NCBI GenBank assembly: GCA_031267645.1
Contig: JAIRYW010000047.1
Span: 1-64,000 of the forward strand
Direction of reading: 5' to 3'
DNA: 64,000 bases
DNA from: Propionibacteriaceae bacterium
GTDB taxonomy: Bacteria > Actinomycetota > Actinomycetes > Propionibacteriales > Propionibacteriaceae
Shown here: one piece after another, positions 1 to 64,000 of the stretch
Layout of the letters: the number at the start of each line of letters is the position of its first letter
Position numbering within the stretch: the stretch's first letter is position 1
Program-made: the position numbers and the translations under genes
The notes under the pieces: model-generated
The model's input: the letters and a program-made list of their open reading frames with translations, nothing else
The model's database searches: none
Told to the model about the DNA's origin: nothing

Positions 1-126
1 GGCCCGGACTCGACTGGGATGGACGATCGTCATGCTACTCGCCACCGGCCCCTGCTCGACCGTTGGCCCACCAGCGCTTGGCCGTCAATCGGGCGCGACG
101 GCTGGGGGCGCCCAAACCGCCCGACT

Positions 127-711
127 TCAGGCGACCGGCTGGCGCAACCCCAGCAACAGATCCTCCACCTGCTGGCGCAGGCGCTGGTTGGCCTCGGTCA
201 GGTCGTCGGTCGGTCCGATCGACCAGGGCTGGCCGAATTGGATAGTCAGACTGCGGTCGCGGAAGGCGTACCGCCCGGCGATGGCGTACGGCACGATCGG
301 GCAACCAGCCTTCTGAGCCATGGAGACGGCCCCGAATTTGAAGGGCAGCAGCAGCTGGTCGGTCTTGTTGCGGTGGCCCTCTGGGGCCAGTCCGACCAGA
401 TCACCCTGGCGCAGCCGCTCGACGGCGGCGGCTGTGGCCGGTTTGTTGTGGCTGCGGCTGTAGTCGACCGGAATGCTGCCGACGCCCCGAAAGACCCAGC
501 CGAAGGGCCCGTCGAGCAGGCTCTGCTTGGTCAGGCTGAAGATCGGCCGCTTGGTGCAGCTATCGACCAACAGGGGGTCGAAGGCGTGGAAGTGGTTGCC
601 GGCCAGCACGGCCGGACCACTGGCTGGGATGCGGTCGGCGTTGACGATCCGGGCGCCGAAGAACCACTGGAAGGGGCGACTCAGCAGGTGCAAGGTCGAA
701 TAGATGATCAT
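127..711 (-). CDS. PlsC-like 1-acylglycerol-3-phosphate acyltransferase family protein
   Basis: A 194-residue member of the PlsC/LPLAT family, which transfers an acyl chain to a lysophospholipid at the inner face of the membrane. The catalytic HX4D motif is seen as NHFHAFD (H40, D45), and the second block as PEGHR (110-114), a small departure from the usual EGTR. I start at 711 because GGAGGG lies immediately upstream; an in-frame ATG 18 codons earlier has no ribosome site. The length is normal for a stand-alone family member. It is a single gene, divergent from vsr. The exact acceptor lipid cannot be read from the sequence. Confidence 0.85.
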   Translation of the reverse strand: MIIYSTLHLLSRPFQWFFGARIVNADRIPASGPAVLAGNHFHAFDPLLVDSCTKRPIFSLTKQSLLDGPFGWVFRGVGSIPVDYSRSHNKPATAAAVERLRQGDLVGLAPEGHRNKTDQLLLPFKFGAVSMAQKAGCPIVPYAIAGRYAFRDRSLTIQFGQPWSIGPTDDLTEANQRLRQQVEDLLLGLRQPVA

Positions 712-939
712 GGCCCTCCGTCGTTGACGCTGCCAGACCGCCCCGCGCCACAACGAACCTAGCACGCTTCGGCCCAGCCGCCTGGACCAGGTCGGCCTGT
801 GTCGCTCGGATCGGGTCGAGACTGGCCGCCGCCGGCCCGGGCGGGTCGAGCGCGGCTCGGGCCCCAGCGGCGCTGGATGGACCCGGGGCCGGGGATGGCC
901 GGCCGGTCGTCTGGCCCAGCGAGCGTTAGGCTGAGCCCC

Positions 940-1461
940 ATGCCGGTCGAGTCTTGGGCCACCTCACAGACCACCCGCCGGTCGATGCAGTCGAATAAGA
1001 GCCGCGACACCGGGCCGGAGTTGGCTCTGCGCCGCGAGTTGCATCGTCGCGGCTTGCGTTATCGGGTCGGGTTGGCTCCGCTGGCCGGTGTCCGCCGCAC
1101 CGTCGACGTCGCCTTCCCCCGGCTCAAGATCGCCGTTCTGGTGGACGGCTGCTTCTGGCACGGCTGCGACCAGCACCACCGCTTGCCCAAGAGCCACTCC
1201 GACTACTGGCAGGCCAAGCTGGAGCGCAATATGGCCCGCGACCGTTCCACCACCCAGCTCTTGGAACAGTCCGGCTGGCGGGTCATCCGGTTGTGGGAGC
1301 ACGAGAAGATCCAGGACATGGCCGACCTGGTGCAACGAGCCGTGCTCGAGGCTGCCCCCAAACGTGCGACCGGCCCCGCCTCTCGCCAGCCGCCGGCCAG
1401 GTCCGCCGATCCGTCGCCGCAGCCAAGCCACCGGTCGGCCAGAACCTCCTCGGATCGGTGA
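940..1461 (+). CDS. vsr: Very short patch repair (Vsr) endonuclease
   Basis: A 173-residue Vsr-family endonuclease. The family nicks 5' of the T in T:G mismatches that arise when 5-methylcytosine deaminates. The N-terminus has the usual SNKSRDTGPELALRREL block (from about residue 17). The catalytic centre is visible as VDVAFPRLK followed by GCFWHGC, carrying the metal-binding Asp and the zinc-ligand Cys and His residues, and WRVIRLWEHE follows. The start at 940 fits the family N-terminus better than the longer open frame from 799, which is mostly Gly/Pro/Arg. The Ser/Pro-rich tail after about residue 135 is not part of the fold. No cytosine methyltransferase lies nearby, which is unusual for vsr. 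Confidence 0.9.
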   Translation: MPVESWATSQTTRRSMQSNKSRDTGPELALRRELHRRGLRYRVGLAPLAGVRRTVDVAFPRLKIAVLVDGCFWHGCDQHHRLPKSHSDYWQAKLERNMARDRSTTQLLEQSGWRVIRLWEHEKIQDMADLVQRAVLEAAPKRATGPASRQPPARSADPSPQPSHRSARTSSDR

Positions 1462-1470
1462 AGGTAAGGA

Positions 1471-1500
1471 ATCTCGTATAGTAAGTAGTATCACTTAGGT
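1471..1500 (+). promoter_or_regulatory. AT-rich promoter/operator candidate of the vapBC pair
   Basis: The short gap between vsr and vapB is distinctly AT-rich. It has a -10-like TATAGT at 1477-1482 and two direct TAGTA repeats seven bases apart (1479-1483, 1486-1490), about 25-35 bases before the GTG start. VapBC operons are usually autoregulated by the antitoxin binding such repeats. No good -35 box is visible, so this is tentative. Confidence 0.35.
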
Positions 1501-1511
1501 AAGGAGTTGGT

Positions 1512-1748
1512 GTGGACGGAGCGACTATGACATCGAAAGGTCAGGTCACCGTGCCAGTGAACGTGCGGCGGGCGCTGGGTTTGGCACGGGGAGACCGAGT
1601 CGAATTCCTGCCGGCGGAGGGTGGGTTTCTGATGCGGCCATCCCGTAAGACGGCGGCCCGGTTAGCTGGCTTCTTCGGCCCGTACAGCGGCCAACCGGTC
1701 AGCGTCGAGCAGATGAACGAGGACATCGCCCAGGCAGCCGCCCAGTGA
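1512..1748 (+). CDS. vapB: AbrB/SpoVT-type antitoxin (VapB)
   Basis: A 78-residue DNA-binding antitoxin with an N-terminal swapped-hairpin AbrB fold, seen as TMTSKGQVTVPVNVRRALGL (residues 5-24). The C-terminal tail after residue 45 would wrap the toxin. It starts with GTG at 1512, preceded by AAGGAG at good spacing. Its stop overlaps the start of the PIN-domain toxin by four bases (GTGA at 1745), which implies translational coupling. Its role would be to neutralise the neighbouring ribonuclease and repress the shared promoter. Confidence 0.88.
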   Translation: MDGATMTSKGQVTVPVNVRRALGLARGDRVEFLPAEGGFLMRPSRKTAARLAGFFGPYSGQPVSVEQMNEDIAQAAAQ

Positions 1749-2137
1749 TCGGTTTAGACACCAATGTGTTGGTGCGCTTCATCATGCAGGACGACCCCGT
1801 TCAGTCGGAGCAGGCCGGGCGAGTGATGGCGGGACTGACCGCCGCCCGCCCTGGTTACGTGAGTTCGGTGACCATGGTGGAACTGTGGTGGGTGTTGGGA
1901 CGCAGCTATGGGCGCACCCAATCGGAGCGCTGCGACCTGTTCGACGCCCTAGTCGACAGCCACGACTTGCTGATGGGCGACGCCTCCAGCGTCAGAGCCG
2001 CCCTCGTCCAAGCCCGCCGCGGGGCCGATTTCGCGGACGGCTTGATCACCACCCTGAGCCAGGCGGCTGGTTGCGTCGAAACCCTGACCTTCGACCGGAA
2101 CGCCGTTCGCCGGGCCGGGATGACATTGGTTCGCTGA
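1745..2137 (+). CDS. vapC: PIN-domain ribonuclease toxin (VapC)
   Basis: A 130-residue PIN-domain protein, the toxin of a type II VapBC pair. The family cleaves tRNA or rRNA using Mg2+ held by acidic residues. Visible candidates are D5 (GLDTNVLVRF), E46 (VELWWVL), D95 and D98 (GADFADGLI) and D117 (TFDRN), so the active site looks intact. It starts with GTG inside the antitoxin stop. The pair sits directly after vsr, in a strip of small accessory genes, and the set of acidic residues suggests a live toxin, unlike the broken copy near 13.8 kb. Confidence 0.9.
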   Translation: MIGLDTNVLVRFIMQDDPVQSEQAGRVMAGLTAARPGYVSSVTMVELWWVLGRSYGRTQSERCDLFDALVDSHDLLMGDASSVRAALVQARRGADFADGLITTLSQAAGCVETLTFDRNAVRRAGMTLVR

Positions 2138-2194
2138 AGCGAGTCGAGCGCCGTCCAGTTGAACAGTGCCGGAACAGCATTGGCTCCGGTCCTG

Positions 2195-2836
2195 TCACTT
2201 TCGGTGCAGCAGCACGATGGCGTCGTCCAGGGTGGCGGACTGTCCGTCGGGTCCAGTGGCCGGGCGGGAACGGGTCTGGGCCAGTTGGATGTCCCAGCCC
2301 GTGGTCGGCAGGTCCAGGGCTTCGATCTCTTCGGTCGGGGTCAGGAACCGGTGGTGATGGCCGTCGGGCTGGTCCGCCCAGGGCGGGGCACAGGCGTGGG
2401 AGACGATCAGCAGATGGCCGTTGGCGGCGACTAAGTCGGCCACCCGGCGCAGGACGTCGACCCGGGGGAACTCGATCGGCGACTGCAAGAAGCAGGCGGT
2501 CACCAGATCGTAGGATTCCGCACTGGCCCAGGTCGTCAGGTCGTGGGCGATCCAGCGGATGTGGCCGTCGGGCAGTCCGGCCTGGGCGGCGGCCCGTTCG
2601 GCCCGGGCCAGCGCCGTGGGCGAGATGTCGAGGCCGGTGACCCGCCAGCCCTGTTGGGCCAGCCAGATCGAGTCCGCCCCTTCCCCACAGCCCAGGTCGA
2701 GGGCGCGGCCCGGTGACAGATCTGTGGCCACGGCGACCAGGGCCTGGTTGGCCCGGCCGGACCAGATTTGGTCGCTGGTGGCGTAACGGGCCTCCCAGAA
2801 TTGAGCGGCCTGGCTGTCCGGTCTGGGCTCAGACAT
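2195..2836 (-). CDS. Class I SAM-dependent methyltransferase
   Basis: A 213-residue Rossmann-fold methyltransferase. Motif I is LDLGCGEG (about 47-54), followed by GWRVTGLDIS with the acidic ribose-binding residue, and then a DLVTACF motif IV-like strand. The N-terminal FWEARYATSDQIWSGRAN resembles TehB-like and thiol or small-molecule methyltransferases; the substrate cannot be told. I start at 2836, where GAGGGAG lies a few bases upstream, rather than at the in-frame ATG at 2872. A short frame with a much stronger ribosome site overlaps this start (see 2829-2894). Confidence 0.85.
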   Translation of the reverse strand: MSEPRPDSQAAQFWEARYATSDQIWSGRANQALVAVATDLSPGRALDLGCGEGADSIWLAQQGWRVTGLDISPTALARAERAAAQAGLPDGHIRWIAHDLTTWASAESYDLVTACFLQSPIEFPRVDVLRRVADLVAANGHLLIVSHACAPPWADQPDGHHHRFLTPTEEIEALDLPTTGWDIQLAQTRSRPATGPDGQSATLDDAIVLLHRK

Positions 2837-2894
2837 GACGCTCCCCTCTGGCCGCGGTCGCGGCGTCGTCAAACCTGGTTCTGGTCATGATCAT
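2829..2894 (-). CDS. Possible 21-residue leader peptide overlapping the methyltransferase start
   Basis: A very short frame beginning MIMTRTRF and ending two codons inside the following gene (TGA at 2829-2831, methyltransferase ATG at 2836). Just upstream is GGAGGAGG with eight-base spacing to the ATG, the best ribosome site in this intergenic region. The arrangement resembles a leader or coupling peptide. There is no homology evidence, and so short a frame may be chance. Confidence 0.3.
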   Translation of the reverse strand: MIMTRTRFDDAATAARGERHV

Positions 2895-3056
2895 GGTGAC
2901 GGCCTCCTCCATATCTCCATCAACCTAGCTGCTGGATTCGCTCGCACATTAACTTAGGTGCGGTGCCCTAGTCGCGCGTCACGGACGCCTGTAGCATGGG
3001 TTATCTGCGTGAACCGCGCGAAGAGGCCCGCCACGCAAGTCAATGAGGAGGATCTA

Positions 3057-3698
3057 ATGGCGTCCCAAGATCTTGTCGAGTTTGCCGTTAAAACGGTTGC
3101 CCAAACCGCAGTCGCCCAAGAGAAGGAATTCTGTGAGCTCGACGCCGTGGTCGGCGATGGAGACTTCGGGTATTCATTGGCGCGAGGCTTCGAGATCGTT
3201 GTCAACGACTGGGACTCTCTGGACCGATCGAGCGCGTCGGCCTTCCTGCAGAAAGTGGCGATTGTGGTCACTAGCAGGGTCGGCGGGACGTCCGGGCCGA
3301 TCTGGGGCACGGCCTTCATGCGGGCCGCTGGCGCCGTACGCGGCAAGACCGACCTGACCGGCGCGGACGCCGTGGCGATGCTCCGGGCCGCCATCGAGGG
3401 CATCAAGCAACGCGGTAACACCGACTTGGGCGATAAAACCCTGGTCGACGCCCTCGTGCCCGCCACCGACGCCTTGGAGGCCGCCCTCGCCGCTGGGGCC
3501 TCCCCCGCCGACGCCGCCGACGCCTTCGCCAAAGCCGCTCGCAGCGCCGCCGACGCCACGACTTCGATGATCGCCAAGCGGGGCCGCGCCGCCTACACCG
3601 GTGAGCGATCGATCGGCTCCCCCGACCCTGGCGCCGTCGCCGTCGCCGTCATCGCGGAGGCCATCGCCGCCAACTGGCCTCAAGCAGCTGGCGAATAG
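3057..3698 (+). CDS. dhaL: Dihydroxyacetone kinase subunit DhaL (nucleotide-binding)
   Basis: A 213-residue all-helical DhaL protein. In PTS-type dihydroxyacetone kinase this subunit holds ADP as a cofactor and passes phosphate to the triose bound on DhaK. The metal-binding aspartates are D29, D34 and D36 in LDAVVGDGDFGYSLARGF. F37 stands where many family members have His. The C-terminal third is very Ala-rich. The start at 3057 follows GAGGAGGA. dhaK follows 68 bases later, the reverse of the common dhaK-dhaL order, and no dhaM phosphocarrier is present. The substrate could be dihydroxyacetone or a related ketose such as erythrulose. Confidence 0.88.
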   Translation: MASQDLVEFAVKTVAQTAVAQEKEFCELDAVVGDGDFGYSLARGFEIVVNDWDSLDRSSASAFLQKVAIVVTSRVGGTSGPIWGTAFMRAAGAVRGKTDLTGADAVAMLRAAIEGIKQRGNTDLGDKTLVDALVPATDALEAALAAGASPADAADAFAKAARSAADATTSMIAKRGRAAYTGERSIGSPDPGAVAVAVIAEAIAANWPQAAGE

Positions 3699-3766
3699 TC
3701 GGTCAGGCACTCCAGCGGCAAATGGATTGATCTTTACACCCCGCAACAACAACCTTGGAGGAATCA

Positions 3767-4762
3767 ATGAAGAAATTCGTCAACGATCCGAAGAACTTTG
3801 TCCCAGACATGCTGCACGGGCTGGCTGTGGCTAATCCCGATTCGTTGAAGTACGTGCCGGAATACAACCTCATCTATCGGGCCGACGCTCCCAAGGCGGA
3901 CAAGGTCTCGATCATCCAGGGGTCCGGCTCGGGCCACGAACCGGCGCACGTCATGGCCGTCGGCCCTGGCATGCTCGACGCCGCCTGCCCAGGCGACGTG
4001 TTCTCGGCCCCACCCTTCGACTACGTCTATGAGACCATCAAACTGCTCGCCTCTCCCAAGGGAGTGTTGCTGCTAGTCAACAACTACACGGGTGACCGTA
4101 TGGTCTTCCAGATGGCCGAGGAAGCCGCCCAAGCCGATGGCATCACCGTGCGGACGTTGTTCATCGACGACGACGTCGCCGTCCAAGACTCGCTGTACAC
4201 CATCGGTCGGCGCGGTGTGGCCGGGAACTTCTTCGTCATGAAGGCGGTCGGCGCGGCCGCCGAGGCCGGAGCCGATCTGGACGAGCTGATCAGGATCGGG
4301 GAGAAGGTCAACTCGGTGACCCGCACCATGGGCATCGCGCTGACCGCCTGCACCCCGCCGGCCAAAGGCAGCCCGCTGTTCGAACTGGGCGACGACGAGA
4401 TCGAGGTCGGCGTGGGCATCCACGGCGAGCCCGGCCGGCGGCGGGAGAAGATCGCCTCAGCGGACGCGCTGGTCGAGGAGATGTTCACCGCGGTGGTCAA
4501 CGACCTGCCCTTCCAAGCCGGTGACCGGGTGGCGATCATGGCGAACGGCCTGGGCGGCACGCCGATCTCCGAGCTGTACCTGGCCTATGGCCTGGCCCAC
4601 GACCTGGCCGTGGCCAAGGGTCTAGTGGTGGAGCGGTCCTACGTCGGGGAGTACTGCACCTCCCTCGACATGGCCGGCGCCTCGATCACCTTGATCAAGC
4701 TCGACGACGAGATCGCCGAACTGCTGGCCGCTCCGGCGGCCATTCCCATCCGCGTCTTCTAG
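3767..4762 (+). CDS. dhaK: Dihydroxyacetone kinase subunit DhaK (substrate-binding)
   Basis: A 331-residue DhaK. It binds dihydroxyacetone or a similar keto-sugar covalently as a hemiaminal on a histidine. The expected features are all seen: GSGSGHEP (52-59) in the substrate pocket, NNYTGDRM (105-112), and GIHGEPG with the likely covalent His219. The length equals the family norm. The start at 3767 follows TTGGAGGAATCA. It forms an operon with dhaL. A hairpin at 4820-4856 probably ends the transcript. Confidence 0.92.
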   Translation: MKKFVNDPKNFVPDMLHGLAVANPDSLKYVPEYNLIYRADAPKADKVSIIQGSGSGHEPAHVMAVGPGMLDAACPGDVFSAPPFDYVYETIKLLASPKGVLLLVNNYTGDRMVFQMAEEAAQADGITVRTLFIDDDVAVQDSLYTIGRRGVAGNFFVMKAVGAAAEAGADLDELIRIGEKVNSVTRTMGIALTACTPPAKGSPLFELGDDEIEVGVGIHGEPGRRREKIASADALVEEMFTAVVNDLPFQAGDRVAIMANGLGGTPISELYLAYGLAHDLAVAKGLVVERSYVGEYCTSLDMAGASITLIKLDDEIAELLAAPAAIPIRVF

Positions 4763-4819
4763 TGGTTCGGGGTGGCGGACCGGGACATCGCGGCCCGTTC
4801 ACTGATCCCAGACCTGGCA

Positions 4820-4856
4820 GCGGGGGTTCGGTTCTGACCTGGAACCGGGCCCCCGC
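4820..4856 (+). terminator. Hairpin downstream of dhaK
   Basis: The 7-base arms GCGGGGG / CCCCCGC and the inner 6-base arms CGGTTC / GAACCG flank a 7-base loop, with a TT/GG internal mismatch between the two stems. There is no T-tract after it, as is common in GC-rich actinobacteria. Its place 58 bases after the dhaK stop suits a terminator. Confidence 0.5.
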
Positions 4857-4997
4857 CGCGTTGGGCCCAACCCCCTGACGGCCTGGCCGGCCCGGACGCC
4901 ACGGGGGCGGCGGTGCTGGGCCGGGCAGTCTTCTAGGCCGATCAAGCCGGCTCTGACCTGACTATTTTTTGGGTATGACGCATGGGAGGATTCTCGT

Positions 4998-5459
4998 ATG
5001 GTTGATTGGATTCAGAAGAACCCCTACGCTTTGATCGCCGTGTTTGTGGCGGTCAGCCTTATTTTTGTGATCGCATTCGTCGTGAATAACGCCAAGACGA
5101 AGAAACGCAAAAAGGTATTACTGCAGGAGAACGCTGGCTTGGCGGAAATCGTCTTCGATTGTCCGCTGGTCGCGCCTTCCCCCCTAGGTGGGCCCTTGGG
5201 TAATCCGGCCAGCACGGTCTACGTGCTCTATGCCGTGAATGGGCAGCCCCCACGGACATTCGGCTACTCGATCTTAACCACCCCGGGTCCGGTGACCTTG
5301 GATTATGAGTATTTCCTACGACAAGTCGGACGCAAGCGTTTCGCGAAATCTTTCGGGCGATCCAATCACACCATGGTGGTGTCGGCGGGCAAGAAGTACA
5401 TGGTGTCATTCAACCACATGGATAATAAATTAGAGCATAAAGACGTCGGTCTGCTCTGA
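4998..5459 (+). CDS. Small membrane-anchored protein of unknown function
   Basis: A 153-residue protein with one hydrophobic segment at about 11-32 (ALIAVFVAVSLIFVIAFVV), followed by a Lys/Arg-rich stop-transfer stretch (KTKKRKK). This predicts an N-out single anchor with the bulk in the cytoplasm. The remaining ~110 residues look like a compact beta-rich domain, and I recognise no family. Codon use is more AT-rich than in most neighbours. GGAGG precedes the ATG. It ends 16 bases from the convergent radical SAM gene, so it appears to be a single-gene unit. Confidence 0.75.
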   Translation: MVDWIQKNPYALIAVFVAVSLIFVIAFVVNNAKTKKRKKVLLQENAGLAEIVFDCPLVAPSPLGGPLGNPASTVYVLYAVNGQPPRTFGYSILTTPGPVTLDYEYFLRQVGRKRFAKSFGRSNHTMVVSAGKKYMVSFNHMDNKLEHKDVGLL

Positions 5460-5475
5460 AAGCCGAGCTGTCGCG

Positions 5476-6789
5476 TCAATTCCGATGAGCCCGGACGCCT
5501 CGCCAGTACCCGAGGTTCATGACGAAGTTCACCAGCGGCCGGGTGCGGGAGACCCTCATCCGTCTGAGAAATGACCTTAGAGAATAGAAATTGCGTCTGA
5601 ACCAGGCGTAGCCTGCCATCAATTGGTCGACCGTCAGGCCGGCGGGTTGGAAGGCCACCGCGGTCTTGCCGTCGTAGGCCGTCCAGTCCTTCGTCAGCAA
5701 CCGGCCCTCGGCGGCGAATTGGCGGTGGATGGGGGTGCCGGGCAGGGGAATCAGCATCGACGCCGTGACCCCGTCGATGCCGAGCCGCTCACAGGCGCTC
5801 AGGGTTTGGCTGAAGACGTCGACGGTGTCCGAGTCGAAGCCGAAGACGATCCCGGCCTGCACCATGATGCCGTGGGCGTGAATCGCCCCGATGATGCGGT
5901 CGTACTGCGCCAACGGATTGATACGTTTGCCGGCGTCTTTGAGCGACCCGGCTGAGAAGGTCTCCAAACCAATGAAAAGGTACTGGCAACCGGCCTGTCG
6001 GGCCAGTTGGAGGAGCTCCTCGTCATCGCAGTCGCGCAGGGTCACCTGGGCGGCCCAGCGCCGCCTCAGCGGCGCCACGGCTCGCAGCAGCCGTTCGGCG
6101 TACCCACGGTCGGCGAACAGGTTGTCGTCCCAGAAAACGAAGAAGCGGGAACGGCTGACGGCCAGTTCTGCCACGACTTCAGCCACCGGTCGCGTCCGCA
6201 GCGCGTCGTGGTAGATCTGCTTGAGATTGCAGTACCGGCAACGGTACGGGCAGCCCCGGGAGGCGACGACAGCGGACTTCATGGTCCGGCTCCGGCGCAG
6301 CAGATCCCAGCGCGGGCGCGGGATGCCCGCCAGAGTCGGGACCCGGGTTGATTGGTATCTGGGTTGGGCGCGTCCCCGAGCGAAGTCGGCTAGGAATTCG
6401 GGCCAAGTGGATTCCGCCTCGCCGACCACCAGATGGTCGCACCAGGCGCCCACCTCGTCGGGCAAGAGGGTGGCGTGGGGTCCGCCCATCACCACTGCGA
6501 TCCCGCGACCCCGAAATCGCTCGGAGATGTCGTAGCAGTGGCTGGCGTTCGGCGTGTTGACGGTCAGCGCCACCAGGTCCCAGTCCTGCGCGTACGGGAT
6601 GGCGTCGTGGTACTCGTCCACCAGCGCCACCTCGTAGGCTGACTGGTCGACGTATCCCGCCAAGTAGGGCATGGTGACTTGGGCGAAATTGTTCAACTGG
6701 CGTCGGCGGAATTCGTGGATACGACGGTTCTCCGGTTGTATCAGCAACAGACGCAGTCGGCGGGGCGTCGATCCGAGAGCTGCGCTCAT
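5476..6789 (-). CDS. B12-binding-type radical SAM protein
   Basis: A 437-residue class B-type radical SAM enzyme. Residues 1-130 form a Rossmann-like cobalamin-binding-type domain (LLLIQPENR, VVMGGPHATLLPDEV). The radical SAM domain follows, with the [4Fe-4S] ligands C180, C184 and C187 in RGCPYRCRYC, and ends with PLPGTPIHR near residue 350. The C-terminal ~80 residues are basic and unassigned. Relatives methylate unreactive carbons or rearrange cyclic compounds; the substrate is unknown. The ATG is embedded in the stop of an upstream 53-codon frame (ATGA at 6786-6789), which suggests coupled translation. No other biosynthetic gene is adjacent. Confidence 0.88.
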   Translation of the reverse strand: MSAALGSTPRRLRLLLIQPENRRIHEFRRRQLNNFAQVTMPYLAGYVDQSAYEVALVDEYHDAIPYAQDWDLVALTVNTPNASHCYDISERFRGRGIAVVMGGPHATLLPDEVGAWCDHLVVGEAESTWPEFLADFARGRAQPRYQSTRVPTLAGIPRPRWDLLRRSRTMKSAVVASRGCPYRCRYCNLKQIYHDALRTRPVAEVVAELAVSRSRFFVFWDDNLFADRGYAERLLRAVAPLRRRWAAQVTLRDCDDEELLQLARQAGCQYLFIGLETFSAGSLKDAGKRINPLAQYDRIIGAIHAHGIMVQAGIVFGFDSDTVDVFSQTLSACERLGIDGVTASMLIPLPGTPIHRQFAAEGRLLTKDWTAYDGKTAVAFQPAGLTVDQLMAGYAWFRRNFYSLRSFLRRMRVSRTRPLVNFVMNLGYWRGVRAHRN

Positions 6790-6947
6790 ACGGTTTCAGA
6801 GCCGGTGGCCGCGCCGGCGGCGATGCCGCGGTGGCCGCCCTGGACGTTCGAGGTCGGCCGGACGGTGTGGTCTCGACCGCTGGCGGTCCCGGCCCGCCGG
6901 ACCAAGATCGCGCCGTCTAAGTAGGGTCGCAGGTCCATGTCCTCCAT
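6786..6947 (-). CDS. Possible 53-residue peptide coupled to the radical SAM gene
   Basis: An open frame starting MEDMDLRPYLDGAILVRRAG and ending GAATGSETV, whose TGA overlaps the radical SAM ATG by four bases. The C-terminal half is rich in Gly, Ala, Thr and Ser and has no Cys. I recognise no family. The overlap and position are what one expects of a peptide substrate or small partner of the enzyme. However, the upstream ribosome site is weak (GGGA) and open frames of this size are common in such GC-rich DNA. Confidence 0.35.
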   Translation of the reverse strand: MEDMDLRPYLDGAILVRRAGTASGRDHTVRPTSNVQGGHRGIAAGAATGSETV

Positions 6948-7113
6948 CGTCCCAGACCGCGGCCATCCGCCTGACGCGCGGTCGGGCCCAAGAACTTCTC
7001 CGCCCCGGAGGCGGTGAGCGCGGCGGTCGCCTTCTTCGGCCGGGCGTTGTGTGAGTCGGACTCACTGCTTAGCGTCGGTGTTCACAGGCCGTCGAGCGGT
7101 AGGAGGAGTCCGT
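6948..7113. other. Divergent intergenic region before the serine hydrolase gene
   Basis: This gap separates the minus-strand radical SAM unit from the plus-strand hydrolase operon and should hold both promoters. The only clear signal is AGGAGGAG just before the ATG at 7114. No operator or RNA structure stands out. Confidence 0.4.
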
Positions 7114-7968
7114 ATGGTGGAGACGCCGATAGCAGGAGTGTTCAACGGTTTAGGCGGGACCCGGCTGTACTTCGAGGAGTGGTCGCCGGAGCGCCGACCC
7201 GAGGCGGCCCTCGTGTTCGCCCACGGCGCGAACAACCATTGTAGCCTCGATGCGATCCAACGGCTGGGGGCGGCGGCCCGGCAGGCCGGCCTCGTTTTCT
7301 ACGCCTATGACGCACGGGGTTTCGGCCGCTCCGAGGGCCGGCCCATGCACATCGACAGCTTCGCTCAGCCCCGGGGCGATTTAGCCGCGCTGCTGCGCCT
7401 GGTGCGGAAGCGACAGCCCGCAACGCCGGTCTTCCTGGCCGGATGCTCGTACGGCGCCTTGACCGCCCTGGACCAAGCCATCGTCAGCCCCCACCTGATG
7501 GCTGGGGTGATCGCTATGAGCTTCTCAACGGTGGGCCTGAGCGGCTCGACCGCCGTCGCCGTCAAGCTGATCAGCGCGCTGGGCGCTCTCTTCCCCAAGT
7601 TGACCGTCCCGGCTCAACCGGCCGAGAGCTTCGCGGGGGCCCGGCGCTGGCTAGGTGCGACGGGACGTCTGTGGGCCGACCCGCTGTGTCCAGCCACCAA
7701 CACCTTGGGCTTCGTGCGGGAGGTGTTGGCCAGACGGGGACCACAACTGGCCCAGCAACTGCCACTGCTGCGGGTGCCGCTGCTCTACCAGGCCGGCGCG
7801 CTGGACGACGTGGCGCCGCCGGATCCCGGCTTGACCGCGCGCACCGGAAGCCCGGACGCGACTTACCGGTGTTACCCCGATTCCGGCCACGACCTGCTGG
7901 CCGAACCCGACCATCCGGCGGTCACAGCCGACCTGTTGGCTTGGATCTCTGAAAGGACCTCGCGATGA
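7114..7968 (+). CDS. Alpha/beta hydrolase (serine aminopeptidase S33 / monoacylglycerol lipase-like)
   Basis: A 284-residue alpha/beta hydrolase. The oxyanion region is FAHGANNH (35-42), the nucleophile elbow is AGCSYGAL (S112), and the acid and base come late as GALDDVAPPD and SGHDLL. DARGFGRSEG (66-75) is typical of the monoacylglycerol lipase / Hydrolase_4 group, so a small ester, lipid or glycoside ester is a likely substrate. The start at 7114 follows AGGAGGAG. Its stop overlaps the next start (ATGA at 7965), which ties it to the sugar transporter and suggests it acts on an imported compound. Confidence 0.85.
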   Translation: MVETPIAGVFNGLGGTRLYFEEWSPERRPEAALVFAHGANNHCSLDAIQRLGAAARQAGLVFYAYDARGFGRSEGRPMHIDSFAQPRGDLAALLRLVRKRQPATPVFLAGCSYGALTALDQAIVSPHLMAGVIAMSFSTVGLSGSTAVAVKLISALGALFPKLTVPAQPAESFAGARRWLGATGRLWADPLCPATNTLGFVREVLARRGPQLAQQLPLLRVPLLYQAGALDDVAPPDPGLTARTGSPDATYRCYPDSGHDLLAEPDHPAVTADLLAWISERTSR

Positions 7969-9383
7969 AATCACGGCCTGGGCCGGCCGGCGCGTCCGCC
8001 GGAGCCCCGCTGACCGACCCATCGAACGACCGCTTGGGCTGGGGCGAACTGTTGGCCTACGGTTCCGGCGACTTGGGGATGTCCGTGGCCTGGAGCGTGC
8101 TGGGCGCCTTCACCACCTTCTTCCTGACCGACTCGGTCGGCCTGTCGCCGGCGGTGGCGGGACTGATCGTCCTGATCTCCCGAGTTTTCGACGGCGTCTC
8201 CGATGTGGTGGTGGGGACCATGGTGGACCGCACGCGCTCCAAGCTGGGCCAAGCGCGTCCCTGGCTGCTCCGTATGGCCATTCCGACCGGCATCGCCTAC
8301 GTTCTGTTCTTCTCGGCGCCGGACCTAGCCGATTGGGGCAAGATCCTCTGGGTCTTCGTCACTTACAACCTCATGTCCACGGTCTGCTACACCGCGGTCA
8401 ACATCCCCTACGCCGCGCTCTCTCCGCTCATGACCCGCCATGCGGCTAGCCGAGTGAACCTCAACGTGATCCGCATGCTCTGCGCCGCCCTGTCCGGGGT
8501 GGTCGCGTCCGCCGCCACCATGCCCTTGGTCAACGCCTTGGGCGGTGGCCCCGGGGCTTGGCGAATCGTCTCCGGCGGATACGCGGTGTTCATGGTGGCG
8601 GCGATTCTGGTCTGCGGCTGGAAGACACGCGAGAGGCACGCCATCGACCCGTCCACGCCGGCCGGCGCCTCGACGCCGCCCACTTGGACGGCGGTCAAAG
8701 GCGTGCTGACCAACAAGTACTGGGGCATCTTGACCGCCTGTTTGATGGTCTATTTCCTGCTTCAGAACATCGGTAACGGGGTCACGGTCTACTACTTCAA
8801 ATACATCATCGGCGACGAGAACGCGATGGGCTTGGCGGCGGTCGCCATGGCGTTGCCCATGCTGGTCGGGTTGGCTGTGATGCCGTTCTTGGCCCGACGG
8901 ATCAGCAAAGGCGCTCTGGCCAGGGCCTCCGCCGTGGCTGGGATGGCGGCGCCCCTGATCCTCCTGCTGGACCCGTACAGTCTGCCGCTGCTGCTGGCTA
9001 AATCCGCCCTGACCGGGTTGGCCATGGTGCCCTTCGCCGCCGTCGGCTTCGCCATGCTGGCGGACGTCTGCGACTACGGGCGCTGGAAGACCGGGATCCG
9101 GTCGGAGGGGCTGATCAATTCGGCCGCCAGCCTCGGGATCAAGGTCGGCACCGGCTTGGGCATGGCGACGCTGGGATGGGTGTTGACACTGGGCCACTAC
9201 GACGCCGAGGCCGCCGTGCAGCCGCCATCCGCCTTGGCGGCCATGGTTTTCTGTCAGATCTGGCTCCCGGTCATCCTGTGCGGGGTGCAACTTCTGCTGC
9301 TCTGTTTCTATCGTCTGGACCGCGACTATCCGGCCATCTTGGCCCAGCTGACGTCCAGAGAGCAGGAATCGGGGAAGCCGTAG
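7965..9383 (+). CDS. GPH-family glycoside/pentoside/hexuronide:cation symporter
   Basis: A 472-residue MFS-type transporter with about 12 hydrophobic segments. It shows the GPH signature around RVFDGVSDVVVGTMVDRT (about 75-92) and DVCDYGRWKTG in the C-terminal half, both typical of MelB- and XynP-like proteins, which import glycosides with H+ or Na+. The N-terminal 20 residues are a polar extension. It is translationally coupled to the hydrolase upstream and followed nine bases later by a TetR regulator, so the three genes look like one uptake and hydrolysis unit. The exact sugar is not readable. Confidence 0.88.
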   Translation: MKSRPGPAGASAGAPLTDPSNDRLGWGELLAYGSGDLGMSVAWSVLGAFTTFFLTDSVGLSPAVAGLIVLISRVFDGVSDVVVGTMVDRTRSKLGQARPWLLRMAIPTGIAYVLFFSAPDLADWGKILWVFVTYNLMSTVCYTAVNIPYAALSPLMTRHAASRVNLNVIRMLCAALSGVVASAATMPLVNALGGGPGAWRIVSGGYAVFMVAAILVCGWKTRERHAIDPSTPAGASTPPTWTAVKGVLTNKYWGILTACLMVYFLLQNIGNGVTVYYFKYIIGDENAMGLAAVAMALPMLVGLAVMPFLARRISKGALARASAVAGMAAPLILLLDPYSLPLLLAKSALTGLAMVPFAAVGFAMLADVCDYGRWKTGIRSEGLINSAASLGIKVGTGLGMATLGWVLTLGHYDAEAAVQPPSALAAMVFCQIWLPVILCGVQLLLLCFYRLDRDYPAILAQLTSREQESGKP

Positions 9384-9392
9384 GATGGGCCA

Positions 9393-9950
9393 ATGTCCGA
9401 GGCGACCAGGCAACGTATCATCCAGGCGGCCGCCGAGGTGTTCGCCGGGAAAGGGTACCGAGACGCCTTCACCCGTGACATCGCCCGGACGGCGGGCTTG
9501 AGCGAGGCGCTGGTCTTCAAATATTTCGCCACCAAACAGACGCTGTACGCGGCCGCCTGCGCCTATCTGCAGGAGGTCCAGCGCGATGTGGTGGCCGAGA
9601 TCGATCTGACCGCCCCGGGCCAGTGGCTGCGCCGCTTCGCTCTGGCGGTGGTGGCCCCCGACGAGCGGCGCCACGACTCCAAACTAGCCTGGGCGGTGCG
9701 CCAAGGTTTGCTGCTCCAAATCGAGCGCTGTGTGGCCCCCGAACTGCCGAGGCACGACTTGGAGGGTCTGCTCAGACCAGTCATCGAGCGGGGCCAGGCC
9801 CTCGGCCAGGTGCGCGCGGACATCGAACCCGAGGTGCTGGTCGGGGTCTACTGGCGTTTCATCGTTGGTTGTGTGTTGAGCCAGGTCGTCTTCCCCCAGT
9901 CCATCCCCGAGACGTGGGTGGAGGGGTTCATGGTCCAGATGAGCGGCTGA
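9393..9950 (+). CDS. TetR-family transcriptional regulator
   Basis: A 185-residue TetR regulator with an N-terminal helix-turn-helix, seen as FTRDIARTAGLSEALVFKYF (about 28-47) followed by ATKQTLY. The C-terminal ligand-binding half is helical and not recognisable by eye. It begins nine bases after the symporter stop on the same strand, so it is probably co-transcribed and controls this small operon. No palindromic operator was seen upstream of the hydrolase gene. Confidence 0.88.
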   Translation: MSEATRQRIIQAAAEVFAGKGYRDAFTRDIARTAGLSEALVFKYFATKQTLYAAACAYLQEVQRDVVAEIDLTAPGQWLRRFALAVVAPDERRHDSKLAWAVRQGLLLQIERCVAPELPRHDLEGLLRPVIERGQALGQVRADIEPEVLVGVYWRFIVGCVLSQVVFPQSIPETWVEGFMVQMSG

Positions 9951-10087
9951 CCTGACGTATCGGCCAGTCGGCCGTCTCGACCGCCAGCGTCGGTGCGGCC
10001 TGATCCGGTCCAGGAGATGACACCGGAATTCCGCTGCTGCGCCTGGTGGTCGGTGCCCGTCGTCGAGCGCGCCCCGACCAGGCGCGC

Positions 10088-10801
10088 CTAAGCGGGGTCG
10101 GTCCTCGACCAGGTGGGAAGCGGCCCCAGGCTTCCCACGAAGGGGAACCGGGGCTCTCGATGGGCCAGGCCGGTCAGGATCGTGGCGACGTACTCATGCA
10201 GAGCGATGCCGAGATCATGGCGCAGCTGCGGGAGTTCTGGGTGCGTCTCGTAGGCCAAAGCCATGCCCGGCGAGGGGCGCGTGGCCGACCAGAGGCCGCC
10301 GATGCCGAGGTTGACGGCTCCGACCAGCGCCACCGTCGCCTCCACGCTGTAGCCGCCGAGGCGGGCGCCGATCAGTTCGGCCAGACGGCTGGCGTTCGCC
10401 AGCGCCGACTTCTTGTACGCCGCCGCCGCCTCTCCGGACGGGTTGTGTTCGACCAGAGCCGACACATTGGCGGCCAGCTGGCACAGTCGCGGGCGATCGG
10501 CCACGGTGGCGGCGACGGTGGCGGCGACCGCTTCGATGTCGGTGGCCGTCTGGAGCTGATCGGAGAGCTGATCGAGCCAAGCCTGGTATTCGCGATCGTA
10601 GAGTTCGAGCAGCACGCCCTCGCGGGACTCGAAGTAGCGCAGAACGTTCGACTTGGCCAGCCCAGCACGCTTGGCCAGCTCCGTCAGGGTCAGTTCGGAG
10701 ACTGGGACTTGATCGAGCAGCGCCGCCGCCGCGGCCAGGATGGCTTCCCGGCGGGAGGCGCGCTGTTTTTCGTTGCGCGCGCGCTGGAAGTGCTGTGTCA
10801 T
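10088..10801 (-). CDS. TetR-family repressor, divergent from an SDR gene
   Basis: A 237-residue TetR-family protein. The HTH is seen in LTLTELAKRAGLAKSNVLRY (about 37-56), then FESREGVLLELYDREYQAWL. The C-terminal half resembles the Actinomycete TetR groups with a helical ligand pocket (LAANVSALVEHNPSGEAAAA). Its start at 10801 lies only 16 bases from a perfect 7+7 palindrome (10817-10837) in the shared promoter region, so it very likely represses itself and the divergent dehydrogenase. Confidence 0.9.
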   Translation of the reverse strand: MTQHFQRARNEKQRASRREAILAAAAALLDQVPVSELTLTELAKRAGLAKSNVLRYFESREGVLLELYDREYQAWLDQLSDQLQTATDIEAVAATVAATVADRPRLCQLAANVSALVEHNPSGEAAAAYKKSALANASRLAELIGARLGGYSVEATVALVGAVNLGIGGLWSATRPSPGMALAYETHPELPQLRHDLGIALHEYVATILTGLAHREPRFPFVGSLGPLPTWSRTDPA

Positions 10802-10816
10802 CGGATGCCCCTGGTA

Positions 10817-10837
10817 TAACGGACCACCGTTCCGTTA
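10817..10837. promoter_or_regulatory. TetR operator palindrome in the tetR/SDR divergent promoter
   Basis: A perfect inverted repeat TAACGGA-N7-TCCGTTA lies between the two divergent starts. The spacing and symmetry match sites bound by TetR-family dimers. An AT-rich TCTAATAAC follows toward the SDR gene and may be its -10 region. Confidence 0.75.
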
Positions 10838-10883
10838 CTCTAATAACAGACCGTCGTCCTCTTATTCAATCAGCAGGAGTCTC

Positions 10884-11798
10884 ATGTACCAAGTTCCCGA
10901 TCAAAAGGGTCGGCGCATCATCGTCACCGGGGCCAACAGCGGCACCGGCAAAGAAGCCACCAAACGGTTGGCGGCGGCGGGAGCGCAGGTCGTCATGGCC
11001 GTCCGGTCGCCCGACAAGGGTGAGGCGGCCCGGGCCGAGATCGCAGCGGCCGTCCCCGGCGCCCAGCTCGAGGTGCGGCGAGTGGACCTGGCCGACCTGG
11101 CCAGCGTCCGTGCCTTCGCGCAGCAGCTGCTGGCCGACGATGAGCCGATCCACACCCTTGTCAACAATGCGGGTGTCATGTGTCCGCCCCGGCGCATCGA
11201 GACGTCGGACGGATTCGAGCTGCAATTCGGCAGCAATTTCCTCGGCCCCTTCCTCCTGACCAATCTTCTGCTGCCCCGGCTGCTCGAATCCGGTTCGGCC
11301 CGGGTCGCCACTATGTCGAGCGGGGTGGCGAACCGGGGCGAGATCCACTTCGAGGACCTCCAATGGCGCACCCGCTACCGCCCCTGGGCCGCCTACGGCC
11401 AGTCGAAGCTGGCCGACCTGCTGATGGGTCTTAGGCTGGCCGAGCGGGCGACGGCCCAGGGCTGGCCTCTGCTCAGCACCATCGCGCATCCCGGCTTCAC
11501 CCGAACGAATTTGCAGACCGCCGGGGCCAACCTGGGCCGCCGCCCGGAGCAGGCCCGACCGCCGGTCCAGCGCACCTGGCTCCCCTCGCAAGAGGTCGAG
11601 CAAGGCGCCGAGCCCCTGCTCTTCGCCGCCGCCGACCCGGCCGCGGCCCAGGGAGCCTATTACGGTCCCCAGCGGTCGCTGGTCGGCCCGACCAAGCGAG
11701 TCAGCATTCCGCGCAGCGCGCTCCGGGGGCCTGACTACGCCGCCTCCCTCTGGACGGTCGCGGCCCAGCTGACCGACGTGCCCCATCAGATCGGGTGA
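10884..11798 (+). CDS. Short-chain dehydrogenase/reductase
   Basis: A 304-residue classical/atypical SDR. The cofactor motif is TGANSGTG (15-22), NNAG is at 94-97, catalytic Ser is at 145/146 and YGQSK gives Y171 and K175. The length, the WRTRYRPWAAYGQSKLA block and the late PGFTRTNLQ resemble retinol-dehydrogenase-like or protochlorophyllide-reductase-like oxidoreductases, often NADP-dependent; the substrate is unknown. The start at 10884 has CAGGAG at proper spacing. It is divergent from its probable TetR repressor, an arrangement common for xenobiotic- or aldehyde-inducible reductases. Confidence 0.88.
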   Translation: MYQVPDQKGRRIIVTGANSGTGKEATKRLAAAGAQVVMAVRSPDKGEAARAEIAAAVPGAQLEVRRVDLADLASVRAFAQQLLADDEPIHTLVNNAGVMCPPRRIETSDGFELQFGSNFLGPFLLTNLLLPRLLESGSARVATMSSGVANRGEIHFEDLQWRTRYRPWAAYGQSKLADLLMGLRLAERATAQGWPLLSTIAHPGFTRTNLQTAGANLGRRPEQARPPVQRTWLPSQEVEQGAEPLLFAAADPAAAQGAYYGPQRSLVGPTKRVSIPRSALRGPDYAASLWTVAAQLTDVPHQIG

Positions 11799-11861
11799 TC
11801 GGCGGTCGACCTGGTGGACAGACCTTCTGGATTTGTTAGGCGGCGATGACGGCCGCGTCCG

Positions 11862-12008
11862 TCATCCGCCCAAGACCACATCCGCGCCGTTGCGCACCGC
11901 CTCGATGAACGGCTCGGCTCCGATTGCGGCCAGCGCGGACACCCTAAGGTGTCGGCCGGCATCGACCTGGCCTTGGCCTTGGTGCTCTGCTCCGATTGCG
12001 GCCGGCGC
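11862..12008 (-). pseudogene. Remnant resembling an AtuA/DUF1446 protein
   Basis: An open minus-strand stretch with no start reads ...AGRHLRVSALAAIGAEPF, then IEAVRNGADVVLGG and stop. The pattern G-AEP-IEA-GADVV is characteristic of the AtuA/DUF1446 family (acyclic terpene utilisation), where a Gly-Arg normally follows and the protein continues. Here it ends immediately, and upstream the AAIGAE segment is repeated. I read it as a truncated leftover; the match is by eye only. Confidence 0.35.
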
Positions 12009-12019
12009 TGAACCCTAAG
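11917..12019. repeat. Two near-identical ~31-base direct repeats
   Basis: Copy A at 11917-11948 and copy B at 11989-12019 both begin GCTCCGATTGCGGCC and end ACCCTAAG, differing at a few bases and one indel, with starts 72 bases apart. Copy B contains the stop codon of the minus-strand hydrolase. They look like the scar of a duplication within a decaying gene. Confidence 0.7.
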
Positions 12020-12800
12020 TCTGGTTCAGTATGTCGGCCAGGCTCGACGCCACCACTGCCGCCAGCCCGGTCGGGTTATCCCAAGCCATGTTGTGACCGC
12101 AATCAGGCACGACCAGAGTCCGCACGCCGTGGCGCGGTAGCTCCTCCAGATCCAGGTCCGGCAAGCTGCGGGAGCCGAAGACATAGCTGCGGGGGCAGGT
12201 CAGGTCGTAGAGGATGTCCCGCCAGGACGGTGTCGCGCCAGCCACCAGCGACACGGCCTCGGCCCAGAGCGCCGGCGGAGACGACAAGCGCAGGGTAGCC
12301 GCCCAGGGGTTGCGGTCGGCCTCGGCCGCCGCCAGCAACTCCGCATAGCCGGTCCGCGTGAAGTCGTCCACCGTCTGCTCGGCGATGGCCCGGCTCCAAA
12401 TGCCGCCGCCCGAGTCGAGGTTCGCCTCGGTCAAGATGACCCCGGCCACCCGGTCCGGATCCAAGGCGGCCAGACTGAGCGCGACCGCCCCGCCCATGCT
12501 GTGCCCGAACAAGACGACCGGACGAAGACCGAGATCGGCCAAGAAACCATCCAGGCGGCGGGCCTGCCCAGCGACGCTGTAGTCGAACCAGTCGGGCCGA
12601 TCACTGCCGCCCGAACCCATCAGATCCACCAAGACGAGCCGGAAGCCAGCCAAGCCGGGCGCGGCGGCGACTTCGGCGTAGTCGAGAGTGGACGCCCCAC
12701 CCAACCCGTGGAGGAACACGACCGGCCGACCGGTCCCAGCGTCCAGGTACCGCAATGAGGCCGTCCGACCGTCGGGCGATGTGACCGTGTGCGCGCCCAT
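12015..12800 (-). CDS. Alpha/beta hydrolase
   Basis: A 261-residue alpha/beta hydrolase of the classic type. HGLGG (31-35) forms the oxyanion hole, GHSMGG carries the nucleophile S101, and DCGHNMAWDNP near residue 240 provides the catalytic His. DLMGSGGSDRPD (59-70) is typical of esterases, haloperoxidase-like and C-C-bond hydrolases; a precise substrate cannot be named. Its start overlaps the stop of a 44-codon frame by one base (TGATG at 12798-12802). Its 3' end lies in a repeated, apparently degenerate segment. Confidence 0.85.
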   Translation of the reverse strand: MGAHTVTSPDGRTASLRYLDAGTGRPVVFLHGLGGASTLDYAEVAAAPGLAGFRLVLVDLMGSGGSDRPDWFDYSVAGQARRLDGFLADLGLRPVVLFGHSMGGAVALSLAALDPDRVAGVILTEANLDSGGGIWSRAIAEQTVDDFTRTGYAELLAAAEADRNPWAATLRLSSPPALWAEAVSLVAGATPSWRDILYDLTCPRSYVFGSRSLPDLDLEELPRHGVRTLVVPDCGHNMAWDNPTGLAAVVASSLADILNQT

Positions 12801-12934
12801 CAGGCGGTGCCCGCCTCCGTCGCACCATGCCGCAGCGGCGGCAGGTCGGCATCCCCGTATTCGTGGACCGCCGGGTTGATCAAGGCGAGGTCAAAGTTCG
12901 CCCCGGTGAGCCGTGGCAGGGCTGGGGCGGCCAT
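12800..12934 (-). CDS. Small hypothetical ORF coupled to the hydrolase gene
   Basis: A 44-codon frame starting MAAPALPRLTGANFDLALIN and ending TEAGTA. It has a strong ribosome site (GGGAGGAAG, a few bases upstream) and shares one base with the start of the alpha/beta hydrolase, so translation is likely coupled. I recognise no family. It may be a real small protein or the trimmed remainder of a larger gene, given the gene debris close by. Confidence 0.4.
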   Translation of the reverse strand: MAAPALPRLTGANFDLALINPAVHEYGDADLPPLRHGATEAGTA

Positions 12935-12956
12935 GTATCTTCCTCCCGACCGGCGC

Positions 12957-13343
12957 TTAGACGAGTTTCTCGAAGACCATAGTGGCCTGGACCCGGTCGC
13001 CCCCACCGAGTCCCTTGCTGCCCGACGCCGCGGTGGTGATGGTGTGGAGCCGGTAGCCGAGCGCGGCCTGGGCGTTGATGGCCCGTTCGAGTTCCGTCAG
13101 GTTCCCTGAACCCGTTCCCCAGAGCTTCTCTTTGAGGATCACTTGGAGGACGACATAACTCATCCCGGCGGCGGCTGGCCGCGGACGGGACCCGGCAGTC
13201 GCTTCAGCCCGAATTCTGTCGATGGCGTCGCCGATCCCGGCCACCGGCGGCGGTGGCTGCGTCTGATCGGTCCATTTCTGCCCATCCCACCACCGTTTGA
13301 CGCCGGTCCCATCGTCGTACCAACCGGCATTAGTTTCAGCCAT
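12957..13343 (-). CDS. DUF2510 / DUF4177-like protein
   Basis: A 128-residue protein with two recognisable small domains. Residues about 8-25 (WYDDGTGVKRWWDGQKWT) are a DUF2510 module, common in actinobacterial membrane or signalling proteins. Residues about 60-128 fit DUF4177 (YVVLQVILKE, then LERAINAQAALGYRLHTI, then ATMVFEKL). There is no membrane segment. I start at 13343 because GAGGAGG precedes it. The function of either domain is not established. Confidence 0.8.
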   Translation of the reverse strand: MAETNAGWYDDGTGVKRWWDGQKWTDQTQPPPPVAGIGDAIDRIRAEATAGSRPRPAAAGMSYVVLQVILKEKLWGTGSGNLTELERAINAQAALGYRLHTITTAASGSKGLGGGDRVQATMVFEKLV

Positions 13344-13545
13344 CAGTGAATCCTCCTCGTTCACGGGAGCCGGAGTTAAATGTCTGCGCGCCAGGTCGCC
13401 TTAAACCCGCCGCGCGGCACAGCCCTCAGAGTCTACCTGCGGAGGCCTTTCGTGGATTAGCCCCTGACGGACGAAAGCAGGGCGGCAGGCTGAACCCGCG
13501 AAGCCGTAGGTTCGGCTGTCCAGGATGTTCCCAGACCCCATACGG

Positions 13546-13619
<74 letters not shown>

Positions 13620-13742
13620 ATCTTCAGTTGTAGGCGCCCCAGGCGCCAAGGGAAGACTCTACTACGACTGGGCGGCATCGTCCCACGTCGACTCGTCGGC
13701 CGGGTCGGTGGACCTTGGGGCCGACCAGAACGGCTCCAAGAG

Positions 13743-13860
13743 CTAGGCCGGGACGACGGTGATCCCTGCGGTCGTCGCTAGTTTGGCCAGCCGCTGATCA
13801 GCGGTGGCCAGGACGGCGTTCTCAGGTCGCGCCCAGCCGAGGCGTCAATGACAAACCTCA
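13743..13860 (-). pseudogene. vapC (PIN-domain toxin) remnant with internal deletion
   Basis: Two ends of a PIN-domain toxin survive with the middle missing. The N-terminal piece reads RFVIDAS in one frame, immediately after the stop of the antitoxin-like ORF. The C-terminal piece, ENAVLATADQRLAKLA then TTAGITVVPA and stop (13743-13745), follows within about 25 bases in another frame. TADQRL and the terminal VVPA are typical of PIN C-termini. About 90 codons, including central acidic residues, are gone, and the expected ATG of an ATGA overlap is now CTG. The toxin cannot be functional. Confidence 0.7.
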
Positions 13861-14046
13861 GCGGTCGCGGTCCTGACGGATCAACGCCACTGGGTTCAGA
13901 CTCATCGTGTCGCTGCCGGCCCTCAACCGCTCGAGCGCCGCCTCACGCTTGGCGCGGCGCGCAGAGTATGCGTTGGCCGTGATCGATGCTGACGCAGCGC
14001 TGGGCTTCGACAGAACGACCACATCTGAGAGACGGACCACGACCAT
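13858..14046 (-). CDS. Antitoxin-like ORF upstream of the broken vapC
   Basis: A 62-codon frame beginning [20 protein letters not shown], with a highly charged helical middle (SARRAKREAALERLRA) and ending RQDRDR. Position, size and the overlap with the toxin remnant indicate the antitoxin of the decayed pair. Its start overlaps the stop of der by one base, so it may be read by coupled translation. I cannot assign a specific antitoxin fold. Confidence 0.5.
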   Translation of the reverse strand: MVVVRLSDVVVLSKPSAASASITANAYSARRAKREAALERLRAGSDTMSLNPVALIRQDRDR

Positions 14047-15503
14047 CAGCGGGGGCGTTTCACACGGGGTCGGACCTCGACCTGGATCGGGCTGCCTTCG
14101 AAGCCGAAGTCCTCGCGCAGACGGCGGGCCAAGAAGCGCTGATAGGGCGGGTCCAGTTCGCCGGTGGTGAACAGGACGAAGCTGGGCGGGCAGTTCTGGA
14201 CTTGGGAGCCGAACAGGATACGGGGCTGTTTGCCGCCCCGCACCGGGTGGGGATGGGCCGCCGTCACCCGGCCCAGGAAGGCGTTCAGGCGCCCGGTCGA
14301 GACCCGGGTGCCCCAACCCTCCAAGGCGGTCTCGATCGCCGTCTCCAAGCGGTTGACGTTGCGGCCGGTCAGAGCCGACAGGTTGACACGGGGGGCCCAG
14401 GCGATGTGGCCCAGGTCGCGTTCGACCTCGCGCTCCAGATAGTGGCGACGCTCCTCGTCGGTCAGGTCCCACTTGTTGTACACCACCACTAGGGCCCGTC
14501 CGGCCTCGACCACCATCGACAGGACCCGGAGGTCCTGCTCCGACACCGGCTGGTTGGCGTCGATCACGACCAGGCAGACCTCGGCCCGCTCGACCGCCGA
14601 TTGGGTGCGCAACCAGGCGTAATACTCCTGCCCGCTGGCCTCCTTGACCCGCCGCCGGATGCCGGCGGTGTCGATCAGACGGTAGATCTGTCCCTCCAAC
14701 TCGACTAGCTCGTCGACCGGGTCGACGGTGGTGCCGGCGACGTCGTCCACCACCGACCGGCTGCTGCCGGCCAGGCGGTTCAAAAGGGACGATTTGCCGA
14801 CGTTGGGTTTGCCCACGATGGCGATCCGGCGCGGTCCGTCGACCTGGTCGAACTGTTCCGGCGGGGCGGTCGGCAAAACCTGCAAGATGACGTCGAGCAG
14901 GTCGCCCGAGCCGCGTCCGTGCAGGGCCGAGACCGGGTACGGCTCGCCCAACCCCAGATTCCACAGGCCAGCCGCCTCCGACTCCCAGTGCACGCCGTCG
15001 ACCTTGTTGGCCGCCAGCACGACCGGCTTACGGCTCCGCCGCAGCACCTTGACCACGGCCTCGTCCTGGTCGGTCGCCCCGACCTGGGCGTCGACCACGA
15101 AGACGATGGCGTCGGCCGCCGCCACCGCCAATTCGGCCTGCTCGGTGATCTGGCCGGCCAAGCCTTGGTCGGCCATGGTCCAGCCGCCGGTGTCCAGCAC
15201 GGTGAACTCACGACCCGACCAGACGGCGTCGTAGCTGACCCGGTCCCGGGTCACCCCGGGGGTGTCTTGGACCACCGCTTGGCGACGACCCAAAAGCCGG
15301 TTGACCAGGGTGGATTTGCCCACATTGGGCCGTCCCACGATCGCCACCACCGGTTTGGCCGGGCTGGGCGTCGCCGCGTCGGCGGACCAGTCCTCGGCCA
15401 TCGGATCGGAAGCGGCCGCAAGGTCGGCCGACTCGACCGGATCGAGCGGGGCCGGACGCTGGTCGTCGGCGGCGGGCTGCGACGGTGGGATGACTGGGCT
15501 CAC
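14046..15503 (-). CDS. der: GTPase Der (EngA), 50S ribosome assembly
   Basis: A 485-residue tandem-GTPase protein needed for maturation of the 50S ribosomal subunit. The two P-loops are GRPNVGKS (57-64) and, in the second domain, GKPNVGKS near residue 233. DTGG/DTAG, NKVD and NKWD motifs follow in each. The C-terminal KH-like domain ends in a basic tail ([11 protein letters not shown]). The first ~50 residues are an acidic Pro/Ala-rich extension of the kind seen in actinobacteria; M35 is an alternative start. It follows tyrA-cmk on the same strand, the usual neighbourhood. Confidence 0.97.
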
Positions 15504-15786
15504 CGCCGACCCCTCCCTGACTCGATGGTTGAAGCCGCGGCCGGCCCCAGGCGCGTCGACCGCGCCGTCGCTCGACGGCGGTCGGTCCCGCCCTTCCTCA
15601 TTCGCCTAAACACCACGTTCTCCCGCCGTTCACTCGATCGACCACCCATCGACGGACCGGCCAGTCTGTCCCGCCGCCGATCCGCCCTCCGGGCGGTTCG
15701 ACCACCGTCGGAGCCGAATTCTGCGGCTCAGTCCAGCCCAGGGCCATCGGCCGGACCCGACCCTGGCCTGGGACCCTGGTGAGTCC
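15504..15786. other. Intergenic region between cmk and der
   Basis: A 283-base GC-rich gap. I see no convincing gene, tRNA or terminator. It may carry a promoter for der, since the upstream genes in this run otherwise abut. Confidence 0.5.
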
Positions 15787-16473
15787 TTAGACCAGGGGGT
15801 CCGACCCGGTGAGTCTACCCAGCCCGGCCTGGTCGGCTAGACCGACGATCCGATCCACCACCTGAGCCACCGTCAACTCGGTCGAGTCGATCACCGTCAC
15901 GCCGCTGGCGGGCCGCTCGAATTCGACCAGGGCGGAGTCCTCCCGGTCCCGGCGCAAAACCTGGTCGACCAGACCGGACCGGTCGACCGCCGGCCCCAGC
16001 TCGGCCCCCCGCCGGCGCAGTCTGACCTCGGGATCGGCCACCAGCAAGACCCGGACCTGGGCCTGGGGAGCCACCACGGTGGTGGTGTCGCGCCCCTCCA
16101 AGACGAAATCGCGCCCGGCCACGATGGCCCGCTGACGGTCCACCAGCTCAGAGCGACACCCCGGATTGGTGGCCACCGTCGAGACCCAGGCCGAGACCTC
16201 GGGCCGCCGGATCGGCTCCGTCACGTCGCGGCCGTCCCAGCGCACCCAAGGGTCGTTCGGGTCGGCTGACAATTCGAGCGCGATCGACTCGGTCAAAGCC
16301 AGCACGCCGTCGGCGTCGGTCCGGGCCAAACCCTGGCTCAGCCCGGCCCAGGCCACCGCCCGGTACATCGCCCCGGTGTCCAGGTAGCCGAAGCCGAGTC
16401 GACTGGCCACCGCCTTGGCCACCGTCGACTTGCCCGACCCAGCCGGGCCGTCAATGGCGATCAGGAACCCCAT
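15787..16473 (-). CDS. cmk: Cytidylate kinase
   Basis: A 228-residue CMP/dCMP kinase that phosphorylates CMP and dCMP to the diphosphates. The P-loop is GPAGSGKS (9-16), followed by GYLDTGAMYRA and the CMP-binding segment GRDVTEPIR; the lid-region arginines are in RLRRRGAEL. I start at 16473, where ATG overlaps the tyrA stop by one base (TGATG), rather than six codons upstream. It ends 283 bases before der, the standard tyrA-cmk-der order. Confidence 0.96.
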   Translation of the reverse strand: MGFLIAIDGPAGSGKSTVAKAVASRLGFGYLDTGAMYRAVAWAGLSQGLARTDADGVLALTESIALELSADPNDPWVRWDGRDVTEPIRRPEVSAWVSTVATNPGCRSELVDRQRAIVAGRDFVLEGRDTTTVVAPQAQVRVLLVADPEVRLRRRGAELGPAVDRSGLVDQVLRRDREDSALVEFERPASGVTVIDSTELTVAQVVDRIVGLADQAGLGRLTGSDPLV

Positions 16474-17588
16474 CAGGACCCCAGCTTCCAACCGGCCTCG
16501 ACCATGGCACTGGCCAAGTGGGCGGCCCGTTCGGCCCCCTCCACCGAGATGGTCAAGAAGCCGACCTCGCGCACGGCGTCATGCTCGATGGCGACGTCCT
16601 CGACGTTGACGCCGATGCGGTTGACGGCCGCGAAGATGCCGGCCAAAGCTCCCGGCTGGTCCGGGATCTCGATCACGACCGGCTCCCAGACGTCGCTGCG
16701 GCCCCGGCCGTGCTTGCCGGGCAGGCCCTGGGTTCCAGCTCGGCCCCGGGCGATGAAACGGCGCACCGCGCGGGTGTTGTCGAGGTTGGCGATCAGGTCG
16801 GCCAGGTCGGCTTGGACCCGCTCCAACTCGACCCGTACGGCCTCCCGGTTGAGGGCCACGATCTGACCCCACAGGTCGGGGTCGCTGGCCGCCACCCGAG
16901 TGACGTCGCGCACGCCCTGGCCGGCCAGGGACAGGTTCAGATAGGGCACGGCGTTGAGCCGGCCGGCCATCATCGAACTCATCAACTGGGGCAGATGGGA
17001 GACCTGGGCCACCGCCACGTCATGGTCGGCGGCCGACATCAAGACGACGCGCGAGCCGCATTGTCGGGCCAAGGCCTCGACCTCGGCCGTGCGCTCGAAA
17101 TCTTCCCGCCAGTGCGGCGTGATGACCCAGGTGCGGTCCAGGAACAGATCGGCCCGGGCCCCCAACGGACCGTTCCGATGGGAGCCGGCCATCGGATGCG
17201 AGCCGACGTAACGGCTGATGTCGGCCCCCCGTTCGACCAACTCGGCCAAGACGGCCGCTTTGACCGAGCCGACGTCGGTCACGGTGGCGCCGGGGCAGGC
17301 CTCCAGCTGCTCGGCCACGACCTCGGCCAAGGCCATCGGCTCGACCGCCACCACCACCAAGGCGATGGCGGACCGCTCTGGTCCGCCACTGTCGGACCAG
17401 ACCGAGCCGGCTCCGACAGCGGCGGCGGCCGCCGCCATCTCTGGTTTGGCGTCCCGCAGCCAGACCGTCCGCCCGGCCGCCCGCAGGGCCAAACCGATGG
17501 AGCAGCCGATCAGCCCGGCGCCGACGATCAAACAGTCGCCGCCGGCCGCGCCGGCTCGTTGGCCCGGCTCAGGGCTCGTTTCAGCCAT
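16473..17588 (-). CDS. tyrA: Prephenate dehydrogenase with C-terminal ACT domain
   Basis: A 371-residue TyrA that oxidatively decarboxylates prephenate to 4-hydroxyphenylpyruvate on the way to tyrosine. The NAD-binding motif [14 protein letters not shown] lies near residues 22-35 and the catalytic-domain block [13 protein letters not shown] near 128-140. A regulatory ACT domain starts at about 297 ([16 protein letters not shown]), suggesting feedback control by an aromatic amino acid. It overlaps prcA upstream by eight bases and cmk downstream by one. Confidence 0.95.
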
Positions 17589-18360
17589 GCTGGCCGTTCT
17601 GGTCCGTTCCGGTTCCGGCCCGCCGGCGGGGTTGCCGGGCGGGCGGGCTGGTCGGGCCGGGCGGGGCCGGATCCAAGACGGCCGCCAGCTGGGCCCGGCT
17701 GAGCCGGGCGAACTTACGGGTCTGGCGCCGGTCCCGGTCCAACACGGCGGCTTCGATGGCCTCGACCCCGACCGGGCCGTCTTGCCCCGGATCGCTGGCC
17801 AAGGCCCGCACCGCCGTGGTCAAAGCCTGCGGCAGGCTGGCCACGGTGTAGGTCTCAGCCAAGGCGGCTGAGATCTGCTCGGCCGCGCCGCCCATGACGC
17901 AGAAGTCGCGCTCGTCGGCGATCGAACCGTCGAAGGTGAGGCGGAAGATCTGGTCCTGATCCGGGCTGGGGCCCACTTCGGCCACCGCCAGCTCGACCTC
18001 GTACGGCTTCTCGGCCACGGCCGAGAAGATGGTGCCGAGGACCTGGGCGTAGGCGTTGGCCAACATCCGCCCGGTCACGTCGCGCCGGTCGTAGGCGTAA
18101 CCCCGAATGTCGGCGTGCCGGATGCCAGCGATGCGCAAGTTGTCGAACTCGTTGTAGCGGCCGACGGCGGCGAAGCCGATCCGGTCGTAGATCTCAGACA
18201 CCTTGTGCAGGGATTGGGAGAGGTTCTCGGCCACGAACAGGATGCCGTCACGGTAGCGCTGGACGATGACTGACCGGCCCCGGGCGATGCCGGCCCGGGC
18301 GAACTCGGCCCGGTCTTTGACCTGTTGCTCCGGCGAGACGTAGAACATCGGCGCGCTCAC
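17581..18360 (-). CDS. prcA: 20S proteasome subunit alpha
   Basis: A 259-residue proteasome alpha subunit, forming the outer rings and gate of the 20S core. The N-terminal helix region [20 protein letters not shown] matches actinobacterial PrcA, and [19 protein letters not shown] follows. The Pro/Arg/Gly-rich C-terminal tail after about residue 230 is variable. No catalytic Thr is present, as expected. It overlaps prcB by four bases. No pafA follows, whereas in mycobacteria pafA lies close by. Confidence 0.95.
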
Positions 18361-19205
18361 AGCTTGGCCTCCGGTCCGTCGGGGCGCCTCTGGCGGGAAG
18401 CCACCACTTTGTCAGTCACCTTGGCCACCTCGGCCTCGGGGATCTGGCAGGACCCGGCGGCGGTGACGGCGATGACGACCGGGAAGATGCGACGGGCCAG
18501 GTCCGGTCCGCCGGTGGCGGAGTCGTCGTCGGCGGCGTCGAAGAGGGCCTGGACCACCGCCGAGACCGCTTTGGCGGTGCTGAAGTCGGGCCGGTAGAGC
18601 TTCTTCAAAGCCCCTCGGGCGAAGACCGAGCCGGAGCCGACCGAGCTGTAGCCAGTCTCCTCGTAGCAGCCGCCGGTGGCGTCGTAGGAGAAGATCCGGC
18701 CCCGGCCGGCCTGGGAGTCCCAGCCGGCGAACAGCGGCACCACCACGAAACCCTGCAAGGCCAAGCCAAGATTGCCTCGGATCATGGTGGCCAAACGGTT
18801 GGCCTTGCCGTCCAGGGTCAGGGGGGAACCCTCGATCTTCTCGTAGTGCTCCAGCTCGACCCGGAAGAGTTTGACCAAGTCGACCGCCAGCCCGGCCGAG
18901 CCGGCGATGCCGATGGCGGAGAACTCGTCCGCCGGATAGACCTTCTGAATGTCCCGCTGAGCGATCATCGAACCCATGGTGGCCCGTCGGTCCCCCGCCA
19001 TCACCACCCCCTCGGCTGTGGTCAAGGCCACGATGGTGGTGGCTCGCGGGGCCAAGGCGTCGGCCGTCAGGTTGGCCGGTCCCCCGGCCCGCAACAGACT
19101 GGGCTGGACCCGAGCGACGAACTGGGTGAACGAACTAGTGTCGGCGGCGGCCATCTCCAAGGCGCTGGGTGGGCCGGCCGGCGGCAAGAACAGCGAAGTA
19201 GACAT
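18357..19205 (-). CDS. prcB: 20S proteasome subunit beta (precursor)
   Basis: A 282-residue proteasome beta precursor. The propeptide is residues 1-55 and the mature chain begins at T56 in [20 protein letters not shown], which supplies the N-terminal Thr nucleophile. The Asp and Lys partners of the active site (DRRAT and the IQKVYP region) are present. Together with PrcA it forms the degradation chamber that in actinobacteria is usually fed by Mpa/ARC with pupylated proteins. Directly upstream is trmI, with no pup, dop or mpa in the 96-base gap. Confidence 0.96.
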
Positions 19206-19301
19206 CGCCGTCTAGCCTACTGCTCTGGACCCCTCGGCCGGACGGCCGAGCCAGCGACGGCGCCCGGCCTGTGAGCCCTCGATCGCTCTGCGAGCCCGAG
19301 G

Positions 19302-20345
19302 TCAATCGGTCGGACCCTCGACGCCGCGGGGGCGGGGGCCGTCGTAATCGGAGCCGTAGGCGCCCGGGGCCGGCCGTCGGCGCTTCAAAGGGGCCTGGAC
19401 GCCGTCGCCCAAACGACGGGTCGAGACGATGAAGCCGGTGTGGCCGCGCCCGGCATGGCCGGGCCGGATGGCCAAACCCTCGGCGTGCCACTCGCGCACA
19501 TTGAGTTCGACCGCCCTGGGCTCGGTCCAACCGCCGTGGGTCCGGATGGTGTCCATCACCCGCCCCATCTGGGTGCAGGTGGCGACGTAACAACACAGCA
19601 GACCGCCCGGCGTCAGACGCTGATGCACCGAATCCACGCACTCCCAGGGGGCCAGCATGTCCAGAATGGCGCGGTCGACCGGCTCGGGGCCGATGGTCTC
19701 GACCAAGTCCCCCACCCTGAGCCGCCAGGCCGGGTGCTCGGCGCCGAAGAAATTGACCACGTTCTGGCTCGCCACCTGGGCGAAATCGGCCCGTCGCTCG
19801 TACGAGTAGAGCCGTCCGGTCGGACCGATGGCACGCAACAGGGACAGACTCAAAGCCCCCGACCCGGCCCCGGCCTCCAAGACCCTGGCCCCGGGGAAGA
19901 TGTCGGTGAACATCAAGATGTACGAGGCGTCCTTGGGGTAGATGACGGCGGCGCCCCGCTTCATCGAGACGGTGTACTCCTCCAGCAGCGGGCGCAGGGC
20001 CAAGAAGGCCACCCCGGCGGCCGAGGTCACGACCTGGCCGTCCATCAGGCCGATCAGCTGGTCGTGTTCGACGCCGCCCCAAGTCGAATGGAAGACCGCG
20101 CCGGGAGTCAGCTTGATGGAGTGGCGCCGCCCCTTGGGCGCGATCAGCGAGACCCGCTCGCCGGCGCGCAGCGGCCCGGTCGCGACACCGGACCAGGTCT
20201 GGTCCCAGTCGGCGACGGGGTCGAGCGGGCCCTGCCGGCCGAGGCCGGCCGGGTCCAGTCCAGCGGCCCCGGGGGCCAGATCGACCGGCCGGGTGGCTGG
20301 CTGGTCGGCGATGGCCTCAGCGGAGTGGTCGAACGGTTCGGTCAT
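19302..20345 (-). CDS. trmI: tRNA (adenine-58-N1)-methyltransferase TrmI
   Basis: A 347-residue TrmI that methylates A58 in the T-loop of tRNAs, working as a tetramer. The SAM-binding motif is VLEAGAGSGALSLSLL, preceded by the family hallmark PKDASYILMFTDIFPGARV; DRAILDMLAPWE is motif IV. The N-terminal ~45 residues are an unstructured Pro/Ala-rich extension, and the C-terminal tail is Arg/Pro-rich. In actinobacteria this gene typically sits at the head of the mpa-dop-pup-prcBA cluster; here prcB follows directly. It starts four bases after metH. Confidence 0.95.
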   Translation of the reverse strand: MTEPFDHSAEAIADQPATRPVDLAPGAAGLDPAGLGRQGPLDPVADWDQTWSGVATGPLRAGERVSLIAPKGRRHSIKLTPGAVFHSTWGGVEHDQLIGLMDGQVVTSAAGVAFLALRPLLEEYTVSMKRGAAVIYPKDASYILMFTDIFPGARVLEAGAGSGALSLSLLRAIGPTGRLYSYERRADFAQVASQNVVNFFGAEHPAWRLRVGDLVETIGPEPVDRAILDMLAPWECVDSVHQRLTPGGLLCCYVATCTQMGRVMDTIRTHGGWTEPRAVELNVREWHAEGLAIRPGHAGRGHTGFIVSTRRLGDGVQAPLKRRRPAPGAYGSDYDGPRPRGVEGPTD

Positions 20346-20349
20346 GGGC

Positions 20350-23300
20350 TCACCTGGCGTTGAAATAGTGGGCTTCGGGATGGCAGACGATCAGGGCGTC
20401 GGTCGACTGCTCGGGCTCCAACTGATCCTGCTCGGACAAGCTGACGCCGATCCGGTCCGCCCCCAACAATCGGACCAAGATCCGGCGTTGGGCCAGGTCG
20501 GGACAGGCCGGGTAGCCGAAGGAGTACCGGCAGCCGACCCCGCCGGTCGACTGGGGCTCCGGGTCTCGCTGCGCCATCGCGTCCCGGTCGGCTGGAACAG
20601 GTTCGGCCGGACTGGACCCGGGGCCGGCCAGACCTAGCTCTTGGCGCACCCGCTGATGCCACAGCTCGGCCAAGGCTTCGGCCAGTTGGACCGACAGACC
20701 GTGCAATTCGAGGTAATCGCGGTAATGGTCGGCCGCGAACAGATCGGCCGTGACCTGGGACAGACGCGGCCCCATGGTCACCAGTTGCAGGCCCACCAAG
20801 TCGGGCCCGAACCTTTCGGCCTCGGACCGGTCGCGGAAATAGTCGGCCAAGCAGAGCCAGGGGTCCCGGCTCTGCCGGGGGAACTGGAAACGGACCCGTT
20901 CGCGTTCCGGGGCCAGCCCGGCCTGAGCCGCCGTCGGATCGAACAGAATCAATTCCTGTCCTTGGGAGCAGACCGGCCAGTAGCCGTAGACCACGGCCGG
21001 CTCGGCCCAGCCGGCCTGCCCCATCTGATCCAACCAGCGGCGCAACCTAGGCCAGCCGGCTTGATCGACCAACTCCTGGTAGCTCGGCCCGCCGGGACTG
21101 GCTTTGAGGCCCCACTGACCGGCGAAGAGCGCCTTGCTGTCGAGCCGGGCCGCGATCTGGTTCAACTGGTCCACCTGCTCCACCCGGGCGCCCCAGAACG
21201 GCGGCCGCGGCGGCTCGACCGAGCCGGGGACCGGCCGGGCCACCGCCGAGCGGGCCGGTCCGGCGGCCGACGGTCGGTCGGCCAGACGGACGGCCGGACG
21301 GGTCACGACCGGCTCCGGGTCGTCGCCGCCGCCTTTGGCGGCCATGATCTGCTCCATCAGGCGCAAGCCTTCGAAGGCGTCCTTGGCGTAACGGACCTGG
21401 CCGCCGTACAACTGGCCCAGGTCCTGTTCGACGAAGCGACGGTTCAGGGCCGCCCCGCCCAGCAGGACCGGGTAGCGCTCGGCCAGGCCGCGCTGGGTCA
21501 ACTCGATCAAGTTGTCCCGCATCACCTCGGTCGACTTGACCAACAGCCCGGACATCCCGATGGCGTCGGCCCGATGTTCCTCGGCCGCCGCCACGATGGC
21601 GGCGATGGGCTGTTTGATGCCCAGATTGACGACCTTGTAGCCATTGTTGGAGACGATGATGTCGACCAGGTTCTTGCCGATGTCATGGACGTCGCCCAGC
21701 ACCGTGGCCAGGACCAAGGTGCCACGGTCGTGGGCCTCGGCTCCGCCCAGATGCGGCTGCAGCCAGTCCACCGCCTGCTTCATGACCTCGGCTGAACGCA
21801 AGACGAAGGGCAGCTGGGTCTGACCGGCTCCGAAACGACGGCCGACCTCCCGCATGCCCTCCAGCAGGTCGGCGTTGATGACGTCGATGGCCGGTCGCTC
21901 CCGCAGAGCCAGTGCCAGGTCGGCGGTCAGGCCGCTGGAGTCGCCCTCCAGCACCCGGGCGGTCAAACGTCGCCCGACCGGCCAGTCGGCCCGTTGGCTG
22001 GCCCGCTGTTCGGGCGAGGCCGCCTGTCCGGCCCGGTCGGACAACTCCAACAACCGGGTCAGGGGGTCGTAGCCGGGCCGGCGGCGATCATGGACCAGGT
22101 CTTGGGCGGCTTGTCGAAGTTCGTCGTCCAGATCGGCCAAGGGCATGATCCGGCCCGGCGGCACGATGGCCCAGTCCAAGCCGGCCGCCCGGCACTCGGC
22201 CAAGAAGACCGAGTTGAGGACGCGACGGGCGGTCGGGTTGAGGCCGAAGGAGACGTTGGACACCCCCAGCACGGTGTGCAGTCCGGGCCAGCGCCGCTTG
22301 AGCTGGCGGATGGCCTCGATGGTGGCCAGGCCGTCGCGGCGGGTCTCGTCCTGGCCGGTGGCGATGGGGAAGGTCAAACAGTCCACCACGATGTCGCTCA
22401 GGTTCAACCCGTGTTGGCGGCACAGGTCGTCGATCAGGGCCTCGGCCACCGCCACCTTGCGCTCGGCGCTGCGGGCCTGGCCGGCCTGGTCGATGCACAA
22501 GGCCACCACCACCGCGCCGTGCTCGACCACCTGCCGCACGATCCGGCGGTAGCGCGAATCGGGGCCCGAGCCCTCCTCGAAGCTGACCGAGTTGACCACG
22601 CTGCGGCCGGGCAGACGCTCCAGGGCGGTCTGGATGACCCGCGGGTCGGTCGAGTCGACCATGATGGGGGCGGCCACGGCTTGGGCGAAACGACCGGCCA
22701 GCTGGGCCATGTCGGCCACCGCGTCGCGTCCCACCCAGTCGACGCTGAGGTCGATGACATGGGCCCCTTGACGGACCTGGTCCCGGCCGATGGCGACGGC
22801 GTCCTCCCAGCGCTCCTCCAGCAGGGCCTGGCGGAAAGCTTTCGACCCGTTGGCGTTGGCCCGCTCCCCCACCGCCAGATACGACACCTCCTGGTCCATG
22901 GCCACGGCGCTGTAAGCCGAGGACAGAGCCGGAGCGGGCGGGACCGGCGGCCGGGTCAGCGGCCGGTCGGCCACCGCCTGGGCCAAGGCCCGGATGTGCT
23001 GCGGTGTGGTGCCGCAGCAACCGCCCACCAGGGCCAATCCGAAGCTGTCGGCGTAATCGCTCAAGGCCCGGGCCAGCTCGGACGGGGTCAGCGGGTAGAC
23101 CGCTCCGTCCGGGCCCAACTCGGGCAGGCCGGCGTTGGGCATGCAAACCAGTGGCACTTGGCTCAGACCAGCCAGCTGGCGCAGGTGGGGGCGCATCTCG
23201 GCCGGGCCGGTGGCACAGTTCAGGCCGACCCCGTCCAGGCCCAGACCGGACAGGCTGGCCCAGGCGGCGGCGATGTCGGCCCCAGCCAGCAAGGCCCCAT

Positions 23301-23898
23301 TGGTCTCGACCGTGACGTCGACCACGATGAGTTGGTCGCCGCCGGACTCGCGGCGGGCCTGGCGGGCGGCGTTGACGGCCGCCTTGGCTTGCAAGAGGTC
23401 CTGGCAGGTCTCGATCAGGAAGCCGTCCACCCCGCCGGCCAACAGGGCTCGGGCCTGGCGCAGGTAGCCCTGGCGCAGGTCGGCGTAGCTGACTTGGCCC
23501 AGACTGGCCAACTTGGTGCCCGGCCCCATCGAACCGAACACGAAACGAGGCCTCTGGGCGGTGCTGGCCCAGTCGGCCGCCGTCCGGGCCAGGCGGGCCC
23601 CGGCCTCGGCCAGCTCCTCCAGCCGATCGGTCAGACCGTACTCGCCCAATGCGGTCAGGTTGGCTCCGAAGGTGTTGCTTCCGATGATGTCCGAGCCGGC
23701 CTCCAAGTAGGCCCGATGGATCGATTCGATCAACCCAGGCTGGGTCAGGTTGAGGATCTCGGTGCAGCCGTCATGGCCGGCGTAGTCCTCCAGCGTGGGA
23801 CGCCCGGCTTGCACCATCGTGCCCATGCCGCCGTCGCCGATCAGCCGGCGGCGGCCCCAGATCTGGCGCAAGCTGGGGGTGGGGCGGAACTCGTTCAT
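20350..23898 (-). CDS. metH: Cobalamin-dependent methionine synthase
   Basis: A full-length 1182-residue MetH that transfers the methyl group of methyltetrahydrofolate to homocysteine. The four modules appear in order: the homocysteine-binding domain with zinc ligands in GLNCATG and GGCCGTT (about 294); the pterin-binding domain from about 335 (AVGERANANGSKAF); the B12-binding domain with DVHDIGKN near 736; and the C-terminal SAM-dependent reactivation domain, ending YSFGYPACPDL and HPEAHYFNAR. No cobalamin riboswitch is visible in the 86-base gap upstream, so it may be read through from the operon before it. A four-base gap leads into trmI. Confidence 0.97.
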   Translation of the reverse strand: MNEFRPTPSLRQIWGRRRLIGDGGMGTMVQAGRPTLEDYAGHDGCTEILNLTQPGLIESIHRAYLEAGSDIIGSNTFGANLTALGEYGLTDRLEELAEAGARLARTAADWASTAQRPRFVFGSMGPGTKLASLGQVSYADLRQGYLRQARALLAGGVDGFLIETCQDLLQAKAAVNAARQARRESGGDQLIVVDVTVETNGALLAGADIAAAWASLSGLGLDGVGLNCATGPAEMRPHLRQLAGLSQVPLVCMPNAGLPELGPDGAVYPLTPSELARALSDYADSFGLALVGGCCGTTPQHIRALAQAVADRPLTRPPVPPAPALSSAYSAVAMDQEVSYLAVGERANANGSKAFRQALLEERWEDAVAIGRDQVRQGAHVIDLSVDWVGRDAVADMAQLAGRFAQAVAAPIMVDSTDPRVIQTALERLPGRSVVNSVSFEEGSGPDSRYRRIVRQVVEHGAVVVALCIDQAGQARSAERKVAVAEALIDDLCRQHGLNLSDIVVDCLTFPIATGQDETRRDGLATIEAIRQLKRRWPGLHTVLGVSNVSFGLNPTARRVLNSVFLAECRAAGLDWAIVPPGRIMPLADLDDELRQAAQDLVHDRRRPGYDPLTRLLELSDRAGQAASPEQRASQRADWPVGRRLTARVLEGDSSGLTADLALALRERPAIDVINADLLEGMREVGRRFGAGQTQLPFVLRSAEVMKQAVDWLQPHLGGAEAHDRGTLVLATVLGDVHDIGKNLVDIIVSNNGYKVVNLGIKQPIAAIVAAAEEHRADAIGMSGLLVKSTEVMRDNLIELTQRGLAERYPVLLGGAALNRRFVEQDLGQLYGGQVRYAKDAFEGLRLMEQIMAAKGGGDDPEPVVTRPAVRLADRPSAAGPARSAVARPVPGSVEPPRPPFWGARVEQVDQLNQIAARLDSKALFAGQWGLKASPGGPSYQELVDQAGWPRLRRWLDQMGQAGWAEPAVVYGYWPVCSQGQELILFDPTAAQAGLAPERERVRFQFPRQSRDPWLCLADYFRDRSEAERFGPDLVGLQLVTMGPRLSQVTADLFAADHYRDYLELHGLSVQLAEALAELWHQRVRQELGLAGPGSSPAEPVPADRDAMAQRDPEPQSTGGVGCRYSFGYPACPDLAQRRILVRLLGADRIGVSLSEQDQLEPEQSTDALIVCHPEAHYFNAR

Positions 23899-23984
23899 CG
23901 TCAGGCCACAATACGGCGCCCGGACGGACGACCGAGCGACTCGATCCCCCGGCGGGGGAAGCAGTCAGCGGCGGTCGGTCCGGC

Positions 23985-26444
23985 TCACACCCCCAGACGC
24001 TGGCGGCGCAGCAGTTCCTCCTCCGACTGGTCCGAGCCGGGCCGATGGCCGGGCAGGGGCAGGATGCGCTGGTCGATGGCGTCGACGATGGTGCTGGCCT
24101 GGGGGAAGAAGAGGGCCTCCAGCTCCGGGGCCGGCGTGATGTGGTTGCGCGAGCCCAGCACCACGGCCGGGGCGTCCAGAACGTCGAAGCAGGCTTGCTG
24201 GACGGTGGTGGCGACGGTCTGCAGGAAACAGCCGCGTTCGACCGCGTCGGTGGCCAAGAGCAGCCGGCCGGTCTTGCGCACCGAGGCGATGATCGGGTCC
24301 AGGTTGAGCGGGGCCAAGAAGCGCAGGTCGATGACCTCGGCTGACACCCCGTAGTCCGACTTCAAGCGGTCGGCCGCGGCCAGGGCGCGGTACAAGGTCG
24401 GGCCGAGGGTCACGATGGTGATGTCGGAGCCCTCCCGGCGCAGAGCCGGCTCCCCCTCCGGAGTCTCGTAGTAACCGGTCGGCACGCCGCCGCGTTCGAA
24501 TTGCTCGCCGATGTCGTACAACATCTGCGACTCCAAGAAGACCACCGGGTCGGTCCCGGCCAAGGCCAGGTTGAGCATGCCCTTGGCGTCGGTCGGGGTG
24601 GTCGGGTAGTAGACCTTGAGACCGGGGATGTGGGCCACGATGGCGGACCAGTCCTGCGAGTGCTGGGCACCGTACTTGTTGCCGACCGAGACCCGGATGA
24701 CCAGCGGCAGCTTGAGCAGCCCGGCCGACATGGCCTGCCACTTGGCGGCCTGGTTCAAGATCTCGTCGCCGGCCCGGCCCAAGAAGTCGCAGTACATCAG
24801 CTCGACCACGGCCCGGCCGCCGCTCAGCGCGTAACCCACCCCGGCGCCGACGATGGCGGCCTCCGAGATGGGCGAGTTGAACAACCGGTTGTACGGCAGC
24901 AGCTCGGTCAGACCCCGGTAGACGGCGAAGGCGCCGCCCCAATCGCGGTTATCCTCGCCCCAGGCCGCCATGGTCGGGTCGATCGAGAAGCGGTGGGCCA
25001 TGGCCTCGAACAGACCGTCGCGCAGTTGATAGGCCTTGACCTTGGAGACGGCTTGGCCGTGCTCGTCGGTGGCCCGCCGTGTCTTGGTCGCGATGGCCTT
25101 GAGTCGGGCGTTGTCGGTCAGAGGCTGGGACAGTTCGGCCCGGCGGTCGACCGCGAAACTCTCGACGTGCTGGTTCGAGTACATGACCGACTCGATGAAG
25201 GGAGCGTCCACCCGGGGGCAGGCCTGGTCGTCGGCCGCCAGGGCCAAGACCCGGGCCAGGCGGTCGACCACGGCGGCCTGGATGTCGTCGATGGCGCTCG
25301 GCGTGATGACGCCGTTGCCGACCAAGAGGTCGCCGAAGGCCCGGATCGAATCGGCCTCCTGCCACAGCTCGACTTCTTCCTTGCTGCGGTAACTGGAGGC
25401 GTCAGAGGGCGAATGCCCGGACACCCGGTAGGTGATGACGTCGAGTAGGACCGGGCCCTGCCCGGACTCCAGCAGCTCCTTCTTCCGCCGCACCGCGTTG
25501 GCCACCGCCAGAGGGTTGAAACCGTCCACTCGTTCGGCGTGCATGGCCTCCGGATTGACGCCGGCCCCGACCCGGGCCAGGACGTCGTAGCCCATGGTCT
25601 CGCCGTCGGTCTGACCGCCCATGCCGTAGAAATTGTTGAAGATGTTGAACAGGATGGGCGGGTTGCCACCGGCCGACTCCGGCCAGAGCTGACGGAACTG
25701 GTCCATGGCGGAGAAGCAGATGGCCTCCCAGACCGGACCGCAGCCCAGCGAGGCGTCGCCGATGTTGGCCACCACCACGCCCGGCTCCTGGTTGATCCGC
25801 TTGTACAGGGCGGCCCCCTGGGCGATGGGGGCCGAACCGCCCACGATGGCGTTGTTCGGCATGGCCCCGAAGGGAGCGAAGAAGGCGTGCATCGACCCGC
25901 CCATGCCCCGGTTGAAGCCGGCTTTGCGGGCGAAGATCTCGGCCAAGGTGCCGAAGAGGATGAAATTAGCCGACAGGTCCTGATCCGACTGATAGCCGAT
26001 CCGCTCGGCCAGAGCCAGGGTCTCGCCGCCCAAGAAGGACTGCATGACCTGAGCCACATCGGCCGTCGGCAGCTGACGGGCGGCCGAGAAGCACTTGGCC
26101 AGGATCTCGCCGTGGGAACGGTGCGAGCCGAAGACGAGGTCACGGGGACCGAGTTCCAAAGCCTGACCCACCACGGCCGCCTCTTGCCCGATCGACAGGT
26201 GGGCCGGGCCGGCGTGGTTGTAGGGCACGCCCTGCCAGGCTCCGGTGGTCTTGATCGAGTTCAGCATCGACTCGAACTGACGCACCACGATCATGTCGTG
26301 CAGGACGTCGACCAAGCCCTGGGGGCCGTAACGGGCCATCTCGGTGCCGAGATCGAGCTGATAGGTGTTGAGCGGTATCTCAGAGAACCGGATGGCGCCT
26401 CTGGCCCGCACCACGGCGGGGTCGACGAGCAGGGACTTGGTCAT
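23985..26444 (-). CDS. 2-oxo acid dehydrogenase E1, alpha and beta subunits fused
   Basis: An 819-residue thiamine-diphosphate enzyme in which E1-alpha (about 1-440) and E1-beta (about 455-800) form one chain. The alpha half shows [17 protein letters not shown], the ThDP/Mg motif [13 protein letters not shown]...NN (GDG is here GDA, and about ten residues are inserted before the NN), and [20 protein letters not shown]. The beta half has [20 protein letters not shown] and [13 protein letters not shown]-like blocks. E1 decarboxylates a 2-oxo acid and acylates lipoyl-E2. The start at 26444 lies after the E3 gene; the frame further upstream has no family sequence. E2 and E3 are its immediate neighbours. 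Pyruvate is the simplest substrate guess. Confidence 0.9.
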
Positions 26445-26479
26445 TGTCTTGGTCCTCGATTCTTTTCTGCTGGCACGGC

Positions 26480-27847
26480 TCAACCCCGCCAGGCCCAAAC
26501 GGCCTCGCGAATGCCTTCGGACACCGTCGGATGGGGGAAGACGACCTGTTTGAGGTCGTCCACGCTGAATTCGTTCTCCAGGACGCCGGCCACGCCCCAG
26601 ATCGTCTCGGGGGCGTAGGGGCCGATCATCTGCAGGCCGCGGATCAAACCGGAGTCCGGCTCCGCCACCAGTTTGACCACGCCGGAGGCGCTCAAGCCGT
26701 GTTCGGCCACGAAACGTCCGGACAGGGTCAACGGCACCGTGACGCAGCGTACAGTCAATCCTCGCTTGACGCATTCCCGCTCGGTCAGGCCGACTCCGGC
26801 CGCCTCCGGGTGGCCGTAAACAGCCCAGGGGATGGTGTCCCAACGCATGGTCTGGCCCCGCTCCCGACTGGACGGGTCGATGATCAAAGCGGCGGCGATC
26901 TCGCCCATCCGGTAGGCGGCGTGGGCCAGCAGGCTACGGCCGGTGATGTCGCCCACGGCCCAGACCCCGGGCTGATTGGTGCGCATGGTGTCGTCCACCG
27001 TGACGCCTCGGCTGGTCAGTTCCAAGCCGCTCAGCTCGGCCCCCCAGCCCTCCAGACAAGGCCGCCGACCGACCGCCATCAAAACCAGGTCGGCCTCGAC
27101 CCGGACCCGCTGGCCGCTGGCGTCGGTGTAGACCACCGAACTGCCCTCGACCTGCTCCACCCGGCACTTGAGATGGAATTGGACCTTAGGCATGGCCCGG
27201 CGCAGTTTGGCGGCCACGTCGGCGTCCATGAAGGGCAGGATCTCGTCCAGCATCTCGATCACCTCGACCTGGACGCCGAGGTCGGCGAATAGGCTGGCGA
27301 ACTCGACCCCGATGACGCCCCCGCCGATGACGGCCAAGCGTTGGGGCGGGCTGGCCACTGACAGCAAGGCGGTCGAATCCAGCACCAGCGGGTTGCCTTC
27401 GACCCCCGGGATGGGCGGCATCGAGGGCAGCGAGCCGGTGGCGACGATGATGTGGTCGGCCTGATGGCGCTGGCCGGCCAGCTCGATCACTCCGGGAGCG
27501 ACGAAACGAGCCGCTTGGGGCGCCACCTCGACCTTCAGCCGACGTAGCTTGGCCCCCACGCCGGAGACCAGGGTTTGGACGGTCTTGTCCTTCCAGGCCT
27601 GGATCTGGCCCCAGTCGTAGCGCACGGCCTCGGCGCTGACGCCGAAGGTGGTCGAATCGAGGGCTTGGCGGTAGAGCTTGGCCGAGTTGAGCAAGCTCTT
27701 GGTCGGGATGCAGCCGACGTTCAAGCAGGCCCCGCCCAAGGCGTTCGGCTCGGCCAGCAGAACGCGGCGGCCGGCCTCGGCCAGACGCTCGGCCGCGATG
27801 TAGCCACCCGGCCCTCCGCCGACGACGATGACGTCGTGATCAGTCAT
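26480..27847 (-). CDS. lpdA: Dihydrolipoamide dehydrogenase (E3)
   Basis: A 455-residue flavoprotein that reoxidises dihydrolipoyl-E2 and makes NADH. FAD-binding [13 protein letters not shown] is at 8-20, the redox disulfide C41/C46 is in [14 protein letters not shown], the NAD-binding [10 protein letters not shown] is near 178, and [15 protein letters not shown] is near 300. The C-terminal dimerisation domain carries HPTVSEG with the active-site His. It has no N-terminal lipoyl domain. It sits between E2 and E1 with gaps of 13 and 35 bases, so it is dedicated to this complex. Confidence 0.95.
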
Positions 27848-27860
27848 TGGTCAAGCCCTC

Positions 27861-29516
27861 TCAGTCCAGTACGGCGATGTCGATGTCGGCCACCAGGGCC
27901 ACCAGATCAGCCAGGAAGCGGGCCGCGTCGGCCCCGTCCACGACGGCGTGGTCGACCGTCAAGGAGAAGCCGATGCGCTGCTCCACGGCCAGTCCGCCGT
28001 CGGGCCGGATGGTCGGTTGGGGCCGGATCGCGTTGACGCCCAAGATGGCGACCTGGGGACTGTTCAGGATCGGGGTGAAACTCTCGATGCCGAAGGCCCC
28101 CAGATTGGTGACGGTGAAAGTGGCCCCGGACAGCAGATCGGGGCTGACCGAGCCGGATTGGGCCTTGGCGGCCAGGTCCTTGGTCTGACTGGAGAACTGG
28201 CGCAGACCCAGGCGGGAGGCGAAGCGGACGGTCGGCACCAGCAGACCGCGCGGGGTGTCGACGGCCAGACCGAGATGGACCTCGGCGTAACGGCTCAGCA
28301 CCCCGTCGGCCAGGGTGGCGTTGAGTCCGGCGTGCTGGCGGGCGGTCTGGACGGCGGCGTAGGCCACCAGGTCGCCGATGGTGACGCCGTTCATGCCCAG
28401 GACCGGATCGGACCGCTTCAGGCGGGCCCGCAAGTTGAGCAGGTTGGTGGCGGGGGCGCTGCTGTCGAAGGTCAGCTGGGCGTGGTTCGACAGCGAGGCC
28501 AGCATCCGGCCGGCCACCAGCTGACGGATGCCGCGCAGAACGGTCTGGTCGACCGGCCCGGGGAAGCTGGGGTCGTCGATCGGCCCGGCCAGAGCCGGGT
28601 GGGTGGCGGAGATGGCGCCACTGGTCGGGACTGGCTCCGGGGGCAGCGGCTGGTCCGGCGGCGGGGGCGCAGCCGGGGCCGGGGGCGCGCTGGGCTGATC
28701 CGGCTCGGCCTGGCTGCGGGCGGTCTGCCCGATCAAGTCGGCCAGTCGGACCCGGCCGCCGATGCCGCTGCCGCTGTCCGGCCGACCGGCCTCGGGTTGG
28801 GACTGAGTCTGGACGGCCCGGGTCGTCCCGGTCGGGCCCGACGGTTCGGCCGGCGCCGAGTCGTCCACCAGCGGTTCCGGCGCCACCGGCTCCGGGGCCG
28901 GGTCCGGCGTCACCAGGCTGGAGGCGGCGGCCGAGCCTTGGCCGGCGGCGGCCGCCAGCACGTCGCGCTCGATCACCCGGCCCCGTGGTCCGCTGCCGGT
29001 CAGGCTGTCGATGGCGATGCCGTAGACGGCGGCCAGCTCACGCGCCCGGGGACTGGCCGCTTTGGGTCCGGTCTGGCCCATCCCAACCGCCGGGGCGAAC
29101 GGGAGCGACGATCCGACGGCGGGAGCGGGCGGGGGCAAAGCCTCCGGCACGGCCACCGGGACTGGTTCGGGCACAGCCACCGCGATGGGCTCGGGCAGAG
29201 CCACCGCGGCGGGTTCTGAGTCGGTCGGAGCCACCGCGGCGGGCGGCTCGGCGCCGGTCCAGGCCGAGATGTCGTCGCCCGGCTGGCCGATGACGGCCAG
29301 AGGAGCCTTGACCGGCACTTCGTCGCCGACCTCGGCCAAACGGGCCAGCAGCAGGCCGCTCAGTCCGGCCGGCACTTCCATGGCCGATTTGTCGGTCTCG
29401 ATCTCGCACAGCACCGTGCTGGGGTCGACCGGCTGGCCGACTTCGACCCGCCAGGCGGTGATGAGGCAGGACTCGACGGTGTTGCCCAGCTGGGGCATCA
29501 CCAGAACTTCGGCCAT
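27861..29516 (-). CDS. Dihydrolipoamide acyltransferase (E2) of a 2-oxo acid dehydrogenase complex
   Basis: A 551-residue E2 core protein. One lipoyl domain occupies residues 1-80, with the modified Lys43 in IETDKSAMEVPAG. A Pro/Ala/Val-Pro-Glu repeat linker (about 95-135) leads to the peripheral-subunit-binding domain at about 152-187 (SPRARELAAVYGIAIDSL), then another Pro-rich linker, then the catalytic domain from about 320 with DHAVVDGADAARFL near 520. It moves the acyl group made by E1 to CoA. The start at 29516 matches the family N-terminus (MAEVLVMPQLGNTVES). It is in line with E3 and E1. Confidence 0.93.
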   Translation of the reverse strand: MAEVLVMPQLGNTVESCLITAWRVEVGQPVDPSTVLCEIETDKSAMEVPAGLSGLLLARLAEVGDEVPVKAPLAVIGQPGDDISAWTGAEPPAAVAPTDSEPAAVALPEPIAVAVPEPVPVAVPEALPPPAPAVGSSLPFAPAVGMGQTGPKAASPRARELAAVYGIAIDSLTGSGPRGRVIERDVLAAAAGQGSAAASSLVTPDPAPEPVAPEPLVDDSAPAEPSGPTGTTRAVQTQSQPEAGRPDSGSGIGGRVRLADLIGQTARSQAEPDQPSAPPAPAAPPPPDQPLPPEPVPTSGAISATHPALAGPIDDPSFPGPVDQTVLRGIRQLVAGRMLASLSNHAQLTFDSSAPATNLLNLRARLKRSDPVLGMNGVTIGDLVAYAAVQTARQHAGLNATLADGVLSRYAEVHLGLAVDTPRGLLVPTVRFASRLGLRQFSSQTKDLAAKAQSGSVSPDLLSGATFTVTNLGAFGIESFTPILNSPQVAILGVNAIRPQPTIRPDGGLAVEQRIGFSLTVDHAVVDGADAARFLADLVALVADIDIAVLD

Positions 29517-29557
29517 GTCCGTACTCCTTTGCGCTGATTCGATGGTTGGGGCTGGTC

Positions 29558-31219
29558 TCAGAGAGCCGGAACGGTCCGCAGCAGGACTTCCTCGGCTTGT
29601 TTGGTCCACTGACCGTCGACCATGGCGGCGGCCACCTCGGGCAGTCGCTGAGGCAGGTCGACCAGACGGATCAGCCCCATGTCGCCCAGCGCCGGGTAGA
29701 CCACGATCTTGCCCTGGCTGGTGCGGTCGATGACGGAGGCGATGGCGGCCGGCACACCGTCCAGTCCGCTGATGGCGTCGAGCGAGATGTTGGTGTCGAC
29801 CACCCCGTCCTCGATCCGCCCCACCACGGTGGCGACGTCGACGATGCGCGAGCCCGAGGTGCCGACCAGATAGACGTGACGCTCCACGATGGCGTCCAGG
29901 TCGAGCCCGGCCATGGTGCCGACGGCGAAGCCGGCGAAGGCGTTGACGACCGAGCCGGGCCCGGCCCAAGCGATGGCCTGGGCCACCAAGGGGCCGGCCG
30001 GCACCATCAGGGCGACGTAGTCGTAAGCCTGCTCCGGCAGGGGTTGGCTGGTCGAGTTCCAGACCCGGGCCTTGGCCCCGGTGCGGGCCGCCAGCGGGGC
30101 CAGAACCTGCTCCAGGTGGGCCAGCCGCTCGTCATTGACGTCGACCGCGTCCAAGCTGACGTCCGGCACCCCCAAGGTGATGGCGCGGACGGCGTGCATC
30201 AGGCCCATCGGACCGGCCGCCCCGATCACCGCCACCCGGTCGCCCGGGCCGAGGTCGCAACTGGCCGGCACGGCGTCGTAGCCCGGCTGGGGCCGATGGC
30301 CGGTGCTGCCGGTGTAGCGGATCAGGTCGTAGTGGACCCGGCCGACGTCGATCTGGACCGGCCGGCCGAAGCTGGCCCCGCCCGTCACCAGGTTCATCAG
30401 TCCGCCGCTGGCCAGGCGCGGCCCCAAGGCCTCCACCAGGTCCGGATCGGAGCCGAAATAGACGATGTCGTCGAACTGGCCGGTGACCTGGTCGACCGAG
30501 TCCAGAGCCTGAGTGGTCGGATCCGAGCCGGGTAGGCCGACGGTGACCTGGCGGGCCGGCTGGGCCTGGGCCAGCAACTCATCCAAGCCTTCGACCTGGG
30601 CGCCGGCGTCCGCCACCACCAGCAACGAGCCGCCCTGGACCGGAGTGCGGCGTTCGCCCCAGGCGTACGAGGCCTCGACGCAGGCCCAAGGCTCGGCCAA
30701 AGCGATGGCGGAGGCCGAGGGGCGCTCGGAGACCGGGATCAAGAAGCGCTCACCGGTCTCAGGTTCGATCACGACCCGCTCGTCCAAGATGGTGTACTCG
30801 GCCAGGCCGCCGTCGATGGTGTAGCCGAAGGAGACATTGGAGGCCGCCGTCGGCAGATGCCGGTAGTCGGTCTGGATGGCCACCCGCTCCCCCACCTGGT
30901 GGCGCCGGACCTGGTCGCCCACCGCCACGATGCGGGCCACCGGCTCGTGTCCGGGCGTGACCGGCCGGTCTCCCGGAGCGTACCCGGCCACGGTGGCCAA
31001 CTCGGCTGGGGTCAGGCCGCCCACGGCCTGGCTCTTACGGGGGTGCTGGCTGAAGGCGTGCAGCAACTTGGTGTCGGAGAAGCAGATGCCGCAGGCCTCC
31101 ATGCGCAATAGCAACTGGGTCGGCCCCAACGGCGGCAGCGGTTTGGCCGGATCGATCTCGATCTGATCGGGGCCGGTGAAGACGACGGCCCGCTGGGTGG
31201 TGGGAATGTGATCTGTCAT
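29558..31219 (-). CDS. Zinc-type medium-chain dehydrogenase with two Rossmann-like domains
   Basis: A 553-residue MDR-superfamily protein, about 200 residues longer than a normal zinc alcohol dehydrogenase. The GroES-like catalytic domain spans 10-190, with the zinc ligands C46 (ACGICFSD) and H91/E92 (PGHEP). The four-Cys structural zinc lobe is missing. Residues about 196-305 look like a first, degenerate Rossmann unit (LLVVADAGAQVEG, no GxGxxG). Residues 326-480 form a second with GDRVAVIGAAGPMGL (327-340). It lies between the rhamnulose aldolase fusion (16-base gap) and E2 (41-base gap), so it probably acts on an intermediate of the same route, perhaps a lactaldehyde- or propanediol-like compound. 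The substrate is not established. Confidence 0.75.
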   Translation of the reverse strand: MTDHIPTTQRAVVFTGPDQIEIDPAKPLPPLGPTQLLLRMEACGICFSDTKLLHAFSQHPRKSQAVGGLTPAELATVAGYAPGDRPVTPGHEPVARIVAVGDQVRRHQVGERVAIQTDYRHLPTAASNVSFGYTIDGGLAEYTILDERVVIEPETGERFLIPVSERPSASAIALAEPWACVEASYAWGERRTPVQGGSLLVVADAGAQVEGLDELLAQAQPARQVTVGLPGSDPTTQALDSVDQVTGQFDDIVYFGSDPDLVEALGPRLASGGLMNLVTGGASFGRPVQIDVGRVHYDLIRYTGSTGHRPQPGYDAVPASCDLGPGDRVAVIGAAGPMGLMHAVRAITLGVPDVSLDAVDVNDERLAHLEQVLAPLAARTGAKARVWNSTSQPLPEQAYDYVALMVPAGPLVAQAIAWAGPGSVVNAFAGFAVGTMAGLDLDAIVERHVYLVGTSGSRIVDVATVVGRIEDGVVDTNISLDAISGLDGVPAAIASVIDRTSQGKIVVYPALGDMGLIRLVDLPQRLPEVAAAMVDGQWTKQAEEVLLRTVPAL

Positions 31220-31235
31220 CTTAGGAACCTCAACC

Positions 31236-33212
31236 TCAACTCATCATGATCTGGCCGCCGGTCACGGGGACGGCCTGACCGGTCTCGTACTGCTGGGCGA
31301 CGATGTAGAACAGGGCCTCGGCCACATCAGCGGGCGTGCAACCACGCCCCATCGGCACCTGGGCCTCATAGTAGGCCCTGACGTCGGCCAGACTGGTCGC
31401 GCCCGGCACTTTGCCGGCCCTCAAATATTGCACGAACAAGCCCCGTTCGGGGTCCGACCAGAGCGGTCCGTCCAGGAAATTGCCGGGGCAGATGGCGTTG
31501 ACCTTGACGCCCGACTCGACCAACTCCAAGGCGAAGGACTGGGTCAGACCGATGCCGCCGAATTTCGAGCCGGCGTAGGCGAAATTACGCTTCGAACCGG
31601 CCAGGCCGGACTTGGAGTTGATCTCGACGATGTCGAACATCAGATCCGGGCGGGCCCGGTGTTGGGCCGCCATGATCGGCGCCACCGCCTGGACGCCGAG
31701 GAAGTAGCCCCGGTAGTTGATGGCCGTGACCAGGTCGAAGTCGTCCGGCCGCAGGTCGGTGACGGCCCCGGCCCGGGCCACGCCGGCGTTGGAGACGAAC
31801 AGGTCGACCCCGCCGTACCAACTCAAGATCTGTTCCCAAGCCGTCCGCTGCGAGGCCGCGTCGGCCACGTCCAGGGCGACCGCTCGGGCCCGTCCGGGGC
31901 CGTGCCGCCCGCTCAAACGGTCCGCTTCGGCCTGGGCCAGGCCTTCGTTCAAGTCGGCCAATACGACATGGGCGCCGGCCTCGACCGCCGCCGTGGCCAG
32001 ACCCAGGCCGAAGCCCTGGGCGGCGCCCGTCACCACCACCACTCGGCCGGCCAGACGTCCCGGCGAGCCGCGCCCGGTCAAACCGCGCCGGTAGGCCTCG
32101 GCCTCCCAGTGCTCGATGAACCCAACCTCCTGCTTCGTCATGGTGCGGGGCTGGCCCAGCCGGGCCGCGTCGCGGCTGACCTGGAGGGAGTCGATGAAGA
32201 CGTCCAAAGAGTTACGGGCCGAGGCCCAGTCCGTCCCCGCCGCGAAAGCCACCAGGCCCGGGGCCACCACCACGGTGGGCAGATGGCCGTGCCGTTCGAG
32301 GTAGGCATCGAGGGCCGAACGGGCGGCCGCGGCGATCTGGGTCAGATCGGCCGGCGGCTCGACCAGGCAGGGCAGGGCCCCGGCGTAGACGATCTGGTCC
32401 GGGATCAGCGGACCTTGGCTGACCATGGGACGTCCCGGCTGGGTCTCGGCCTGGACCAGCTGGCCGCTGTCCGAGGTCACCACCGCCAGATTCCCCGTCG
32501 GGCTGAGCCAGCCCCGCAGCAGCGGAGCCAGTGCGGCCGTCAGCGCCGCCACCCGCTCGGCCGGGACCGGGGCGACCGTCGGCGCCGGCACGGCCGCGAT
32601 GGCGGCGCTGACGGTGGCGGTCAAATGCTCGACCAACTCGATCAGCTCCTCCTCGCTGTCGGCCGCCGCGATGACGCCGTGGTTGCGCAGCAGGGTCAAG
32701 CCGGGGGCGGGCTGGCCGGTGCGGGCGCTGTGCTGGCGCCGAGCCTGGTCGATCAGCCGGGCCAGGGGCACGCCGGGGTCGATGTAGTCGACCACCACGG
32801 CTTGGTCGCCCAAGAGCCGGGCGGCCAACTGGTGGGCGTCCTGGTTGCAGGTCACGGCGTTGGCCGCCAGGGGGTGCAGGTGCAGCACCAAAGCCTCTGG
32901 CAGCAGGGCGTGGAACAGGATCTCGACGCTGGGCCGCCGACCCTCGGCCGGACCCACCCGGGCCCGTTCGGCCGCCCACCGGACCGGATCGCCCTCGACC
33001 GGGGCGGTGGAGTGCAAGGCCTCCAACAAGACGTCGATCCGCAGTGGCACCAAGTCCTCCGCCTCCAGCGTGGCCAAGGCGATGCCGGAGGGTTTGATGT
33101 GGAGCACGCCGTCCAATTTGACGGAGGCGTTGCCGCCTCCAGCACGGGCGAACTCGGGACCGCCGAAGCGGTGGCAGATCCGGATCAGGGCGTCGGTCAA
33201 CGGGTCGGACAT
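31236..33212 (-). CDS. rhaEW: Bifunctional rhamnulose-1-phosphate aldolase / short-chain dehydrogenase (RhaEW-type)
   Basis: A 658-residue fusion. The N-terminal class II aldolase domain (1 to about 390) shows GGGNASVKLDG, the metal-ligand LHLHPLA and LLRNHGVIAA. The C-terminal SDR domain (about 410-658) shows VVVTGAAQGFGLGLA, the SNAG block and catalytic YAGSK. Characterised proteins of this architecture cleave L-rhamnulose-1-phosphate to dihydroxyacetone phosphate and L-lactaldehyde and oxidise the aldehyde to lactate with NAD. The start at 33212 overlaps the preceding gene by 16 bases. The flanking rhaI and rhaB support rhamnose; fucose is a less likely alternative. Confidence 0.9.
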   Translation of the reverse strand: MSDPLTDALIRICHRFGGPEFARAGGGNASVKLDGVLHIKPSGIALATLEAEDLVPLRIDVLLEALHSTAPVEGDPVRWAAERARVGPAEGRRPSVEILFHALLPEALVLHLHPLAANAVTCNQDAHQLAARLLGDQAVVVDYIDPGVPLARLIDQARRQHSARTGQPAPGLTLLRNHGVIAAADSEEELIELVEHLTATVSAAIAAVPAPTVAPVPAERVAALTAALAPLLRGWLSPTGNLAVVTSDSGQLVQAETQPGRPMVSQGPLIPDQIVYAGALPCLVEPPADLTQIAAAARSALDAYLERHGHLPTVVVAPGLVAFAAGTDWASARNSLDVFIDSLQVSRDAARLGQPRTMTKQEVGFIEHWEAEAYRRGLTGRGSPGRLAGRVVVVTGAAQGFGLGLATAAVEAGAHVVLADLNEGLAQAEADRLSGRHGPGRARAVALDVADAASQRTAWEQILSWYGGVDLFVSNAGVARAGAVTDLRPDDFDLVTAINYRGYFLGVQAVAPIMAAQHRARPDLMFDIVEINSKSGLAGSKRNFAYAGSKFGGIGLTQSFALELVESGVKVNAICPGNFLDGPLWSDPERGLFVQYLRAGKVPGATSLADVRAYYEAQVPMGRGCTPADVAEALFYIVAQQYETGQAVPVTGGQIMMS

Positions 33213-34411
33213 GGCTCCTCCTGAGCTTCGAGAATGGCCCGCCCTTGTTCCACCAGACGGCTGCGCTCCGAGCCCCGGGCGATCAGACGGCCCTGGCCAT
33301 CGACGTAGCCGGGCTGGCCCTGGCTGGTGCGGGCGGCGTGGGCCGCCACCAGGCAGGTGGCCTCGTAGAAGGCTTGACGGGATTGGGCCGAGACCGGCCC
33401 ATCGAGACAGAACGGGTCCAGCGGGACCCGATCGGCGGTGTTGTGCTCGGTGCCGGCCATGACGATCAGGCCGGCGGCTTGGAAGGCCTCGACGTAGCGG
33501 TCCACCACCGCTCGGCGGTTGCGCAGCGGGATCAACTCGGCCGCCCACACCCCCCGGTCGACCAGGGCTTGGGCCAGCCGTTCGGGCGAGGCCTCGAAGG
33601 GACAGACCGGATCGACTCCGTCGGCCAGGGTCGGGTAGCAGGGGATGCCGCCGCGGTCCAAGACGTAATCGAAGGCGGCTTCGAAGTCGAGCGGCACCTC
33701 AGCCACGAAACCGGGCGTCGACGCCTTCATCAGGCGGGCCCGCAACTCGCCTTGGAGGGCCACCGGATCGTCCAGGTCGACCTGACTGGGGCCGCCGTAG
33801 GCCCGTTCCAGGACCGCCGCCCGCCGCGGCCGGTCCAACTCGGACAGGGCCTGTTGCAGGGCCAAGGCGATGTGGCGCTCTTGCAGCGAGACCCATTCCA
33901 GGGGGACCTGGGCCCGTTCCGCCACCTGGGCGGCGATGGTCTGAGCCGACCAGGCGCAGTCCAGACCGGCCCCGGACAGATGGTCGGACAACCGCTCGAC
34001 CATCCGCTCGGCCCGCTGGTCGTTGCCGCGGCGAATCTGCTCGGCCGTGGCCTGGGCCCGATCCGACAGCGGCCGCGCCGGATCGATGCCCTTGCCGCAG
34101 AAGTACATCCGCCCCGGGTTGGCCGGGTCGTTGACCCGGATCCCGGCGGCGGCCAGGTCGGAGGCCAAGGTGATGAACTCGAGCCCGAAGAGGGGCGTCA
34201 GGCCGTTGGCCCGGGCCAGCCGGCCGAATTCGGCGTAGACCCGCTGATCGTAGAAATTGGAGATGCCGAGGGCCAGTAGACCCTGGTGGCGGGCCGCCTC
34301 GACCGCCTGGCCCAGGTTGGCGAAGGCGGAGAAATTGGGCGGCAGATGGACGTGGGTGTTGACCGCCGGCGGCCGGGACCCGGCCGGGCTCGACTCGACG
34401 CCTAATTCCAT
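33197..34411 (-). CDS. PHP-like putative metal-dependent hydrolase in the rhamnose operon
   Basis: A 404-residue protein starting with a PHP-like metal motif, NTHVHLPPNFSAF (H20, H22), followed by GLLALGISNFYD and, late, AGTEHNTADRVPLDP. These features suggest a TIM-barrel metal enzyme of the PHP/amidohydrolase type. I know no assigned function for such a protein in rhamnose catabolism. Its ATG lies ten bases inside rhaI and its end overlaps the aldolase fusion by 16 bases, so it is translated with them. A lactonase, phosphatase or aldose-processing step are all possible. Confidence 0.65.
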   Translation of the reverse strand: MELGVESSPAGSRPPAVNTHVHLPPNFSAFANLGQAVEAARHQGLLALGISNFYDQRVYAEFGRLARANGLTPLFGLEFITLASDLAAAGIRVNDPANPGRMYFCGKGIDPARPLSDRAQATAEQIRRGNDQRAERMVERLSDHLSGAGLDCAWSAQTIAAQVAERAQVPLEWVSLQERHIALALQQALSELDRPRRAAVLERAYGGPSQVDLDDPVALQGELRARLMKASTPGFVAEVPLDFEAAFDYVLDRGGIPCYPTLADGVDPVCPFEASPERLAQALVDRGVWAAELIPLRNRRAVVDRYVEAFQAAGLIVMAGTEHNTADRVPLDPFCLDGPVSAQSRQAFYEATCLVAAHAARTSQGQPGYVDGQGRLIARGSERSRLVEQGRAILEAQEEPCPTR

Positions 34412-35562
34412 GAGGCCTGCACGCCGCCGATCCGCTCCGCCTCGACTCGCTCCTGGTAGCCGCTGCCTCTGAAGGCCGCCACTGGATCGCCCGGCTGGCC
34501 GCGGCTGACCCGCAGGTCGGCCAGATCGGACCGCACGTCGGTGTAGAAGGCGTCCATGAAGATGGCGTTGGCGGCCAAGACGTCGCCGGCGGCTTGGGCT
34601 TCGGCCAAGGCCGCCCGGTCCAGCAGCAGGGCCCGGGCCAGCATCTCCTGGACGTTGAGGACGGAACGGATCTGACCCTCGATGTGGTTCTCGATGTTGT
34701 GGCACTGGTCCAGCATCAAGGCCACGTCCGGGTTGGGGTAGCCACCGCCGCGCACCACTTCGACCAGGATGCGGAAGAGCTGGAAGGGATCGGCCGCTCC
34801 CACCATCAGGTCGTCGTCGGCGTAGAAACGGGAGTTGAAGTCGAAGGACCCCAGCCGTCCCATCCGCAGCAGCTGGGCCACGATGAACTCGATATTGGTG
34901 CCGGGGGCGTGGTGGCCGGTGTCGAGGCAGACCATGGCCTTGGGCCCCAGGGCCTGGCACTGGATCAAGGAGGTGCCCCAGTCCGGCACGTCGGTGTGAT
35001 AGAAGGCGGGCTCGAAGAATTTGTACTCCAGCACCAGGCGCTGGTCTTCGTCCAGGGCGGCGTAGATCTCGGCCAAGGACTCGGCCAAGCGCTCCTGGCG
35101 GGACCGGATGTCGTCCTGGCCGGGATAGTTGGAGCCGTCGGCCAACCAGATCTTGAGGTCGCGCGAACCGGTCTGACGCATGATCTCGACACAGTCTAGG
35201 TTGTGCCGTACGGCCTTGGCCCGGACTCGGGGGTCGAAGTGGCACAGGCTGCCGAACTTGTAGTCGGTGTCCTGGAAGGTGTTGGAGTTGATGGTGCCCA
35301 GGCGCACTCCCTGGTCCCGGGCGTACTGGGCCAGGTCCGCGAAATCGTCCACCTGGTCCCAGGGGATGTGCAAGGCCACCACCGGCGCCAAGCCGGTCAG
35401 GGCGTGGACTTGGGCGGCGTCGGCGATCTTCTCCTTGGGGTCGCGCGGCGTGCCGGCTTGGGGAAAGACCTTGAAGCGCGTGCCCGAGTTGCCGTAGGCC
35501 CAGGACGGGACTTCGATGCCGAGGCCGCTGAGGGCTTCGGCGACATCAGAGAATGAGGGCAT
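34402..35562 (-). CDS. rhaI: L-rhamnose isomerase (RhaI type)
   Basis: A 386-residue TIM-barrel isomerase converting L-rhamnose to L-rhamnulose, of the Pseudomonas/Bacillus RhaI type rather than E. coli RhaA. The metal-site carboxylates and histidines are in LEYKFFEPAFYHTD, CLDTGHHAPGTN and DQCHNIENH; FDFNSRFYADDD follows. AAGGAG precedes the ATG at proper spacing. It is the first gene of the minus-strand operon, with a promoter containing -35 TTGACG, -10 TAGAGT and a LacI-type site just after. Confidence 0.92.
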   Translation of the reverse strand: MPSFSDVAEALSGLGIEVPSWAYGNSGTRFKVFPQAGTPRDPKEKIADAAQVHALTGLAPVVALHIPWDQVDDFADLAQYARDQGVRLGTINSNTFQDTDYKFGSLCHFDPRVRAKAVRHNLDCVEIMRQTGSRDLKIWLADGSNYPGQDDIRSRQERLAESLAEIYAALDEDQRLVLEYKFFEPAFYHTDVPDWGTSLIQCQALGPKAMVCLDTGHHAPGTNIEFIVAQLLRMGRLGSFDFNSRFYADDDLMVGAADPFQLFRILVEVVRGGGYPNPDVALMLDQCHNIENHIEGQIRSVLNVQEMLARALLLDRAALAEAQAAGDVLAANAIFMDAFYTDVRSDLADLRVSRGQPGDPVAAFRGSGYQERVEAERIGGVQASWN

Positions 35563-35583
35563 CGGTGCTCCTTCAGTTCTGGA

Positions 35584-35626
35584 TTTAATCGATTTAGACT
35601 CTACGAGGGACGCCGCCCGACGTCAA
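35584..35626 (-). promoter_or_regulatory. rhaI promoter with LacI-type operator
   Basis: On the minus strand, -35 TTGACG (35621-35626) and -10 TAGAGT (35598-35603) are separated by exactly 17 bases. Immediately downstream is TTTAATCGATTTAG (35584-35597), with the perfect central palindrome AATCGATT and its CG centre, which is typical of LacI-family sites. A repressor there would block transcription of the operon. Confidence 0.65.
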
Positions 35627-35650
35627 GGTCTGACGGGGTCCGAACCAATA

Positions 35651-35679
35651 TTGACAGCGTCGCCGAGTCGATTTAGCCT
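35651..35679 (+). promoter_or_regulatory. rhaB promoter with second TCGATTTAG site
   Basis: On the plus strand, -35 TTGACA (35651-35656) is followed after 17 bases by -10-like TAGCCT (35674-35679). The sequence TCGATTTAG (35668-35676) repeats the half of the operator at 35589-35597 and overlaps this -10, so one regulator could control both directions. The -10 is weak. Confidence 0.55.
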
Positions 35680-35741
35680 CGGGGCGACCGGTCCAGGCGG
35701 GCCGGCGACCTCGGGACGCCGTTCTCTTGAAAGGGGACGCC

Positions 35742-37223
35742 ATGACCACCGCTTCTTTCGCCGCCGTCGACCTAGGGGCCACCAGCGGCCGCGTCATCTG
35801 GGGCCGCTTGGAGAATGACGCCTTCCAACTGGAGCCGGTCCACCGCTTCACCACGCCGGCCTTCCAATCCGACCGACAGCCGCCCCACTGGCATTGGCGG
35901 GCCGATCGGCTGCGCCAGGAGATCGCCACCGGACTGGCCCTGGCCCGGGATCGGGCCGGGCGCTTGGACGGCGTCGGGGTCGACACCTGGGGGGTCGACT
36001 ACGGCCGCCTGAGGGCCGACGGCAGCCTGTTGGAGCCGCCCTTCAACTATCGCGACGACCGTACCGTCGGGGTCCCAGAGCGTTTCTTCGCCGACTTCCC
36101 AGCCCAACGGCTATACGGTCTGACCGGCCTGCAGACCATGCCCATCAACACCATCTTCCAGTTGGTGGCCCAAGCCGACGATCCGGCCTGGGGCCAGGTC
36201 GACCGTCTGCTGCTGCTGCCCGACCTCTTCAACTACTGGCTGAGCGGCGTCCAGGCCACCGAGTTGACCATCGCCTCCACCAGCGGTCTGCTCGACGTGG
36301 CCGAGCGCGACTGGTCGGATGTCCTGCTGGAGCACCTGCGTCAGCGCCACGGCCTCGACCTGTCCGACCGTCTGGCCCCCATCGTCCAACCCGGCACGGT
36401 GCTCGGCCCGCTCGACCCCGCCCTCGGGGCCGGCCGGCCGCCGGTGGTGGCGGTGGCCTCCCACGACACCGCCTCGGCCATCGTCGCCATCCCCACCGCC
36501 CACCAGGACTTCGCCTACATCTCCTCCGGCACCTGGTCCCTGGTCGGTTTGGAGCTGTCCCAGCCGATCACCTCGCCCGAGTCCGGCCAAGCCAATTTCA
36601 CCAACGAGCTGGGGCTGGACGGGACGGTCCGCTACCTCCAGAACGTGATGGGCCTGTGGGTCCTGAACCAGACCTTGGAGGATTTCCAACGCCTCGGCTC
36701 GCCCCAACAGCTGGGTCCGCTGTTGGAGGAGGCGGCCGGGGTCGAACCGCTGCGCTGTGTGATCGACATGTCGGACGACCGTCTGCGCGCGCCCGGGGGG
36801 ATGGTCGGACGCTTGACCGGTCTGGTCCAGGAGTCGGGCCAAGCCGTGCCCGAGTCGCCGGCGGCTTGGACCCGAGCCATCTTGGACTCTTTGGCCCTGG
36901 CCTACCGCCGTTCCATCCGCCAAGCCCAGGCTTTGTCCGGCCGCGCCGTCGAAGTGGTCCACGTGGTGGGCGGCGGCAGCCAAAACCAGTTGCTCTGTCA
37001 GTTGACGGCCGAGGCCCTCGGACGGCCGGTCCTGGCCGGTCCGGCCGAAGGCACCGCCCTGGGCAATCTGCTGGTGCAAGCCCGGGCCACCGGCCGGCTC
37101 AGCGGCGACCTCTTCGAGCTCCGTCGGGTGGCGGCGGCCAGTTGCTCGGTGACGACCTATCGACCCGGCCGGCTGGGCCTGTCCGAGACGCGCTGGGACG
37201 AGGCCGAGGGCCGCTTGGCTTGA
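35742..37223 (+). CDS. rhaB: Rhamnulokinase
   Basis: A 493-residue FGGY-family sugar kinase that phosphorylates L-rhamnulose at O1 with ATP. The N-terminal phosphate motif is VDLGATSGRVIWGRL. The substrate-binding block PPHWHWRADRL and GVDTWGVDYGRL are characteristic of RhaB. The second phosphate motif ISSGTWSLVGLEL lies near 262, and VHVVGGGSQNQLLCQLTAEA near 408 is the adenosine site. The start at 35742 follows GAAAGGGGA. It is divergent from rhaI and ends five bases from the convergent thrC. No rhamnose transporter or rhamnosidase lies in the window. Confidence 0.95.
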   Translation: MTTASFAAVDLGATSGRVIWGRLENDAFQLEPVHRFTTPAFQSDRQPPHWHWRADRLRQEIATGLALARDRAGRLDGVGVDTWGVDYGRLRADGSLLEPPFNYRDDRTVGVPERFFADFPAQRLYGLTGLQTMPINTIFQLVAQADDPAWGQVDRLLLLPDLFNYWLSGVQATELTIASTSGLLDVAERDWSDVLLEHLRQRHGLDLSDRLAPIVQPGTVLGPLDPALGAGRPPVVAVASHDTASAIVAIPTAHQDFAYISSGTWSLVGLELSQPITSPESGQANFTNELGLDGTVRYLQNVMGLWVLNQTLEDFQRLGSPQQLGPLLEEAAGVEPLRCVIDMSDDRLRAPGGMVGRLTGLVQESGQAVPESPAAWTRAILDSLALAYRRSIRQAQALSGRAVEVVHVVGGGSQNQLLCQLTAEALGRPVLAGPAEGTALGNLLVQARATGRLSGDLFELRRVAAASCSVTTYRPGRLGLSETRWDEAEGRLA

Positions 37224-37227
37224 CCGG

Positions 37228-38658
37228 TCAGACGGCCAGTCGCCGCAGGACGCATTTGAGCTGGTCCAGCCCGCCGGTCAACTCGATGGCGTGGGAGGGA
37301 GCGGTTAGGACGTTGGCGAAGCGGTCCGGGACGGGGGCGGGAAAGCCGACCGCCTCGACCATGGTGTCGGCGAATTTGATCGGCAGGGCGGTCTCCAAGC
37401 AGACCATGGGCTCCGGCCCGACCAAACGTCGGCCGGCCGTCACGCCGTCGGCGGTGTGGGGATCGATCAGTCGGCCGCAGTCGCGCCAAGTGGCGGCGAT
37501 GGCGGCCAGGCGGTCGGCGTGGGTCGAGCGGGAGGCCCAGAAGCCGAAATCATCCCGGGAACGGGCCACCGCACCTCGTCCGGACAGGTCGATCTGACCG
37601 CTGGTCGGCAGGACCTGGCCGAACAGGCGGGCCACCTCCTGGGCGTCGCCGTCCAGCAGGTCGAAGACGAAGCGCTCGAAGTTGGAGGCTTTGGAGATGT
37701 CCATCGAGGGGCTGGAGGTGGCCACGGTCTGGGCGGACGAACGCACCCGGTAGACCCCGGAGTCGAAGAACTCGGCCAGGACGTCGTTCTCGTTGGTGGC
37801 CAGGACCAAGCGGTCGATGGGCACCCCCAATCGCCGCGCGATGTGGCCCGAGACGATGTTGCCGAAATTGCCGGTCGGCACCGCCAACGAGACCGGCTGG
37901 TCGTCGCTTCGGCTGACCTTCAACCAGCAGGCGACGTAGTAGACCACCTGGGCGGCCAGCCGGGCCCAGTTGATCGAGTTGACCGCGCCGATGTCCAGAT
38001 CGGCTTTCAGCTCGGCGTCGGCGTTGACCGCCTTGACCAGGTCCTGACAGTCGTCGAAGGAGCCCGGCACGGTCAGGTTGACGATCCCGGGGTCGTCCAG
38101 GCCGTACATCTGGCCGCGCTGGAAAGCGGTCATGCGGCCCTGGGGGCTGAGCATGAAGACCTTGACCCGGCTCTGGCCCAGCATGGCCTGTTCGGCCGCC
38201 GAGCCAGTGTCGCCGGAGGTGGCGCCCAAGATGGTGAGACGGCGGTCGCGCCGAGTCAGCTCGTACTCGAACAATTCGGCCAGCAGCTGCATGGCCAAGT
38301 CCTTGAAGGCGGCGGTCGGGCCGTTCGACAGGTGGGCCAACCGGAGCTGGCCGTCCAAGGCCGAGACCGGCACGATGTCGGGGCCGCCGAATTTCTCCGT
38401 CGTGTAGGCGCGCTGGCAGATCCGCTCTAAATCGGCCGCCGGGATGTCGTCGCAGAACAGGCCCAAGACGCGCTGGGCCAGCCCGGCGTAGCCCCGCTGG
38501 GCCAAGACGCGCCGCAACTCGGCTAAATCGGAGCGGTCCAGCCGGGGCCAGCTGACCGGCCAGTAGAGGCCGCCGTCCGGGGCCAGACCCTCCAACAGGA
38601 TGTCGCAGAAACGGGCCTGGCCCGGGTCGTCGGCCCGCCGGGTGGAACGGTATCTCAC
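37228..38658 (-). CDS. thrC: Threonine synthase
   Basis: A 476-residue PLP enzyme converting O-phosphohomoserine to threonine, of the long (yeast/E. coli-like) class. The PLP lysine is in [12 protein letters not shown] and the phosphate-binding loop is [30 protein letters not shown] follows. It begins with GTG at 38658, overlapping the rpe stop by four bases (GTGA); a longer upstream frame is out of family. It ends almost against rhaB. Confidence 0.94.
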
Positions 38659-39326
38659 GGCTGTTCCCGGTGGGCCAGCCCGGCCGCTCGACGCAGCCGC
38701 TCCACCATGACGTCGGGTTGGTCGGCTTTGAAGACGGCGGTCCCGGCCACGAAACTGTCGGCGCCGGCGGCGGCCGCCCGTTCGATGGTTTCGAGGGAGA
38801 CGCCGCCGTCGATCTGGACCGCCAAGGCCAGGTCCTGGGCCCGGGCCAAGCGACGCAGCGCCTTGATCTTGGGCAGCACCAGGTCGAGGAAGCCTTGGCC
38901 GCCGAAGCCGGGCTCGACCGTCATCAACAACACCATGTCGAATTGGCCCAAGATGGGCCCGACCGCTTCGACCGCGGTGGCTGGGTTCAAGCCGATGGCC
39001 GCCTTGGCGCCCAAGCGCCGCAGTTCGCGGGCCAGACGCACCGGAGCCTGGGCCGCCTCCAAGTGAAAGGTGACCGAGGCGGCGCCGGCCTCGGCGTAGG
39101 CCGGGGCCCAGCGGTCGGGGTCCTCGATCATGAGGTGGAGGTCGAGCGGCAACTCGGTGCACCGTTTGATGGCCTCCACCACCGGCAGGCCGAGGGTCAG
39201 GTTGGGCACGAAATGGTTGTCCATGACATCGACGTGCAAGGCGTCGGCCGACGGCACACGGGCGATCTCATCGGCCAACCGGGAGAAATCGGCGTTCAAG
39301 ATGCTGGGAGCGATGGTGATGGGCAC
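38655..39326 (-). CDS. rpe: Ribulose-phosphate 3-epimerase
   Basis: A 223-residue TIM-barrel enzyme that interconverts ribulose-5-phosphate and xylulose-5-phosphate in the pentose phosphate pathway. [15 protein letters not shown] is the N-terminal signature. The metal ligands occur in [24 protein letters not shown] and [10 protein letters not shown], with the second catalytic Asp in QIDGGVS. It lies in the rsmB-rpe-thrC run on the minus strand, overlapping thrC by four bases. Confidence 0.96.
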
Positions 39327-39353
39327 GGCCTCAGCTTAGTGGCAGCGGTCGGC

Positions 39354-40688
39354 TCAACGACGGCGCAACAAGGCGCAGAACATGGCGTCCAGGCCGTGCC
39401 GATGGGGCCACAGTTGCAGGTAGGGGCCACGGCAGGCTTCCGGCAGAGCCGGCCAAACCTGGCTGGCCTCGATCAGGTCGACGTCGGAGCGGGTGGCCAG
39501 GACGGTTTCGACCACCCGTTCGGTCTCGTCTCGGTGCGGCGAACAGGTGACGTAGGCCACCACCGCCCCGCTCCGCCCGGCCGCCAGAGCGGCGGCCAAC
39601 AGTTCGGCTTGTAACTCGGTCAGGCCGGCCAAGTCCTGCGGCCGGCGGCGCCAGCGCGACTCCGGTCGGCGGCGCAGTGAGCCCAAGCCGGTGCAGGGCA
39701 CATCGGCCAGGACGCGGCTGAAGCTTCCCGGCCGCAGGGGCGGACGGCGCCCGTCCGCCACCGCCAAGAGCGGCTGGCGGGGGTAGGCCCGGACCGCCTG
39801 GGCCACCAACTGGGTCCGGTGCGGATGCAGTTCCAGGGCCACCAACGGCTCGTCCGCCGCCAGGGCGGCGCCCCAGAGCAGGGCGGTCTTGCCACCCGGC
39901 CCGGCGCACAGGTCGAGCCAGGGGCCGGCTGGGGCCGGCGCCCGGCTCAGGCCCAGGGCGATCAGTTGGCTGCCCTCGTCTTGGACGCCGGCCCGGCCCT
40001 CGACCAGGGCCGGCCAACGGGCCGGGTCGCCCTGCACCCGGACCGCCCGGTCCGACCAGCGGCCCGGCTCCGCCCCGGCCGCCACCAAATCCTGCGGCCG
40101 GCTCAGCCCGGGGTAGCAGACCAGGTCGACGCTGGGCGGCTGGTTATTGGCCTGGAGGGCCGGCTCGGCTTCCGACCAGCCCAACAGGTCGACGTAGGCC
40201 TGGGCGATCCAAGCCGGGTGGCTGGTGCGCAGGGCCAACTGTTCGATCGGGGCTTGGCCCTGGCTCAAACGCTCCAACCAGTCCGGCCAAGTCGACTCGG
40301 CCACCCGCCGCAAGACGGCGTTGACCAGGCCGGTGACCCGGGCGCCGATGGTGGCCCGGGCCAGGTCGACCGAGGCCGACACGGCCACCGCCGGGGGTGG
40401 TCGCAAACGCAGCAGTTGGTGGCAGGACAGGCGCAACAGGTCGACCAGGGCCGGCTGCAGGGAGCCCAGGGGCCGGCCGGCCGCCGCCACCAGGATGCGG
40501 TCGTAGACGCCTTGGTGACGGCAGACTCCAGCCACCAATTCGGTGGCCAAGGCGGCGTCCCGCTGGTCCAGATCGGCCCGGGCCAAGGCTTGGCGCAGAG
40601 CCAGGTTGGCGTAGGCCCCCTCGGCGTTGACCTGACGTAAGACTTGGAAGGCCAGGCGACGGGCCGGGCTGGCTTGATCAGCGGTCAT
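39354..40688 (-). CDS. rsmB: 16S rRNA (cytosine-C5) methyltransferase RsmB/Sun family
   Basis: A 444-residue RNA m5C methyltransferase. Residues 1 to about 140 are a NusB-like RNA-binding domain (RLAFQVLRQVNAEGAYANLA). The catalytic domain has SAM motif DLCAGPGGKTALLWG near 237-251 and the two Cys motifs: DVPCTGLGSLRRRPESRW, and VTCSPHRDETE, where TCS(P/x)H carries the second Cys. It overlaps fmt by 11 bases, the standard fmt-rsmB pair in bacteria. Confidence 0.94.
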   Translation of the reverse strand: MTADQASPARRLAFQVLRQVNAEGAYANLALRQALARADLDQRDAALATELVAGVCRHQGVYDRILVAAAGRPLGSLQPALVDLLRLSCHQLLRLRPPPAVAVSASVDLARATIGARVTGLVNAVLRRVAESTWPDWLERLSQGQAPIEQLALRTSHPAWIAQAYVDLLGWSEAEPALQANNQPPSVDLVCYPGLSRPQDLVAAGAEPGRWSDRAVRVQGDPARWPALVEGRAGVQDEGSQLIALGLSRAPAPAGPWLDLCAGPGGKTALLWGAALAADEPLVALELHPHRTQLVAQAVRAYPRQPLLAVADGRRPPLRPGSFSRVLADVPCTGLGSLRRRPESRWRRRPQDLAGLTELQAELLAAALAAGRSGAVVAYVTCSPHRDETERVVETVLATRSDVDLIEASQVWPALPEACRGPYLQLWPHRHGLDAMFCALLRRR

Positions 40689-41631
40689 CGGCCGACTCGC
40701 TGGCCGGTGCGGACGGGCCCAACCGGATCGGTCCGGTCGATCTCAGGCCGCGCCCCCAATCGGCCGCCGCCATGGCCGGGCGTCCGGCCGGAGCGACCTC
40801 CAGCAAGCGCAGGGCGGCGCCGCCGGTGCCGACCAGGACTTGGCGCCGACCGACCTCCAGCTGGCCCGGCGGCAGAGTTTGGGCGGTCGGTTCGGCGGCC
40901 AACAGTTTGAGCCTTTGGCCGGCCAATTCGGTCCAAGCCGCTGGGTTGGGCCAGGCCGCCCGGATCAGGCGGTCGAGGCTCTGGTCGGAGGCGGTCCAGT
41001 CCACCATCGTCTCGGCCGGGTTGAGTTTGGGGGCCCAGCTGACGCCCGCGGTCGGCTGGGGTCGAGCGGTCTGGCCGGCGGCGGCCGAACGCAGCGACTC
41101 GACCAACAGGTCGGCGCCGGCCAGGGCCAGTTGGTCCAGTAGCTGGCCGGCTCGTTGGCGGGCTCCGATGGGCCAGGTCTGGCTGGCCCAGATGGGACCG
41201 GCGTCCAGTTCGGGGACCAGGCTGAAGCAGGTCAACCCGGTCTGGCTCTCCCCCGCCAACAGAGCTCGTTGGACCGGTGCGGCGCCGCGGTAGGCCGGCA
41301 GCAGAGAGAAATGCAAATTGATCCAGCCGAGGGCGGGCAGGGCTAGCAGCGGGGCCGGTATGAGGCCGCCGTAAGCCACCACCGGACAACAGTCGGGAGC
41401 CAGCTGACGCAGCCTGAGAGCCAATCCGGGGTCGTCCGGGCGGGTCGGGCAGAGCGTTTCGACGCCGTTGGCCTGGGCCCAAAGCGCCACCGCCGAGGGC
41501 TCCAGACGAGCGCTCCGGCCGCGGGCGGCGGGCGGACGGGTCAGCACCGCCACCAGGTCGTGGCCGGCTTGGACCAGAGCCTCCAAACTAGGCAGAGCCA
41601 CCGGCGGCGTGCCGGCGAAGACCAATCGCAT
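40678..41631 (-). CDS. fmt: Methionyl-tRNA formyltransferase
   Basis: A 317-residue Fmt that formylates initiator Met-tRNA. It shows VFAGTPPVALPSLEAL, INLHFSLLPAYRGAAPV (with the active-site Asn/His region) and TGLTCFSLVPELDAGPIW, followed by the C-terminal tRNA-binding domain (LNPAETMVDWTASDQSLDRL). The start at 41631 follows GGAGAG. The deformylase gene def, often just upstream, is not here; instead a secreted-protein gene and a 292-base gap precede it. Confidence 0.95.
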   Translation of the reverse strand: MRLVFAGTPPVALPSLEALVQAGHDLVAVLTRPPAARGRSARLEPSAVALWAQANGVETLCPTRPDDPGLALRLRQLAPDCCPVVAYGGLIPAPLLALPALGWINLHFSLLPAYRGAAPVQRALLAGESQTGLTCFSLVPELDAGPIWASQTWPIGARQRAGQLLDQLALAGADLLVESLRSAAAGQTARPQPTAGVSWAPKLNPAETMVDWTASDQSLDRLIRAAWPNPAAWTELAGQRLKLLAAEPTAQTLPPGQLEVGRRQVLVGTGGAALRLLEVAPAGRPAMAAADWGRGLRSTGPIRLGPSAPASESADDR

Positions 41632-41923
41632 GGGCTCTCCTTCCTCTGCTCCGGGGCCAGCCCGCCACCGGCCGTCAGCGGGAGGCGCCACCCGCTCGAA
41701 CCACTGAGCCATCCTAGAGGCTGTCCCTGGAGCTGGCCCGCTGACGGGGACGGGATGGTGGTCGCGCGGCGCCCAGCGGGCCATACAGCCCTGGAAACGG
41801 CTGGGGCCTGGCCCGCGCGGGCCAGACCCCAATCCGGTTCAGCGCGGCCGCCTCGGCGACCGCAATCTCATTTGGTGACGGTCAGGGCCGGTGAGGCGGC
41901 CGAGACGGTCAAGCCCTGATAGA
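41632..41923. other. Intergenic region with an 18-base perfect palindrome
   Basis: This gap lies between the end of the secreted-protein gene and fmt. It contains CTGGCCCGCGCGGGCCAG at 41808-41825, a perfect palindrome that could end the upstream transcript, though no T-run follows. A short minus-strand frame ending LTVSAASPALTVTK continues out of frame from the secreted-protein gene; I do not trust it. Confidence 0.45.
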
Positions 41924-43054
41924 TCAGGTGGTCAGCCTGATGACGTGGCGGGCACCGTCTTGGGCCACTCGGGCCAAGGACTGCCAGAAGCCCTCGCCGG
42001 GCGTGCCGGGCCTGGTCACCCAAGGCAATTGGTCCAAAGCCTCCCGCAGCGCCTCTTGGCTGGCCGCCGCCATGGCCTGAGCGATCTGGGTCGAGATGTC
42101 GGACCAGGAGTCAGCCGGGTCGAGCAGGACGGTGACGCCGATGCCGGCCAATCCGCCTTGGAGATGTTCCAGCAAGGCCGTCTTGGCCGCCAGAATGGCG
42201 GCTTCGACCCGGATCGTGATCTCGTCCCGCAAGGCCCGCCAACCGGCGTCCATCAGAATCGAGACGTAGTCCAAATTAGCCAGGGTCTGGGCCATCGAGT
42301 CGGCTTTGCCGCCGGCGTTGATGACGGCGACGCTGGTCGCCAAGACACCGATATTGCTGGAGTTCCAGCCTGTCACGGTGATGTCACGAGGGGTGTCGTT
42401 GACATTGACGAAGATGACCCGACGCTGGTTCCAGGCCGTCACGTTGTAGTTGTGATAAGACGAGTTGACACCCACTCCGAGGGCGTAACGCGGCGATCCG
42501 AGGTCGCTCTTGACCCGGGTCGAAGCGGTGCCGACGCTGACCAGAGGGGCGTTCCAGACTCGGTCGACCAAACTGTCGACGGTGGCCTGCTGGTCGGCCG
42601 CCAGGCCGATCGAGGCGATCACGTCGGCCACGGCGTAGTCGACCGTGCGGTCGATCACGGCCCGCATGAACTCATTTGTCAATATAGTATTGACAAATTG
42701 GCTTTGGGTCACCGAATCGACTGTGAAATCGACTAAGGCGTCCAAACGTTCATCTTGGATATATTGCGCAATAACGCCTTTGACGGTGGATTTGATCAAA
42801 GGGGTGGCTAATTCGATGATGGCCTGAGGATTTCCGAGGGTGGCTTTGATTGTTTCCGCCACCACCGACTCGATGGTGCCGTTGACGCCGGAATAGGCGT
42901 CCGCCACCCGGCTAGCCACGATGTCGACTAATTGGCTGTGCGTCGCGACCGACTGATCGATCTCTTCGGGGGTCTGCGCCGCGAAGGCGGGGGTCGCGAC
43001 CAGGCTAGCCGCCACTGCGACCACCACCACGGGAAGAACGAATCGTATCTTCAT
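41924..43054 (-). CDS. Secreted protein of unknown function
   Basis: A 376-residue exported protein. The signal peptide is clear: MKIR, then a hydrophobic core VLPVVVVAVAASLVA, and a likely cleavage after TPAFA (about residue 25). The mature part is mostly amphipathic helix with few aromatics and repeated L/V-rich stretches, plus a beta-like middle (about 190-245, VNSSYHNYNVTAWNQRRVIF). No Cys or known motif was seen. The 5' half is more AT-rich than its neighbours and holds a perfect 11+11-base inverted repeat at 42674-42698. It breaks the usual priA-fmt linkage. Confidence 0.8.
   Translation of the reverse strand: MKIRFVLPVVVVAVAASLVATPAFAAQTPEEIDQSVATHSQLVDIVASRVADAYSGVNGTIESVVAETIKATLGNPQAIIELATPLIKSTVKGVIAQYIQDERLDALVDFTVDSVTQSQFVNTILTNEFMRAVIDRTVDYAVADVIASIGLAADQQATVDSLVDRVWNAPLVSVGTASTRVKSDLGSPRYALGVGVNSSYHNYNVTAWNQRRVIFVNVNDTPRDITVTGWNSSNIGVLATSVAVINAGGKADSMAQTLANLDYVSILMDAGWRALRDEITIRVEAAILAAKTALLEHLQGGLAGIGVTVLLDPADSWSDISTQIAQAMAAASQEALREALDQLPWVTRPGTPGEGFWQSLARVAQDGARHVIRLTT
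42674..42698. repeat. Perfect 11-base inverted repeat inside the secreted-protein gene
   Basis: ATTTGTCAATA and TATTGACAAAT flank TAG, in an AT-rich pocket of a GC-rich gene. The hairpin would form in the mRNA at codons for VNTILTN. It may be a relic of inserted DNA or a regulatory hairpin. Confidence 0.8.
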
Positions 43055-43194
43055 AAACTAATCTCTCTCGATGGGATTGGACGAGGAATATCTACTAGCT
43101 GAATCAAGGAGATATTGACTGTCCTATATCGTCGGATTTTATTCCACCGACCGTCTCGCTGAATAGACCAGAACGATTAAGATTCAGTTTCGCC

Positions 43195-45234
43195 TCACCA
43201 AAGATCGACCGGATCGAGCCGCCAGCCGACCGCTCCCGGCGTTTTGGCGGCCGAGCGGGCCTGGGCCAGGCCGCGCACCAGGTCGGCCAAGTCACGGCCG
43301 CGCGAGGCCGGGCAGCGCAGCAGGAGGCGGGCCTGGCCGGGGTCGTCTAGATCGGTCGTCGGCCCCAACCGTTCCACCCAATCGACCGGAGCGACCTGGG
43401 CTTCGATCTCGGCCACCGCGGCGGCCTGACCCTCGACACTAGCCATTCGGAAGGCCGGCGGCAGACGGGCCTCGCGGCGGTCGGCCAGCTCACGGCTGGC
43501 GAAACCGGCCGGGTCGAGTCGGAGCCAGGCCTGCGCCGTGCGGTCTTGGGCCGGAGCCACCAAGATGGCTCGGCCGCCGGCCGAACCGGGCCGGACCAAA
43601 CTGGTGGCGGCCAACCAGCGTCGCAGGGCGCTGGGCCCGGCCGTCAGATCGGGGCGGGCCAGCCAAGCCGCCCCGTCCAAGAGACAAGCCGCCGCGTAGC
43701 CGGCCTCGACCCTCGGCTCGGCCCCCGGCGTCGCCACCACCAGGGCGGGGCGGTCGGGCAGGCTGAGCAAGGGAGCGGACCCGTCGGAGTGGGCCACCGT
43801 CGTGTCGGGGAAGGCTTGGGCCAGTTCGGCGGCGGTGCGGGCGGAACCGGTGGTGGTGGCGCGGTAGCGCCGACCCCGGCACTTCGGACAGGACCAGTCC
43901 TCGGCCGGGCGACCGCACCAACGGCAAGCCAAGGCCGGCCCGGACGGACCCCGCCCGGGCCGGTCGGACTGTCGCGCGGCCGTCTCGGACCAGCCAGTCT
44001 CGGCCAGCGGCCCGCCGCAGCCACAGCGCAAGGGCTGGCCGCAATCGCGGCAGAACAGGCCCCGCCGATGGCCCCGGTGGGGCACCTGGACCAGCACCGG
44101 CCCGAGGGCCAGGCCGGCCCGGATGGCGGCGAAGACGTCGTGCGGCAGCCGGGCCGACCGGGCCAGTCGGTCCGACCGTTCGGCTCGGTCCGACTGGCCG
44201 GCGATCTGGGTCTGAGCCGACTGGCGGCGGAGCCAGGCCGGCGGCTGACTGATCGATCGCAGCCATCCTCGCTCAAGCCAGGCCGCCACCTCCGGGCTGG
44301 GGGCGTGGGCCGCCAGCAGGGTGGCGGCCCCCCGCTGGCTGGCGTGCAATGCCACCACGTCCCGCGTCGCCGGATACGGCGCCCGGGGATCGACCAAGGA
44401 GTCGTCGGCCTCGTCCCACAGCCCGATCAGGCCCAGGTCGGGCAAAGGCAGATAGGCCGCCGCCCGACTCCCCACCACCACCTGGGCCCGGCCGGCCAGA
44501 GCCGCCAAATAACCCCGGTACCGGGCCGCCGGCCCCAAGTCAGCGGTCTGGCGCAGCACCCGGGCCGGATCGACCCGGCGCCGCAAGGCCGCCACCAAGA
44601 GGTCGCAGTCCTTGGCGTCGGGCGCCACCAAGATGGCCCGCCGGCCGGCCGCGACGGTGGCGGCGGCGGCCGCCGCCAAGCCGTCCGCCCAGTCCCCCGC
44701 CGGACCGGCCGTCGGGGCCACCTGCCAGGCCGCCCGCGGCGACCCGCCAGCGGCCAGAGCCTGGAGGAAACCGGCCCCGGCTTGGTAATCCGGCAGCGGA
44801 CCGTCGGACCAACGGGGCGGGGCCGGGGGCGGCAACTCGACCGGCTGGGCCCGCGCCGCCGTGGCGTGGCGGGGCGGCAGGGCCAGCCGGGCCACGTCGA
44901 CGAAACTGCCGCCGCAGTGGTCGGCCACCGCCCGCAGCAGCCGGCGGCTGGCCGGCGGCAGCACCACTTCGGTCCCGACCAGTCGGACCAGAGGCGACAG
45001 CCGAGGCTGGTCGGAGTCTTCGCTCAGCGCCATGACGTAGGCGTCGACCAAGCGCCCGGCGAAACGAACCTTGGCTCTGACGCCGGCTTGGACCTGGTCC
45101 GCCAGCGGGGGCGGCACGGCGTAGTCGAACAGCCGGTCCAGATGGGGCAGGGGCAGATCGACGTGGACCTGGGCCACCTGGTGGGTCGGGGCCCGGTCCG
45201 TTGGGGAGTCCGAGCCGTCCTTGTCAGCGGCCAT
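43195..45234 (-). CDS. priA: Primosomal protein N' (PriA), actinobacterial type lacking helicase motifs
   Basis: A 679-residue PriA-like protein. The N-terminal 3'-DNA-binding domain (about 25-120, VDLPLPHLDRLFDYAVPP) and the zinc-binding cysteines (FCRDCGQPLRCGCGG, ACRWCGRPAEDWSCPKCRG) are retained. The Walker A motif is replaced by ILVAPDAKDCD and the Walker B box by GLWDEADDS, so ATP hydrolysis is unlikely. This form is the known actinobacterial one and may act only as a DNA-binding restart factor. The start at 45234 fits the family N-terminus; the frame continuing upstream is spurious. Confidence 0.9.
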   Translation of the reverse strand: MAADKDGSDSPTDRAPTHQVAQVHVDLPLPHLDRLFDYAVPPPLADQVQAGVRAKVRFAGRLVDAYVMALSEDSDQPRLSPLVRLVGTEVVLPPASRRLLRAVADHCGGSFVDVARLALPPRHATAARAQPVELPPPAPPRWSDGPLPDYQAGAGFLQALAAGGSPRAAWQVAPTAGPAGDWADGLAAAAAATVAAGRRAILVAPDAKDCDLLVAALRRRVDPARVLRQTADLGPAARYRGYLAALAGRAQVVVGSRAAAYLPLPDLGLIGLWDEADDSLVDPRAPYPATRDVVALHASQRGAATLLAAHAPSPEVAAWLERGWLRSISQPPAWLRRQSAQTQIAGQSDRAERSDRLARSARLPHDVFAAIRAGLALGPVLVQVPHRGHRRGLFCRDCGQPLRCGCGGPLAETGWSETAARQSDRPGRGPSGPALACRWCGRPAEDWSCPKCRGRRYRATTTGSARTAAELAQAFPDTTVAHSDGSAPLLSLPDRPALVVATPGAEPRVEAGYAAACLLDGAAWLARPDLTAGPSALRRWLAATSLVRPGSAGGRAILVAPAQDRTAQAWLRLDPAGFASRELADRREARLPPAFRMASVEGQAAAVAEIEAQVAPVDWVERLGPTTDLDDPGQARLLLRCPASRGRDLADLVRGLAQARSAAKTPGAVGWRLDPVDLW

Positions 45235-45369
45235 GGTCCCAGCTTGCCACTGACTGCCGACAGCCTCAGACCCGACCGGCCAGACCGTGGCGGATCCGGG
45301 GGCGGACCGGCTAGGCTCAGTTGAGACCGCCTCGGGGGCAAGGGCGCCCCGATCGAGAAAGGAACCCCG

Positions 45370-46023
45370 ATGAAAACTGTGATGGTGTTTGGCGACTCCA
45401 ACTCTTGGGGTTGGGACCCCACCAACCGATTGGACGGCCAGAAACTGCGCCGCCATCCCGACGACGTCCGTTGGCCCGGCGTCATGGCCGCCTTGCTGGG
45501 CTCCGACTACAAGGTCCTGGTGGACGGCTTGAACGGCCGCACCACGGTGTGGGACGACCCGATCGAAGAGTATCGCTGCGGCAAGGACCAGATCGTGCCC
45601 AGCTTGGACGCCCAGGCCCCCTTCGACTTGGTCGTCATCATGGTCGGCACCAACGACCTGAAGGCCCGCTACACCGTCACCGCCCAGGACATCGCCAACG
45701 GGGCCGGACTGCTGGTGGACAAGGCCCTGCACGCCTGCGCCGGCGACTACGTGGGCGACCCGGCCGTCCTGTTGATCTGCCCGCCCGCTTTGGGCGAGGC
45801 CATCGAGACCGACATCTTCGAACTCATGTTCGCCGGCGGTCTGGCCAAGTCGCGCCAGTTCCCGACCCATTTCAAGGCTGTGGCCGAGTCTTACGGAGTG
45901 CACTACTTCGACGCTGGCACGGTGGTCAAGTGCTCGCGTCACGACGGCCTCCACCTCGACCCCGACCAGCACGCCCTGCTGGGCCAGGCCTTGGCCGAAC
46001 AGGTCAAAGCCATCTTGGGCTAG
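45370..46023 (+). CDS. SGNH/GDSL hydrolase (arylesterase-like)
   Basis: A 217-residue SGNH hydrolase. The four blocks are clear: GDSNSWGW with the nucleophile S10, the Gly in LVDGLNGRTT, the Asn in VGTNDLK (about 93-99), and the late DGLHLDPDQH with the catalytic Asp-His pair. Relatives are arylesterases and acetylesterases; some remove acetyl groups from sugars. AAAGGA precedes the ATG. It is the only plus-strand gene in the 37-64 kb block, set between metK and priA, and is probably a later insertion. Confidence 0.88.
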   Translation: MKTVMVFGDSNSWGWDPTNRLDGQKLRRHPDDVRWPGVMAALLGSDYKVLVDGLNGRTTVWDDPIEEYRCGKDQIVPSLDAQAPFDLVVIMVGTNDLKARYTVTAQDIANGAGLLVDKALHACAGDYVGDPAVLLICPPALGEAIETDIFELMFAGGLAKSRQFPTHFKAVAESYGVHYFDAGTVVKCSRHDGLHLDPDQHALLGQALAEQVKAILG

Positions 46024-46039
46024 TCGCCCGAAGCGGCTG

Positions 46040-47224
46040 TCAGCCGGGCAAGGCGGCCAACAAAGCCTCCACCCGGTCGGTCCGCTCCCAGGTCATGACG
46101 TCGAGCTGACGGCCGAAATGGCCGTAGTTGGTGACCTGGGAGTAGATCGGCCGTAGCAGGTCGAGACTGTCGACGATGGCCCGGGGCCGTAGGTCGAAGA
46201 CCTGCTCGATGGCCTGTTGGATCCGCTCCAGCGGGGCCCGGTTGGTGCCGTGGCAGTCGATGTGCAGCCCGACCGGGTGGGCCCGGCCGATGGCGTACCC
46301 GACCTGGACCAGACAGCGATCGGCCAAACCGGCCGCCACCACGTTCTTGGCCACCCAACGCAGGGCGTAGGCGGCCGAGCGGTCGACCTTGGACGGGTCT
46401 TTGCCGGAGAAGGCCCCGCCGCCGTGGGGCGCCGAGCCGCCGTAGGTGTCGACGATGATCTTGCGCCCGGTCACGCCGGCGTCGCCGGCCGGCCCGCCGA
46501 CCACGAACTGGCCGGTCGGATTGACGAAGACGTCCAGATCGGGCGCGGCCAGATCGTAAGCGGCCAGGACCGGCCGCACCACCTCGGCCAGCACGCCGGC
46601 CTTGACCTGGGCTTGGTCGACCTCGTCCGAGTGTTGGGTCGAGACCACCACCGTCTCCAAGGAGACCGGCCGGTCGTCCTGGTAAGCCACCGTGACCTGG
46701 GTCTTGCCGTCGGGGCCCAGGAAATCGAGTCGGCCCTGGTGTCGGACCTGGGCCAGACGCTCGGACAGACGATGGGCCAGATCGATCGGCAGCGGCATCA
46801 AGGAGGCGGTCTCCCGGCAGGCGTAGCCGAACATGAAGCCCTGGTCGCCGGCCCCCTGCCGATCGTAGGCGTCGGTCGAGCCGTGTCGGCTCTCCTCCGC
46901 CCGGTCGACGCCTTGGGCGATGTCGGGCGACTGGTTGCCGATCGCCACCATCACGCCGCAGGAATTGCCGTCGAAGCCGCTGGCGGCCGAATCGTAACCG
47001 ATCTCGACGATGCGGTCGCGCACGATCTGGGCGATGTCGGCGTAGCCCTCGGTTGTGACCTCGCCCGCCACCAGGGCCAAACCGGTCGTGACCAGAGTCT
47101 CGACCGCCACCCGGCTCATCGGGTCTTGGGCCAAGAGGGCGTCCAGGACGGAGTCGGAGATGGCGTCGGCGATCTTGTCCGGATGCCCTTCGGTGACCGA
47201 CTCCGACGTGAACAGTCGGACCAT
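46040..47224 (-). CDS. metK: S-adenosylmethionine synthase
   Basis: A 394-residue MetK making SAM from methionine and ATP. It shows [20 protein letters not shown] at the N-terminus, [12 protein letters not shown] with the ATP loop, and [19 protein letters not shown], the family signature. It starts four bases after the rpoZ stop on the same strand. No SAM riboswitch is seen. coaBC, which often lies between rpoZ and metK in actinobacteria, is absent here. Convergent to the SGNH hydrolase gene, with a 16-base gap. Confidence 0.97.
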
Positions 47225-47228
47225 CGGA

Positions 47229-47585
47229 TCAGGCTTCAGGCGTGCTGAAAGGGCTGATCTCGGCCGGCGCGAAGGGGCTGACCAAATCGAAACCAGCGTC
47301 GCTGAGGGCCTCTTGCCGGGCCGCCGCCTCAGCTTCGGGGTCGATCTCGTGACACTCCAGCAGACTGGCGTTGATCTCCCGCAGAGCGATGGTGAGCGGC
47401 TTCTCTTGGCTGCCGGCGTCGACCAAGGGGCCGACATTGTCCAACAGGCCCTCGCCCATCTGGGAGTAGTAGGCGTTGATCTGACGGGCCCGTTTGGCCG
47501 CGAACAGAACCAGGCGGTACTTCGAATCGGTCTGGGTCAACAGTTCGTCGATGGGGGGGTTGGTGATGCCTTCGGGTGCTTGCAT
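47229..47585 (-). CDS. rpoZ: RNA polymerase omega subunit
   Basis: A 118-residue omega subunit, which stabilises beta-prime in RNA polymerase. [20 protein letters not shown] is the actinobacterial signature, followed by [20 protein letters not shown] and [18 protein letters not shown] start at 47585 (ATG), though only a distant GAAGG is upstream; the GTG 21 codons earlier would overlap gmk. The C-terminal ~25 residues after the core are a variable acidic tail. gmk lies just upstream, the conserved gmk-rpoZ pair. Confidence 0.93.
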
Positions 47586-47602
47586 ATCAGTAGAGACAAC
47601 CT

Positions 47603-48184
47603 TCACTTTTGGTCTTGGCCAGTCGGCCCACAGGTGAGCCCCAGGCATTTTACCAACGCCGCCACAGTCTCATCCACTTCTTGGTTGACCAACACGACGT
47701 CGAACTGGTCGGCCCGGGCCAATTCGGCCCGCGCCGTCTCCAAACGACGGGCCTGCTGGTCCGGCGATTCGGTGCCCCGACCGGACAGCCGACGCACCAA
47801 TTCCTCCCAGCTGGGCGGGGCCAAGAAGATCGACTGGGCCTGGGGCAGGCGGGCCTTGGCGCTGCGAGCGCCGGCCAAGTCCAACTCCAGCAGGACCACC
47901 CGCCCCTCCGCCAGAGCCTGCTGGACCGGTTGGGCCGGAGTGCCATAGCGGGCCTGGCCGTGCACGGTGGCCCACTCCAACAGTTGGTCTTGGGCGATCA
48001 GGCGGTCGAACTCGGCCTCGCTGCAGAAGTGATAGCTCCGGCCCGGCCGCTCACCCGGGCGGGGCGGGCGGGTGGTGGCCGAGACCGAGACCCAGACTTC
48101 GGGGTGGAGCGCCGCCAGCGCGGACACCACCGTGCCCTTGCCCACACCGCTGGGCCCGGTCAGGATGACGGGCCCGGGGCTCAC
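47603..48184 (-). CDS. gmk: Guanylate kinase
   Basis: A 193-residue GMP kinase that phosphorylates GMP to GDP. The P-loop is GPSGVGKG (10-17), and the GMP-binding segment [13 protein letters not shown] with YHF follows. It starts with GTG at 48184, four bases inside the mihF stop (GTGA), so it is coupled to mihF. The C-terminus slightly exceeds the minimal family length and ends near the rpoZ leader. Confidence 0.96.
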
Positions 48185-48489
48185 GCGAACTCCGCCTCCA
48201 AACAGGCCCGCTGACGCCGACCCAGACCACGCACCCGGCGGTTGGCGGCGATGCCGGACCGCCGCATGACCTCGGCCGCCCGCTTCTCCCCCACTCGGTT
48301 GATCGACCGCAGCAGGTCGACCACCTTGATATGGGCCAGGATCGGATCCTGTCCGGCCCGTTCCAAGGCCTGGGTCAGACTGACCCGGCCCTGCCGCAGG
48401 TCTAATTTCAGCTCGGCTCGGGCCCGTCTAGCCGCCGCCGCCGCCAATCTGGCCTCGCGTAACTGATCCTGTGACAACTGAGGTATCAC
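48181..48489 (-). CDS. mihF: Actinobacterial integration host factor (MihF)
   Basis: A 102-residue MihF/sIHF, a nucleoid-associated protein of actinobacteria, unrelated to the HU-fold IHF of proteobacteria. The C-terminal part LLRSINRVGEKRAAEVMRRS carries the helix-two-turn-helix DNA-binding region and is highly characteristic. It begins with GTG at 48489, with AAGGAG upstream. It is the head of the mihF-gmk-rpoZ-metK run; the 173-base gap before it should hold their promoter. Confidence 0.95.
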   Translation of the reverse strand: MIPQLSQDQLREARLAAAAARRARAELKLDLRQGRVSLTQALERAGQDPILAHIKVVDLLRSINRVGEKRAAEVMRRSGIAANRRVRGLGRRQRACLEAEFA

Positions 48490-48662
48490 CGTCTCCGCTC
48501 CTTACGTCCTATCCATGACTTCGATCGGATTCAGCCGATCTGTCCACATCGACCGGCCAACCCAATAGGCACAACTTAGCGAGCGGTCTCGGCGGCTTGA
48601 CACCGACCCCCCACCTCGGCCCGCGCCGGGCTGGTCGAGGGGCTGTCGAAAGGCCAGGGAAG

Positions 48663-49493
48663 TCAGTCCGCGGGCCGGTCCGACTCCAGCAGACGGTCCA
48701 GCTCCGCCCTCAGACCGTCCCGGTCGGGGCCGGCCCGCAGGATCTGGCGGGACAGAGCGGGCAGGATGGGGCCTTCGCAACCGGCCAAAAGACGGCGCGC
48801 CCCGGCCAGGCTGCCGCCTTGGGCCCCCACGCCGGGAGCCAGGACGGAGCCGCTGAAGCCGCTCAGATCGACCCCCAGGTCGGCGTGGGTGGCCCCCAGC
48901 ACCAACCCGACGGCGTCCAACCCACTGCTCCGGTTGCGCTGGGCGGCGGCGTCGACCAGGCTCTGGGCCACGCTGACGCCGTCGGCCGTGACGGCCGATT
49001 GGATCAGCCCGCCCTCCGGATTGGAGGTCCGCACCAGCAGGTAGACCCCCCGCCCGTTGGCCTCGGCCAAGTCCAGGGCCGGGCTCAGAGCCCCGAAACC
49101 GAGGTAGGGGCTGAGCGTGACAGCGTCCCCGGCCAAGGGGCCGTCCCCCAGGTAGGCCTCGGCGTAGGCCGTCATGGTCGAGCCGATGTCGCCCCGTTTG
49201 ACGTCCAGCACGACCAGGGCGCCGGCTTGGCGGGCCTGGGCCATCGTCTCTTCCAACACGGCCAGACCGGCGGCGCCGTGGGCCTCGAAGAAAGCCGACT
49301 GCGGCTTCAAACAGGCCACCCGGTCGGCCAAGGCCTCCACCACGATGGCGCCGAAGCGGGCCAGTCCGGCCGGGTCGACCGACAGCCCCCAGGCCCGCAG
49401 CAGAGCGGGGTGGGGGTCGAGGCCGACGCAGATGGGCGCTTTGAGGGCAAAACGGCGGCGCAAACGGACGGCGTACGGCTCAAGCTCGGTCAT
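48663..49493 (-). CDS. pyrF: Orotidine 5'-phosphate decarboxylase (type 2)
   Basis: A 276-residue PyrF of the mycobacterial/actinobacterial type 2, converting OMP to UMP. It shows APICVGLDPHPALL, the catalytic VVLDVKRGDIGST with the Asp-x-Lys-x-x-Asp motif, VTLSPYLGFGAL and LAPGVGAQG. It overlaps pyrD by 14 bases and ends the carA-carB-pyrD-pyrF run. This is the last step of UMP synthesis. Confidence 0.96.
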   Translation of the reverse strand: MTELEPYAVRLRRRFALKAPICVGLDPHPALLRAWGLSVDPAGLARFGAIVVEALADRVACLKPQSAFFEAHGAAGLAVLEETMAQARQAGALVVLDVKRGDIGSTMTAYAEAYLGDGPLAGDAVTLSPYLGFGALSPALDLAEANGRGVYLLVRTSNPEGGLIQSAVTADGVSVAQSLVDAAAQRNRSSGLDAVGLVLGATHADLGVDLSGFSGSVLAPGVGAQGGSLAGARRLLAGCEGPILPALSRQILRAGPDRDGLRAELDRLLESDRPAD

Positions 49494-50591
49494 AGTCGGT
49501 CCCCTCTCGGGTGGCCGGGCCGAGCTGGTCCGCCCGGCTGGCCACCAGATCGTTGATGGCGGCCACCAGACCGGGGCCGGAGTAGATCAGACCGGTGTAG
49601 ATCTGGACCAAGCTGGCCCCGACGTCGAACAGGGCCTGGGCGTCGGACGGGCCCATCACCCCGCCGCTGCCGATGATGGGACGGTCGGTCAGACCGCTCA
49701 GTCGGGCCACCATGCGCCGGGCCGCCGCCGCCAGGGGGGCGCCGGAGAGGCCGCCGGCTTGGCGGGCCAAGCGGCAGTCCGGACCTTTCAGGCCGTGGCG
49801 TTCCAAGCTGGTGTTGGTGGCGATGAAACCGGCCACCCCCGCCGCCGTGGCGGCCTCCACCGCCTGATCCAAGTCGGCCTCGGCCAGGTCGCAAGTCAGC
49901 TTGACGAAGATCGGCAGATCGGCCGGCGCGGCCTGGACCAGGCTGGTCAAGAGTTGGGCCAAAGCCTGGGCCGACTGCAGTCGGCGCAAGCCGGGCGTGT
50001 TGGGGCTGGAGACGTTGACGGCGACGTAGTCGGCCACCGGGGCGACCGCCACCAAGCAGGCTAGGTAGTCGGCCTGGGCTTGGTCCAAGCCGACCGCCTT
50101 GGTCTTGCCGATCGAGATCCCCAACGGCAGACCCAGCTGGCTCTGGCCCCGGACCTGGCCCCAACCGGTCAGACGACGGGCCAGCTCGGCCGCGCCGGAG
50201 TTGTTGAAGCCCATCCGATTGATCAGAGCGGCCGAGTGGGGGGCCCGGAACAGCCGGGGACGGTCGTTGCCGGGTTGGGCTCGCGCGGTCACGGTGCCCA
50301 ATTCGGCAAAGCCGAAACCGAGGGCGGCCCAGACCCGGGCAGCTTGACCGTCCTTGTCCAGCCCGGCGGCCAAACCGACCCGGCCCGGGAAGTCGATTCC
50401 CGCCAGCCGGATCGGACCGGCGGCCGCCGGCAGGACGGCCGCCACCAGCTGTCGCCAAGGTTCGGCCCCCAAGCCGCCCAACAGCTTGATGGTGGCCTCA
50501 TGGGCCCGCTCCGGATCGCCGCCCCAGCTTCGGAACAGGATCGGCCGCAGCAGCCGCTGATAGCCCAGCGTCAGAGCCCCGGCCCGCCAGC

Positions 50592-50595
<4 letters not shown>
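49480..50595 (-). CDS. pyrD: Dihydroorotate dehydrogenase (quinone, class 2)
   Basis: A 371-residue class 2 PyrD, which oxidises dihydroorotate with a quinone at the membrane. The N-terminal quinone-binding helices (about 1-50), [11 protein letters not shown] near 76, [22 protein letters not shown] (catalytic-loop Ser) and [11 protein letters not shown] are seen. The start at 50595 overlaps carB by four bases (ATGA). FMN and substrate residues all appear intact. Confidence 0.96.
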
Positions 50596-53917
<3,322 letters not shown>

Positions 53918-53918
<1 letters not shown>

Positions 53919-55099
53919 CAGGCCTCCCCCTCCCGGTCGCCTCGTCGGTCCGCCATCAACTGGACGAAACGGTCGAACAGGTAGGCCGCGTCGTGCGGGC
54001 CGGCCGCCGCCTCGGGGTGGTACTGGACCGAGAAGCCGAGCAGCCGGCCGGCCCGGTCGCGCAGTTCCAGGCCCTCCACCACGTCGTCGTTGAGGTCGAT
54101 GTGGGAGACCCGGGCCAGGCCGTGGGCGGTCTCGAGGTCTTGGCCGACCGGGGCCTGGACGGCGAAGCCGTGGTTATGGGCCGTCACCTCGACCAGGCCG
54201 GTGGTGAGGTCTTTGACCGGTTGGTTGACGCCGCGATGGCCGTATTTCAGCTTGTAGGTGTCGAAGCCGAGGGCGCGCCCGAAGATCTGGTTGCCGAAGC
54301 AGATGCCGAAGAAGGGCAGACCGGCGGCCAGGACCTGGCGCAGCAGGTCGACCGCTTGGTCGGCCGTGGCTGGATCGCCCGGACCGTTGGAGAAGAAGAC
54401 GCCGTCCGGCTCCAGGGCGGCCAGCTGCTCGAAGCCGACCCCGGCCGGTAGAACGTGCACCCGCAGCCCGCGCCGGCTCATCAACTCGGGGGTCATGGCC
54501 TTGATCCCCAGGTCGACCGCCGCCACCGTGAAGCGGTGGGGACCGACCGCCTCGACCAGGTAGGGCTCGGTCGTGCTGACCTGGTCGACCAGGTCGGCCC
54601 CGGCCATGGCCGGGCTGGCCAGCACCTGGGCCAACAGGCGGTCGGGGTCGAGGTCCAACGAGGAGATGCCGACCCGCATGGAGCCGCTCTCGCGCAGGCG
54701 TCGGGTCAGGGCGCGGGTGTCGAGCTGGCAGATGCCGACCACGCCCTGGGCCGCCAATTCGGCTTCCAAACTACGCCGGGAGCGCCACGAGCTGGGGCGC
54801 GGCGCCGGGTCGCGCACGACGTAGCCGGCCACCCAGATGCGGCTGGACTCGTCGTCCTCGTCGTTCCAACCGGTGTTGCCGATGTGGGGGGCGGTGGCGA
54901 CGACCACCTGGCGGTGGTAGCTGGGATCGGTCAGCGTCTCCTGGTAACCCGTCATGCCGGTGGCGAAGACGGCTTCCCCCAGGGCCAGGCCCCGGGCGCC
55001 GAAAGCCCGACCTGGGAAGACCCGGCCGTCCTCCAACACCAAGATCGCCGGTTCGGCCCCCGACGCGGGCGGCTGTGGGGACTGCGGGCGATCGGTCAT
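53918..55099 (-). CDS. carA: Carbamoyl-phosphate synthase small subunit (glutamine amidotransferase)
   Basis: A 393-residue CarA. The N-terminal half carries [20 protein letters not shown] and the class I amidotransferase half has nucleophile Cys in [11 protein letters not shown], plus late His and Glu in [12 protein letters not shown]. Its product NH3 is passed to CarB. I start at 55099; a GGGAAGG site lies just ahead, partly in a hairpin stem (55111-55126). pyrR, pyrB and pyrC, usual upstream partners, are not in the window. Confidence 0.96.
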
Positions 55100-55110
55100 C
55101 AACATCCTTC

Positions 55111-55126
55111 CCTGCCTTCGGGCAGG
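55111..55126 (-). promoter_or_regulatory. Hairpin overlapping the carA ribosome-site region
   Basis: In the carA leader, CCTGCC-CGAA-GGCAGG is a perfect 6-base stem with a four-base loop, ending directly at the GGGAAGG ribosome site. Folding could limit translation of carA-carB. It is too short to be a confirmed attenuator. Confidence 0.4.
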
Positions 55127-55192
55127 CCTCAAACGATGGCGGCGGTGAATCGAGACGAGACTACCGCTGGCGGCCAAGGAAAGCCCAATCAG

Positions 55193-55639
55193 TCAGGCCG
55201 GCGGCGCGTCCGGGGCGGTCCCGTCCGCCGCCACCGCTCCCAGCAGGCCGGACAGGAAGGAGGACGACCGGTCGGTCGACAGCTCGCCGGCTAAACCGAC
55301 CGCCTCGGCGATGGCCACGTTGGCCGGGATGGCGCCCCAGATGAACTCCCAGACCGCGATCCGGGCCAGGTTGCGATCGACCCGGGCCAACCGCTCCAGG
55401 CTCCAGCCGGCGTCCAGGTGGGCGGCCAAGAGCCGGTCGATGATGTCGATCTGGTCCACCACCCCTTCCACCAAGACGGCGGTGTAGGGCGGCAGGTCCT
55501 GGACCTGGGACTGCTCGGCCAAGGCCGCGTCCGGGTGGCAGCCCCTCAGATCGGCCGCGAACAAGACGTCGAGGGCGTATTTACGAGCCTTGCGCCGGCC
55601 GCTGCGGTGCGGTCGCGCTTCGGCCCCGGCCTCAGACAC
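55193..55639 (-). CDS. nusB: Transcription antitermination protein NusB
   Basis: A 148-residue NusB, which with NusE binds boxA RNA for rRNA antitermination. [17 protein letters not shown] is the N-terminal signature, and the helical fold with [32 protein letters not shown] and [18 protein letters not shown] follows. The final ~25 residues are Ala/Pro-rich. It overlaps efp by eight bases, the usual efp-nusB pair. Confidence 0.95.
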
Positions 55640-56189
55640 GGCCCAGGTAGGAGCCGTCGCGGGTGTCGACCTTGACCTTCTCTCCGGTGACGATGAACAA
55701 GGGCACCTGGATCTGCAGACCGGTCTCCAAGGTGGCCGGCTTGGTGCCGCCGGTCGAGCGGTCGCCTTGCAGGCCCGGCTCGGTGTAGGTGATCTCCAAC
55801 TCGACCGAGGAGGGCAGCTCGACGAAGAGGGCCTGGTCCTCGTGCAGGGCCACGGTGGCGACCTGGTTCTCTAGCAAGTAGTCTTTGGTTTGGCCCACCA
55901 CCTCGTCGCTCAGAGTCAGCTGGGAATAATCCTGATTGTCCATGAAGACGAAGCCGTCGCCGTCGTGGTAGAGGTACTGCATCTCGCGCCGGTCGACCGA
56001 GGCGGTGTCGACCTTGGTGTCGGAGTTGAAGGTCCGGTCCACCACCTTGCCGGACAGGACGTGCTTGAGCTTGGTCCGCACCACGGTGTTGCCCTTGCCC
56101 GGCTTGTGGTGCTGGAACCAGACCACGCTCCACAACTGGCCGTCCAGATCGAGCACCATGCCATTTTTGAGATCGTTCGTCGAGACCAC
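55632..56189 (-). CDS. efp: Elongation factor P
   Basis: A 185-residue EF-P that rescues ribosomes stalled at consecutive prolines, relevant in a proteome as Pro-rich as this one. [18 protein letters not shown] starts the KOW-like domain, and the modifiable tip loop reads HHKPGKGN with Lys at the usual place, as in actinobacteria. The two OB domains follow and the chain ends [12 protein letters not shown]. Confidence 0.96.
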
Positions 56190-56261
56190 CCTCGCTCCTC
56201 CGCTGCCGAGATCGGGCCAGCCCGATCCACCTGGTGTTGTGCGCTGGCCGATTCTAGCGGG

Positions 56262-56915
56262 TCAGCGACCTTCGGCCTGACGCCGCGCCTGGTCGACGGC
56301 GGCCTGACGGCGCTCGGCCCAGGGCCGGGAGACCTGGCGCATCCGCTCGGCCAAGGCCGGGCAGGTCTGGTCCAGACCGGCCGAAATGGCGTCGATGTCG
56401 GCCAGGGAACGGTTCTGGGACAGCTTCGACTTGGCCTCGACGCTCTCCACCCGCAAGGACAGGGCGACTGTGGCGCGGGCTTGGCGGAGCAACCAGTCGG
56501 CGTCCAGGTGGCTCAGGTCGAGACCGCTGCGGTGCTGTTCCAACATGGCCCGCCAGGACTCCATGACGTCGTCCGGCTGGTCCGAGGCGCGCAACTCGCC
56601 CCGGATGTTCAGGGCCTCGTAGTCCAAACCGGGGGCGGATTGTCCGATGGCAAAGCTCTCTTTCCATTGGGCCGGCACGACGCTGTGGTGGAAGACGGCC
56701 GTGATCAGAGCCGGCCCCTGGTGGCGCCACTGCGGGTTGACCCGGGCGACGTGGCTGGTCAAGCGGTCCGGATCGGCTTGGAAGGCCCAGGGCAGGAAGG
56801 TGGCTTGGGGCAGTCCGGTGGCCGGGTCGACGGTCACCAAGGTGCCCGTGCGCAGAGTTTTGACGAAGCGTTCGGTGTCGGTCGGAGCCATGGCGAAATG
56901 GTCGGCGATGTACAT
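56262..56915 (-). CDS. PaiB-like FMN-binding regulator / flavin split-barrel protein
   Basis: A 217-residue protein of the PaiB family (FMN-binding negative transcriptional regulator). It starts MYIADHFA, then TLVTVDPATGLPQATFLPWA, and has WRHQGPALITAVFHHSVV and YEALNIRGELRA in the split barrel; the C-terminal ~60 residues are helical (RSLADIDAISAGLDQTCPAL). Real targets are unknown in actinobacteria. GGAGG precedes the start at 56915. It sits between aroB and efp, where a peptidase pepQ is often found. Confidence 0.8.
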   Translation of the reverse strand: MYIADHFAMAPTDTERFVKTLRTGTLVTVDPATGLPQATFLPWAFQADPDRLTSHVARVNPQWRHQGPALITAVFHHSVVPAQWKESFAIGQSAPGLDYEALNIRGELRASDQPDDVMESWRAMLEQHRSGLDLSHLDADWLLRQARATVALSLRVESVEAKSKLSQNRSLADIDAISAGLDQTCPALAERMRQVSRPWAERRQAAVDQARRQAEGR

Positions 56916-56923
56916 CGGTCCTC

Positions 56924-58021
56924 CTAGGGGCCAGCGGCTGGACGGTCGGGGCGAAGGCTCCGGAAGGCCGCTTCCAGGTCGGCCTCGTCCACCCCGGAAC
57001 GCACCACCGGGCGTTGCGGCCCGGCCAAGAGGACCAGTCGCAGGCCGGCCGAGCGGACTTTCTTGTCCCGGGACATGATCTGGCGCAGTTGGGGCCAGTC
57101 GGCCTCGTCGTAGGTCACCGGCAGGCCCAGGGCGGACAGCAGGGCCCGTTGGCGTTCGACCTCGGCGCGCGGCAATAGGCCGAGCCGGTGGGATAGTTCG
57201 GCGGCCCAGACCAGGCCCAAGCTGACGGCCTGGCCGTGGCGCCAGCGGAAGTCGGAGGCCCGTTCGACGGCGTGGGCCAGGGTGTGGCCCAGATTGAGGG
57301 CCTCCCGGCCGATCCAAGACTCGGTGCTGGTGGCCTCGCGCAGATCGTGGGACACCACCTCGGCCTTGACCGCGATGGCCCGGCCCAGGATCTCGGCCAG
57401 GACCGGGCTGGCGACGTCCTGGGCGGCCGCCGGATCGGCTTCGACCGCGCTCAAGATGGCGGGGTCCTCGATCAAGCCGGCCTTGACGATCTCAGCCAGG
57501 CCGGAGCGCACCTCGATTTCCGGCAGGCTGGTCAGCAGATCGAGGTCGCACAGCACCGCCCGCGGCTCCCAGAAGGCCCCGACCAGGTTCTTGCCCTCGG
57601 GCAGGTCCAGGCCGGTCTTGCCGCCGACGGCGGCGTCGGCCATGGCCAAGACGGTGCTGGGGCAGGCGACGTGGTCGACCCCGCGCAGCCAGGTGGCGGC
57701 CACGAAGCCGCCCAAATCGGTGGTGGCGCCGCCGCCCAGCGAGACCAGGACGTCTTGACGGGTCAGACCGGCCTGGGCCAGCCGCCGCCAACAGGCCACC
57801 AATCGCTCCGGCGTCTTGGCCGCCTCGCCGTCGGGCAGGCCGATCAGACAGGGCCGATCCCAGCCTTGGGCCAGGTCCCGGGCCAATTCGGTCAGCCCGA
57901 TCGGGTGCAGCAGGGCGACTCTCCGGTCGGCCGTCCAGGCCGCCAGCTCGGACCTTGAACCGTGGCCCAGAATGACTTGGTACGACCGTTCGCCGTGAAC
58001 CGTCAAACGTCGTTCAAACAT
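56924..58021 (-). CDS. aroB: 3-Dehydroquinate synthase
   Basis: A 365-residue AroB that cyclises DAHP to 3-dehydroquinate, using NAD and a divalent metal. SLGGGATTDLGGFVAATWLRG holds the NAD-binding and active-site region; the metal ligands occur in ALNLGHTLAHAVE and WRHGQAVSLGLV. GGKTGLDLPEGKNLVGAF is a family signature. It overlaps aroK by eight bases and forms an operon with aroK, aroC and aroE. Confidence 0.97.
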   Translation of the reverse strand: MFERRLTVHGERSYQVILGHGSRSELAAWTADRRVALLHPIGLTELARDLAQGWDRPCLIGLPDGEAAKTPERLVACWRRLAQAGLTRQDVLVSLGGGATTDLGGFVAATWLRGVDHVACPSTVLAMADAAVGGKTGLDLPEGKNLVGAFWEPRAVLCDLDLLTSLPEIEVRSGLAEIVKAGLIEDPAILSAVEADPAAAQDVASPVLAEILGRAIAVKAEVVSHDLREATSTESWIGREALNLGHTLAHAVERASDFRWRHGQAVSLGLVWAAELSHRLGLLPRAEVERQRALLSALGLPVTYDEADWPQLRQIMSRDKKVRSAGLRLVLLAGPQRPVVRSGVDEADLEAAFRSLRPDRPAAGP

Positions 58022-58556
58022 GCTCGACCGCCGGCCCGGCCGATCCCGAGCCCGCTTGGTCCAGCCCCAGCTCGGCCAGCAAACGGTCGGCCAACTGCCC
58101 CGGGTGGCCGCTGTCGCCAGATATCCGATGGTTGGCCAGGGCCTGGTAGAGCGGACGCCGGTCCCGGTCCAGCTGGGCCAGGCGTTGACGCGGGTCGTCC
58201 CGCAGCAGGGGCCGTGATCCGCCGGCGCCGGCCCGCCTCAGAACGGTCCGCCGGCTGACGTCGAGCCAGACCACCTGGTGGCCGGCCAACCCCTGACGCA
58301 CCGCCGCGCTGCAAACCGCCCCGCCGCCCAGGGACACCACCGCCGCCGGTTGTTCCAGGGCCCAGGCCGTCGCAGCGGCCTCCCGCTCCCGGAAGCCGGC
58401 CTCGCCCTCTTGTGCGAAGATGTCCGCGATCGACCGGGCGGCCGTGGCCTCGACCAGGGCGTCGGTGTCGAAATGGGTCAGGCCCAACCGTTCGGCCAAG
58501 GCCGCGCCCAGGCTCGATTTGCCCGAGGCGGGCAGGCCGATCAGGACCAGACTCAT
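58014..58556 (-). CDS. aroK: Shikimate kinase
   Basis: A 180-residue shikimate kinase phosphorylating shikimate O3 with ATP. The Walker A loop is GLPASGKS (8-15), and the shikimate-binding residues are in FDTDALVEA and [31 protein letters not shown] is the lid region. It overlaps aroC by four bases and aroB by eight. Confidence 0.96.
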
Positions 58557-59752
58557 CGGATCTCCAGCCCGCGCTCGGCCAGCCGTCGCCGGTAGCGCTG
58601 GGCGCTTTGACGGACCTCGTCCAAGCTGTCGCCGCCGAATTTGTCCAAGACCGCCTCGGCCATCACCAGGGCCACCATGGCCTCGCCCACCACGGCCGCC
58701 GCCGGCACGGCGCAGACGTCCGACCGTTGATGGTGGGCCAGGGCCGCCAAACCGGTCCGCAGGTCCACCGTGCCTAGAGCCCGCGGCACGGTCGCGATCG
58801 GCTTCATGGCCGCCCGCAGCGTGATCGTCCCGCCGTTCGAGATGCCGCCCTCGATGCCGCCGGCCCGCTGGCTCAGTCGGGTCAGACCGCCGTCCAGCGG
58901 AACGATCTGGTCGTGGGCGGCCGAACCACGCAGCTCGGCCAGCTCGAAACCCAATCCGACTTCGACCCCTTTGATGGCCGGGATCGACATCAGGGCCGCC
59001 GCCAGCCGGGCGTCCAGCCGCCGGTCGCCCATGACGTGGCTGCCCAGGCCGGGCGGACAGCCGAAGACCAGGACCTCGAAGCGACCGCCCAGGGTGTCGC
59101 CGGCGGCTTGGGCGTCGTCGACCTCGGCCCGCATGGCCGAGCTGGCAGTCGGGTCGGCGCAGCGCATGGGGTCGGCGTCGATCCGGGCCAGGTCGTCCGG
59201 TCCCAACTGGACCGGACCGCTCTGACGCGGGCCGATGGCGGTGACATGGCTGATCAGGCGCACACCCAGGGCTTGGTCCAAGAATTGGCGGGCGGCCTCG
59301 CCCAACGCCACCCGGGCGGCCGTCTCCCGGGCTGAGGCCCGTTCCAAGATCGGCCGGGCGTCGTCGAAGTCGAATTTAGACATCCCGGCCAGATCGGCGT
59401 GGCCCGGCCGGGGCCTGGTCAGGGCGGCCTGGCGGGCCGAGTCGGCGGCGTCGGCCTGTTCGGCCTGGTCCAACGGGTCGGCCGCCATCACCGAACGCCA
59501 CTTGGGCCATTCGCTGTTGGCGATCTCGATCGACAGCGGCGAGCCCAGGGTACGGCCGTGGCGCAGGCCGCCGGTCAAGCGGACCTGGTCGCGCTCGAAG
59601 GACATCCGCGCCCCCCGGCCGTAGCCCAAACGGCGGCGGGCCAGGGCCCGTTCGACGTCTGGGCTGGTCAAGCCGACGCCGGCCGGCAGGCCGTCCAAGA
59701 CGGCCGTCAGGGCCGGTCCGTGCGACTCGCCAGCGGTCAACCAACGCAACAC
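58553..59752 (-). CDS. aroC: Chorismate synthase
   Basis: A 399-residue AroC that makes chorismate from EPSP using reduced [23 protein letters not shown] is the N-terminal signature; [20 protein letters not shown] follows, and the FMN-binding and catalytic His region RTLGSP and [15 protein letters not shown] are present. It is separated from aroE by two bases and is coupled to aroK. Confidence 0.97.
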
Positions 59753-59754
59753 GG

Positions 59755-60603
59755 TCAGACGCTCCGCTCGGCTCGGCGGCGGGCCAGGGCTTGGGCGGCG
59801 GCGGTCAGGAAGACCTCCACCGGCACGGTCTGACCGCTCAACAGGGCCACCTGGTCGACGGCTTGGCGGGCCAGCAGGTCGAGTCCGCTGATGACCGGGC
59901 GGCCGGCCGCCTGGGCGGCCTCGGCCAGGGGGGTGGGCCAGGGGTCGTAGAGGACGTCGAAGACGATCTCGGCCCCCTCCACCAGGTCGGCCGCCAGCGG
60001 CTCCAGAGCGGCCGCCCCGCCGGCTGGTAGGGCGGACAGCACGACTTCGACCGGGTCCAGCCGGTCGCCCAGCCGTCGAGGGGTCAAGTCGATCCCCCAG
60101 GGCCGGGCCCGGTCGGCCAGGTCGGCCGCCTTGGCCGGGTCGCGCCCCACCACTTGGCCTTGCCCCACCCCGAGCTGGGCCAGGGCGTAGATGGCCGAAG
60201 CGGCGGTGGCGCCATTGCCGATGACAGCGGCCGAGCGGGGCCGGTCATGGCCGGCCGCGATCAAGGCCTGACGGAAACCGATGACGTCGGTGTTGCGCAC
60301 CCGGGTCTGTTCGATCTGGCCCGGACGGCCGTCGAAGACCATGGTGTTGGCCACGCCCAGGGCTCGCACCGTGGAGTCCCCCACCCCCAGCCGGGCCACC
60401 GCCCGCTTGACCGGAGCGGTGCAACTCAAGCCGCGCCAGGAGGAGTCCAGGGAGGCCACGAAGCGCTCCAACGACTCGACCGTGACCTGGTGGCGACCGT
60501 AGTGCCAGTCCAAGCCCAACCAGTCATAGGCCGCCTGATGCAAGGCCGGCGACAGGGAATGGTCGACTGGGCAGCCGATGATGGCGGAACGACCGACTGG
60601 CAT
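59755..60603 (-). CDS. aroE: Shikimate dehydrogenase
   Basis: A 282-residue AroE reducing 3-dehydroshikimate with [25 protein letters not shown] is the substrate-binding start; the catalytic Lys/Asp region is [13 protein letters not shown] and NTMVFDG, and the NADP-binding domain has [15 protein letters not shown]. The start at 60603 overlaps the mltG stop by one base. Note CTAPVK where most have NVT(x)P(x)K. Confidence 0.93.
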
Positions 60604-61703
60604 CAGCAGCCCCCATTGCCCGGATGGGCGTCGCACCACTGGCTCATCAACTCGCGGTTGGCCAGGTGTTCCTCGTAGGTGACGGCGAAACGAGTCTCAC
60701 CCGTGTCCATGTCGACCGCCACCCAGTACAGCCAGTCGCCCTCGGCCGGATGCAGGGCGGCGATGAGGGCGGCCCGGCCGGGACTGCGGATGGGCGTGGG
60801 CGGCAGGCCGGTGTGCATATAAGTGTTGTAAGGGGTGTCGGTGTCCAGCTCAGCTTGGCTCAACACGTTGCTGGTGTAATGCAAGCCGTAATTGACGGCG
60901 CTGTCGATCTGCAGTCTCATGTCCTGGTCCAGCCGGTTGTAGATGGCGCGGGCCACCTTGGGCCGGTCCTCGTCCCGCCTGACCTCGGCTTCGATCAGGC
61001 TGGCCACGATCACCACCTCATAAGGCGTCAGGCCCAGCTCAGCCGCCTGGTCCTCCAACTCCAGTTCGCGCGCGATCTCGGCGAAACGAGTGGTCATCCG
61101 GGACAACATGCTAGAGGCCAGCGTCGGCAGCACGTAGCTGTCCGGGAAGAGGAAGCCTTCGGCTTGGCCGCCGGAGTAGGCCGGCAGGCCGATCAAACTG
61201 GGGTCGGACGCGGCCTGGGCCAGGGCCTCCTCAAAATCTGACCGGGGCAGCCCGGAGATCTCGGTCAACCGATCCACCACCTGCCAGATGGCCCAACCCT
61301 CGGGGATGACGGTCAGGTCCCGATCGACCTGGTTGGACGGGTCGGTCAGAATGTCCAAGGCGGTGGCGGCCGGCAATTTGGTGCGCATCCGGTAGCTGCC
61401 GGCCTGGACGATGGGGTTCTGCCGCCGGTTGGCCAGGCGGATGAAGGTGGTGGCCGACTTGATGACGTCGTTGGCCTGACAGATCTCGGCCACTTCGCTC
61501 AGACCGGCCAGCTCTGGCACCGTGATGACGATGTCGGCCTCGCCTAGGCCGATGTAGTCGTCCTCTTGACGCCACTCCAGGTAACGGTCGTAGACCTTGC
61601 GGCCGACGAAGAGCCCGCCGCCGATCAAGACCACCAGGCTGATCAGGACGGCGATCCCGCTCTTGACCCGCTGGCCGGGGGTGGGTGAGCCAGATTTCCT
61701 CAC
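60603..61703 (-). CDS. mltG: Endolytic murein transglycosylase MltG (YceG)
   Basis: A 366-residue inner-membrane lytic transglycosylase that cuts nascent glycan strands in the wall. One N-terminal membrane helix (about 15-35, IAVLISLVVLIGGGLFVG) precedes a LysM-like/YceG fold. The catalytic Glu is in VIVASLIEAEVRRDEDRPKV, and INYG-like SAVNYGLHYTSN plus the late GLPPTPIRSPGRAAL are typical. It starts with GTG, just after the ruvX stop, and overlaps aroE by one base. Confidence 0.94.
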   Translation of the reverse strand: MRKSGSPTPGQRVKSGIAVLISLVVLIGGGLFVGRKVYDRYLEWRQEDDYIGLGEADIVITVPELAGLSEVAEICQANDVIKSATTFIRLANRRQNPIVQAGSYRMRTKLPAATALDILTDPSNQVDRDLTVIPEGWAIWQVVDRLTEISGLPRSDFEEALAQAASDPSLIGLPAYSGGQAEGFLFPDSYVLPTLASSMLSRMTTRFAEIARELELEDQAAELGLTPYEVVIVASLIEAEVRRDEDRPKVARAIYNRLDQDMRLQIDSAVNYGLHYTSNVLSQAELDTDTPYNTYMHTGLPPTPIRSPGRAALIAALHPAEGDWLYWVAVDMDTGETRFAVTYEEHLANRELMSQWCDAHPGNGGC

Positions 61704-62180
61704 TTAGTCTCCTTCAGTCGGCTGCCCGATGACGCGCTGAGCTCGGGCCTGACCGGCCCGCTGGGCGGCCAAGACAGTGTCCAAGATACCGACCGCGGCC
61801 TGTTGATCGACGATCAGGCGCTGCTGACGCGCCGAGCGGCCGGCCTGGCGCAGGCGGCGGCTGGCCTCGACCGTGCTCCAGCGCTCGTCCACTAGATAGA
61901 CCGGCGTTTCGACCAGTCCGGCCAGCCGTTCGGCCAGCCCGACCACTCGCTGGGCGGCCGGGCCCGGCCGGCCGTCCAAGCCGACCGGCCAGCCGACGAT
62001 GACGGCGGCCGGTCGGAAACGCTCGATCAGGGCCTCCAAGTGGGCCCAGGGCTGACTGGCGTCGACCGTCGTGACCGGGTAGGCCAAAGCCCCCAGGCGG
62101 TCGCAGGCCGCCACCCCGATGCGGCGCTGGCCCAAGTCGAGGGCCAGCTTGACGCCGTCGGGCAGGGCCTCGACCGTCAC
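61704..62180 (-). CDS. ruvX: RuvX/YqgF Holliday-junction-resolvase-like protein
   Basis: A 158-residue RNase H-fold protein of the YqgF family, linked to 16S rRNA 5'-end maturation and to Holliday-junction resolution. LALDLGQRRIGVAACD carries the first Asp, and VIVGWPVGLDGRPGPAAQRV and VYLVDERWSTVEASRRL the further acidic residues. It starts with GTG at 62180, overlapping the alaS stop by four bases (GTGA). The usual alaS-ruvX-mltG-aroE order is kept. Confidence 0.93.
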   Translation of the reverse strand: MTVEALPDGVKLALDLGQRRIGVAACDRLGALAYPVTTVDASQPWAHLEALIERFRPAAVIVGWPVGLDGRPGPAAQRVVGLAERLAGLVETPVYLVDERWSTVEASRRLRQAGRSARQQRLIVDQQAAVGILDTVLAAQRAGQARAQRVIGQPTEGD

Positions 62181-64000
62181 GCCTGAGCCGACCCCAGAGC
62201 TTGGGCCACGGCGCTCAGAGCGGCTGGGGCCTGGCTGGCGTCGGACCCGCCGCCCTCGGCCAGATCGTCGCCGCCGCCGCCGCGACCGCCCAAGCGGCCG
62301 GCCGCCAACTCCACCAAGGCCTTGGCCGTCAGCCCGAGCTGACGGGCCCCGGCGGTGGTCGCCACCACCACCGTCGGCTTGACCCCGCCGGTCGAGACCA
62401 GGCAGACGACGGCCGCGGTCTGGTCCAACCGACCGCGCAATTCGACGGCCAGAGCCCGCCCCGAGGCGGCGGTCTCGTTCAGCTGGGCGCCGACCCAAGT
62501 CAGCTGGCCGACGGTCTGGGCTTGGCCCAGCAGACGGTCGGCCCGGGCGGCGGCCTGGGCCGTCGTCAACTCGGCGATGGTCTTCTCGGCCTGTTTGAGC
62601 TGGCTCATCAGCTTGGCCACGCGGTCGGCCAACTGGTCCGGCTGGACCCGCAGGATGTCGGTCAGATTGGCCACCAGGGCCCGTTCGGCCGCCAGGTGGT
62701 CGAAGGCCTCGGCCGAGACCAAGGCCTCCACCCGGCGCACGCCGGAGCCGACCGACTGCTCCCCCACCAGGGTCAGCAGGCCGATCTGGCCGGACTGCTC
62801 GACATGGGTGCCGCCGCACAGCTCACGCGACCAGGGGCCGCCCATCTCGACCATGCGCACGATGTGGCCGTACTTCTCTCCGAACATGGCCATGGCGCCC
62901 AGCTCCTTGGCCTCGGCCAAGGGCAGTTGGCGAGTCGACACGCCCAGTTGGCGACGGATGGCCTGGTTGGACAGGCCCTCCAGCTCAGCTTTGAGGTCGT
63001 CGCTCAAGGCCACCGTGCTGGAGAAGTCGAAGCGCAGATAGCCCGGCTTGTTGTACGAGCCGGCCTGGGTGGCGGTGGGGCCGAGCAGTTGGCGCAGCAC
63101 GGCGTGGACGACGTGGGTGGCCGAGTGGGCCTGGCAGGAGCCGAAGCGGGCCTCGGCCTCGACGCTGGCGGTGACCAGGTCCGAGACCGCCACCGCGCCG
63201 TCGGTGATGACGCCGCGATGGACGATCAGGCCGGGCACCGGGCGTTGCACGTCGACCACGTCCATGCTCAGACCGTGGCCGGTGATGACGCCGGAGTCGG
63301 CGTCTTGGCCGCCCGACTCGGCGTAGAAGGGAGTCTCAGCCAAAACGATCTCGACCGTCTGGCCGACCTCGGCCTGGCGCACCGGACGGCCGTCCAGGAT
63401 CAGCCCGCGCACCCCGGTCTCGACTTTGAGCTCGTCGTAGCCCAAGAAGACGGTCTCGCCGCCTCGGCGCAGGTCGGCGTAGACATCGGTCGAGACCAGG
63501 TTGCCCTTCTTCAGGCGGGCGTCCAATTTGGCCCGCTGCTTCTGCTCGGCCATCAAGGCCCGGAAGCCCTCGGCGTCGACCGCGATGCCTTGCTCCTCGG
63601 CCATCTCCAAGGTTAGGTCGATGGGGAAACCGTAAGTGTCGTGCAGACGGAAGGCCCTGTCACCGGACAGTTCCGCGCCGCCCTCCCGCCGCAGGCCGGA
63701 CACGGCCAGGTCGAAGATGCGGGTGCCCTCGGTCAAGGTGCGGCGGAAGGACTCCTCTTCGGCGTAGGCCAGGAAGGAGACTCGCTCCCACTGCTGGTCG
63801 ATCTCCGGATAGGAGGCGGACATGACGTCGCGCGAGACCGGCAGCAGCTGGGGCAGGACCGGATCGGTCACCCCCAGCATGCGCATGGACCGGATGGAGC
63901 GGCGCAACAGGCGGCGCAGGACGTAACCCCGCCCCTCGTTGCCGGGGGTGACGCCGTCGGTCAGCAGCATCAAGGAGCTGCGGATGTGGTCGGCCACCAC
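62177..64000 (-). CDS. alaS: Alanyl-tRNA synthetase, C-terminal part (cut by window edge)
   Basis: About 607 C-terminal residues of AlaRS; the start lies beyond 64000. The part seen contains the end of the catalytic/tRNA-recognition region (GVTPGNEGRGYVLRRLLRRS), a beta barrel, and the editing domain with zinc/hydrolysis motifs HSATHVVHAVL (HxxxH) and CGGTHVEQSG. A coiled-coil and the C-Ala domain with GGRGGGGDDLAEGGG close the chain. It charges tRNA-Ala with Ala and clears mischarged Ser/Gly. Confidence 0.97.
   Translation of the reverse strand: MVADHIRSSLMLLTDGVTPGNEGRGYVLRRLLRRSIRSMRMLGVTDPVLPQLLPVSRDVMSASYPEIDQQWERVSFLAYAEEESFRRTLTEGTRIFDLAVSGLRREGGAELSGDRAFRLHDTYGFPIDLTLEMAEEQGIAVDAEGFRALMAEQKQRAKLDARLKKGNLVSTDVYADLRRGGETVFLGYDELKVETGVRGLILDGRPVRQAEVGQTVEIVLAETPFYAESGGQDADSGVITGHGLSMDVVDVQRPVPGLIVHRGVITDGAVAVSDLVTASVEAEARFGSCQAHSATHVVHAVLRQLLGPTATQAGSYNKPGYLRFDFSSTVALSDDLKAELEGLSNQAIRRQLGVSTRQLPLAEAKELGAMAMFGEKYGHIVRMVEMGGPWSRELCGGTHVEQSGQIGLLTLVGEQSVGSGVRRVEALVSAEAFDHLAAERALVANLTDILRVQPDQLADRVAKLMSQLKQAEKTIAELTTAQAAARADRLLGQAQTVGQLTWVGAQLNETAASGRALAVELRGRLDQTAAVVCLVSTGGVKPTVVVATTAGARQLGLTAKALVELAAGRLGGRGGGGDDLAEGGGSDASQAPAALSAVAQALGSAQA

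Follow-up and report, generated by a model that had tools for sequence, protein, structure and literature searches.

Two tandem Rossmann domains, one of them a pseudo-cofactor domain, in a family of MDR enzymes

The window considered here, that is the whole stretch of 64,000 nucleotides of a Propionibacteriaceae bacterium that was analysed, encodes an MDR enzyme in which a GroES-like catalytic domain is followed by two Rossmann domains in tandem (Table 1). The first of these (R1) is a pseudo-cofactor domain homologous to the second (R2), which has the features of an active NAD(P) domain. With a probability of about 0.6, the enzyme would be a zinc- and NAD(P)-dependent dehydrogenase of sugar alcohols or ketose phosphates related to SorE/YggP, with a cofactor domain that was duplicated long ago and with R1, the altered copy, acting as an internal partner, so that the chain would be a pseudo-dimer. 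MDRs are among the best-studied enzymes and build their dimer via the cofactor domain; the branch carrying R1 would be a natural experiment, in which a subunit interface has been replaced within one chain. A literature search in a single library found no earlier description of an MDR whose cofactor domain is duplicated.

Table 1. Features of the dehydrogenase and of its operon in the window.
Feature	Residues	Coordinates	Strand	Basis or remark
MDR gene with two tandem Rossmann domains	553 aa	29558..31219	minus	ATG start
GroES-like catalytic domain	8-195	30635..31198	minus	Pfam ADH_N 3.3e-14
R1, pseudo-cofactor Rossmann domain	196-305	30305..30634	minus	AlphaFold, Foldseek/VIA
R1 motif D291-x-G293-R294-x-H296-Y297-D298-x-x-R301	291-301	30317..30349	minus	named positions identical in 79/79
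R2, active NAD(P) Rossmann domain	327-455	29855..30241	minus	predicted structure and conservation
R2 glycine loop G333-A-A-G-P-M-G339	333-339	30203..30223	minus	kept in 79/79
C-terminal tail	511-549	29573..29689	minus	common to SorE/YggP-type relatives (alignment)
Class II aldolase-SDR fusion, the SDR domain akin to sorbitol-6-phosphate dehydrogenase		31236..33212 (scanned 31236-33209)	minus	
PHP-like metal-dependent phosphoesterase homologue		33197..34279 (piece; start codon further upstream)	minus	likeness to the PHP family of sister operons
L-rhamnose isomerase RhaI		34402..35562	minus	TIGR02635 618 bits, above cut-off
Rhamnulokinase-like FGGY kinase, divergent		35742..37223	plus	TIGR02627 403.5 bits, below cut-off 528
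E2 acyltransferase of a 2-oxo acid dehydrogenase complex		27861..29516	minus	Pfam 2-oxoacid_dh, Biotin_lipoyl, E3_binding
E3 dihydrolipoyl dehydrogenase		26480..27847	minus	TIGR01350 above cut-off
E1, alpha/beta fused	~819 aa	23985..26444	minus	start resembles that of a scanned homologue (L088:2913-5366)

Domain layout and active site

The reading frame of 553 residues, which the first-pass annotation had described as a zinc dehydrogenase without giving a strand, is confirmed and lies on the minus strand. The GroES-like domain carries C46 and H91-E92, as had been noticed, and with them E176; all four residues are identical in 79 of 79 homologues, and E176 is likely the third zinc ligand, judged by its place in the 'EP' helix. 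Cysteines occur only at positions 43, 46, 180, and 321; the four-Cys structural-zinc lobe is thus absent, in agreement with the first reading of the sequence. This lobe is optional among MDRs, and many polyol MDRs have none. The GroES-like domain and R2 together retain the complete MDR active site.

In the Pfam scan of the whole protein, only the GroES-like ADH_N family scores above its cut-off (53.5 bits vs 23.5), and the NCBIfam models give low partial scores, far below every cut-off; the best of them, IolM (scyllo-inosose 3-dehydrogenase), reaches 39.1 bits against an equivalog cut-off of 450. Names of the L-threonine and IolM types were dropped on account of these scores. Among PDB sequences, no chain matches the whole protein, the best stretches being either the GroES part or the R2 part.

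Ordinary MDRs had been given a span of 340-380 residues; solved MDR chains found here mostly have 330-404 residues, and the nearest single-copy relatives, of the SorE/YggP type, already have 421-432. The additional length of the window protein therefore consists of R1 (about 110-120 residues) and of the tail shared with SorE/YggP.

R1 is an MDR-type Rossmann domain

Two successive alpha/beta segments had been proposed from the sequence, and AlphaFold places them in the full chain at about residues 196-305 (R1) and 327-455 (R2), with a pLDDT of 93.8 and a pTM of 0.91 from an alignment of 80 rows. Folded alone (residues 190-318), R1 is again a Rossmann domain (pLDDT 96.1, pTM 0.90), in the order strand-helix-strand-strand-strand-helix-strand-helix-strand-helix, so that the check proposed with the first-pass annotation, a structure prediction showing two Rossmann folds, came out in favor of the duplication. 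The alignments supplied to AlphaFold still contained a chimeric homologue (L101, see below) as one row; a frame of 826 residues (L096) was left out of the family alignment.

Structure comparisons place R1 among the MDRs. In the Foldseek search with R1 alone, all 50 of the 50 matches listed are MDR enzymes, the best being 3gfb at E 1.1e-5. With VIA, the best of 50 chains listed out of 1000 aligned is 1f8f (Z 11.6, rmsd 2.6, 112 residues aligned), the match covering residues 186-316 of that chain, which form its cofactor domain; the rows listed place R1 on MDR cofactor domains. For the full chain, the best among the VIA matches listed is 4c4o_B (Z 29.5, rmsd 2.6, 321 residues aligned), which spans model residues 4-509 and corresponds to the GroES-like domain and one Rossmann domain; no solved chain among the 50 listed in the full-chain structure searches spans the two Rossmann domains together. 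Sequence searches are blank at this point, as R1 of the window alone has no match in the Pfam scan, and a profile built from 80 R1 sequences finds no chain among PDB sequences at E up to 10; R1 can thus be recognized only through its fold or when members of the family are compared with one another. Taken together, R1 is a Rossmann domain of the MDR type and a homologue of R2. One of its strands (288-291) is present in the full-chain model and absent when R1 is folded alone, as expected if it is paired with R2.

Complementary losses in the two copies

Conservation was counted over 79 proteins, the chimeric L101 being left out. The loop G333-x-x-G-x-x-G339 of R2 is present in all of them; R1 of the window has no glycine loop, and a G-x-G-x-x-G-like string occurs in R1 of only 3 of the 79, so the first-pass annotation was right to see this loop in the second segment only. 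The region of R1 in which a nucleotide loop would be expected (residues 196-247) has a mean conservation of 0.41, and residues 205-247 vary greatly in length. At the other end of R1, D291, G293, R294, H296, Y297, D298, and R301 are identical in 79/79. In five distant homologues, the D, R, H, and Y of this motif are kept, position 298 is D or E, and R301 is lost; the H-Y pair is also kept in five SorE-type proteins, and R2 has no H-Y at the matching place. In almost every member, R1 is thus devoid of the nucleotide loop but retains the D-x-G-R-x-H-Y-D segment, which R2 has lost; the two copies have therefore degenerated in complementary ways.

Origin by tandem duplication

The likeness of the two domains is strong at the level of profiles. 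With distant homologues added (about 20 main-branch and five distant sequences), hhalign aligns R1 with R2 at a pairwise E of 8.9e-11 over 123 columns; an earlier comparison with close homologues alone was weak (probability 8%, E 0.0043). R1 aligns with SorE-type Rossmann domains at E 7.8e-11, with those of other MDRs at 0.007, and with a GroES control at 0.53; R2 aligns with the SorE-type profile at E 3.6e-29. As R1 is kept in 78 other loci and in five distant homologues, and as its E-value against R2 is 8.9e-11 compared with 0.53 for the control, this likeness is not due to chance. The same relation is seen from single proteins: the one cofactor domain of a relative's single-Rossmann MDR aligns to both copies in the window, and one SorE-like query matches three distant reading frames twice in tandem.

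A tree built from 34 domain sequences unites R1 in one clade of 13 rows with support 100/98, which includes both the main and the distant branch (its L120 row is very long-branched); the duplication is therefore older than the split of these branches. R2 does not form one confident clade in this tree (26% of bootstraps) and does not separate from SorE. The best explanation is a single, ancient tandem duplication of the cofactor domain. The copy itself is real, old, and widespread within a narrow family; structure, profiles, and tree thus all support the internal duplication to a pseudo-cofactor domain that had been proposed.

Distribution

Among 57 related genomes (the source genome included), nine have a full-length homologue, the eight others being 55-88% identical to the window protein. 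A scan with one genome per species confirmed 97 loci, of which the best 80 were kept, nearly all of them full length; the 79 homologues that were aligned are 46-88% identical to the window protein, except for the chimeric L101 among them (37%). These counts are not independent of the related-genome set, since some of the genomes may be the same (L022 and G017, for example, look alike). The loci come from Propionibacteriaceae, from Actinomycetaceae and further actinobacterial records, and from Chloroflexi MAGs. When the phylum was sampled evenly, 2 of 396 genomes matched at E 1e-20, the source genome being one of them; the family is therefore patchy. Distant homologues of equal length share about 30% identity; they are encoded in three genomes from a different family of the same order, in one genome elsewhere in the phylum, and on a Deinococcus plasmid.

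The chimeric frame belongs to Actinomyces bouchesdurhonensis (L101:7053-8915) and joins a piece of E3 to an MDR that sets in at residue 247; a deletion or a fault of the assembly could have produced it. Ten loci also encode a second MDR of ordinary length (about 340 residues, for example L043:9692-10726), which in nine of them is the next gene downstream of the duplicated one; two of the loci with a second MDR, L043 and L057, are from Chloroflexi.

R1 as a proposed internal partner

MDR dimers pair strands across their interface at the place that corresponds to strand 288-291 of R1, and in ADH residues 306 and 309 reach the pocket from the partner subunit. Mapped by hand from the motif and the VIA alignment ranges, the R1 motif matches about residues 305-314 of horse and other vertebrate ADH. 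Met306 and Leu309 are named as ADH substrate-site residues in the part of the source drawn on here (PMC4028059), where their partner origin is not stated. The invariant residues of R1 thus cluster at the ADH dimer-contact site, which argues for a catalytic or structural role within the enzyme and not for docking. In the simplest reading of the model, and the one that fits best, R1 would sit in the partner's place and lend its polar segment to the pocket formed by the GroES-like domain and R2. The packing of R1 on R2 would resemble that of the partner subunit's Rossmann domain in ordinary MDR dimers, and the D/R/H/Y/D segment of R1 would complete the substrate pocket within one chain. The substrate, judged by gene context, would be a polyol or ketose phosphate, probably mannitol-1-phosphate in the distant branch and a phosphate derived from a 6-deoxyhexose in the branch of the window.

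Other roles for R1 have to be weighed against this. The first-pass annotation had suggested a docking or regulatory module, which would tether the MDR to the aldolase-SDR or to E1/E2/E3, and the neighborhood lends this some appeal: among 74 loci in which neighbors were clustered (of 79 tried), 52 have an SDR gene as the immediate upstream neighbor in the same orientation, and within six reading frames of the MDR the E2 and E1 families are each found in 42 and E3 in 34. R1 is, however, conserved to the same degree in loci that lack the complex, for example on the Deinococcus plasmid (SDR-MDR-kinase) and in mannitol-PTS loci, and 12 of 80 loci have no homologue of the aldolase-SDR, E2, or E3 in the DNA searched (some flanks being short); we consider this role quite improbable. 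An allosteric site for a second ligand, a sugar phosphate or nucleotide, is also unlikely: Rossmann folds often bind nucleotides, and the invariant Arg, His, Tyr, and Asp of R1 could bind phosphate, but the half of R1 that would hold the nucleotide loop is the least conserved (mean 0.41), the invariant part being the interface half.

That R1 is a functionless relic of evolution would agree with the lost glycine loop and with the variable length of residues 205-247, yet seven residues are invariant in 79 proteins and R1 has been retained down to about 30% overall identity, which makes a relic very hard to credit. The idea that R1 is an extension of the GroES-like domain and not a Rossmann fold is contradicted by the model of R1 alone, by the Foldseek and VIA matches, and by the profile comparison; no evidence in its favor was found, and it can practically be dismissed.

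The operon and its module

On the minus strand of the window, the genes follow in the order RhaI, PHP-like protein, aldolase-SDR fusion, MDR, E2, E3, E1. In tblastn searches of the 80 loci with these neighbors, the aldolase-SDR (or its SDR part) is found in 67, E2 in 54, E3 in 47, the PHP-like protein in 35, the RhaB-like kinase in 25, and RhaI in 14, in flanks of differing length and with a few of the matches away from the MDR. The MDR gene belongs to a module with the PHP protein, the SDR, and an extra E1/E2/E3 complex, which in the window adjoins rhamnose genes and in Actinomycetaceae fucose genes. An AceE-type E1 (PF17831) is encoded elsewhere in 4 of 4 genomes searched, including the source genome and Schaalia odontolytica; the complex of the operon is therefore additional to a separate AceE-type pyruvate dehydrogenase, and the possibility that it is the cell's only pyruvate dehydrogenase was rejected.

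The PHP-like family, directly upstream of the SDR gene, is conserved (33197-34279 in the window; L088:5526-6845) and has no significant Pfam or NCBIfam match. Its two groups, from the window and from the sister operons, are homologous (hhalign 98%); one sister-operon member matches the phosphoesterase PDB 3e0f, and the piece in the window has no match in its own search.

Fucose operons and a possible route without aldolase

The operon of S. odontolytica begins with a sugar ABC transporter, an L-fucose isomerase (938 bits against a cut-off of 850), an FGGY kinase, a LacI regulator, a FucU-like protein (assigned by eye, with no NCBIfam match), and a DeoR-like regulator, and continues E2-E3-E1-PHP-SDR-MDR, the SDR having no aldolase domain. 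Among 16 named genomes, which were chosen for carrying the MDR and are not a random sample, 11 encode an L-fucose isomerase that precedes the MDR by about 12 kb on the same strand of one contig. No class II aldolase (PF00596) lies within 100 kb on that contig in any of the 11; genome-wide, it is absent in two, Pauljensenia hongkongensis (a chromosome record) and Schaalia cardiffensis (a draft), and the other nine have one or two PF00596 genes elsewhere. In all, 4 of 17 genomes searched, the source genome included, gave no PF00596 match; the family was detected in 12 of 14 controls. The Actinomycetaceae loci L136, L088, L070, and L087 have fucose operons with isomerase and kinase, E1/E2/E3, PHP, SDR, and MDR, and no linked class II aldolase. 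The fucose operons of these oral and animal-associated Actinomycetaceae pose the question of how fuculose-1-phosphate is cleaved.

In the sorbose pathway, SorE is followed by sorbitol-6-phosphate dehydrogenase. By a similar sequence of steps, the MDR could commit L-fuculose-1-phosphate and L-rhamnulose-1-phosphate to a route without aldolase by catalyzing its first reaction, a proposal that we regard as doubtful. The MDR would reduce the ketose-1-phosphate to a 6-deoxyhexitol phosphate, with R1 shaping the pocket for phosphorylated deoxy-sugars; the SDR would oxidize the carbinol beside the methyl group to a 1-deoxyketose phosphate (CH3-CO-CHOH-R), and the dedicated E1/E2/E3 would cleave this to acetyl-CoA and a tetrose phosphate, as acetoin dehydrogenase does with acetoin. 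The only difference between the two ketose phosphates is at C4, the carbon that would end up as the aldehyde; one module could therefore serve both. Against this route, the fusion in the window keeps its aldolase domain, with E, H-x-H, and N-H-G motifs that look intact by eye, and the nearest solved relatives of E1 are pyruvate and branched-chain E1. Another weak point is the tetrose, which by a derivation done by hand is predicted to be D-threo or L-erythro and not D-erythrose-4-phosphate. The conventional alternative is aldol cleavage, with lactaldehyde then passing through lactate and pyruvate to acetyl-CoA. A literature search in a single library returned no report of an aldolase-free fucose or rhamnose route.

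Mannitol-PTS loci of the distant branch

In the distant-branch loci scanned (L129 and L132), the MDR lies near PTS genes. L129 has a mannitol PTS transporter (NF011663 681 bits, above cut-off) with an IIA protein, and also a PtsI-like protein, a fructose PTS, and a 1-phosphofructokinase-like kinase; in L132, a 1-phosphofructokinase-like kinase, PtsI, and a PRD-type regulator are near the MDR. Mannitol_dh (PF01232) is found in 0 of 4 distant-branch genomes; it was detected in 7 of 14 controls, and the source genome of the window has one. The mannitol-PTS context and the absence of PF01232 suggest that the MDR of this branch is a mannitol-1-phosphate dehydrogenase, which may form fructose-1-phosphate.

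Relation to known systems

The closest likeness is to SorE (L-sorbose-1-phosphate reductase) and E. coli YggP, which share with the window protein a GroES-like domain with a C-H-E-E pattern, a GGAGPMG-type loop, an H-Y motif before the last strand, and the C-terminal tail; unlike it, they have one Rossmann domain and about 400-432 residues, and the identity, in pieces, is 22-29%. From these sequence features, the window protein appears to belong to a sister family of SorE/YggP and not to be a SorE itself. The source genome also encodes a single-Rossmann paralogue of the SorE/YggP type with 421 residues (G000:C54; L002:1477-2742, minus strand); a protein 52% identical to this paralogue (L103) is 62% identical to a plasmid-borne yggP product and 39-41% to sorE products. 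Classical zinc MDRs (butanediol, sorbitol, and threonine dehydrogenases) have the same overall fold, with VIA Z-scores of about 27-29.5 over about 320 residues among the matches listed, and a single Rossmann domain compared with two in the window protein.

The aldolase-SDR of the window has a counterpart in RhaEW, described in the part of the source drawn on here as a bifunctional rhamnulose-1-phosphate aldolase/lactaldehyde dehydrogenase (PMC3870299); the domain order is the same, and both lie in a rhamnose operon. That part makes no mention of an MDR with a duplicated domain. The window fusion scores 266 bits with TIGR02632, against a cut-off of 568, and the SDR part of the fusion is also similar to sorbitol-6-phosphate dehydrogenase (211 bits against a cut-off of 307). 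Beyond the divergent kinase gene, a reading frame at 37228-39162 (minus strand) has a C-terminal part that looks threonine synthase-like by eye.
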